Source of the DNA: Candidatus Altimarinota bacterium
GTDB taxonomy: Bacteria; Patescibacteriota; Gracilibacteria; BD1-5; UBA6164
Reading direction: 5' to 3'
Assembly: GCA_028692735.1 (NCBI GenBank)
Contig: JAQUWS010000004.1
Span: 1 to 50,071 of the forward strand
DNA length: 50,071 bases
The position numbers were made by a program, and so were the translations under genes. The notes below the pieces were generated by a model. It did no database searches. It worked only from the letters and a program-made list of their open reading frames with translations, and had not been told where the DNA came from. The number at the start of each line of letters is the position of its first letter. Positions within the stretch are counted from its first letter, which is position 1. This document shows positions 1 through 50,071 of the stretch, in pieces.

Positions 1-3000
1 TAATCTTCATAGACTATCATATGTAAAATCTAGTTTATGATTATTACTATCGTTTGCTTCTATAAGTCTTCATAAGCTGTCATATGTGTAGTTTTCACTT
101 GTTATTCACTCTACTCATGTTGCTTTTTGGATTGTTTTATTTGTTAATCTATTTAAATTATCATATGTATTTGTTGTGATATTTCAGTTTGGATCTGTTA
201 TAGTTAGTAGATTTCAGTTTATATCATATGTGTAGTTTGCTTCTTTGTTATTTGGATATATTTGTTTTGTTAGTTGGTTTAAGCTGTTATATGTATAATT
301 TGTTTCGTTATTGTTTGAATCTACTACTTTTATCAGATTTCAGTTTATATCATAACTATAGTTTGTTACCACCTGTCATCCTGAACTTGTTTCAGGATCT
401 TTTGTTTCTGATAATACTTTTCATCTGTAATCATATGTATAATTTGTTTCATTTCAGTTTGCATCTTTTGATTTGATTACATTTCAAAGTTTGTTGTATG
501 TAAGTTCGCTTATCAGTTCTTGTCAGTTTAGAATTTGTTTTGATTTTATCAGTCTATTATCTCAATCGTATGTATAACTTGTAGTTGTTGTTTTTCCATT
601 CGTTTGAACTATTTGTTTTTGTATTATGTTATTGTTTTTATCATATGTATTTACTTGTTTGTTTCATTTTTGGTCTATTGTTTCTATTGGTCTATTGAAC
701 TGGTCATAGTTTATAGCAGTTTCATTTCATTTTGAATCTATTTGTTTTACTACTTGTCAGTTTTTATTGTATTCTTGTTTTGTTATTATATTGTGTGCAT
801 TTTCTGTTTTTGGTGTACCATCTGGGTTTAAATCTATCGCTTCTTGTTTTAGGATTTGTCAGATTTTATTGTATGTGATTTGTGTTTCTTGTACTTTTGT
901 ATTTGTATTATTGTATGTATTTGTTTCTATTACTTTTCCTTGTTTATCGTATGTGTATGTTATATAGTTTCATAAAGAATCTATTTGTTTTATAGGTCTA
1001 TCAAACAAGTCATATTCTATATTTGTTTGGTTTCATTTTGGATCTATTATCTTTGTTTTATTTCAGTTTATATCATACTCATAGTTTATTGTAATTGTTT
1101 GATTTGTTGTTATAGTCTTTTCTTCTATAACTTGTTCTAATTCATTGTATTTATATTGTTTTTTTGTACCGTCTGCATATGTTATCTCTGTTATATTTTC
1201 ATTTCAATCATAGACTGTACTTATTGTTCCTGTTTGTGTTTGAGATATCTTTGTTGTTACTTGTGTTGGTTTATCTAGCAGGTTATATGTTATATTTGTA
1301 TTTACTGCATTTGTTTCATCTAGCACAAGTGAATCCAGTATCTTATTATCATTTTGGTCGTATTCATATTTTCTTGTAATTCATTCTGCACTTGTTATTT
1401 CTTTTACTCTATTTAGTTCATCATACTGCATTGTTTGTATATTTCATAGGGGGTCTGTTTTTGATACTAGATTTCAATAGTTATCATAGGTATATGTTTC
1501 TATTATTTGGTTTCATTCTGTACCTTTTATAACTTTTGTTATTTGTCAGTTTGTGTATTCATAACTTGTTTCATTTAACTCTGCATCTATAGTTTTTACT
1601 AGTTGTCAGCTTCAATTATACTGATTTTGTGTTATTAGTGATATTGGGCTTGATGATAATCATAGTTTTACATCTTTTATTTCTGTTTGTGTTAAATTGT
1701 TGTTTGTATCATAAGTAAAGTCTATTTCTGTATTGTTTGCTAGTATAGTTTTTGTCAGTAAATTTGTAGTTTGGTCATATTCGTATCTTGTTACTAAATC
1801 CTCTGTATCATCATCTGGGTTTGATACATTTGTTTTTTGTCTTTCTTCTGTTTTATTTCAGTTTGTATCATATTTATATGTTTTTCAGTTTCATTTTGGA
1901 TTGATTTCTTTTGTCATTCTTCATACTTCATCGTATTCATAACTTACCTGTGTACTTCATGTATTTGCTTCATTGTATGATTTTCTTGTTACTACATTTC
2001 ACATTCTGTTATAGTAGTACTCTGTTACTATTCATCTTTTATCTGTTACTTTGTTTTTTGATACATATGTTCAGATTACTATTCCATTTCATACTGTTTC
2101 TGGTGTATCATCTGCATGGATATCTGCTAGAGTATATTCATATGTTCATGTACCGTCTCAGTAAGTTTGTGATATAACTCTATCGTTTATATCATATGTA
2201 TTTGTTACATAGATTTGGTTTTTTGAGTCTAATAGTGTTTTTATATTGTTTGATAGTTTGTTATCTGTTGAGTTTTTATAGTATGTAAATTTTATTGTTT
2301 TTTCTTTTTGTTCTGTTGGGATTTCTGTATTGTCAGAGTTATGTATCTTTATGGATTTTAGGTCATATAGTGATCAATCAGTTTCCATATCTCAATAATA
2401 ACTAAACTCTACATATCTTCAATCTGGATCTGTTACTCTTTTTAGTTTATATGTTTCATCATATGTATATTTTATATCTCTTCATAGTGTATCTATTACA
2501 TCACTTAATTGATTGTTTTCGTTGTATGTAAATGTGATAGTGTTTCAGTTTGCATCTTGTATACTTGATATATCTCAGTTTGAATTGAAATTATATACTT
2601 TTTTATCTTTATATGTTAGTTTGTATCACAAGTTATTTGAGTATTTTATCAGTTTTGCATCTAAGTCTTTTATCTCTGTTTCTGTATCTTCTTGGATTGT
2701 TGTTCATGATCACTCTATTTTTTGCATTCATGATTGTCAGTTTAATAGTTCATATGTTCCATTCTCATTATCTAATAGGTGGATATCATAGTTATGTGTC
2801 CAGTTTACTCACAATGATGTTTCTGTTTGGATTCTTGATCTATATGATACTGATAATTCATATGATTGTCATACTCATGGTAATTGCATAAGTGTATTAT
2901 CATAAGTAAACTCTCATGTATTTGGATTTACTGGATCTAGTTTACTTCATGTTTTTGTGTTTGTTGTTTCGTTTTCTTTTACTGCTGTTTCTGTTTTGAT

Positions 3001-4485
3001 TGGGCTATTTGTTGATTTGTCTAGTTGGAAGTGATCTTGGAGAAGGATTTTCCGACTTGGGATAATTGCTTTATAATTGTTTCAAATATATCAAATAGTA
3101 TTTGTAGAGATACTAATTGTTCATGATTCTGTATTATTATTTCAAATATATCAAATAAATCATGGTAAGTTCGAAGTAAAATTTTCAGTATTGTTTGTTC
3201 ATATATATCATACAAATCATGGTGAGTTTGTATTAAAATCTTTTTCTTCGTAGTCTGTTCATATAAATCATACCTTATTTGAAAAACTTTTATATATATA
3301 ATCTCAAATTTGTGTATAATTTGTTATCTCTGTACCACATAGTGATAATTCTCAAGTACAAAAACTAGTTTCTCATGTATTTGTAGCATTTTTATCTCTT
3401 AAGTATATAGAATTATAGTTATTTGATCAATCATATAGTTCATTAATTTCTGATGTTGCTAAGTTTTTATACTGTGTTTGCTGTTTATTATTAATTGTAT
3501 TATAATAGTTGTATATTATATTGTCTCAATAAGATAATATCTTTCAGTTTAAGGGATTATATGATAAATATGCTCAAGCTGGAATAATTTCCGTATCTCA
3601 AGTTCAGGTGTGTATATATGTATGTTGAGTCCAGTTATTATCATAATTCATATAATAGATATCTGTTCATTTTTTTCATATAATTTGTCAGTATTGTCAT
3701 ACATCCAAATTTAAACTTGTATATATTAAATCATCATAATCTGATGTATCAACAATCCAATTCTGAGTTGTCTGCTCCCGAGTATTAAAGTTATATATAC
3801 TTGTTGTCTTGATCAATTCATCTTCTGTCTCTGTAAAACTAAAATAAGAATCTAAAAAATAACTTTCTGACTCAATATGTGCTGTTCATAAAGATACTTC
3901 TTCTCATGTTGTGAGATTTTTTAAGTAATTTATACTTTCTCAAGTCTCAGGATAATATCTGTTATATATTATTTTATTGTAATCATTTGAAATTGCTTGT
4001 AACCGAATTCAGTCTCATCAAACAAGTAATTCTCAAGATCAAGAATTAAGTACATTTTTTTCATAAAATCAATTTTCTCAATTACCATTGTCTATATAAT
4101 ATACAAAATTTCATGTTTCTTTATTTATATTCAACATATATCACCGTCATCATAAAGGAACATCAAATAAAGCTTTTTCAGTTATACTTTTTAAATCTCT
4201 ATAATATAATATATTAGTTCATGAGATAGAATCATATTTTTCATATATAATTCATTTATCTTTATAAACTCATCTAGCATAATTCTCTAATCATAATTTT
4301 GTCTTTGTTCAAGAATCTAGATCTATAAAATATAATCTATCACTATCAGTTGGATCATTATAAATAGATATTCATCAAAATTCTTCAGATAAAGCTAAGA
4401 CTTGTGTAATATATGTTATAAGAAATACAAAAATAGATATTATTAATAATATAAATATTTTTATATATTTATTGATTGTTGACAT
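1..4485 (-). CDS. Secreted YD-repeat (RHS-type) giant protein, C-terminus outside window
   Basis: The reading frame runs without TAA or TAG from ATG at 4485 to the window edge (1495 codons; TGA read as Gly). Residues 1-32 form a lysine-containing start and a long hydrophobic segment, so it is secreted or membrane-anchored. Residues about 33-390 are a beta-rich region of unknown family. Residues about 396-475 are four 20-residue repeats carrying GFIG or GYIG cores. From about residue 516 to the edge the protein is a long array of YD repeats, with motifs such as EYDINGNKTKIIDP and TYDSLGRL. YD-repeat proteins form large beta-barrel cocoons on cell surfaces and often end in a variable or toxic C-terminal domain, but that end is not visible, so no toxin claim is made. 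It follows the upstream beta-rich gene by 27 bp. A palindromic repeat lies in frame at 374-402. CGG codons occur in the N-terminal part. Confidence 0.9.
374..402. repeat. Palindromic repeat copy inside the YD-repeat gene
   Basis: The inverted repeat has arms ATCCTGAAC and its near complement TTTCAGGAT, preceded by GTC and followed by CTTTT. It matches the dispersed palindrome family seen at 7063, 18554 and 18646. It is read in frame as part of a YD unit (KDPETSSGG on the minus strand), so it does not break the gene. Confidence 0.6.
3061..3300 (-). repeat. Four tandem 60-bp (20-residue) units inside the YD-repeat gene
   Basis: Four successive 60-bp blocks encode similar 20-residue units with a GFIG or GYIG core (two of the Gly encoded by TGA), followed by an Asn/Thr-rich turn such as GNNNTES. 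The period is exactly 60 bp, so the reading frame is preserved. The units have diverged at DNA level outside the core. Confidence 0.75.
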
Positions 4486-4512
4486 ATTTTTGAAAATTGA
4501 TAATAAAACAAA

Positions 4513-5793
4513 TTAATAAACTACTACAAATAAAGGATTTTCAACATATGGTAATTCCTCTCCTGTTACTTCTTGATATAAAATTCTATAGTCTGTATCT
4601 ATGTTTATATTTGTTCATATTGTCTTTCTTAAAATCCACCCTATTCATTTAGCACTTGTTGGAATACTTCAAGTATAATTATTTTTGTAATTATCTGTAT
4701 CTCTAGTATCAGTAAATCAATTTAAAAATAGATTATTATATGCAACTTCATTATTTGTTATGATTACTGCTCATGTACTTTGTACTTGATTATTTACAAA
4801 TGTATTATATTTTACATTGGTATCATCAGTTCAAACTTTAAATCCTCATACATTTGTAAATTTATCATTTATGTATGTTGAATTACTATTTTCAGTACGG
4901 AAGCTATTTCATCATAAATCAATTTCATTTGAGATAAATGTAATTGATCCGTAATTGTATCAATCTTGGTTTTTTCATGCAATATAAAAATTGACATTAT
5001 ATTTTACATTATCAGTATTGGAGTTTATAATACTTATCTTGTTATCTTTTAAATGAAATGGAGCTCTAAAATCGTAATTTCAATTTATTCTTAAATTTAT
5101 ATTAGAATTTTCTATAGAGAATCAACCTGAACGAATACTTGCATAACTTGCACAATGCCGAGATCAATACTCATACCGTCAACTTATACAACTAATATCA
5201 AAATTTATAAATTGCTTCAAAGTACTTATGTTAATAAGTGATTTTTTTACTTTAATTAAACCTGAATTGAGTGTATTCCGTGTTATATTTTTATATCATG
5301 CAAAATAATATCATGTTAAATCATTTTTTGAAAAATTAAAGTTTTCAAATTCTATGTTTCAAACCTGTTGAGATCATAATTGGAAATATACGTTTTCAAT
5401 AACAGGGTATCAATTTGCTCATACTATTGATAATGTACTTCAGTTATTTGTCCCAGCAAAGTTAAGTGTTATATTTTAATCCTTTCAATCATATTTACAT
5501 CATCATTTCACTCTTATTTCAAATATAAAATGAATATATTCTCATCAAGTTCAATACGCATTTGTCAATCAATTATTATTTATATACAAAATTGTTTTTT
5601 CAATTCATTGTTTTAATGATAAATATGGTTTTGAATGATCAAAAGGAATTCAAGTTGTATCTGATCAGTTTTCACAATCTACATAAGTATAATCAGCCAT
5701 TGGTTGAGAGTCTGCATATATATTGTTTAATCAAAAAACAAAAAATAAGAAAAAAGAAATAGCAAAAATAGAAAGTTTTAAATAATTTTTCAT
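4513..5793 (-). pseudogene. Secreted beta-rich (possible parallel beta-helix) protein interrupted by one in-frame TAA
   Basis: ATG at 5793 starts a clear signal peptide (lysine, then a run of Phe/Ile/Leu, ending near NNIYADS). The same frame continues to TAA at 4513-4515, 427 codons in all, with a single TAA inside at 5476-5478. Both sides have the same composition, rich in Asn, Gly and beta-type stretches such as NITLNFAGT and KISIINSNTDNVKYN, reminiscent of right-handed parallel beta-helix proteins. No start codon in this frame lies just after the TAA. It is either a nonsense-mutated gene, an assembly or polymorphism error, or a readthrough case. It sits 27 bp upstream of the YD-repeat gene and 34 bp downstream of the membrane protein gene. 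The beta-helix assignment rests on composition only. Confidence 0.65.
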
Positions 5794-5827
5794 AAAAATA
5801 AATTATAAATTAAAATAATTATGTTTT

Positions 5828-6571
5828 TTATCTTAAGATATTAGCTTTTATATTGTAAGCTTTGTTTAACTCAGAAGTTAACTTATTTATCATAAACACA
5901 TCTCATTTATGTTTTTTTCTTATATCTTGTATTTTTTTCATATATTCATTATATATTTCTCTTCTTTCTTTATTTTCTTGACTATTTTCAAAGTTTAAAA
6001 CATACGCAAAATCTCATGAAAGAAATAAATTCATAGTATAAGTGTTACTATATTTTAAATTATCCTCTAAATAATCATAATATTCTCATATCATTTTCAT
6101 TTTTGTAAATCATTTTATAAATTTTAATTCATACATTTTATATGTCTTTATTTCTCAAGTTCAAGATTCAGAAGTATCTATAATTCAAGTTGGTAATAAA
6201 TCTTTTTTATAGTAATATTTTCATCAGTCTTTAGTTATTCATACATTATCTACAAATAAAAATTCACCTGTTAATGTTTTTCAACCATCAACCAGTATAT
6301 TGCTTCATGTAAAATATAATTTTTTATCTTCCTTATATTTATTTAAAATAATACCTGAATTAGTAGTATTGTAATCTATCTTTTTAATTCATTTAGTATA
6401 ATTATCAGTTTCTTTTTTTATTATATCTGCTTTTTCTTTTGATAATTTATCAAATTTACTTTCTCCTGAATCATCTCACATAGCCTTAAAATAAAATCAA
6501 CTTATAATAAATCAAATTACAAATGCTGAAATTATCAATTTTTTCTTATTTTTCAGAAAATTATTATTCAT
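5828..6571 (-). CDS. Membrane-anchored protein of unknown function
   Basis: The gene has 248 codons from ATG at 6571 to TAA. After a short basic start (MNNNFLKNKKK), residues about 12-30 form one hydrophobic span with two UGA-encoded Gly, so the rest is probably outside the membrane. The remainder is Lys/Asp/Glu-rich and includes the stretch FTGSNILVDGGKTLTGEF, which looks like paired beta strands, and a charged helical C-terminus. I do not recognise a family. It is probably the first gene of a unit with the two secreted proteins downstream. A hairpin terminator at 6607-6639 lies just upstream of it. Confidence 0.8.
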
Positions 6572-6606
6572 ATTTTAAGAAATTATAAAAATAAAATATA
6601 AAAAAA

Positions 6607-6639
6607 GACCGTTATAGCAGTAATATTGCTTTAACGGTC
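6607..6639. terminator. Bidirectional hairpin terminator
   Basis: The arms GACCGTTA and TAACGGTC enclose an inner AGCA/TGCT pairing. The hairpin is flanked by A6 on the left and an A-rich run on the right. It separates the dnaK-side spacer from the secreted-protein cluster. Confidence 0.75.
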
Positions 6640-6814
6640 AATAAAAAAACTAAAATTTAGTCAGTTATCGAAAACAGAGATTAGTTTAAATAGTTTTTTC
6701 ATAAAAAATTATTTATTTTTTAATCCAAAAATGATAATATTCTAAATTATATTTTAGTCAAATAAAATGGATTGACAAAATAAATATTATTTTGAAGTAG
6801 AAGTTCATATTTTA

Positions 6815-6874
6815 ATGATTCTGAAACAATATCCGGGTCAAGCCCGAATACTAAAGGTTCACCAGAATGACAAT
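6815..6874. repeat. 60-bp dispersed repeat, copy 1 (nested palindromes)
   Basis: This copy is identical over 60 bp to 7158-7217. The outer ends (GATTCTGAAACAA and AGAATGACA) match the simpler palindrome at 18554-18579. The middle carries a second palindrome, CCGGGTCAAGCCCG. The structure looks like one palindromic element inserted into another. Confidence 0.85.
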
Positions 6875-6892
6875 CTGTGAAAGTTTTTCATT

Positions 6893-6921
6893 TGTCATCC
6901 TCGTGCTAGACTCTGGGATCT
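6893..6921. repeat. Dispersed palindromic repeat, inverted orientation
   Basis: TGTCATCC at one end and GGGATCT at the other match the ends of the same family read on the minus strand. The centre (TCGTGCTAGACTC) differs from the other copies. Confidence 0.5.
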
Positions 6922-7062
6922 CTAGTAAGATAGAACTTCTTAGTATATTTTATGATATTATACTTAATTTATGTCTTAAGTACTATAAATATGTTTTTTT
7001 GAGTTGATATATTCCTAGTAATAGGCTTACTCACGGATTACAATTTAGTGAAATATAAGGAA

Positions 7063-7088
7063 GATTCCGTATCAAGTACGGAATGACA
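7063..7088. repeat. Dispersed palindromic repeat
   Basis: The arms GATTCCGTA and TACGGAATGACA surround a short TCAAG centre. The ends match the family seen in murL and in the YD-repeat gene. Confidence 0.7.
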
Positions 7089-7157
7089 ATATAGATACAT
7101 TTTTAAAAATAATCTTGAAATATTGCGGGGTTAGGAAAATGAATTTTTCACTTTTTT

Positions 7158-7217
7158 ATGATTCTGAAACAATATCCGGGTCAAGCCCGAATACTAAAGG
7201 TTCACCAGAATGACAAT
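7158..7217. repeat. 60-bp dispersed repeat, copy 2
   Basis: This is an exact second copy of 6815-6874 in the same orientation, about 340 bp away. It ends 13 bp before the dnaK terminator hairpin. Confidence 0.85.
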
Positions 7218-7230
7218 ACGTATAAAAAAA

Positions 7231-7250
7231 TCCCCCAATAAATTGGGGGA
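7231..7250 (-). terminator. dnaK terminator
   Basis: TCCCCCAA and TTGGGGGA pair around a TAAA loop. On the minus strand this lies about 11 bp past the dnaK stop and is followed by a T run (A7 on the plus strand). It is one of the few GC-rich hairpins in the window. Confidence 0.85.
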
Positions 7251-7261
7251 TTTTGTAAAAC

Positions 7262-9175
<1,914 letters not shown>

Positions 9176-9280
9176 ATATTTTTATAATTAAAAAATAAAT
9201 TTTTTAGTTTTTTTATTTTGCAAAAGATTTTTTCTTTAAGCATATAAATATTTTATTCTTTTTTTTTCTTATGTCAAATA

Positions 9281-9316
9281 AAAATTAGCACTTTTTTATA
9301 AAAGGTGCTAATTTTT
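9281..9316. terminator. Bidirectional hairpin between dnaK and the plus-strand genes
   Basis: AAAATTAGCAC and GTGCTAATTTT pair through an AT-rich top, with A/T runs on both sides. It lies between the divergent dnaK and 9417 genes, so what it terminates is unclear. It may end a short unannotated transcript or insulate the two units. Confidence 0.55.
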
Positions 9317-9355
9317 ATTTTAAAGGCAATCACTCGCTATGATAACAAAAAAAAT

Positions 9356-9383
9356 TTGACTATTGTACCTATTTGTTTATATT
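9356..9383 (+). promoter_or_regulatory. Putative sigma70-type promoter for the 9417 ORF
   Basis: TTGACT at 9356-9361 and TATATT at 9378-9383 are separated by 16 bp. The start codon follows about 34 bp after the -10 box. This is pattern match only. Confidence 0.4.
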
Positions 9384-9416
9384 TGATAAAATTTGTTTTT
9401 TAATAATTTATATTAT

Positions 9417-9587
9417 ATGTGTGAAAAAAATATGGGTTGTGACAATGGAAATGAAACTTTAATTGAAGAAACTGAAGGTACTGATGGGGTTTCGCAAGAA
9501 GTTTGTGAGACTCAAGAAAAAATTAAGTCAGCTTTTGAAAAATCGTTAACACCATGAAGCTGATATAATTGATACGGTTATAATTAG
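9417..9587 (+). CDS. Small acidic protein with Gly/Tyr tail, unknown
   Basis: This is a 56-residue ORF starting MCEKNMGCDNGNET and ending PGSGYNGYGYN, where three of the Gly are TGA. It is Glu/Thr-rich in the middle, has three Cys and no membrane span. A promoter-like pair precedes it and a strong promoter for the next ORF follows its stop. I do not recognise it. The frame extends across three TGA to a clean TAG, which supports a real gene, but the short length keeps confidence moderate. Confidence 0.5.
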
Positions 9588-9601
9588 TCATAAAGTTTTT
9601 A

Positions 9602-9630
9602 TTGACTTTTATATAAATTTATACTATAAT
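9602..9630 (+). promoter_or_regulatory. Sigma70-type promoter for the 9657 ORF
   Basis: TTGACT (9602-9607) and TATAAT (9625-9630) are spaced by exactly 17 bp. The ATG is 27 bp downstream. This is the best promoter match in the window. Confidence 0.65.
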
Positions 9631-9656
9631 ATAAGTAATAATATTTATATTGTTTT

Positions 9657-9905
9657 ATGTGAGGTTTAACAAAAATTAAAGACAAATCAGATATATCAAC
9701 TCAACTTTGAGAGAATGATTTATCAACAAATATATCAGAAACTGCTAATGAAACTTGAAGAGAAGTATTTAAAGTTACTCACTTTTGATGATTTAATGAT
9801 ATAATAAAAACTATTTTATGAAGTCATATAGATCCAGGTAAAGAGATAGAGAAACTTACAAGGCTTAGAAAATCTGATGATTATGATGAAGAAAAAGCTG
9901 CTTAA
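9657..9905 (+). CDS. Small soluble protein, unknown
   Basis: The ORF encodes 82 residues, starting MGGLTKIKDKSDIS and ending DDYDEEKAA. Six or so Gly are encoded by TGA. It is polar, with a central FKVTHFGGFNDIIKTILG segment that could form an amphipathic helix. It has its own strong promoter and its own terminator (9921-9952), so it is probably a single-gene transcript. No family is recognised. Confidence 0.65.
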
Positions 9906-9920
9906 TGAAAATACTTAAAT

Positions 9921-9957
9921 AAATACTATAATTTACAAAGATTATAGTATTTTTTTA
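9921..9957 (+). terminator. Rho-independent terminator after the 9657 ORF
   Basis: AAATACTATAAT pairs with ATTATAGTATTT across an 8-base loop and is followed by a T-rich run. Confidence 0.85.
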
Positions 9958-10021
9958 TTTTTCTTGTATTTTTTTTATTTTTTTATAAAATAAAAAATAT
10001 TAATATTTTTTATAAAACATT

Positions 10022-10951
10022 ATGGGAGAAAATGATAATAAAATTATTGATGAAAACAATAATCAAATAAATCCAAATGCTAATAATTGAGTAAATACTG
10101 AAGTGTGAGTTAATATCAATAATATAAAAGATTGATTAACTGAAACTTTATGATGAGAAGTTCCTCATATATGAATACAACCTGAAAATATAAAGACTGA
10201 TTCTTTTGTTAGTGATGCAACATCTACAATTATTAATAATAACTGAGTAACACCTGAACAAAACCAGAATTTAAAAGTTGAAAGTAGTGATCCTTATGAT
10301 TTACCTTGAATTTCTGTACCCCCTAAACAAAAGATTTGACCAAGGTTAGATATTGATTCTGAAATAGATATCAAAGATTGAGTTACTAGTGCTATAGTTA
10401 ACAATATCAAAAATACGGATTTACTTGATGAAAAATTACCTGAAGTATTACCTACAAATGAACCAAATATTTGAGAAAAACCAAAAGAAGATAATCTAGT
10501 AACAGAAGAATTATCACATGTTTTACCTGCTGAGAAAGTTGGGTCTACATGAGTTGATAACTCCTCTGATGATAAAAACCATTATTCCAAAAGACTTATT
10601 TGACTTGTTTATTTAGTTATATTTGTTTCTATAATGATTTGATTATATTTTTATTATAGCCAAAACAAAAAGACAGATGAAAATGAGAAAACATTGTCAT
10701 GACAAATTATTGATTGAACTTGATTAAATAATATGGACGGAGATACTGTTGACGAAAGTCTTGATTCAAAATGAGTTATTGATGAATCATGAGATACAAC
10801 GACTCCCCTAACTGATAAAAATGAAACTTGATGAAACACAGAAACAAAAGTAAGTTCTTGAGATTCATCTAAAAGTGAGGAAGCTATAATAAATGATTTT
10901 GAAGATGAACTTGATTCTTTATTTGATATGATTGATAAAAATGATAAATAG
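10022..10951 (+). CDS. Acidic single-span membrane protein, unknown
   Basis: The protein has 309 residues. About 190 N-terminal residues are low-complexity and Asn/Asp/Glu-rich with scattered Pro. One hydrophobic segment lies near residues 195-215 (LVYLVIFVSIMIG), preceded by basic YSKR. The C-terminal 95 residues are again acidic and end FEDELDSLFDMIDKNDK. The basic residues before the span suggest that the N-terminal part is cytoplasmic. Its stop overlaps the start of the delta'-like gene by 11 bp (ATGATAAATAG), so the two are co-transcribed and translationally coupled. No family is recognised. Confidence 0.8.
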
Positions 10952-11642
10952 TGTAATAAATAATGTCGTTGATAAGGTAAATAAAAAGGAGGAAATTGCT
11001 CCTTTTTTGTTTTTATGATCTCCTATTTCTGACTTAAACTTAAAAATTCAGGATTTGAGTAAAAATTTATCAGAAATACTAGATATAAATAAGAATTTTA
11101 TTTTCACATTTAAGGAAACTGAGTGAAAAATAAAAGTTAAGGATATAAAGGAGTTTTTAGAAAAAACTTTTGTTACTCCAAGTTTTTGATCCCAAATTTT
11201 TATTATTGAAAATATATCAAAAATGACAGAGGAATCGGCAAATTCTTGTCTAAAAATTTTTGAAGAACCTTGAATTTGAAATACATTGTTTTTAACTAGC
11301 GAATCTGAATCAAATATACTTGATACTATTTTAAGTAGATGTACAATAGTAAATACAAACCAACAAGAAAAATTTGAAAAAAATGAATTTTATTACAATA
11401 TGATTGATGATTATGTAAGAGGAATTAATTTTTTATTTGCTTCATATATATTTAAAGAAAAACTTGAAAAAGAAGATTATATTAACATACTTAAAAATCT
11501 TATACTTTATAACAAAGATAATTTAATTTTTCTTGATATGATTTGAGAAATAAACTCCGATATAACTTGAATACAAAAAAACAATATACTTCCAAAGTAT
11601 ATTGTTGATAAGTATTTATTAAAGATTAAACTTCATAAGTAG
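10941..11642 (+). CDS. holB: DNA polymerase III delta'-like (HolB-type) protein
   Basis: The protein has 233 residues. The stretch FIIENISKMTEESANSCLK, then IFEEPGIGNTLFLTSESESN and ILDTILSRCTIV, matches the delta'/gamma core (Glu-rich helix, KxxEEP, then SRC). These proteins load the beta clamp onto DNA as part of the replisome clamp loader. The N-terminus is short and no Walker A motif is seen, which is usual for delta' but not for gamma/tau. The protein is shorter than typical delta' (about 300), so the C-terminal collar domain is reduced. ATG at 10941 overlaps the previous stop. The 3' end overlaps the convergent K+ channel gene by 17 bp and carries that gene's terminator. Confidence 0.8.
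11574..11606 (-). terminator. Terminator for the wall operon, embedded in the opposite-strand delta' gene
   Basis: ACAATATACTT and AAGTATATTGT pair around CCA. On the minus strand the hairpin follows the K+ channel stop (11626) by about 20 bp and runs into T7. It is also coding sequence (KNNILPKYIVD) for the plus-strand gene. Confidence 0.75.
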
Positions 11643-12501
11643 GTTCTTCAATCTTTTTATATCTAAATTTTCTTCAACAGTTTACACAATAATTAGCATC
11701 AATTACATTTTCTTTATTACAATGATTACAAATTTTTAGTTTTCATTTTTTTAATTTATCTTGAGTATGTGCTACTTCTGTAAAAACTAGTATAGTAATT
11801 GATCATATTATAGCTAATAATGCAGGTCATAATAAAATCACAATTGCTCATATAATTTTTCAGACTGAAGTTATTGGGTACATGTCACCATATCAGACTG
11901 TTGAAGCTGTTACTATTCACCACCATAGTGATTTTCATATAGAAGAAAACTCTGGATTAATTGGACTCTCTACCTCATAAACTAGTGTTGATACCACAAA
12001 TATTATCATAGCAAAAAGCAAAAGAACTGCTTTGTATTCATCTTTATAATTTCTTAATGCTTGTACAAATCAGATTGTTATAGGTATATTTCTAAGTAAT
12101 CTTAAAACTCTAAATACTCTCATTGTTCTAAGAATAACTAAGAATTCAAAGTTAAAGAAAAAAGAAAATATAATTGAAAGAAAAAATGGTAAAAATGATA
12201 ATAAATCTATAAAATTAAGAGCTGAACTCAAGAATTTTTCTTTATTTTTTGCTTTTAAAAAACGGTAAATATAATCAAGTAAAAATAAAGAAGAAATAAT
12301 GAAAGTAGTAAAAAATATTTCTTTTTCATATATTACAAAAGAACTCGTTGATTCAAGTATAATAACAATTACGGATATAATTACTGATATATCTAGTATA
12401 AAATTTCACAATCTTCAAGCTTTGCTATCCTCATCTTCTAAAAAGTTATCATACTTTTCTTTATCAAAAGAGAAAAATCTTTTTAATTTTGTTATAAACA
12501 T
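11626..12501 (-). CDS. Voltage-gated K+ channel with C-terminal zinc ribbon
   Basis: The 291-residue protein has the Kv layout: about six hydrophobic spans, an S4-like helix with Arg every third residue (LRTMRVFRVLRLLR, residues 124-137), and a pore loop ending in the selectivity filter TVGYGD at residues 201-206 (first Gly is TGA). It would conduct K+ across the cytoplasmic membrane. The cytoplasmic tail (residues 258-278) has CNHC and CVNC 14 residues apart, a zinc-ribbon signature not usual in bacterial Kv channels. It is the last gene of the wall operon, 43 bp after the M48 protease, and ends at a terminator inside the convergent gene. Confidence 0.93.
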
Positions 12502-12544
12502 AGAATAAATAGTTAAAATTGTTTTTATTATTTCTTAACTTATT

Positions 12545-13789
12545 CTATCACAGTTTTTTGAATTTTTCCAAAAATTTTAATCTTTTTAATACTGTAGGAT
12601 GTGAATAATAGAAAAATTCATATGCTTTGTGTGGTCTAAGATTTGAAAGATTTTTCTCGGAAAGTTTTTTTAATCAATCTTGTAAGAATTTTGGGTCGTA
12701 ATTAATTCATGCGAATTCATCTGCTTGATACTCATTTTTTCTTGATAGGATATTTCAAAAAAGTCAAAGTATAATAGAAATAGGCGTAAATAAGATACTA
12801 AAAGCTACAAGTCATATATGGAAACTTGGTAAAGTTGTTCATAGAGCATAAGAAATCTCTGGGATTTTCAATGCTAAGGAAAGCATAAATAACATAAATC
12901 ATGTTTCTAAAGTACCAAATACTAACATCTGAATCGTATGTTTTTTCTTATAATGTCATATCTCATGAGCTAAAACTGCTACTAGTTCTTCGTGTGTTAA
13001 GTCTTTTATAAGTGTATCAAAAAGTACAATTCTTTTTTTACTTCAAAATCATGAAAAATAAGCATTTCATTTTGTTGATCTTTTTGAAGCATCCATTTCA
13101 TATATATTGTCTAGTTTAAATCAAACTTTTTGTGCAAAGTCTTCTATTTTCTTTTTTAGTTCTTGATCTTGTAGAGGAATTTGTTTATTAAACAAAGGAA
13201 CTATCAAAGTACTATAAAAGAACATAAAAAATACGGAAAACAATGTCATTATAATCCATGCCATCCACCAAAAATTATCTCATAATTTTTGGTAAACAAA
13301 AACTATGAGTGCAAGTAGAGAAAATCAGATAATAAAGCTTAATAAAAGTGATTTCAGTAAATCAAGGAAAAATATCTTTTTTGTAGATTTATTGAATCAA
13401 AATTTTTCTTCTATAACAAAAGTTGAGTAATACGAAAATGGTAAATTTATAATCGTTTGTAATATAATAACTGTTCCAAAAAAAGACAACGCCAATATAA
13501 TTGGATTTTCAGTGTAAGTTCTTAAAAAACTATCCAAAACTCAAAATAATCAAAAAACTAGAACTAAAAAAGTTACAATAAATGAAAAACTTGATGTAAT
13601 CATAGAAAATTTATGTTTTGTTTTCTCGTATTGTTGAGATTTTTTATACTTTTCTTCATCATAAATTCATTTTAGTTCTTCTGGAAGTTCATCTGACCAG
13701 TTTAGAGTATTTAAGTATGCTAAAATTTTTGTAAGTACAAATTCAAAAGTTACAAATCAAAGGATTATATAGAAAATTGTTGTTGTCAT
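12545..13789 (-). CDS. M48-family (Ste24/CAAX-protease-like) zinc metallopeptidase
   Basis: The protein has 414 residues and several membrane spans. Zinc motif: AHEIGHYKKKH, an HExxH whose Gly is TGA. The N-terminus (residues about 40-70, ELPEELKGIYDEEKYKKS) and the C-terminal end (YYSHPTVLKRLKFLEKFKK) are typical of the Ste24 branch, where the enzyme cuts membrane-associated peptides inside a membrane chamber. The substrate here is unknown; bacterial members are linked to membrane protein quality control. It starts 17 bp after alr and precedes the K+ channel by 43 bp. All codons were checked and no TAA or TAG interrupts the frame. Confidence 0.92.
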
Positions 13790-13806
13790 TTTTTTAAGTT
13801 AAATAT

Positions 13807-14946
13807 TTAAATTATTTCTCTGTGTACACTAGAATTTAATCTTGTTAACACTTCCCGAGTCACTGTTTCAGACTTTTTTGCAAGTTCGTAAAGATTATTT
13901 TTGTCTTTTATATTGTTTGAAATAATCTTTACATTATCTTGTAGTTTTACTTTTTCATCTATATTTATACAAGCAAGATTCATACACATATTTCATACTT
14001 GATTATAATAACAATCATTTATCAAAACTTTCCAATTATTTGATAAGTTTCTTGGAAGTCATTCAAAGTATCAAAAAGGGATCATTCATACTTTTGTATC
14101 TTTTTTGGAAATAAAACTTTTTGTATAACTTACTCATTCTCATGTCTTTACATTTTGAATTGAGACAATTGTACTAAAAAGTTCTAGTGCTGGTTTTAAT
14201 CATAATAATTTTTTATAGTCTTTATCTTTTTTATCAAGTGGATTATATCAGTAAACGATAAGTCATGGTCTGTAAGCCGTAAAAAAATCATCTTGTATTT
14301 TCATAAGTCATGCACTTGCTCAGATATGTTTATACTTAGGTTTAAATCAAGCTTTTTCTATTTTTTTATGCATTTGTTTAAAGTTGTCTATCTGCATCTG
14401 TGAGATACTAAAATCTATTTCATCAGCATTTGAGAAATGTGAACAAACTCACTCTATATTTAATTTTGATTTTTTAATTATCTTAAGTATTTGAGTTAAG
14501 TTTTCTTCTTGTATCCCTTCCCTATTCATTCATGTATTTAAAAATAAATGAATATTGATTTTTTTGTTTAATGATGTTAGATAATTTATTGTATCTTTAT
14601 TATAAACACAAAAAGAAGCTGTTTTAAAATCAAAGTTAATGTAGTTTTCTTTTATTGTTTCTCATAAGATAAGAATTTTTTTATCAGTATATTTGTTTAC
14701 TATTTGGTATTCTGGAAATGAGTCAACTGCAATCATAGAAATATCTGTTTCATCCAAAATTTGAGATATTTCCTTTAATCAATGTCAATATGCATTTGAT
14801 TTTAAAACTGGAAATATTTCTGCACTTGGTTGAATTGATTTTATAAGTTTTATATTTTCAAGTATATTTTCTTTTGAAATTTGAATCTTATTTGTATGAA
14901 CTAATTTTGGTTTTATAAAATTTTTTATTTTGTCTTTTATTTTCAT
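13807..14946 (-). CDS. alr: Alanine racemase
   Basis: The 379-residue PLP enzyme interconverts L- and D-alanine for peptidoglycan. The PLP lysine lies in FPVLKSNAYGHGL (K49), with two of the motif Gly encoded by TGA. The C-terminal beta domain ends near ETVT-x-EVLTRLNSSVHRE. There, x is CGG (13855-13857) at the position of the conserved Tyr in the usual TIPYEVL, which favours Trp over Arg. It lies 10 bp after maf and 17 bp before the M48 gene, inside the wall operon. Confidence 0.93.
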
Positions 14947-14956
14947 ATTTTTATTT

Positions 14957-15547
14957 TTAATATTTTAAAATATTTACTCAAAGTTCTTTAAGTGCTAAGT
15001 AGATTTTATTTACTGGAAAAGCTACAATTGAATAAAAATCTCAATCAACAGATTCTATCAAAACCGCTCATCTATGCATAATTCCAAATGATCAAGCCTT
15101 ATCCATAGGTTCTTGTGTATCTACATAATCAATTATTTCTTCGTCTTTTAGGTTTCTAAATTTTATTTTACATTCTTCATATCAACTTATAGTAACTCAA
15201 GTTTTTGTATCAATGACTGCATATCAAGAAACTGCAATTAATTCTTTTCAAGAATATGATTTTAAAGTATCTATAGCATCTTGCCTGTTTTTTGGTTTTC
15301 ATAGAAATTTTCATTCAAATACAACAATTGTATCTCAAGAAATAACAATTGCTTCATCATTATTTTTTGCTACATCAAGTCATTTATTTAATGCAAGTGT
15401 TTTTACAAGTTCTTTATAATCACAACTTAAGCACATATCTTCTTCATAGTTGCTTTCTATTATCTCAAAATTAGTTAATCAAATTTGTTTTAATAAGTTT
15501 TTTCTTCTTTCTGATTTAGAAGCTAGTATAATTTTTCTTTTTTCCAT
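14957..15547 (-). CDS. maf: Maf-family nucleoside-triphosphate pyrophosphatase
   Basis: The protein has 196 residues, normal for Maf. Motifs seen are the N-terminal ILASKSERRKNLL (family SxRR, nucleotide binding), the catalytic-region ISGDTIVVFEGKFLGKP and DKAGSFGI. Maf proteins hydrolyse dTTP/UTP or modified nucleotides and were first described as septation inhibitors. It lies between the PBP gene (10 bp) and alr (10 bp), as often seen with cell-division genes. Confidence 0.94.
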
Positions 15548-15557
15548 AGTTTTTTAA

Positions 15558-17864
15558 TTATTTTTTATCTGTTTTTGGAATCCCATAATAATCAAGTAAG
15601 TATTTTGAGATTTCTGAGAACATATAAGCCGAACTTTCTCAACCGAAAGCTGTTGTTCTTGGTCTATCCATTTTCATTATGATTACAAATTTAGGATCTT
15701 CTGCAGGTCAATATCAAGCAAAAGATCAAACTGTAGATCATACTCAATCTTCATATCATCATCTAAATGCTATTTGGGCTGTTCAAGTTTTACCTGCCAT
15801 ATTATATCCTTCAACCTTTCAATTACTCGCAAATCAATTATCAACACTATCAACAAGCATAGAAGTAATAATTTTTGCTGTTGATTCTTTTATAACTCTA
15901 TGTGTAATTTCAGGTTTAAAAGAAACTGATTTTCAACTAGGCATTTTTATAGATTTTATGATATTTGGTTTAACATAAACTCATCAATTAGCTAGTACAC
16001 TATATGCAGATGCCATTTGAAGAGGAGTAACACTTATTCAAAGCCCATATGATATTGTATACATTTGAGCTTTTGACCATTTTTCATAGTTTGGTAAAAC
16101 TGAAAAAACTTCTCAATCAAGAGTAATTCATGTTGGTTTTCAAAATCAGAAATTGTCTAAGTAATTATATAACAAGGATTTTCATATTCTCTGCACAATT
16201 CTTATCATTCAAACGTTACAAGAATAAATAAGAGCATTATTAAAAGACTTATATCATTCACATTGTTTTCATACATTTCTGATTGTAAAATTGTCAATTG
16301 TTAATTCCATGTTATCTTGGTACATATCATATCTATTAATCTCTCCAGCATCTAATCAAACAGCTACAGTAATGGCTTTCATAATACTTCATGGCTCATA
16401 TAATCAAGAAATTGTATCATTTTGATAAACTCATGCTCCAAAATCATTTTTGTATTTGTACTTTACTAAAACAGGATCAGCAACTTCTTCCCTTGTTGCA
16501 ATTCTAAGTTTTAATCTTTGTCAATCATAATAAAATTCTTTTCATTCTAAATTATCTTCAACAAGTACAACTTTTCAAAGTAAATCAGTTCATGGATTTG
16601 GATATTTTGCTCAGGTTACTTTTTCTAAGTCATATACATCAGATGGCGAATTTAAGTCATAACCTGGGTAATTTGCCATAGCTAATATATCTCAAGTTTT
16701 TGGATCCATTACAATTATACTTCATTTATTTGCTTTAAATTTTTTTACTCATTCTTCTATTGTATCTTCTACTTTTTTTTGAATATTTCTATCAATAGTC
16801 AAAGTTATATCAACTCAAGCTGTTATTAACTCGTTTTTGTCTAAATTAAGGGAATCTATTGTCCTTCATAATATATCTTTTCTTGCATAGATTTTTCAAT
16901 TATTTCACTTTAATTGTTCATTGAAATATCATTCAACTCAATAATGTCAGATTCAGTCTTGATCTAGAAATCATACAACTGATCAAGCTAGTGTTTTTTC
17001 AGGATAATATCTACTTGGAGTTCAACTTAATATTATAAATCCTTCTATCGAATCTTTTGTATCTAGTATTCATTTTTTTATAGCATCAAGTTCATCTAAA
17101 ATATATTGTTTTATCTCATCTGATAATAATATATTTAACTTGTTAATTATTGAAATATATCTTATATTTCTCTTTTTTAAAAGGTTTGTTAATTCTTGTT
17201 TATCATATGTTAAATATGGTTTTAATTGTAAGACTGTTGTATCTAAATCTGATATTTCTTCTGGATTTGCATATACATTTAGTCAATTAACATAAACTCA
17301 TCTTAATCTAAGGTTTGTGATTTTATTGATTTTTTCTTGTTCTAAAGCTTCTCACAAAACTACATTTGTTACTTTTGTTTTACTTAATTTTTTTTGGATT
17401 TCTTGAAGTATAAGGTTTTTTATATATGTTTCTTCTAGTTTAAAATCAGGAATTTCCAAAACATGTAAAAATTTCAACATATTGTTATAACAATCTGTAC
17501 TTTTTTTTCACTGACAAATTTGTTTATATACAATATCTTTTAAGAATATTGATAATCTAGTTTTATCTCACTTTACTTCTGGATCTATTGCTAAGTCATT
17601 TAAACTCAAAGATGTAGCTAATGTTGTCTGTGATGAGTTCGTTGAAGCATATATGGTTCACCTATTTACTGGAAGAATTATTTTTCAAAGCTGTTGTTTA
17701 TCTGCAAGTTTTTGATAAAAGTCATAGTTAATAACTGTGTATGAAAAAACAGAATAGATTATTATTAATGCCCCAAAAATAAACAGAGATACTAAGTAAT
17801 ATTCTCTTGGGTATTTATCAAAGAATTTTATTATTATTGCAAAATAATCTTTATTTTTTCTCAT
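15558..17864 (-). CDS. Class B penicillin-binding protein (PBP2/FtsI-type transpeptidase)
   Basis: The protein has 768 residues. A short cytoplasmic start and one membrane span (residues about 24-44) lead to an outside dimerisation region and then the transpeptidase domain. All three active-site motifs are present: SIMK with the nucleophile Ser493 (in YEPGSIMKAITVAV), SCN at 548-550 and KTGTAQ at 692-697 (Gly encoded by TGA). It cross-links peptidoglycan during septation or elongation. The residue spacing fits class B. It is slightly longer than most FtsI. It starts 7 bp after murL, so it is tightly co-transcribed. Confidence 0.95.
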
Positions 17865-17871
17865 ACTAGTT

Positions 17872-19452
17872 TTATCAAATTAAAATTTTTGTTTTAATTT
17901 CTTCAGGAATTAAAGTTTCTTGATTATATACTGTGAATAATTTGTTTTTTAAATTTAAAAAGAAGACTTCATCATAATTTTTTTTCACTTCTTTCTCAAA
18001 AATTTCTAATATGTATGGAATATCTTTTTTTTCTTTTTTAAATTTTGCTAAAGCTTCATTCATAGCATAAACTACTTCATCTTCTTCTCAAACACATTCA
18101 AAAGGTTTTATTCATTTTACTCATAAAAGTTCTTTAAACAAGTTTTCTAAGTCTTTATTTTCATATAATTCTTTTCAAAAAATTTGCATAGTCTCAATAT
18201 CTGTTAAATATGGTCTTAAAACAGCATATACGAAAGCACATTTGGGACAAGAATTACACCAATATTTAGTTGGTAGAACATGGTCTTTGTTTATTTTAAA
18301 ATTTTTATTACAACTGCTGAATACTCCAAAATAATCTTTTCATATCTTAGAAAAAATTTCAGCTATTTTTATTTCATACATTCATCTAAGTAGTGAAAAA
18401 TATTTAATTTCATTTGATAAATTTCTTTTAATGAAAGTGTCTAAATCTTGTTCAAATTCTAGGGATTTTGAGTATTGGTGATTAACTTCTAAAAATTTAT
18501 TTTGTCATTCCTTGCTTGACAATGAATCTATAAATGGATTTTTACATTTTCATGATTCTGAAACAAGTTCAGAATGACAATGAGAAAATTTACTTTTAAA
18601 ATTCTTTGAGTCTTTAGTGTTTTCTAGTAGATTTTCCTTGCTATAGATTCCTGTTTTCACAGGAATGACAGAATTTGTTGTTAAGGATATGCTTTCATAA
18701 TTCCCACATTTTCACATCTTTACATTTCATATGTTTGCTGATTTTTCGTTACTTAGGATTAGGTATCTGTAATCACAAAGATATGCAGAACAAAGTAGCA
18801 CAAATGAAATAATTCAAGTTATTGGAACATGTCAGTTATAGTATCATAATTCATTTAATCTAAAAATGTTTTCATCTAGTTTTCTTTTTACTAAAAAAGC
18901 TTCTTGTGATGTCACTTTTAAGCAGTTTAGTTTTATCGTATCTATTTTACCAAAAACAAAAGGAGTGTATGTATATGAATTTCTTTTTAATAATTCAGCA
19001 CTTACTATACTATCTTTTCATCCTCAAATAGGTAAAAATATCTTATCACTTGTTTTAAATTCTATTTTTTCATACTTTTTATCACTTTCATTTACAAAAT
19101 TAAAAAGTCAGTTTGGATTAATCTTGTTTTTATAAAGAAATTCTCATAGTCAGTTTAAGTAAAATTTATGCCAAAATTGTTTATCTTCTTCTGTTAAAAA
19201 TCATGATTTTACTACTAATTCTCTTGTTGGGTAAAGTTTATAATAACTGATTCAAAGAGCAATAGATAAAGAAAAAAGAAAATTATCAAAAATCTCTTGT
19301 TGAAAATCATCTCTTATATGCAAAAAATCTGAAGAAAAATCAATTTCTTCAGTGAAATTTTCTTTATCATCAAATCTATAAAAAAACTTTGCTAGCAAAG
19401 TTTTTTTATCAAATTCAAAAGAGTTAAAATAAAATTTCTCAAATTTTTGCAT
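17872..19452 (-). CDS. murL: MurL-type UDP-MurNAc-L-Ala-L-Glu epimerase
   Basis: The protein has 526 residues. It matches the MurL family, which inverts L-Glu to D-Glu on the UDP-MurNAc dipeptide and replaces the MurI route. Key motifs are PIGGGKDSIV (residues 141-150, adenylation-type P-loop with three UGA or GGA Gly), YNGHVPITGIISFVLL, LILSNEKSANIGN and CNSCPKCAFVYAVLRPYL. It starts the wall operon. Between LSNEKSANIGN and NHQYSKSLEFE there is a region of roughly 60 extra residues made mostly of translated palindromic repeats, detailed below. The last TGA before TAA is read as a final Gly. Confidence 0.88.
18554..18579. repeat. Palindromic repeat inserted in frame in murL (1)
   Basis: GATTCTGAAC-type arms flank a central CAAG; the ends match the repeats near dnaK. 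On the minus strand it is translated as CHSELVSES, a peptide typical of such in-gene palindromic elements. Confidence 0.8.
18646..18670. repeat. Palindromic repeat inserted in frame in murL (2)
   Basis: GATTCCTGT and ACAGGAATGACA are inverted arms around TTTTC. On the minus strand it is translated as SVIPVKTGIY. It lies 67 bp from the first copy, within the same extra segment of murL. Confidence 0.8.
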
Positions 19453-19553
19453 AGTTTAAATTTTTTATTATTTTTCTTTTATGATTTTATGGAAAAGTTT
19501 GAGTTTTGCAAGTTGAGTCTAAAATATTATTAGTTAAATCAATGAAAGATAAT

Positions 19554-21176
19554 TTAGTTTTTTATACATCTAACACTATATCAATTAGAACGATAAAAAT
19601 AGTTATCTGGAGTAATTCACGTAGAATCAAATGACATATGAAATCATTCACTACCATTTGGTGATGATGTTCTATAATAACCATAAGTACCTAAATTTGT
19701 ATAAGCACTTGTATTCCGATTACGGTAACCAGCTCTAGGTAACTTAAGTTCTTCAACCATAGCAACAGCTCATCCATATAACCATTGTCATGCTGTATGT
19801 ATTGCTAACAATTCTGAATTTGTTGGGATATGGTATCAATCTTCACAAGGTCATTGCATTTTTAATCTATCGGATTCACTTGAATTTCACCAAGTTGCAG
19901 TTGTTTTTACAGATTCTAGTACTCACCAATCATTTGCACTTCAAGCATTAGTTCATCCAGGAGATTTCCAATCATAACTATATGCTGATTGTCAAACATT
20001 CCAAGATTCATCATTTCTACCAAATTGAAAATATTTACCATATGATGATGCTCAAGTTCAAGCAATAGTTGATCATACATTACATGCTGATAAAGTATAT
20101 CAAGTTCCAGCTCATGAACATAGTACAATATCAGGAGTATCACATCATGGATATGTTGAAGTCGCAGAAAAAGGTGCTGGTATTTTTTGTCAAGTACAAC
20201 TATCATAATCACTTGCACTAACTGGATCTTCTCATCATGATTCTCATCATGAAGAAGTTATATTATTTATAGGATCTACATATTTTAATCTTATTCAACC
20301 TTTATTTGTATTTATATAATCAATTATTACATTTATTGCTGATCATGTATTATTAATTGGATTTACACTCATTATTTCTTCATATATAGGATTTTGAGCT
20401 AAAATAGTTCATGTATATGCATTTTGTAAATTTGTAAAAAACTCTATTTTAGTGGTATTTTCATCATGCAATCAAAGTAAATCTCAACTATATATTAATT
20501 GTGTTGGTTTATTATAATCAAATCATCCTGTACTATTTTGATTGTATGAATGAGGATAATTTCAATAGTTATTAAAAACAACTTTCTTGTTTGATAATAT
20601 ATTTCATAAATCAGTATTTCATATATCTGATACAATTATACTTGGTTGTGCTAATATCCAGCTTGTGGTTCAAGTATTTACTTTTGTAAATTTTTCGTTG
20701 TAGTTTCAGCTTATATATGCTACCGCATTTATCTTACTTAAATCTGTTGCATATGTATTGTTTATTATTGTATTATTTGTCAATCATCATCATTCACTTA
20801 TCGCTCATATTTGATATTCTGTTTTACTACTTGTTATACTATATGTGTACTCGTTTACAGTCAGTGGATCTGTTATAACTTTACTTACACTTTGTATGTT
20901 TTTTATTACATTTTCTCATAGTGTACCTTCTATCCATACTGTTGCTCAGCTATATGTTATATTTGTAGCTCAGTCTGGGATTGGGTAAAATCATGCTTTT
21001 GTTATAAATATCTCTAAACTTTTTTTTGCACTATTTATATCTGCTATCCTTACTCAATCTCTTGAGTTTCTAGAATATCCTTGAAAGCTTATAAAAGCTA
21101 TTGTTCATAATATTGCAAGGATTACTATTACTACTATTAGTTCTACTAACGTGAAAGCTTGTTTTTGTATTTTCAT
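19554..21176 (-). CDS. Type IV pilin-like (pseudopilin) protein with FISUMP C-terminal domain
   Basis: The protein has 540 residues. The start MKIQKQAFTLVELIVVIVIL is a class III signal peptide, cut by prepilin peptidase before Phe (Ala at -1, Glu at +5), with the conserved long helix and a pseudopilin-type SRDGVRIADI. The middle carries YPIPDG and WIEGTLGENV blocks. The last about 200 residues are a Fib_succ_major (FISUMP) module ending GYSVRCIKN. FISUMP domains are found in secreted adhesin-like proteins of unknown ligand. The design suggests a pilus-tip or surface-presented binding module. A hairpin ending the upstream SLT gene lies just before its ATG. Confidence 0.88.
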
Positions 21177-21200
21177 AGTTATGAGTTAGAAAGTAATATA

Positions 21201-21245
21201 AAAAAAATAAAAGATAATCTATATAGATTATCTTTTATTTTTTTT
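21201..21245 (-). terminator. Palindromic hairpin between the SLT gene and the FISUMP pseudopilin
   Basis: AAAAGATAATCTATA is followed by its perfect complement, flanked by A7 and T8. It terminates the SLT gene (stop at 21308) and lies 25 bp before the next start. A similar AAAAGATAAT-arm hairpin precedes the 47325 pseudopilin. Confidence 0.8.
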
Positions 21246-21307
21246 ATATTTCAAGTTTGATATTTATTTTAGATTGACTTTTTTTATATATAACTAATAA
21301 TTTTTTT

Positions 21308-23572
21308 TTACTTTACTTCTTTGTATGCTTTTTTTGCTGCATTAAATTGCTCTGGATAAAGATATTGTTGAGTCAAGACGCTTGATGTATAATCATCAAT
21401 CCAGTTTATTATTTCATTTTTTGACAATTTTTTATTATGTTTATATTTATCTAAAATTCAAAGATGATATGTTCATTTTGATACATCTTCATTAAAATAT
21501 TTGTCACTTACATTGGATTTAATTAATTCTATTGCTTTAGAAACTGAAATTTTTCATTTTTTTAACATTATTTTACAATAATTTAATTCTTTTGATATTT
21601 CTATAATTGTCTTTTTTATATCTTCTCTATGATACTCTTTTAATCTATTTGACCAATTTCAATTATATTGAAACAATGCATTTGAAATCATCATATCTAC
21701 ACTAATACCTCATTTTTGAGCTTCGATTTTTATTTTTTCATTATCATCATCTTTAGTCTGTGTACCTATATTTGTTTTTTCGCTTTGTTCAAGGTCTTTA
21801 GCTTGATTTATTAATAACAAATCTTTTACATAATTTGCAGATATTTCTGCTGATTTTCACGGTTTATTTAGGTCAGACTCAGATCTCATTCAGTATTTTT
21901 TAGCTGTATCAGGCAACATTTGAAAATATCCTATAGCTCAAGCTTCACTACTTTTACTTGGTTTAGCATTTGATTCAATGAAACTAAGTAAAAACATATC
22001 TTCAGCCTTTTTTCATCAGATTATATCTCATAATTTCTCTTTAAATTTTTCTTTCCATACTCTTTCATATTTTCTTAAATTATTTAATGATTCTTTTCAT
22101 TCCTTTGTTTGTAACTCTTTTACAAATGCTTGATAATATCATTCTGTAATTATTTCACTGATATTTGCTTTACTTATTTCTTTTCTTGAGTTAGCCTCTG
22201 TTAGTGCAATAAAAAAATCTGAATTGCTAATATCTCACCTGCTATTTATTTCTTTAATTCACAAACTTTCAAGATAATATTGTAAAAGTTTTTTTATAAA
22301 TTTATCTCTTAAATCTTTAATTATTTCATTACTTTCATTATCTGGAAATAATGTTGAAGATTTTAATATATTTTCTAAATCTTCTATTTTGTTATTAACT
22401 AACGAATTTATAGTTTTAAAATCTCATTTATTAATTTTTGAAATCAGTAGTTCTATTTCTAGTATTTTTGATAATATTTTCTTTTTTTCAAATAACTTAC
22501 TTAGAATTACATCTGAACTTTCATAGAATAATTCATTTCATTCTTTTAAATCTATTCAAAATTTTTGAGTTAAGTTTTTTATTTTATCAATTTTAAGTTT
22601 AATTAATTTCTGTTTTACATCATTGTCGTTATATACTTCTATTTGATTAATTATTTCTTTTATTTTATCTATCTCAGTTCTTAAAGAAACTTTAATTTGA
22701 ATTATTAAATTTTTATTTATTTGAAAAATACTTGTATCTATATCTTCTTCTAGATTAATTCAATATATAGACTTTATTTTGTCTCTATAATTTTGTAAAT
22801 CTAATATATCACCTTTGATTTCTTCAATATTTTTACTGACTAAAACTCTATTTAAATCATGAGTTTTAGCTGTTATATTAAAAACTTTTTCTCTGTTTTT
22901 ATCATCTATCTCTTGTCTTTTAAGACTATCTAAATCAATTATAATTCTTTCGTTTGTTGATAATGTTATTTCTAGTATTTCATTATCTATTTGTTCTCAT
23001 CTATCTATATATTGTTTAATTATATCTTTTATCAATTTAATTACTGACTCTTTATCAATATCAAAAACTTTTATATCTTTATTTTTTGTATAGTTAAGGT
23101 AACTGAAAGTTAAACTGTTATAAAAATTAGTCATAAATTCAGTTTCTATAAATCTGTTTTTAAATCATCTAAACTTCATATTTCTTTCTATTAAATCTCT
23201 TGTTGTTGTTCATCAAAATAAGGTATCTTTTTTTTCTATTTCTTCATTATCTAATGTATCTTGAATTTCTCTACTTAATTTTCAAATTGCTTTACTTTCA
23301 GTTATATTTGTTTTTAAATCTGAAAGTAAGTAATTTAATTTTTGTTTTGTATTATCTGTTATTCAGTTTTGTTCTAACTTATCGTATTTGTTTTTTATCT
23401 TTTTTAGGCTATTTATTTGATTTTCTAATAATTGTTTTTTAAAATAATCACTATCTTGTGTGTTTTTTAATTTTTCTTCAAGCACAACAATTAACTCCTC
23501 TACTTTTTTAGAAGGAGAAATTTTATTATTGTTTTGTTCTAAATTGTCTTTTTTTTCTTTAATTTCAGTCAT
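21308..23572 (-). CDS. Large coiled-coil protein with SLT lytic transglycosylase domain
   Basis: The protein has 754 residues. The first 450 are highly charged and helical (KKVEELIVVLEEKLK and similar), apparently cytosolic-like with no signal peptide. Residues about 520-630 form a Slt domain: LLSFIESNAKPSKSSEAGAI, then GYFQMLPDTAKKYG, with the catalytic Glu near residue 532. Lytic transglycosylases cleave glycan strands of peptidoglycan. Its place between pilin genes suggests local wall opening for a secretion or pilus machine, as with dedicated transglycosylases of such systems. The export route is unclear because no signal peptide is seen. Confidence 0.85.
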
Positions 23573-23647
23573 TTTTTGTTTTATAATTATCCATTATTAT
23601 TTTACCATAATTTTTAATTAAAAACAAATAAATTAATGAATTTAAAC

Positions 23648-23677
23648 AAAAAAACTAACTTATAAGTTAGTTTTTTT
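23648..23677. terminator. Bidirectional hairpin upstream of the SLT gene
   Basis: AAAAAAACTAACTTA and its inverted copy form a perfect palindrome with A/T tails. It ends the downstream-lying LamG pseudopilin gene (stop 23684) on the minus strand. Confidence 0.75.
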
Positions 23678-23683
23678 GTAAAT

Positions 23684-25090
23684 TTAATATCATGCAATTT
23701 TTGCTTGTTGTAGTACCTCTTTTTCTGATAATGCTCTATTATATATTTTTACTTCATCTATATATCATTTTAACCATCTAGGATATACATCAGAATTATT
23801 TCTTCACATTAATAAAGTTGAATCAGATTTATTAATTATATCAATTTTCTGTTGAGAATAAATCAGTATTCAATTTTTAAAAATTTTGCATAAACTAGAA
23901 TCACAAGTTGTAACAACATTATAAAATGTAGAATTATTATATAAATCCGAATTTGCCCAGTTAAGTTTATCATCACTTTGTCATCATACAACTATATATC
24001 ATTCATCATTTATACTTGAATATCAAAATCAAAGAAAATCTTTACTAGGTCAAAGTATATTAGAATTATTAACTTTTAAATAATATGATCAAGTTAAATA
24101 ACTTCATGTATAAAATCATGCTTCTCATTTTGTTAAAAAATATTCATTTCTTGGAAAATCTGTTCAAGCCCTATCTAACCTTGTTATTATTGATATTGAA
24201 ATATTTTCTACATTAAGTACATCATTATTTCAAAAATCTATAAAATCATTTGTCCCATCAAAATAAGTTCAATTTCATAACTTACCTCAAGTTCATCAAA
24301 TAATTATTCATCAACTTCATGTTCAATTGTTTCAGTTTCAGCTTAAATCTTTTAGTAAAGTTCAACTTAGTGTTTGCATATCCCAATATCAAACTAGTGT
24401 ATCATCATAATCTTTTAGAATTAAATCTTGTTTTTTTAGACAACTTCACGACTTACTATCTAACTTATTTTCTCATCAGTTTGTTATAAAACATACATTA
24501 GGATCAAAAATTCATGAAGTTCAAACACTATCTTTTATCAAAACTAAACTAGGGAAACTTGGATCAAACTTATAATTTCACTCAACAGATACATTTATAT
24601 TATCCGCATTTACTTTTTTTGGATTTTGATTTACAAAGCTTTCTTTTTCATAAGCAATTTGATAGTATTTTCAATTTCAGAAAATACTATAAGTATAATT
24701 TACTCATAATTTTGGATCTAATGGTATATCATTTAAACTTATAGCTCTTACTACATTTTCTCATATAATTCATTGTTTTATCTCAACCGTTCATCAGCTT
24801 AGTATAGTAAAACTGTCTGGTTCAGGATATCTTCATCTATCAGCAAAAAACATATTTAGTCAATCTTCAATATTTTTTGCATCAGTAACTCTAACTCAGT
24901 TCCTTGCACTTTTATTATATGTTGTAAAAACTAAAAGAGAAATAGTTCATAGTAATATTATAATTACCATAACAACTATTATCTCAACTAGAGTAAATCA
25001 TTTTATTTTCAATTTTGTTAGTGTACACAGTTTTGATTTGATTTTCTTTATTTTCATTGCTTTTTCTTTATTAATTCATTTTTTAATCAT
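23684..25090 (-). CDS. Type IV pilin-like protein with LamG domain (copy 1)
   Basis: The protein has 468 residues. The N-terminal signal is long and basic, then KGFTLVEIIVVMVIIILLG. Cleavage would be after the TGA-encoded Gly, before Phe. A pilin-type helix with SARNGVRVTD follows. The C-terminal about 230 residues form a LamG/concanavalin-like fold ending GYIDEVKIYNRALSEKEVLQ, the usual sugar- or protein-binding jelly roll. It ends QQAKIAGY. An alternative start is the internal Met12. It is the last of three tandem LamG pseudopilins. Confidence 0.87.
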
Positions 25091-25118
25091 ATATTTCTAA
25101 TTAGAAAGTATGGGATTT

Positions 25119-26510
25119 TTAAAATCATGCTATTTTGGCTTGTTGTAAGACTTCCTTTTCAGATAATGTCCTATTATAAATTTTTACATCATCAATTACT
25201 CAATAAAAATCTCTTAAATTATTTGATCATCATCATAATCTAACAACTCTATCTAATCTAGTTCAACTTATGTCATAATATGTATAATTATAAACTTTAT
25301 TTTGAATTGATCATTTTAGTATTCAATTTACAAATGTTTTTAGATTTATTCAATCATATGTAAAAGTATATATAAAAAATTTATTTGTTGGTATAACATT
25401 TCATGGGACATATCATCTTTGTGCTACTATAATTGCTCAAGATTGATTCTTGCTTATTAATTGATATCATAAATATTCTGTATTATATTGTCAATTGCAA
25501 ATTGGATAATCATGACAAGAAATATTAAATGTTGAATGATATGAATTTATAAGGTATGGATAAGGATTTTTATAATCATATAAATTTGCTATCAAAGATA
25601 TAGAAAAAGTCTTATATGGATATAACATATATTCTTCTATTCAACCTAAATATAAAGCTCATCTTTCAAAATATATTCATTTTCAAAGATATCATCAGGT
25701 TTGAATTGGAGCAATATATCAAGTTCACAAATATGCTCAACTATTAAATGCATTATAATTGTTTCATGAATAATCTTTAAAAAAAGTTGTTCATCAATAT
25801 ACATTGTCATTATCTATAAATCATATCTCATCAAAATTCCAATATCAAAGCAATCAATTATCATAATTTTTTAAAACCATATTTTCTTTTTTTAGACAAC
25901 TTCATGATTTACTATCTAATTTATTTTCTCATAAATTTGTTATAAAACATACTCAAGACGCATATATTCATTCACTTCAAACACTGTCCTTTATTATTAT
26001 CAAGCTTGGTAAAGTAGGATCAAAATCATAGTTTCATTTTACTACTACCTCAGTTTCTTCTGCATTTACATTTTTTAATATGCTTGTTGTTAAATTTTCT
26101 TTTTCATAAGCTATTTGATAATATTGTCCATCTCAAAATACGCTATATATATAATTTCTTCATGTTTTTGGATCTAAAGGAATTTTGTTTATATCTATTG
26201 TCCTTATTACATTTTCTCATAAGATTCACTGTTTTATTTCATCTGTTCATCATATCAATATCGTTGATGAATCTGGATCTGGATATTTTCATGATTTTAC
26301 GGAAAATAATTCTAGTCAATTTTCAACATTTTTTATATCTGATATCCTTACTGAATCTCTTGAACTTTTACTATATCATTGAAAACTTATAAATGCTATT
26401 GTTCATAAGATTGATAAGATTGTTATTGTTACTATTAGTTCTACTAGTGTAAATGCTTTAGTTTTACTCTTTGATAGTTGATTGAATTTATGAATTATTG
26501 ATTTTTTCAT
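25119..26510 (-). CDS. Type IV pilin-like protein with LamG domain (copy 2)
   Basis: The protein has 463 residues. The N-terminus MKKSIIHKFNQLSKSKTKAF leads to FTLVELIVTITILSILG, with Ala at -1 of the prepilin cleavage site. The body has YPDPDSSTIL and GGTDEIKQGIL blocks shared with its neighbours. The C-terminus is a LamG fold ending IDDVKIYNRTLSEKEVLQQA. Its first 130 bp are nearly identical to copy 3. It probably displays the same scaffold with a diverged binding module. Confidence 0.87.
26376..26510. repeat. Near-identical 5' gene segment shared by LamG pseudopilins (copy A)
   Basis: The start regions at 26376-26510 and 27794-27928 differ at only a few bases in about 135 bp, while the rest of the two genes has diverged much more. 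Confidence 0.75.
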
Positions 26511-26566
26511 AAGTGTAATTTAGCAATTAAAATATATTTAGATTTTTATTATCTATAAATTAAAAA

Positions 26567-27928
26567 TTAAAATCATGCTATTTTTGCTTGTTGTAAAATT
26601 TCTTTCTCTGATAATACACTATTATAAATTTTTACATCATCTATTACTCATGGATTTTGTTTTTTTGCTAATGCATGCCCAGATGTTCCAATATAAAAAG
26701 GAACTTCTGAGTTAAAAATTTCGTTATTATATATCTTTTCAAAAATTAATTTTTGATTTAAATATATTTTTAGTTTTTTATAATTTTCTTTAACTAAAAC
26801 TAATTCATACCATTTCTTTGTTCACATAATTTCTGAATTTGTAATGTTTTTGTATATATAAGGTGTTTTTAATATATCATATCATTGTATTCATATTCAA
26901 TAATTTTGAATTTCTTTATCTGATAATCAAATCCGAAAAGCTCAAGATTGAGTACATGTAATAGAACAATCCCGTCTATTTATTATAGAATGATAGGTTA
27001 TATAAGATGTTGTTCCAGTATTATACTGACTCCATGTATCGTATTCATCATATAATGTAAAAAAATTAACTTTTATTGTCAAATCTTTGTAATTATTAAA
27101 TCAAGCTGAATTTTCTACTATATATCATCAAGTTTGAAACTGTAAAGCTCATCATAATATTCATCATGTAGCTTCAGTATATGTTCAAGAAAAAGTTGCG
27201 TTATGTCAATTTCAACTTAAGTCTAATAATGTTGTTCAACTTAATGTCTCCATATCCCAGTATCATACCAATCTATCATCATAGTTTTTTAAAATCATAT
27301 CTTCTTTTTTTAGACAAGATCAAGATTTACTATCCAGTTTGTTTTCTCATCAGTTCACTATAAAACATACACTTGGATCATATATTCATCCACTTCATAC
27401 ACTATCTTTTACTGTTATCAAACTTGGTAGACTTGGATCAAAACTATAGTTTCATAACACTATCACTTCTGTTTCCTCTGCATTTGCCTTTTTTATTACC
27501 CCTGTTGTTAAATTTTCTCTTTCATAGGCTATTTGGTAATACTGTCCATCTCAAAATACACTATATATATAATTTGTTCAAGTCTTTGGATCTAATGGAA
27601 TTGTGTTTAAATCTATTGATCTTACTACATTTTCTCATATAATTCACTGTTTTATTTCTTCTGTTCATCCTACTAGTATAATTGAAGTATCTGGTTCTGG
27701 ATATCTTCCAGATTTTAATGAAAATATCTCTAATCATTTCTCTGCATTTTTTGTATCTGATATCCTTACACTATCTCTTGAGTTTTTGCTATATCATTGA
27801 AAACTTATAAATGCTATTGTTCATAAGATTGCTAAGATTGTTATTGTTACTATTAGTTCTACTAGTGTAAAGGCTTTGGTTTTACTATTTGATAGTTGAT
27901 TGAATTTATGAATTATTGATTTTTTCAT
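26567..27928 (-). CDS. Type IV pilin-like protein with LamG domain (copy 3)
   Basis: The protein has 453 residues. The N-terminus MKKSIIHKFNQLSNSKTKAF is near-identical to copy 2, followed by SRDSVRISDTKNAEKGLE. The C-terminus is again LamG. It is the first gene of the tandem trio on the minus strand, so its promoter lies in the spacer to nrdA. Internal Cys-containing strands (KDSV onwards) are likely disulfide-linked outside the cell. Confidence 0.87.
27794..27928. repeat. Near-identical 5' gene segment shared by LamG pseudopilins (copy B)
   Basis: This is the partner of 26376-26510, in the same orientation. It encodes the signal and pilin helix. Confidence 0.75.
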
Positions 27929-28301
27929 TTGTTAGATATTAGAAAATAAGTTTAATATAATATTATTACTGTTTTTTATGATTATTAAAACAACTTTTTC
28001 TGAATCATATATTTGTTAGGTTTTTATTTTATGTTTATAATAATTCTTACTCTGAGTCATTATCATTTTTTTTCTTGTTTTTTCAAGTTACATAGAAGTT
28101 TTTGAGTTGACATAAGATTTATTTTATATTTAATAATCTTATAATAAAAAAACAAATCTTTGATTTAAATACTATCTTTATCTGGTTTTTAACAATTTTT
28201 AAACTTAATTGTTATACTTTTACTAGTAATTTGATTAATTTTAATTATGATTATATGACCTATATATTATGTTTTTATTTTTTATTTTTAAATAAGCAAA
28301 A
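27929..28301. other. Divergent spacer between LamG pseudopilin and nrdA
   Basis: This 373-bp AT-rich spacer has no reading frame of gene quality in code 25 and no clear hairpin. It must hold promoters for both directions, but no convincing box pair is distinguishable from the background. Confidence 0.6.
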
Positions 28302-30902
28302 ATGGAATTAACTGTAATAAAAAATAGACTTTGAGATTTAGTTGATTTTGATAAGTCAAAGATAAAAAATGCTATTTTGAAAGCATATGATGCTTGTCTT
28401 GAAAAAGATTTAAGTGATGTTGATAATATAGTTGAAAAAACCATTAATCATTTTAAAAACCATAATTCTGAAGATATTTTAACTATAGAACAAATTCAAG
28501 ATGCTGTTGAAAATAGTTTAATGGAGGCTTGAAAATTTAAAATAGCTAAAGCTTATATAGTTTACAGAAGAGAGAGAGCAAAAGAAAGAGAAAAACAGAA
28601 GGATAAATTAGAAAAAAAACTTGCACAACATTCACTTAAAGTTGTTAAATCAGACTGAACAAAAGAAACTTTTGATATTAGTAAAGTAAAAAAAACTTAC
28701 AAAAGAGTTGTAAATTGACTTGAAAAAACTTGTAAATTTGAGGAAATAGAAAAAGTTTTGAAAAACTATATTGTTGATTGAATCAAGACTTCTGATATAA
28801 CAAAAATGCTTGTTAAGGCTAGTATAGATTTGATAAGTATAGAAAATAGTGATTGGCAATTTATTGCAAGTAGATTTATGACTATTGATTTATACAAAGA
28901 AGCTTCTAAAAATAGAAATATAATTATTGATGATATTTATACTTGAAAAACATATAAAGACTTATTTGATGAATACATAAAACTTGGGCATTATTATAAA
29001 GATTATTATAAGTATTATAGCAAGGAAGATATAAAAAAAGCTTGAGAATACATAAAAAAAGATAGAGATTTCACTTATAACTATACAACTATCTTTATGT
29101 TTAAGAAAAGATATCTTTTAAATCCAAATAAAATTATAAAAGAGTTACCTCAAGAGATGTATATGAGTGCAGCATTGTTTTTGGCTATTCCTGAAAAAGA
29201 AGAAAATAGACTTGAAATAGCAAAAAAGATTTATGATGCTTGTTCTTTACAAAAGATTTCACTTCCTACTCCTACACTACTTAACTCAAGAACTAATTTT
29301 CATCAACTTTCAAGTTGTTTTAAATTAAATGTAGATGATGATTTGAGATCTATTTATCACAATGTAGAAAATATGGCTCAAATCTCAAAATATGGTTGAT
29401 GAATTGGAGTATATCTTGGTAATATAAGAGCAAAATGATGATCAATTAGAGGTATAAAATGAGCTTCTGGATGAGTAAATCCTTGGATAAAGGTAATAAA
29501 CGATACTGCAATTGCTGTAAATCAACTTGGGGCAAGAATGTGATCTATAAGTGTTACTTTGGATATATGGCATAGGGATATATATGATTTTTTGGATTTA
29601 CAAACTGAAACTTGAGATATAAGAAGAAAGGCATATGACGTTTTCCCCGCTATTTCTGTTCCAGATATATTTATGAAGAGAGTCCAAGAAAATGCTAGTT
29701 TCACTTTATTTGATCCAAAAGAAGTAACAGATAAAACCTGAAAGAAAATGCAAGATTTTTATGGTGAAGAATTTGAAAAATTTTATATTGAACTTGAAAA
29801 AAGAGATGATTTAGAAATGAAGGAAACTATAAATGCAAAAGAATTATTTAAAAAGTTTTTGAAAACTGTTGTTGAAACTGGTATGCCTTATACCTTTTTT
29901 AGAGATACAGTAAATAAAGCTAATCCTAATAAACATGCCTGAATGGTATACTCTACTCAACTTTGTGTAGAAATTTGTCAAAATACTAGTGTATCAAAAT
30001 TTATAGAGGAAGAAATAGAAGACTGAAAAATAGTTATAAAGTATGAACCTTGAGATACTGTAGTTTGTAATCTTGCATCAATAAATGTAGCAAAAGTAAA
30101 CACTGATAAAGAGATACAGAAAATCATACCAATTGCTATGAAAATACTTGATAATGTTATAGATTTGAATTTCTATCCTATCAAAGAAGCAGAGTTAACT
30201 GCTAAAAAATATAGATCAGTTTGACTGGGGTTCCTTTGACTTGCTGAACACTTAGCAGTAAGTCACTTAAACTATGATAGTGAGGAGGCTAGAAATTATA
30301 CTGATAAATTATTTGAAAAATATGCTTATGCGACACTAAAAGCATCAAATGAACTGGCAAAAGAAAGATGAGTTTATCCAGTTTACGAGTGAAGTGATTG
30401 GTCAAAATGAATCTTGCTTTGAAAAGATGCAAAATGGTATAAAGAAAATTCTTCTATAAGTGATGATTGGATTAATCTTATTGAAGATATAAAAAAATAT
30501 TGAGTAAGATTTGCCTATCACTTGGCTCCTGCACCAAATACTTCAACTGCTTTAGTTGTATGAACTACAGCTTCTGTATTACCAATTTACAAAAAGTATT
30601 TTGTTGAAACTAATAAGTTTGCTTCAACAGTAAATGTAGCACCAAATTTGACTCCGGATAATTTTTGGTATTATAAAGAATATGTAAACTTAAATATGAA
30701 AGATGTGATTGATATGATGAGTGTGATTTACAAGTGGATTGATCAAAGTTTGAGTTTTGAGTGGATTATAAACCCAGAAAAAGTATCTCCTGCTGAACTT
30801 TACAGTTATTATATATGGACTTGGGAAAGCCAAATTAAGACTATTTATTATGTAAGAAGTATGAGTTTGGAAGTAAAAGAATGTGTAAGTTGTAGTGGAT
30901 AA
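28302..30902 (+). CDS. nrdA: Class I ribonucleoside-diphosphate reductase, large subunit
   Basis: The protein has 866 residues. It makes deoxynucleotides with the small subunit encoded at 34271. Two ATP-cone domains sit at the N-terminus (residues about 3-95 and 110-205; second begins [18 protein letters not shown]), so allosteric control is doubled. The catalytic barrel has Cys339 (LSSCFKL), Cys555/Glu557 (QLCVEIC), Cys589 (VVCNLASIN) and late [15 protein letters not shown]. The end is CVSCSG, the redox pair that reduces the active site. The frame passes many TGA. The small subunit gene lies 3.4 kb downstream rather than adjacent. Confidence 0.96.
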
Positions 30903-30956
30903 ATTGTGAATAGATAATAGTGAAAAGGAATAGTTTATTTGTTAAAATATTGTTTT

Positions 30957-31877
30957 ATGAAAAAGAAATTTATTATTATATTGTTTTTAATTTTAGGCTT
31001 TCTTTGAAAAACTTTTGCAGATATATACATTCCTGATGAAAATTATGTACCAGCAACTTATACTTACAATAAAGATGATTTAAATAAAGTTTTAGAAAAT
31101 AAAATACAGTTTTTATATAAAGTAAGTTGTGCAAAAAGTGAAGTACTAAAATCTCTTTGACTAGATAAGTATGATATTACTGCTTTATCATTTATGGACT
31201 GAGATTATGAATATAATTTTGATTTAAAAAATTGTAGTTTATATGTAAACAATCCAAATTCTAATTCATCTAATATTGATAACTTAACAAAAAAAGAAGC
31301 ATTGAAAATAAGTGATGATTTTATAAAAAATAATTTAAAAGATAAAAAGTATATTTACTTAAAACTTTGAAAGCCTATAATAACTTATGTTCATTATGCA
31401 AATCCTTGAATCACTGTTGAACAATTAAAACAAGAGCCTAATGATTTAAGTGTAAGTGAAAAATATATGTCTATTTCAATTACATATCCTTTCTTAGTTT
31501 GATGAAAATACATTTATTGAAGTTCTTGAATTATATATTGAATAAATTTTGAAGTTAGCAAAAAGTGAATTACATCATTTACTTCAACTTTATTCAAATA
31601 TAAACTTGAAAAAATCAGTTGAGAATTGATGTCAAATGAAGATTATACTTTTATTATAAGTAAATGATGAAACAATCCATATTATTGAACTCCAACAAAC
31701 ATAGACTTCAAAAAAATTGAATCTGTATATTTAATGAGTCCAATATACACATCTGTATGAAACAGTAACTATTTATCCAGTTGAATTTGATTATTTTCAG
31801 ACAAAAATTCTTTAAACAGATTTTATGAAATAATTTCAGATTACAAACAATGAAATGCTTATTGATTTTTATATTAA
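30957..31877 (+). CDS. Secreted protein of unknown function, with possible lost C-terminus
   Basis: The protein has 306 residues. The signal peptide is MKKKFIIILFLILGFLGKTFA, then IYIPDENYVPATY. The rest is beta-rich (YMSISITYPFLVGGKYIYGS and so on) with two Cys. It ends in TAA at 31875. The same frame then continues with coding-like sequence (IIENYLKFVENVLSLSPEE) to a second TAA at 31977. So the original gene may have been about 340 residues long and truncated by a nonsense change. No family is recognised. Confidence 0.75.
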
Positions 31878-31979
31878 ATAATAGAAAATTATTTAAAATT
31901 TGTTGAAAACGTATTATCTCTTTCACCTGAAGAAATAATTGAAAATCTATGAAAAAACACTGATTTAGATATATGATAA
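31878..31979 (+). other. Coding-like in-frame extension after the 31875 TAA
   Basis: The 33 codons after the stop stay in frame and read IIENYLKFVENVLS, then LSPEEIIENLGKNTDLDIG, ending in TGA-Gly and TAA. The composition is helical and protein-like, with no own start codon. Most likely it is the former C-terminus of the preceding gene. Confidence 0.45.
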
Positions 31980-32022
31980 ACTACAAATAATATAATAGAT
32001 ATAAATTTGATAATTAATTCCC

Positions 32023-32053
32023 AAAAAAATGGTTAAAAATTAACCATTTTTTT
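32023..32053 (+). terminator. Terminator after the 30957 secreted protein
   Basis: AAAAAAATGGTTA and TAACCATTTTTTT pair around AAAAT, with the T tract in the right arm. Confidence 0.85.
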
Positions 32054-32113
32054 GATTTTATAATAATTTATATGTATAATTGTAAAAATTTAATTTATAA
32101 TTGTTTATATTCT

Positions 32114-32446
32114 ATGAATTATAAATCTCCTTTATTTGTAAATGATTTGGATTCAAAAATGTCTTGTAAAATAAATCAAGTTAGAGAAGCCAATCCATGA
32201 TTAGGAGATAGATTAGCTGATTATTATTGAAGTAAAGCAACTATAGCATTTTATCCTGAGATATTTTTAAAATCTTGAATTCCTGAAGAAGAAGTAAATA
32301 TGCTAACAGGTAAATTCTCTGATTTTGTTGAAAAAATACTATGAAATTGAATTAATGAGATAACTTATATGTTTAATGATAATATTCCTCCTTTAATGTG
32401 AACAGAAGAAAATGCTTTATATATAGATGAAAAAATGTGATTATAA
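32114..32446 (+). CDS. Small soluble protein, unknown
   Basis: The ORF encodes 110 residues, starting MNYKSPLFVNDLDSKMSCK. It has a helical middle (IPEEEVNMLTGKFSDFVEKI) and ends YIDEKMGL. Several Gly are TGA. It has its own terminator (32465-32483), suggesting a monocistronic transcript. No family is recognised. Confidence 0.7.
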
Positions 32447-32464
32447 TTTGTGTTTTTTTAAATG

Positions 32465-32490
32465 ACTAACACTAAATGTTAGTTTTTTTA
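32465..32490 (+). terminator. Terminator after the 32114 gene
   Basis: ACTAACA and TGTTAGT pair around CTAAA and are followed by T7. Confidence 0.85.
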
Positions 32491-32547
32491 TTGAATATTT
32501 TTATTTTTTCATATAATTAATTTGTTTATAATTTTATAAAATAAAAT

Positions 32548-34140
32548 ATGAAAAATTTTTTAAAAGGTGTCTTTTTATCTTTTCTTATCGTTATTGTAGC
32601 TCATGCAGATTATTATATAACAAAGGACCAACTTGACGATTATACAAGCAAATGATATATATTATCTGATAATTATGAATCTATTACTGATTGTAATAAT
32701 GCATTGGAAACAAAACAAGAATTTAAAAATTATGAAAGGAGTATTTGTTTTTCAAGTGTTAATTGATACAATTATTTTATGTGTAATGCTTCATTAAATT
32801 GTGATATATCTTCAACTACTAAAAATATTTTATATAAGGATAAACTAGATGAATTTATAAGCAAACTAGAAACATACAAAGAAAAAGAAAATTATGAAGA
32901 AACATTAAACAATATAAAAGCTTCGTTAAGTACTCTAAAAAATAAATATAGTAATAACTATAAAATAAATTCAATGATTACTTATCTTGAAGAGGGAGTT
33001 AGTAATTTAATTGAAGAATATAATGATTCTAATGATTTTACAGACTTTTTCTCAGATTTATCTACTACAACTAATTCTGGTTTTTCATCAACAAGTACTA
33101 CAACTAGTTCTGGTTTTTCATCAACAGGTACTACAACTATGACTTCTTGAACTTGAGCTAATTCTAATACTAGTAATATATGAACTACTTTTCAATCACC
33201 TTTTTATTCTATAAATTGATTAAGATATGCCTTGTGGGCAACAGACAAGACGGCATGGGGATACTGTAATTATAAGTGATATCCTTATTATTTAAGTTAT
33301 GAAAAAAACTGTTCTACATCTACAAGTCCATACAAGAATAATCCTTGATCAGCAAATTACTCTTGAAATATATGAACTTATAATAAATCTTCATGGTGAG
33401 TTTGGGCAAACTGATCATGTATAAATAAAATAGTTTGTTGAAATAGTAAACCTGATTCTAGTGTATGAAATAATCAGACAGTAACAAATTCATGTGAATT
33501 TTACTATACATATACGGAATATAAAAGTTATGATTGTTCTTCTTGAATAGGAAAAACAAATAATAGACAAGATAATAATTTATCAAACTACTCTCAAATA
33601 AAGTATTGAAGTGAAGTGAACTGAAGTCGGTGTTCATATATACATAGTAGTGCTAGCCGTTTATATAAAATGATAAGTGATAATTGAAACTGTATCTTGA
33701 CAGATGATCAAATTAGTAAAGCAAAGATGTTAGTTGAAAAAAATTTAAGTCAAATACAAGATCAGAAAGAAAGTGATGAAGCTGTAATTGAATTAAAGAA
33801 AAAGCAAGAAGAAGAAGCCAAAGCTAAAGCTGAAGAGGCTGCAAATACATTAAGTTTTTGATACTCAAAAGTAACTACTTATGTTGATAAATATAAATTT
33901 TATTGGAAAGCTGGTTCAAATTATAAAAGTTGTTATTTATCAACTATTTTATACAAAAAAAATGCATCTTGAACATATGAGAAATTATGAACATCTTTTT
34001 GAGAAAGTTTTAATCCATCAAGTAATTATATATTTACATTAAGTAAAACTTGATCAAAAAAATCAGATTTTATACTAAAATGTTATAAAATTAACCCTAG
34101 TTGAGAGTTTGTTTCAAAGACTATATCCATTGAATATTAA
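32548..34140 (+). CDS. Secreted Cys-rich protein with Thr/Ser-Gly-Phe repeats, unknown
   Basis: The protein has 530 residues. The signal peptide MKNFLKGVFLSFLIVIVAHA precedes DYYITKD. A helical segment (residues about 100-170) leads to a Thr/Ser linker with repeats of the type TTTSSGFSSTGTTT (residues 170-215). Then a Cys- and Tyr-rich region (about 13 Cys, with KTAWGYCNYKGYPYY) follows, a Lys/Glu/Ala coiled helix (EAVIELKKKQEEEAKAKAEE, near 410-430) and a beta C-terminus with Cys. The layout is of a modular extracellular protein. It sits between nrdA and nrdB without obvious link to them. No family is recognised. Confidence 0.8.
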
Positions 34141-34270
34141 ATGCTTAATAACTATAGAAAAATAATATTTAAAATATATTATTAAATTACAATTACCTTT
34201 TTGAGAAGATTTTTAAAGAATTATTTAACAAATTTTATATATTTCATATATTTCATATAATTTATACATT

Positions 34271-35311
34271 ATGACCAAAATAAACCAGAACCCTATATTT
34301 AACCCTGCTTGAGATGATTTAGTTGAGCAAAGAACAATAATCAAGTGAAATACTACTTGATTATTTCAGTTAAATAATACTAAATATAATTGGGCTAACA
34401 GTCTTTATACTGTTATGATTGGTAATTTTTGGATACCTGAAAAAGTAAGTTGACTTGGTGAAGATAGTGTTGTTTTTAAAAAAGAACTTAGTGAATGAGA
34501 ACAAAGAGCTTATAAATGAATCTTGTCATTTTTAATTTTTCTTGATAGTATCCAAACAGTTAATTTACCTAATTTTAATGATTATATAACTGCTCCTGAG
34601 GTAAACCTGATACTTTCTATACAAGCTTATCAAGAAGCAATTCATTCTCAAAGTTATGCAACAATTTTGGAATCTGTTGTTGAATCAAAAGTAAGAGATG
34701 AGATTTATTATTTTTGGAGAGATGATGAGATACTTCTTGAGAGGAATAAGTTTATAGGTTGAATTTATCAAGATTTTATAGATAACCCAAGTGAAAAAAA
34801 CTTGTTTAGATGAATAATTTGAAATTATTTACTTGAGTGACTTTACTTTTATAACTGATTTGCTTTTTTTGATACTTTGGCTGATCAAGCAAAAATGGTT
34901 GCAACTGATAGGATGATAAATTATATAAGAAGAGATGAACTTACTCATGTGACTTTGTTTTCAAATATAATAAGAGAAATAAAAAAAGAATTTCCAGAAA
35001 TTTATGATGAAAAACTGATTTTGGATATGATGAGAACTGCAGTAGAACAAGAGATAAAATGGAGTAAACATATAATTGCTTGAAGTGTGATTGGGATGAG
35101 TGATATAAATATAGAAAATTATACAAAATGGCTTGCAAATCAAAGACTAACTTTGCTTTGAATTGATGCTCTTTATCCTGAAGTAATTACTAATCCGTTT
35201 AAACATCTTGATAGACTACAAGACAATAATAGTGAAAAATGAAACTTTTTTGAGTCAACTGTAACTAATTATACTCAATCTAGTTCTATGAAATGAGGTT
35301 GGGATTTCTAG
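34271..35311 (+). CDS. nrdB: Class I ribonucleoside-diphosphate reductase, small subunit
   Basis: The protein has 346 residues. It generates the tyrosyl radical for NrdA. The di-metal ligands are all in place: Asp92, Glu122 and His125 (QEAIHSQSY), Glu189 (LLEGLYFY), Glu223 and His226 (RDELTH). The radical Tyr129 is present, four residues after His125. So it is a classical Fe (or Mn) R2 rather than a Tyr-less variant. It ends SSSMKGGWDF, the usual C-terminal tail that docks on the large subunit. TGA codons encode many Gly. Confidence 0.96.
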
Positions 35312-35383
35312 TTTATCCTCTTAATTTTACAAAACCTTTAATTTAGTATAAAATAAATTAACGGTTTATTTTTTTAGTTTATT

Positions 35384-36433
35384 ATGAATAAAAAATATTT
35401 AATTTTAACTGGAAGTTTTTGAGATGGACATAATGTAGCGAAAAATAGTATTAAAAATTATTTGGAAGAAAAGTGAGAAATTGTAAGAGTTTTTGACTAT
35501 GCAGATATGTTTGAATCAAAAGAATCAACTCAAAGATTGTATAAATTTTTTGCTGAAGATTATCCATTGCTTCGGAAATATTACTTAAAGTTACTTGAAC
35601 TTCATATTTGAAATATTTTTGCAAAAAAATATTTTGTAAACAAATATTCACAAATAGTTGATAAAGTTATAAATGAGTTTATTCCTGATTATATAATTTC
35701 TGTGTTCCCTGTTTCTCAATACTTTGTTTGAAATTATAAAGAAAAATATGGTTATAATTTTAAATTTTGAGTTGTAATTACAGATGCTACTATTCCATAT
35801 CCATGGTATTTTGAAGATAAATATATTGATAAATTTTTTGTAGTAGATAAATTTTCAAAAAAATATTTAGAAAATAAATTACCTAAAAGAAAAGATGATA
35901 TAATATCAACATTTTTTCCTCTTGAAAGAAAATATTTTTTAGATAAATCTGTTCTAAAAAATGATGTTATTGCTATACTATTGACAGCTTTTTCTTATGA
36001 TTTTTCAGCAAAGCTACTTAAGAGTCTTGAAAAAGAAAGTTTCTATAAGAAAGTAATAATTATTAAATGAAGAAATGATTTAGTATTTTGAAAACTTCAG
36101 AATAATTTTAATCACTCTAAATTTGAGTTTAGCAGTTTTATAAATATCAAAGATGACCTAAAAAATATTGATATATTTATATCAAAACCTGGTTGAGCTT
36201 TGGTTTCTGAATGTATTGCACAAGATGTATATATGATTATTCCGTTTTTTATTTATTGACAAGAAGAGGAAAATATAGATTTTCTTGAAAGAAATGATAT
36301 GTGATTTTTTTCAAAAGATGTAAATAGAATTGTTAATTTCTTAAAAGAATGATATAAAAAAATCAAGCTAGATAATTTTAAAAAAGTAAAAAATAGGGAT
36401 GCTGTAAAGGATATAATTGAAAATCTGATTTAG
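35384..36433 (+). CDS. GT28 glycosyltransferase of the MGDG synthase / diacylglycerol glucosyltransferase type
   Basis: The protein has 349 residues. The start MNKKYLILTGSFGDGHNVAK is the acceptor-binding loop of the family (GxGH). The middle VISVFPVSQYF and FGVVITDATIPYPW fit the N-domain; FISKPGGALVSECIAQ is the nucleotide-sugar-binding C-domain. The family transfers a sugar from a UDP-sugar to diacylglycerol or extends such lipids, at the cytoplasmic face of the membrane. A CGG codon (35573-35575, residue 64) falls in YPLL-x-KYY, where relatives often have Trp. Substrate not inferred. Confidence 0.85.
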
Positions 36434-36499
36434 TTCTTGTAATTTGATTATTTAATTTTTTAAGTATAATATAATTATTAGCAGTTAACATATTTAATA

Positions 36500-36676
36500 A
36501 TGGCTTTGGATTGTTTTAGAATGAATAATACTGGTTGAAAAAAAAATCAAAATGCACCTAGTAATAAATGAGATGAGGTAAAATATGTTGTTTATAAAAT
36601 ATGATGAAAACTTTTAAAATCTCTTGATTGAACTCCTCCATCTCAGACAAATCGTAGATTATCTGTAAAATGATAA
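36500..36676 (+). CDS. Small basic protein, unknown
   Basis: The ORF encodes 58 residues, starting MALDCFRMNNTGGKKNQ and ending TNRRLSVKG. It is Lys/Asn/Gly-rich, with five TGA-encoded Gly. It is followed by a terminator. No membrane span or known motif. The clean frame through TGA supports it. Confidence 0.6.
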
Positions 36677-36693
36677 ATTTTATTAAAGTAGAT

Positions 36694-36725
36694 AAAGCCT
36701 TAATTTAAAAAATTGAGGCTTTTAA
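36694..36725 (+). terminator. Terminator after the 36500 ORF
   Basis: AAAGCCT-TAATT pairs with AATTG-AGGCTTT around an A-rich loop and is followed by a short A/T run. Confidence 0.7.
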
Positions 36726-36794
36726 AGAAATTCTTTTACAAAATATAAAATTATTGATATAATGAGTCTAATTTATTTATTAAAATATTTAAAT

Positions 36795-37430
36795 ATGTCT
36801 ATAAATTCATGAATATTAAAAGAAGAAAGTGATAAAAATAATGAAAAGTTAAAGAAAAAAGAGGCTGAAATAAACAAAGAAAATCTAGAAAAATCAAAAA
36901 AACAAAAAGAAAAAATAGAAGTTCAAGAGCAAGCGGAAAACAATTTATATGAACTAAAAAATATGCTTGATAAGTGAGTCCTTGATGATAGAACTGAAGA
37001 TTTGGTTGAAGACATAGTTGAATTTGATGTAATTTCCCAAAAAGAAATTGAAGAAATTTTTGATGAAATTGAGGAAATTGAAAATACAAAGGATATAGAT
37101 AAAGTAATCCCTAAAACTTTTAGAATAACAAAAGATGACTATAAGAAATCATTAACTGATGAAGTAACAAGAAAACATACTATTAAAAAAATCAATTCTG
37201 CATTATCTATAATTGTGACAAAGATTAATCCTAAATCATCTGTTTGAATGAATATAATTTGATGATTTTTATATGTTATTGATAAGAAACTTGTAAAAAT
37301 TCAAGAAAATCATATAGATATAAAAAATAGTTTGAATAAAGTTGAGGAAAAATCAAGTTGAAAAAAATATGTAAAAAAAAGTCTTGGTCAAAAAATAATT
37401 GATTTTTTTAGAGAAGTAATAAATAGCTAA
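36795..37430 (+). CDS. Charged coiled-coil protein, unknown
   Basis: The protein has 211 residues. Residues 7-55 are a Lys/Glu-rich coiled coil (KEESDKNNEKLKKKEAEINK). Residues about 60-100 are acidic helices (DLVEDIVEFDVISQKEIEEI). A short hydrophobic GMNIIGGFLYVI segment lies near residue 150, and the end is basic (KKYVKKSLGQKIIDFFREV). It is followed after 3 bp by the first EamA-type permease, so it is probably co-transcribed. No family is recognised. Confidence 0.75.
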
Positions 37431-37433
37431 TAT

Positions 37434-38300
37434 ATGTTTTATTGAATAATTTGAGCTTTACTTACTTCTGTGTGAGATTTGGCTTATAAAAAATCTGTAA
37501 TAGTTAGTAAATCAAAATTATCAAACTCTTGATATCAGTTTGTGAGTTGATTTTTTTATGTATTGTTGATTTCTTTTTTTTATTTTATATCTATTATCTT
37601 TGATTTTCAATCAATAACAAACATACTTATATTAAAAATAATTTCTATTTTTTTCATTATCTGAAGTATAAATGTATTTTGATGATTATTATCTTCTTTT
37701 GCATATAAAAATGAAAAAATATCTGTTTTGACTATTTATCAACAATTTGAAACAATTTTTACTGTAATTTTTTGATTTATATTTTTCTCATGAATTTCTT
37801 ATATATCTTTTATTTTTGTATTTATTGCTTGAATTACTTTACTTTTATGAAGTTTTGATAAACAGAATCTGAAGTTCAATAAATATGCTTTTGCTATAAT
37901 GTTATCTAGTATAATCTACTCAGTTAAGTCTAATTTACTTGCTTTCTTACTTATTTCAATTACTCCACTTGATTCTATTTTGTATTCAAACTTATTTACT
38001 TTTATTTGTGCATTGTTACTTGTATATTTTAAAAACGAATCTAAAAAAAGTATTAATAAAACCGATAAAAAAATGGTTGTTTACATGATTTTTGAGAGCT
38101 TTAGTCGGATTTTGATTTGAATAATTTATGCTTACTTGATTTCTGAAATATGAATTGTACAAACTTCATTATTATCACTTTTAAGTATATTGACAAATCT
38201 TGTTTTTTGATATATTTTCTTTAAAGAGATTCCTACAAAAAAAGAATATTTGATTACATTTGTTGTAATTTCTTGTGTAATTTTATGAAATTTATTTTAA
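37434..38300 (+). CDS. EamA/DMT-type permease (copy 1)
   Basis: The protein has 288 residues and nine or ten hydrophobic spans in two halves, the layout of drug/metabolite transporters (EamA family). It starts MFYGIIGALLTSVGDLAYKK and has YQQFETIFTVIFGFIFF in the middle. Substrates range over amino acids, nucleotides and sugars in the family, so nothing specific is claimed. A CGG codon (residue 225) sits in a transmembrane stretch, ESFS-x-ILIG, and matches the same position in copy 2. Confidence 0.82.
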
Positions 38301-38313
38301 TAAATAATCTTTT

Positions 38314-39183
38314 ATGTTTTATTGAATAATTTGAGCTATTTTAAATTCTTTGTGAGATATAGCTTATAAAAAATCAGTATTAACTGCTGAGGATAAAATT
38401 TCTCCTTATTGATATCAGTTTGCAAGTTGGTGAGTATCTTTAAGTATTATTTCTCTAACTTATTTTTTTTGTGTTTTTTTCAATATAATTGAGTTTAATC
38501 ATATTTTGAATTTAAAAAATTTGCTTATTTTTTGTCTTTTATGACCGATGAGTGTTTGAGTAAGTTTTTTATTTGCATATGCTTATAAAAATGAGAAAGT
38601 AGCTGTGCTTACACCTTATCAACAAGCTGAAACTATTTTCACTGTAATTTTATGATTTCTATTTTTCTCTTGAATTTCATTTAAAGCTTTTTTATTTGTG
38701 TTACTTGCTTGATTTATACTGATTGTTTGAAGTATAGATTTCAAAAATATAAGCTTTAATAAATATGCTTTTTCTGTGGTTTTGTGAAGTTTCATTTATT
38801 CTATAAAATCAAATTTAATTGCTTACATTCTTATTTCTATAAGTCCTTTAGAATCTATTTTTTATTGAAACATATTTGCTTTTTTAGCCGCTCTTGCAAT
38901 GATTAATTATAAAAAAGAATTTTTATTGACAGTTAGGCAAACTTCAAAAAAAATGGTTATGTTTATGAATTTTGAAAGTACTGTTCGGTTACTTGTATGA
39001 TTTGTTTATGCTTATCTAGTTTCTGAAGTTTGAATTATTCAAACAACTCTTTTAGGATTATTAACAATTTTTTCAAATATGATTTTTGCTTACTTCGTAT
39101 TTAAGGAAGTCCCTGAAAAAAAGGATTATTTTATAGCACTTCTTGTAATAATTTGTATTACCTTATGAACATTTGCAGGATAA
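38314..39183 (+). CDS. EamA/DMT-type permease (copy 2)
   Basis: The protein has 289 residues and starts 13 bp after copy 1. MFYGIIGAILNSLGDIAYKK and YQQAETIFTVILGFLFF parallel copy 1 over the full length, so they are tandem paralogues and may form a heterodimer. CGG is again at residue 225 (ESTV-x-LLVG). It is followed 70 bp later by the GT2 gene. Confidence 0.82.
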
Positions 39184-39253
39184 TATTTTAACTTTATTTT
39201 ACAAAAATCATATTTCTCTTATAATTTAATAAATAATCATAATCTAACAAAAA

Positions 39254-40207
39254 ATGAAACTAATAATTCAAATTCCTTGTCTAAACGAAGAAAAAACTTT
39301 ACCTTTGGTAATGGCTGATATACCAAAAAAAATTGACTGAATTGATATAATTGAAACTATGATTATTGATGATTGATCAACAGACAAGACAATTGAAGTA
39401 GCAAAAGAATTATGAGTTACTCATATAGTAAAACATATTTGAAATAAATGACTTTGAGTTGCTTTTAAATCTGGTCAAGAAAAAGCATTGGAACTTGGTG
39501 CTGACATACTTGTAAATACTGATTGAGATAATCAATATCCTTGAAAATACATTCCTGATTTAGTTAAACCTATAATAGAATGAAAAGCTCAGATTGTAAT
39601 AAGTGATAGGCAAACAAAAAAAATTAAGCATTTTTCTCCTATAAAAAAGTTTTTTCAATGGCTTTGAAGTAGTCTTGTTAGATTTTTATCTTGAACTGAT
39701 GTCCCTGATACAGTTAGTTGATTTAGAGCTTATAGCAAAGAATCTTTATTACAACTAAATGTCTCTTCTAGATTTAGTTATGTACTTGATACAATTGTAC
39801 AAGCATGAGCAAAAAGATTAAAAATAGAAAGTATAAAAATAACTACAAATAAACCTACTCGTGAATCAAGACTTTTTAAGTCTATTTGGCAACATATGAG
39901 AAAATCTTTGATAAATCTTTTTAGAGTTTATGCTATGTATAATCCATTAAAAATATTTTTCTTATTATCTTCTCCTTTTTTCTTGGTTTGAATCGTTTGA
40001 ATTATAAGATTTTTGTATTTTTTCTCTCAAGATCCAGTAAATACTTGAAAAATCCAATCCCTTATACTTTCTTGAGTATGTTTAACTATTGCTGTACAAT
40101 TTATAGCTCTTTGAATTATCTGAGATTTGATTGCAAAAAATAGAAAACTTATAGAGGATAATTTGTATTATACAAAGAAAAATTACTTTGAGAAAAAAGT
40201 TAAATAA
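39254..40207 (+). CDS. GT2 glycosyltransferase (dolichyl-phosphate mannosyltransferase-like)
   Basis: The protein has 317 residues. It opens MKLIIQIPCLNEEKTLPLV, then IDDGSTDKT and NTDGDNQYPG, the nucleotide-sugar and metal sites of GT-A enzymes; the middle VSGFRAYSKESL is the family's acceptor region. Two hydrophobic spans lie at the C-terminus (FLLSSPFFLVGIVGIIRFL and the next). Such enzymes load sugars onto a polyprenyl phosphate on the inner membrane face. The end overlaps the convergent 40200 gene by 8 bp. Confidence 0.9.
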
Positions 40208-40631
40208 TATTTATTTCTTTTTTTATAGATGGTTTAATTCAAGGAATATCAAAATCAACTTTTATTACCCATGGTTCTTTTATTTCATCTAAAAATGCTT
40301 TATGATTTGCTTCTTCATCGCTAACTGATCATCTTGCATATTTATCATACCATAATTCTAGTTCTTGAATATTCACGAAGTCAATATCAAATAAGATTTC
40401 TTTTACATCTGATGAAAAATACTGTGTTTCTCATTGTATATTTCTTATAAATGGTTTTTCATTATAAAAAATTCATCTCTCTGTCCAAGATAAACTTATA
40501 TTTAACGACTTTGATGTAAAATTTGAGTTAGTTTTAATTACAACTTTTCATTTAAGTTTTCATCATAAGCTTATTTCATTTTGGTCTAGATAAAATTCAA
40601 TTTGTGCTTTTTTCTTTAAAAAATCAAACAT
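40200..40631 (-). CDS. Small beta-rich protein, unknown
   Basis: The ORF encodes 143 residues. The first 60 (AQIEFYLDQNEISLGGKLKG, then KVVIKTNSNFTSKSLNISLS) look like the first strands of an arrestin-like or Spo0M-like sandwich, but this is by eye only. The rest is acidic with Trp residues. It has no signal peptide. It is convergent with and overlaps the GT2 gene by 8 bp. Confidence 0.7.
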
Positions 40632-40768
40632 AATAATTTGTTACGGGTAATTTATTTAAAGTTTATTTATATAATCTTATTTGTCAAAAAACGATTAAAT
40701 AATCAAACTTTTTGAAAAAATTATTTTTCTTGTATAATCTTTATGTTTTATTATCTAACTAAATTATT

Positions 40769-41026
40769 ATGAAATGTCCTGTTTGTATTGATGTAACGTT
40801 GTTAATGACAGAAAAAAGATGAGTTGAAGTAGATTATTGTCCTGAATGTAGATGAATTTGGCTAGACAAATGAGAACTTGAAAAACTTATACAAGCCGAA
40901 AAAATTTATGATAAAGAAAAACTTGATAACGAATGGTATAAAGATCCTGATAAAAAAATAAAATACCAAACAAAAAAACATCAAGAAAAGAAAAGTTTTT
41001 TAGATGTATTTGATTTTTTCGATTAG
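40769..41026 (+). CDS. TFIIB-type zinc-ribbon protein (zf-TFIIB family)
   Basis: The protein has 85 residues. It shows the small bacterial zf-TFIIB domain: CPVC near residue 3, CPECRGIWLDKGELEKL near residues 24-40, and a charged C-terminal tail (KKHQEKKSFLDVFDFFD). Two CxxC pairs bind zinc. Its role is unknown; homologues are common in many phyla. A TATAAT-like box lies at 40733-40738. Confidence 0.88.
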
Positions 41027-41040
41027 AATTATTATATATA

Positions 41041-41077
41041 AAAAAGAGTATAATTTAAAAAAATTATACTCTTTTTT
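41041..41077. terminator. Bidirectional terminator between zf-TFIIB gene and Big2 pseudopilin
   Basis: AAAAAGAGTATAATTT and AAATTATACTCTTTTT pair around AAAA. It serves the plus gene ending at 41026 and the minus gene ending at 41081. Confidence 0.85.
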
Positions 41078-41080
41078 ATA

Positions 41081-43369
41081 CTAGTTTGATAATGTAGTTA
41101 CATAAAATTCTACATAAAATGGGTCTCATCATTGTGATGAAAGGTATATGTAATTATTATAAAGTATCTTGTTTGTAAAAAAATCTGTATACTTCCATGT
41201 TCATAAACTTGAATGAGGTGTATAGGCTGATGTGTAAAAAGCTCATTGAGCATTATATACTCTAGCATCTCAATCTGATGGAACTTGATTTACAGCTAAA
41301 TAATGTCAATCTGTGCTTGAATTACTAGATTGATATACTGTATAATAAAACCTTGTTATTGACATCATTTTTAATAAAGGAATTCAAACTCAAGCTACTC
41401 AGTTTGGAACATACAATTTAACTGTTTTATGTCAGTCATGACTTCAGTATCATTGAAATGTTATATTTGTATAACTTGAATTATTATCATATTTCAAATA
41501 TGATTCATCTCTTCCATTTACTAAATTATCAAAAGGATATGATATATCTGTTGGAGGAGTTCACACCACTGTAAGTGGCTTTCATTGACTATTTGCACAA
41601 TTTCATCATACAGGAGTTATTGTTGTAGTTCAGGCAGAAACTCAAATAATTGTAGAACCTGATATAGTAGCAACTTCAGGATTGGATGACGTATATCAAG
41701 TCGGAGAAACTTTACATGAATCTGTTATATTTGTAGTCTTATAAAAAACTATTGAATTTGATTCAAGATTAAATGATCATGTTGTTACGTAAAATTCTAC
41801 ATAAAATGGGTCTCATCATTGTGATGAAAGATATATGTAATTTGTATTAAGTATTTTATCCTTGAAAAATTGAGTTGATTTCCATGTTCACAAACTCGTA
41901 TGAGGAGTAAACGCTGATGTATAAAAAGCTCATTGAGCATTATATACTCTTGCATCTCAATCTGATGGTACTTGATTTACAGCTAGATAATGTCCATCTG
42001 TATTTGAATTACTGGATTGATATACTGTATAAGAAAATTCTGTTATTGGCATATTTTCTCATAATGGAATTCAAATTCATGCAACTCAATTTGGGACATA
42101 CAATTTAACTGTTTTATGTCAATCATGACTTCAATATCCCTGAAATGATATATTTGACCAACTTGAATTGTTATCATATTTAAATATTGTGCTTTCAGAT
42201 AACTTATCAAATGGAAACTCTGGTATGACATGAACAACAGTTAATTCTTTTGGTAAAAAATTATCACAATTTCATCAAATCGGTGTTATAAGAGTTGTTC
42301 AACTTGAAATTCAAGTTATAGTTGTTCAAGAAATTGTAGCTACTGCAGTATTTGATGATATGTATCAAGTTGGAGATATTATACAATTATCAGTTATTGT
42401 AGCAGTTTGACTATCAGAAATAACAGATGTATTAAGTGTAAATGATGTATTTGATCATGAATTTTTTGTATTTAAGTATTCAGTTTTATTAAAAAGACCT
42501 AAGATAAATCACTCTCATCAATCTTGAGAAGGATTTAATAATGTGTTAAATTCAGCATTTCATGATAATACACTTCAACTATAACTATCTTGTAATCATA
42601 AAAATAGTTTATGTCTTTCAATCGCTCATGTTGTAGTATTTGCTTGTAAATCTTGACAACTTCAATTATCACTATATGCAACTAAATTTTGCAAGCTTGG
42701 TCTATAATTAAATCCTCAATATATATTAAATTTAGAAGATTTGTATGTTGGTGGTAAATTTCAAAATCAATCATATACAAGACTTCAACTATAAATTATC
42801 TCTTGTACTGTTGTCTTCGTATCGTCAGATGTAACTATTGATGGTAATGCTAATATATCACAATTAGTTCAAGTTAGTGTTTGGAGCATTTTTCAATTAT
42901 ATGTTCATTCAACTAAAGCTCTAGCATTTTCTCAATCTGCATATGTTTTATATACCCCATTAATTTTTGTTAATGTATTTTTTTCAAGTACTCATGCTAA
43001 CTCATATTCAGTTCAGGCTTTTGTAATAGAATATGTATATTCTGTATTAACTAAAGGATCTAATGGTAATTTATCAAGTTTTTCCACATTTATAAACGTT
43101 GACTCTCAAAAAGTTCATTGTTTCCATATTAATGATCAAGAGTATGTTATATCTACTGAATTGGTAGGAGTTGGGTATGTTCATACTTTTGTTATATATA
43201 ACTCTAAAGTTTTTCTCATCAAACTTAAATCTGCTATTCTTACACTATCTCTTGAATTTTTTGTATATCACTCAAAACTTATTATTGATATTGTTCATAG
43301 TATTATTAATATAACAATTGTAACTATTAATTCTACTAAAGTAAATCACTTAATTTTTTTTGTTTTCAT
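41081..43369 (-). CDS. Very large type IV pilin-like protein with Big2-type and repeated C-terminal domains
   Basis: The protein has 762 residues. MKTKKIKGFTLVELIVTIVI is a class III signal with a TGA-encoded Gly at -1 and Glu at +5; the helix continues with SRDSVRIADL. Then comes a stretch typical of this pilin set (YPTPTNSVDITYSGSLIW). The C-terminal half has two long repeats; each includes an Ig-like Big2 segment (SSNPEVATISGSTIIGVSAG) and a domain ending GGDPFYVEFYVTT. So the protein is a pilin scaffold carrying a long beta-domain stalk. It lies beside the SLH and S-layer-like genes. Confidence 0.85.
41091..41600. repeat. Internal duplication in the Big2 pseudopilin, unit 2
   Basis: About 500 bp similar to 41779-42290 in the same orientation. 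The first 70 bp (with CATAAAATGGGTCTCATC) are almost identical. It encodes the C-terminal beta domain. Edges are approximate. Confidence 0.75.
41779..42290. repeat. Internal duplication in the Big2 pseudopilin, unit 1
   Basis: This is the partner of 41091-41600. Together with the Big2 segment it forms a repeat of about 690 bp. Edges are approximate. Confidence 0.75.
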
Positions 43370-43627
43370 AATTTTCTAATAATAATAAAATTATATATTT
43401 ATTATTTACTTTTTATTAAATTTATCAAAATTATTTTTTATTTTTCTTTGACAAAATACTAATTTTATTTTTTGCTATATATTTAAAATTACCCTTATTT
43501 TTGTTATTTTTATAAAAAGATTTTATTTATGATGCTCTGTTTTTTATTGTTTTTCAAAATTTAATTTTTATTATGAGTTGAAAAATTATTTTATTTAGTT
43601 AATCTTAATATTAATAGCTATCAATGC
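43370..43627. other. AT-rich spacer upstream of the Big2 pseudopilin
   Basis: No reading frame of gene quality is seen; long T runs dominate. It must include the promoter of the Big2 pseudopilin on the minus strand. Together with the terminator at 43628-43664 it makes a gap of over 300 bp. Confidence 0.6.
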
Positions 43628-43664
43628 AAAAAAAAGATGAATCCTGTATAATACAGAAATCATC
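43628..43664 (-). terminator. Terminator after the SLH-domain gene
   Basis: On the minus strand GATGA and CTGTAT pair with ATACAG and TCATC, followed by T8. It lies 29 bp past the stop at 43693. Confidence 0.88.
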
Positions 43665-43692
43665 TAATAAATCTTTAGTTATTTTAATATAA

Positions 43693-45021
43693 CTATCTAA
43701 ATTCCATTGATCTAATAATTATTTTAGCTACCTCTGCTCTTGTTATATTATCAAAAGGTTTAAACAATGAATTTCAATTTAACACTTGTCAATTAACAAT
43801 TCATAGAGTGTTAGCAGATTCTATATACTTAATAGGCCATCAACTTACATCTATAAAGCTGGAAATTTGATTAGTTTTAAATTGAAAATCTCAAGTTCAC
43901 ATTAATATTTTCATAGCCTCTGCTCTAGATATATATTTACTGGGATTAAAATTATCATTATTTCAATCAACAATATTTAATTCTACTGCTTTAGCTATAA
44001 CCTTTGCTTCCCAAGAAGTTTTTATAACATCATTAAACTTAAGTGAAGAAGTGTTAACTTGAGAATAATCAATTTTATATGATAATAGAACCATCTTTAA
44101 ATATTCTACTCTAGTTGCAAATTGATTTGGTCTAAATGTATTATCATCGTATCAATTAGCAAGTCATGATAATATTAACTTTATAATATAATTTTTTGCC
44201 CAATTATTTTTTATATCTTTTAAAGTTATTATTGTTCAATCAACTCTAACTATTTTTATATCTCAATTATCATTTTCTATAACAGTTCAATTAACTATAT
44301 CTCAATTAATTTCATAACCTCAAGTATTATTAACAATAATACAAGATTTTGCAAGATTTCATCAAGAACAACTTACTCAATTTTTTTTTGTTAAAACATA
44401 TTCATTTCAAATGAGTTTACATTCTAATTGTGAATCTAAACAAGTAGATGTAGTTGTTCCCCATGATGTCCATGTTCATCATCCATATCATCATCCTCAA
44501 CCACTACTACTTCTAATACATGATATTCATGATAAATTATATCAAGAATTACATGTTATGTTACAACTTGAAGAATCTACACTTCAATCTGAAACTGTTG
44601 CTGGATCACAAGTAGGAAGAATTGAATTTAGATTTAAATCATATTGACATACATCTGATATAAAAGTAATTCAAGTAGTATTTGGACAAATACTTGTCAT
44701 TTTTGTTATATTTGTTGATCATAAATTATAAGTTAATCATCAAGTAATTAATTTATAGTTTAGACTTCATGTAAATTCATTTAGAGTTATTTTTTGGTCA
44801 AGAGCAGTATTTCATCAATATTGTCAATTTGAAGAAATAGCAATTTCTCAAAGTTTTGTTGGTCAATTATATACTTGAACGGATCATGTTAAAATTGAAT
44901 TAATTCAATTTTTTACAGTTCACCATACTGACATTGGAAAATTTGGTAATGATGTAGCTGATACAGATAAATTAATTAAAAGAAAAGCTATAATTACTCA
45001 TGTTATAATTTTTTTTTTCAT
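43693..45021 (-). CDS. SLH-domain surface protein
   Basis: The protein has 442 residues. The signal peptide is MKKKIITGVIIAFLLINLSVSA. The N-terminal half is beta-rich with a few Cys. The C-terminal about 190 residues are S-layer homology repeats, for example FNPSKYISRAEAMKILM and KPFDNITRAEVAKIIIR. SLH domains bind secondary wall polymers on peptidoglycan, so the protein should be fixed to the wall. It follows the S-layer-like gene by 87 bp with a hairpin in between. SLH anchoring is common in monoderm and some candidate-phylum bacteria. Confidence 0.9.
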
Positions 45022-45057
45022 AGGTATTTAGATTAAATGATAAGAAAATCTTATAAA

Positions 45058-45085
45058 TTGATACCGATATGATAATCGGTATCAA
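45058..45085 (-). terminator. Hairpin after the S-layer-like gene
   Basis: TTGATACCGAT and ATCGGTATCAA pair around ATGATA, 24 bp past the stop on the minus strand. The downstream T-rich run is weak, so some read-through into the SLH gene is possible. Confidence 0.75.
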
Positions 45086-45108
45086 TAAAATTATTGCAAG
45101 AAATATAA

Positions 45109-46710
45109 TTACTCATTTCATCCATAAACACCATTTGAAGACATAAATACTCAATATGCTTCTCAAGTTTGATATGCTGGAGTATTTGAAAAGCTTGTAT
45201 ATACTTTGTTTGGATTTGTTACTCATTGAGTTAAATCAATAATAGAAGATGCTGATGTTCAAATAGTACTATATGGAGCAACATTTGTAGTTGTGCCAAG
45301 TATGTTCCATCATGATAAAAGTGTTTTACTATGTAACTTTTCAGAAGGAGTTAGTCATATTTTATTTGTTAAATACAGGTTTACAGAAGTTAAGTTAGTA
45401 TTATTAACTAGAAATCATTCTAAAGGTTGAATAGATCAAGTCGATGCTATTACACTAGCAAATGAATTTCACTCTAGCTTATAAAAAGTTAATCCTGCCC
45501 CTAAATTAGAAAATGACAATGAACTAAGAGTATTTGGAGTAGAAACTACATTCCATCCAGGAGATAGCGTGATTGTCATATCAACAATATTAGATATAAT
45601 TGTAGCATTGTATGTAAAACTTGTTCAAGCTACATCTGCAGAACATGTAACTTTTGTTACATTATCTGTACAAGTTGTTGCTCAATCTGTAGACATAAGA
45701 GCTTGTAATGCAGTCACAACTTGTGCAACTGTTTTTGTTCAAACTACAACATAATCATAATTTGTACCATTAATAGTTGCTCTAAAAGTCTCTCAATCAG
45801 TTGGAGTTGTAGGTAAAAAATCTACGATTTGTTGAGTAGCTAGTTTATTTAAAGTACTAGATACTAGTGTAAATGAAGTACCTGCAAAATCAGAAGTTAT
45901 TGTTATCATAGTTGCATTATCAACAGCTGTAACATTTACCCCTTGTGCAGATAAATTTATTGCAGAAGTTAACCCTGCTGTAACATTTGCAACTGATGCA
46001 ACCGTAGCTATATAATTAATTGTAAGTCAATTAATTGTTACACTAAATGTATCTCAGATTTCGACATTTGCAGGAGTTACAGTACTAACTTGGGCAACAG
46101 CCGTAACTGGAACAACTCAAGTTACCGTTGTTGTAGATGTTACATTAGCACTTGCAGTAAATGCAATATTTGTTGCTGAATTTTCTGTTCAAGTAGTTGT
46201 AAACTTAGTTGTTGTAGCAGTATCAGCGGTAACTGACAGTGCTCAATGAACAGCATCAGTAACATTTATTAATGTGTCTAAAATATTTGCAATCTCTGTT
46301 GGAGTTCTTGCAACTCAAGGGTTAGTTAATGTATAGTTATTTATAGTTGCTCATCATGTACAATCTATATCATCAACTGATGTTGAATTATCTCAAGTTC
46401 ATGCTCAATTTGTAAATGTTACTGTACAAGTACCAATTATAACACTTTCAGTATTTGCTGGTAATGCTCAAACAGTAAGAGTTTGGGAAGCTTTTACTTC
46501 AGTTACTCAAACAACATTTGATGTTCAAGTTGCTGAAACATTTGTTTGATTATTTACTCAAACAGACACATTTGCTTGTGTTAAAGATGTAGTAAATCCT
46601 GAACCTGCAGCAAATACATTTTGGAATGGTGAAATAAATGAGAATGTCATTAGTAATACTAACGAAACAGAACTCATTTTTTTAATGCGATTAGTTAAAT
46701 TATTTTTCAT
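45109..46710 (-). CDS. Ala/Thr/Val-rich secreted surface protein (S-layer-like)
   Basis: The protein has 533 residues. The signal peptide ends near FISPFQNVFAAGSG. The mature part is very rich in Thr, Ala, Val and Ser with short beta-strand repeats (TSNVVGVTEVKASQTLTVGA, DTFSVTINGLTINYIATVAS) and only four or so Cys. The C-terminal 110 residues are of different make-up (LTPSEKLHSKTLLSGWNILG). It resembles major S-layer or surface-array proteins by composition, not by a family I can name. Its codons are less AT-driven in amino-acid choice than neighbours, suggesting strong selection and high expression. The SLH gene next door may anchor the layer. Confidence 0.8.
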
Positions 46711-46848
46711 AGGAAATTTATTAGGAAATAAATATTCTCTATAATTAATTTAAATTTATGTGGTGAAACAAAGAAAAAATTATATCTTTATTAATACATA
46801 GTATTATTTCAGTAATATTTTCTGTACAATTTATTATCGTGAAATAGA

Positions 46849-47037
46849 AAGAACTAGTTTTTCAGTGTTTCAATAGATATAGATGAAAAATAACTATTTA
46901 AACGGTAAATCCTATAGTTTTTTCAAGCTTTCTATTAGGAACCCTGCACAACTTAAAACTAAGAGGGGATTTATAATAATTAATCCTCTTATAAAAGTCC
47001 AGTGAAGGAATTTAAAAAAGAGAAATTTGGGCCAACT
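46849..47037. ncRNA. Candidate structured RNA (class and strand unknown)
   Basis: Several pairings are visible by eye. AATAGAAAG (about 46851) can pair with CTTTCTATT (46928-46936), enclosing a hairpin with AACTAT/ATAGTT arms and a conserved-looking ACGGTAAATCCT loop. AAGAGG and AATCCTCTT form another stem. The short C/G-rich patches (AACCCTGCACAAC, AAGTCCAGTGAAGG, GGGCCAAC) stand out against very AT-rich DNA. No known RNA class was matched; some likeness to group I intron core blocks was noticed but is weak. Confidence 0.3.
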
Positions 47038-47142
47038 TCATTATATCTATTTATTGACTTTTTCATAATTTATTATTTTATCAAATATACTTTATTGTCT
47101 TTTTTGATACTATAACAAGTTTAATCAACTTTTAAAAAACTA

Positions 47143-47170
47143 TTGACTATTTTTGATACATATTTATATT
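47143..47170 (+). promoter_or_regulatory. Putative promoter for the 47325 pseudopilin leader
   Basis: TTGACT (47143-47148) and TATATT (47165-47170) are 16 bp apart. Transcription from here would give a leader of about 150 nt before the ATG, containing the hairpin at 47272-47309. Confidence 0.45.
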
Positions 47171-47271
47171 ACAATATTAAAGAAAAAATTTTGGAGCTTT
47201 GTTATTTTTATTTTATAAGCATAATTTAAAATAGTCAATTATTTTTTTTTATATAATTTGCAATTTTTTTG

Positions 47272-47312
47272 AAATAAAAGATAATTACAAAAATAATTAT
47301 CTTTTATTTTTT
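47272..47312 (+). terminator. Terminator-like hairpin directly before the 47325 start
   Basis: AAATAAAAGATAATTA pairs with TAATTATCTTTTATTT around CAAAAA and is followed by T-rich sequence. It ends about 13 bp before the ATG, so it may end an upstream RNA or act as an attenuator of the pseudopilin gene. Confidence 0.7.
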
Positions 47313-47324
47313 TATTATCACAAA

Positions 47325-49643
47325 ATGTTCAATCAAAAAAATCAATGATTCACATTAATAGAATTAATTGTTACAATTGTAATTGTATTAATTTTATGAA
47401 CTATTGCTTTTATAAGTTTTCAAGGGTATAGTAAAAATGCAAGGGATTCTAAAAGAATTGCTGATATCAATCATGTTGAGAAAAGTTTGTGATTGTATGT
47501 AGTTAAAACTTGATTTTATCCTATACCTGATAGATCAAAAAACATTACATATTGATGATGAACTGCTTGGATTGAAGGAACTATATGAGATACGGTAATT
47601 AAAAATATTGATAAAGTTAGTAAAAAACCTATTGATCCACTAACTGATAATGAATATACTTATAGTATAACTCCTTCAAGAACCGAGTATCAAATTTGAG
47701 CTATAAGTGAATGATCACTAACTTTTGATTTTAAGTTAAACAAAACTTACGCTGCTGATTTAAGTAAAGCTAGAGCTTATATTAAATGAAATTATAATGA
47801 AAAAATTACTAGAGTTAAGTATACAAATTCTGATTCTTTACTTGCTATGCCTAGTATCATTGTAACCGATATTACTGATCCTAAACTTGAAACTATTTTA
47901 CCTAAAAAAATACTTGTTTTTAATAATTATTGAAATATACCTCATTCTTATAATCCTATGTGAACTATGACTTGAGAAGTTGAATACAACCCTTCAAATC
48001 TTGTAGTTTACAATTGAACTTCTATAGATTTATCTAAAGATGAAGATAAAATTACGTTTCTTTCTAATCTACAAAATGCTTATAGCTGATCTTTTTTATC
48101 ATCTGAACCTGCTTATTCTGATATTATTGATGTTGATATCGTAAATAATCCAAATATTGCTATTAGTCTAGTTAATAATTTTGTAGATAATAATATATGA
48201 TGAATTGTCTGAACTCAGTCAAATATAGTATATAAAACTTGTTCTCTTGATTGACAAACTATTGCTCATGATCAAAAAATCACTGCTTATAGTGAAAATA
48301 GTATATTACTTTGAGCTAGTTATGATTGTGTTGACATTTCTTTAGAAAGAACTTGTTCTGACTGATTATTAAGCTGAGATGATTCTTTTAAATATGCTAG
48401 TTGTGCTAAGTGAGTTGCTTCTAATTGTAGTGCTAATTCAAGTTATGTTTTTAATTGACATACTTATAATATACCTGCTATTAATCACTGAACATCTACT
48501 TGAAATATTATTTCTACTAATGTATCATGAACAAATTGAATTTATACTTATACATTAACAAGTGTGAGTTGTAATGATTGAGTTCTTATAAACCCTATTG
48601 AAAATTCTACTCCTACTATTGTCAGTTGTAACACTTGATATACACCAAGTTGAAGTACATGTATACCATTAACTTATACTGTTAGTTGAAGTTTTTGATC
48701 TAATGCTAGTTGAGCTTTGATAAATGTTTGTTGAACTTATGTAACAGCTAATTCTAGTTGAAATTTTTCTGCAACAAGGAATTATTGAAGTACTTGTAAC
48801 ACTATTTCTGCAACTAGATCTTGATATAGTTGTACGACTACTACTCAATGACCAGTTTCCTTAACTAGTAATGTTACCACTATTGCTTGAAGTTGTACTT
48901 TACTAAATCCTTATGCTTCATGTACTTCTGCAGGACAAGTTACTTCATCAACTACAAAATATCCTTGAATTTCAGTATGATGAACAAGACCTGCTCATTG
49001 AGCTTGTAATACTTATGACATAATTGTATGTACATGAGTTTGATGATGATATACTATGTCTGCATGTAATATATGAGCGACAGCAGCTTGAACAACAAGT
49101 GCTTCATATTGATATTACTTCCAATGGTGAAGAAACAAGTGATTTACTTGAACAACATCAGCTTATACTCCACAACAATCATCAACCATTGCATGAACTG
49201 TATGATTAGATGCATCTACTGATACATATGGTTTTGTACGGAATACATGATATCAAACATGGGCAAATACTACTATAACAACAAATTGGTGAAATAATTG
49301 AACTGTTTTAGAAAAACAATGACCATGTGCAGATTGATACCATGTTCCAAATTTATATGAATGGCATTGAGTTGTTTATGCTTGATGATACTATTGATGG
49401 TATAGTACCCAACAATGAGATTCAATGAGTTATAGTTTAAAACTTCCCCTTGCTGGGTATAGGGATTGATGAGATTGAGCTATGCATTATGCTTGAACTT
49501 ATTGAGAATATTGGTTATCTATGCAATCAACTTCAAATACTGCTTTAAGTTATAGCATACACTTTAATAATAGTATAATATATGATACTTATTCAACTTA
49601 TCGTGCACGTTGATTTCCAGTAAGATGTTTTAAAAATCCTTAA
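47325..49643 (+). CDS. Type IV pilin-like protein with Cys-rich repeats and FISUMP C-terminal domain
   Basis: The protein has 772 residues. The class III signal is MFNQKNQGFTLIELIVTIVI (TGA-encoded Gly at -1, Glu at +5), then FISFQGYSKNARDSKRIADI. The N-half is close to the 19554 protein (YPIPDRSKNITYGGGTAWIE, FNNYGNIPHSYNP). The middle (residues about 330-560) has about a dozen Cys in short units such as SCNTGYTPSGSTC. The end is a FISUMP domain (GPCADGYHVPNLYEWHG to RGFPVRCFKNP). So a common pilin head carries an extra Cys-rich stalk here. It is followed by a strong terminator. Confidence 0.88.
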
Positions 49644-49645
49644 TT

Positions 49646-49692
49646 AATTCAAAAAAGTTGATTTTATTGAAAAATCAACTTTTTTTTGAATT
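49646..49692 (+). terminator. Terminator after the 47325 pseudopilin
   Basis: AATTCAAAAAAGTTGATTTT pairs with AAAATCAACTTTTTTTTGAA around a short loop. Confidence 0.88.
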
Positions 49693-49760
49693 GAAAAAAA
49701 CTTGATTTTAATTATTTGTATATATAATCAGTATATATAATAAAAAGTTTACTTCTTAAG

Positions 49761-50071
49761 ATGATAAAAAAACTTCTTTCATTAGTTATAGTTTTTACAT
49801 TTTTATTTAATAATTTTCAATATTCTGCGTTTTCTGAAGACACAGAAATTATAATAGCCCCAAATCAAGTTTTATCAGATACATGAAGTATAGATATTAT
49901 AGAGATTCAAGAAGATAACACTATACCTGATTTAATTATATCTTTTCAACAACCAAGTTATCTTATTGATAAAGACCAAGTCTTGGAAACTTATCATTGT
50001 GATTCTAATCAAGGTGAATGTAGAGTTAATTTTGATTTAAGGGATACATTTTGATGATATATCCCAACTAA
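49761..50071 (+). CDS. Secreted protein, 3' end outside window
   Basis: ATG at 49761 begins the signal peptide MIKKLLSLVIVFTFLFNNF, then SAFSEDTEIIIAPN. The 103 visible codons are beta-rich, with ISFQQPSYLIDKDQVLETYH and two Cys (CDSNQGEC) before NFDLRDTFGGYIP. The frame has no stop to the window edge. Family not recognised from the visible part. Confidence 0.75.

What the first reader, a model, noticed from the sequence alone, without database searches (positions are those of the whole stretch)
13855..13857. CGG probably encodes tryptophan, not arginine
CGG is rare and sits where an aromatic residue fits. In alr it replaces the conserved Tyr of TIPYEV (codon 364). In the GT28 gene it is in YPLL-x-KYY (35573). 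In both EamA paralogues it is at codon 225 within a membrane span (38106 and 38986). Others are in secreted proteins (3054, 3780, 4005, 4146, 5160, 5178, 5280 on the minus strand). Conserved Arg in DnaK, NrdA and NrdB are AGA, AGG or CGT. CGA/CGG-to-Trp reassignment has been described in Absconditabacteria, so this would place the organism.
Basis: partly seen in the sequence, partly recalled or inferred. Interest (0 to 1): 0.72.

Follow-up and report, generated by a model that had tools for sequence, protein, structure and literature searches.

The report
CGG reads as tryptophan, CGA arginine

Summary
The meaning CGG = Trp is supported genome-wide; the taxonomic inference is not. The window belongs to a 1.53 Mb, 23% GC genome with UGA = Gly. 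Against a same-genus genome (199 orthologue pairs), CGG that is not itself CGG in the relative aligns with Trp 22 of 26 times and with Arg 0 times. Pfam scores agree (FtsK, FtsW, TrpRS, hydrolase, RmlD). A tRNA with anticodon CCG exists, with A1:U72 and G73, an odd elbow and an extra anticodon-stem pair; it occurs in 26 full-length plus 1 partial of 36 genomes of the family. CGA stays Arg (26 aligned sites: 9 Arg, 6 Lys, 0 Trp). A sister family, and one same-family genome that keeps tRNA-Arg(UCG) and lacks the CCG tRNA, read CGG as Arg. So the code is UGA=Gly, CGG=Trp, CGA=Arg: not the Absconditabacteria code reported in 2021 (CGA and CGG both Trp), but what that paper hints at for some Gracilibacteria. 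Charging of the tRNA by TrpRS is inferred. No tRNA for CGA was found.

The parts
13855..13857 (-). CGG, codon 364 of alanine racemase (alr)
   Evidence: W scores +5.6 (NCBIfam) / +1.8 bits (Pfam) over R; Tyr still better by 2.4 bits in the fragment test
35573..35575 (+). CGG, codon 64 of a GT28/MGDG-synthase-like glycosyltransferase
   Evidence: R scores 2.5 bits over W in PF06925, so no local support for Trp
38106..38108 (+). CGG, codon 225 of EamA paralogue 1
   Evidence: R scores 1.7 bits over W
38986..38988 (+). CGG, codon 225 of EamA paralogue 2
   Evidence: R scores 1.8 bits over W
3052..4146 (-). four CGG codons (3052, 3778, 4003, 4144) in a 1495-aa secreted-type protein
5158..5280 (-). 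three CGG codons (5158, 5176, 5278) in one reading frame
19716..19718 (-). CGG, codon 487 of a pilin-like (FTLVELI) protein
26933..26974 (-). two CGG codons (332 and 319) of a 453-aa protein
33628..33630 (+). CGG, codon 361 of a 530-aa protein
49239..49241 (+). CGG, codon 639 of a pilin-like protein

Best explanation
The genome uses the code UGA = Gly, CGG = Trp, CGA/CGU/CGC/AGA/AGG = Arg. CGG is read by a dedicated tRNA with anticodon CCG (G000:C97:16473-16549) that has the acceptor end of a Trp tRNA (A1:U72, G73) and is therefore most likely charged by the single TrpRS (the charging is inferred). In the family, tRNA-Arg(UCG), which would read both CGA and CGG, is missing wherever this tRNA is present. 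Its loss in a GC-poor genome probably left CGG rare and free, so that tRNA(CCG) could take it to Trp without touching CGA. CGG now makes up about 10% of Trp codons.
For: (1) Unbiased comparison with same-genus genome G004 (199 reciprocal best pairs): own CGG faces CGG 18, Trp(TGG) 12, Tyr 1, Asp 1, Arg 0; G004 CGG faces CGG 18, Trp 10, Asp 1, Val 1, Arg 0. Control: CGT faces Arg 57 of 77, AGA faces Arg 1244, TGG faces Trp 309 and CGG 10. P(0 of 26 Arg if CGG behaved like CGT) is about 6e-16. (2) Pfam scores, W minus R: Abhydrolase_1 +6.6, RmlD +5.5, FtsK +4.1, FtsW +3.7, TrpRS +3.4, alr +1.8, T2SSE -0.5, DEAD -1.0, ATP_bind_3 -1.2; W beats Y in FtsK, FtsW, TrpRS, hydrolase and RmlD. (3) TrpRS codon 91 is CGG; that column is Trp in 27 of 31 relatives and 39 of 79 distant bacteria, Arg in none apart from this genome's own CGG. 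(4) CGA is Arg: Pfam R minus W MutS_III +5.5, EngB/MMR_HSR1 +4.9, ClpB/AAA_2 +4.2, QueA +1.8; 26 aligned CGA sites give 9 Arg, 6 Lys, 0 Trp. (5) tRNA(CCG), invariant A1:U72 and G73 in 28 sequences; the lineage's tRNA-Trp has A1:U72, G73, while its tRNA-Arg(CCU) and (UCU) have A73. (6) Lineage controls: in the sister family CGG faces Arg 20, Lys 15, Trp 0; in same-family G016, which has a tRNA-UCG pattern and no CCG tRNA, CGG faces Arg 3, Lys 1. (7) UGA = Gly: no ORF of 150 aa or more in table 11, dozens in table 25; only an RF1-type release factor found by motif.
Against: The tRNA has an A at or near position 20, an Arg identity element in E. coli; its D-loop lacks G18G19, so by the rules of PMC8629427 its identity would be left open. 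Anticodon position 36 is G, not the A of tRNA-Trp. Three of the four profile-scored window sites lean slightly to Arg. The genes of the Pfam test were picked by eye (the G004 comparison was not). Possible dual charging of CGG cannot be excluded. The tRNA that reads CGA was not found.
Confidence: 0.95

Rival explanations
1. The Absconditabacteria code as published: CGA and CGG both mean Trp.
For: Same UGA = Gly background, low GC and CGG = Trp (PMC8629427).
Against: CGA never faces Trp in 26 aligned sites and scores as Arg in MutS, EngB, ClpB and QueA. CGA is rarer than CGG (1.7 against 6.2 per 10,000), the reverse of what was reported. No tRNA-UCG found in the family where the CCG tRNA is present.
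Confidence: 0.03
2. CGG is still arginine (plain code 25) and its positions are chance.
For: GT28 and EamA window sites score 1.7-2.5 bits better as Arg; an A near position 20 of the tRNA resembles tRNA-Arg.
Against: 0 of 26 non-identical partner codons are Arg, 22 are TGG; Pfam +3 to +7 bits for Trp in five families; the same test gives Arg in sister lineages, so the method can return Arg.
Confidence: 0.01
3. CGG is translated ambiguously, mostly Trp with some Arg, by dual charging or by misreading.
For: Mixed identity elements in tRNA(CCG); in other clades these reassignments were described as an early stage with possible ambiguity (PMC8629427).
Against: No CGG at conserved Arg columns was seen in this genome or in G004.
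Confidence: 0.12
4. CGG codons come from sequencing errors (TGG to CGG) or from mis-binned contigs.
For: CGG and TGG differ by one transition.
Against: 18 positions are CGG in both of two independent genomes; CGG is spread over most contigs; a matching tRNA is conserved in 27 genomes of the family.
Confidence: 0.01

Closest known systems
CGG to Trp in some Gracilibacteria (remark in Shulgina and Eddy 2021, PMC8629427)
   Same: UGA = Gly bacteria of the candidate phyla radiation, very low CGG usage, CGG = Trp in some members and Arg in others.
   Different: Here with a same-genus codon comparison, evidence that CGA stays Arg, and the tRNA-for-tRNA exclusion. The paper's figure supplement and tables could not be opened, so overlap may be larger than stated.
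CGA and CGG to Trp in Absconditabacteria (PMC8629427)
   Same: UGA = Gly plus CGG = Trp, tRNA(CCG) with features consistent with Trp identity.
   Different: CGA is Arg here. PMC13092985 reports a 5-bp anticodon stem in all Absconditabacterales tRNA(CCG); here a sixth pair covaries.
CGG to Trp in Anaerococcus and in Bacilli of order RFN20 (Onthovivens)
   Same: CGG alone reassigned, CGA kept as Arg, tRNA-UCG missing, low GC.
   Different: Unrelated phylum without the UGA = Gly reassignment; there CGA is presumably read by tRNA-Arg(ICG), for which no sign was found here.

Membership tests
Code 25 lineage (UGA = Gly; Absconditabacteria/Gracilibacteria) | in-frame UGA read as Gly, no release factor 2 | tested here: met
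   ORFs open only in table 25; UGA 562 per 10,000; only an RF1-type factor found by motif in 93% of the genome. tRNA-Gly(UCA) was not found in the incomplete assembly.
Absconditabacteria code (CGA and CGG = Trp) | CGG = Trp | tested here: met
Absconditabacteria code (CGA and CGG = Trp) | CGA = Trp | tested here: not met
   CGA at Arg columns, never at Trp
Absconditabacteria code (CGA and CGG = Trp) | tRNA-UCG present, reading CGA and CGG | tested here: not met
   none in this genome or genus by pattern; the assembly is 92% complete
CGG-only reassignment to Trp (Anaerococcus / Onthovivens type) | CGG = Trp with CGA = Arg and tRNA-UCG lost | tested here: met
CGG-only reassignment to Trp (Anaerococcus / Onthovivens type) | CGA read by tRNA-Arg(ACG), modified to ICG | tested here: inconclusive
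   no ACG tRNA by pattern in 16 family genomes and no TadA motif in own ORFs; assembly incomplete, motif search crude
tRNA-Trp identity | G73 and A/G1:U72 | tested here: met
   28 of 28 sequences
tRNA-Trp identity | no A20 in the D-loop | tested here: inconclusive
   D-loop AATTAGAA without G18G19; the residue after the AG is A, so N20 is uncertain or A

The most novel reading that the evidence does not exclude
Within one bacterial family the meaning of CGG switched from Arg to Trp through a tRNA swap: loss of tRNA-Arg(UCG) and takeover of CGG by an unusual tRNA(CCG) that combines a Trp acceptor end with an Arg-like D-arm, a changed elbow (T-loop TGCAATT, no G18G19) and a sixth, covarying anticodon-stem pair, which would keep it from misreading CGA so that CGA can stay Arg.
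Probability: 0.4. Interest if true: 0.62.

Novelty: new variant of a known kind. Interest (0 to 1): 0.5.

Why it matters
Sense-codon reassignments in bacteria are few and recently found. This family holds genomes before and after the change (CGG = Arg with tRNA-UCG; CGG = Trp with the odd tRNA-CCG), so the order of tRNA loss, codon depletion and recharging can be tested. In practice, proteins of these genomes are mistranslated in databases by about 6 residues per 10,000, and CGA must not be changed along with CGG when correcting them.

Tried and rejected
A genome-contig scan with a TrpRS alignment, meant to name the organism, returned only distant bacteria. A viral scan for the D-arm of the CCG tRNA found 13 contigs, none with a CCG tRNA: no sign of phages carrying it. 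A structural scan for any other NCG tRNA in this genome and G004:C4 found only the CCG one. TrpRS columns that separate reassigned from other genomes (three) were weak and not pursued. Reading CGG as Tyr, suggested by alr, was rejected.

Full report
Observation. The window is G000:C32 of a 98-contig, 1.53 Mb assembly, 91.8% complete, GC about 0.234 in the 93% read. It has no ORF of 150 aa or more in table 11, but a dense set in table 25, so UGA is Gly. CGG is rare in the window and in the genome (255 codons, 6.2 per 10,000; CGA 72, 1.7 per 10,000, of which 14 lie in one repetitive reading frame; CGT 416; AGA 8,813; TGG 2,367; TGA 23,289).

The window sites alone are undecided. Scored with CGG as W against R, alr gains 5.6 bits in TIGR00492 and 1.8 in Pfam, but the GT28-like protein loses 2.5 bits and the EamA paralogues 1.7 and 1.8.

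Genome-wide test. Translating CGG and CGA as X, I paired this genome with 400 kb of a same-genus genome, G004 (199 reciprocal best pairs, mean 68% identity). Own CGG faces CGG 18, TGG 12, Tyr 1, Asp 1; G004 CGG faces CGG 18, TGG 10, Asp 1, Val 1. No Arg codon in either direction. In the same table CGT faces Arg 57 of 77 and TGG faces Trp 309 and CGG 10. If CGG behaved like CGT, 0 of 26 Arg has a probability near 6e-16. Pfam scores for windows around CGG in 12 genes favour W over R in hydrolase, RmlD, FtsK, FtsW, TrpRS and alr, and over Y in the first five; these genes were chosen by eye. TrpRS itself carries CGG at codon 91, a column that is Trp in 27 of 31 relatives and in 39 of 79 distant bacteria.

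CGA is different. In MutS, EngB (GRSNVGKSS), ClpB and QueA, CGA scores as Arg. Over G004 and other family loci, 26 CGA sites face Arg 9 times, Lys 6 times and Trp never. In G015, which has the CCG tRNA, CGA stands at the near-invariant Arg of PYSLMLRAHSFKD in TrpRS.

The tRNA. This genome has one tRNA with anticodon CCG, at C97:16473-16549. A DNA search of 60 relatives found it in 26 family genomes at full length plus a fragment at a contig end in one more, and in two copies in G054 of another family. In 28 aligned sequences A1:U72, G73 and the anticodon are invariant. The lineage's tRNA-Trp(CCA) also has A1:U72 and G73; its tRNA-Arg(CCU) and (UCU) have A73. Unusual features: D-loop AATTAGAA without G18G19, T-loop TGCAATT, and a sixth anticodon-stem pair (columns 27:45, C-G 11, A-U 10, U-A 6, U-G 1); the pair next to the loop (columns 32:40) forms in only 11 of 28 sequences, so the arm can also be read as five pairs with a nine-base loop. 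The A after the D-loop AG may be A20, an Arg element, so identity by sequence rules alone stays open; the codon evidence decides for Trp.

Lineage controls. Pattern searches for tRNA-Arg(UCG) hit 21 of 23 genomes of the two other families that lack the CCG tRNA, and in this family only G016, G020 and G030, none of which has the CCG tRNA (counted by eye from tRNA-shaped matches). Exclusion within the family: Fisher P = 0.012; over 60 genomes P about 7e-9, not corrected for kinship. G054 is the exception: two CCG copies and a UCG-type match. In the sister family CGG faces Arg 20, Lys 15, Trp 0, and in G016 Arg 3, Lys 1. So the same test returns Arg where the tRNA set is ancestral.

Mechanism. 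Shown: CGG stands at Trp positions, CGA at Arg positions, a CCG tRNA with a Trp-type acceptor end exists, and tRNA-UCG is missing with it. Inferred: charging by TrpRS, the order of events (loss of tRNA-UCG, depletion of CGG under low GC, capture by Trp), and a role of the long anticodon stem in limiting wobble to CGA. Unexplained: which tRNA reads CGU, CGC and CGA. None was found in this assembly, patterns with canonical T-loops found no convincing ACG or GCG tRNA in the genus, and no TadA motif was seen. The assembly also lacks other expected tRNAs (Ser, Val, Asn, Arg-UCU, Gly-UCA), so this is a gap, not a result.

Comparison. Shulgina and Eddy (PMC8629427) reported CGA and CGG both as Trp in Absconditabacteria, and added that some Gracilibacteria read CGG as Trp and others as Arg. 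They argued that tRNA-UCG makes the two codons hard to split; here it is missing and they are split, as in Anaerococcus and the RFN20 Bacilli. PMC13092985 reports 5-bp anticodon stems for all Absconditabacterales tRNA(CCG). The present case therefore fits the Gracilibacteria remark better than the Absconditabacteria code. No name could be assigned to the organism with the tools at hand.

Noticed in passing
L173 (G000:C14), TrpRS codon 91: The tryptophanyl-tRNA synthetase gene itself uses CGG at a conserved Trp position, in this genome and in G004.
   Followed up: yes
G000:C64:2355-35376 (L087, L135): Tandem array of a dozen or more paralogous proteins of about 500-660 aa with an N-terminal CxxC motif and a shared IPDDILN[W]AIECEIT motif, Trp written CGG in most copies; also in G004:C4 about 48-96 kb.
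   Followed up: partly
L177 (G054:C5:4754-4830 and 5461-5537): A genome of another family carries two nearby copies of the odd tRNA(CCG), 92 and 88% identical to ours, closer than some same-genus copies; possible transfer or misplacement.
   Followed up: no
G010:C8, G034:C95 and C127: Two family genomes have two TrpRS genes over the family cut-off.
   Followed up: no
G000:C59:13482-26558: A 4,359-aa open reading frame next to one of 2,221 aa and near one of 1,289 aa, the largest with a homologue in G004:C4; giant proteins of unknown role.
   Followed up: no
L300 (G004:C4:325815-325890): tRNA-Arg(UCU) has a G27.A43 mismatch at the top of its anticodon stem, a 4-bp stem of the kind discussed in PMC13092985.
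   Followed up: no
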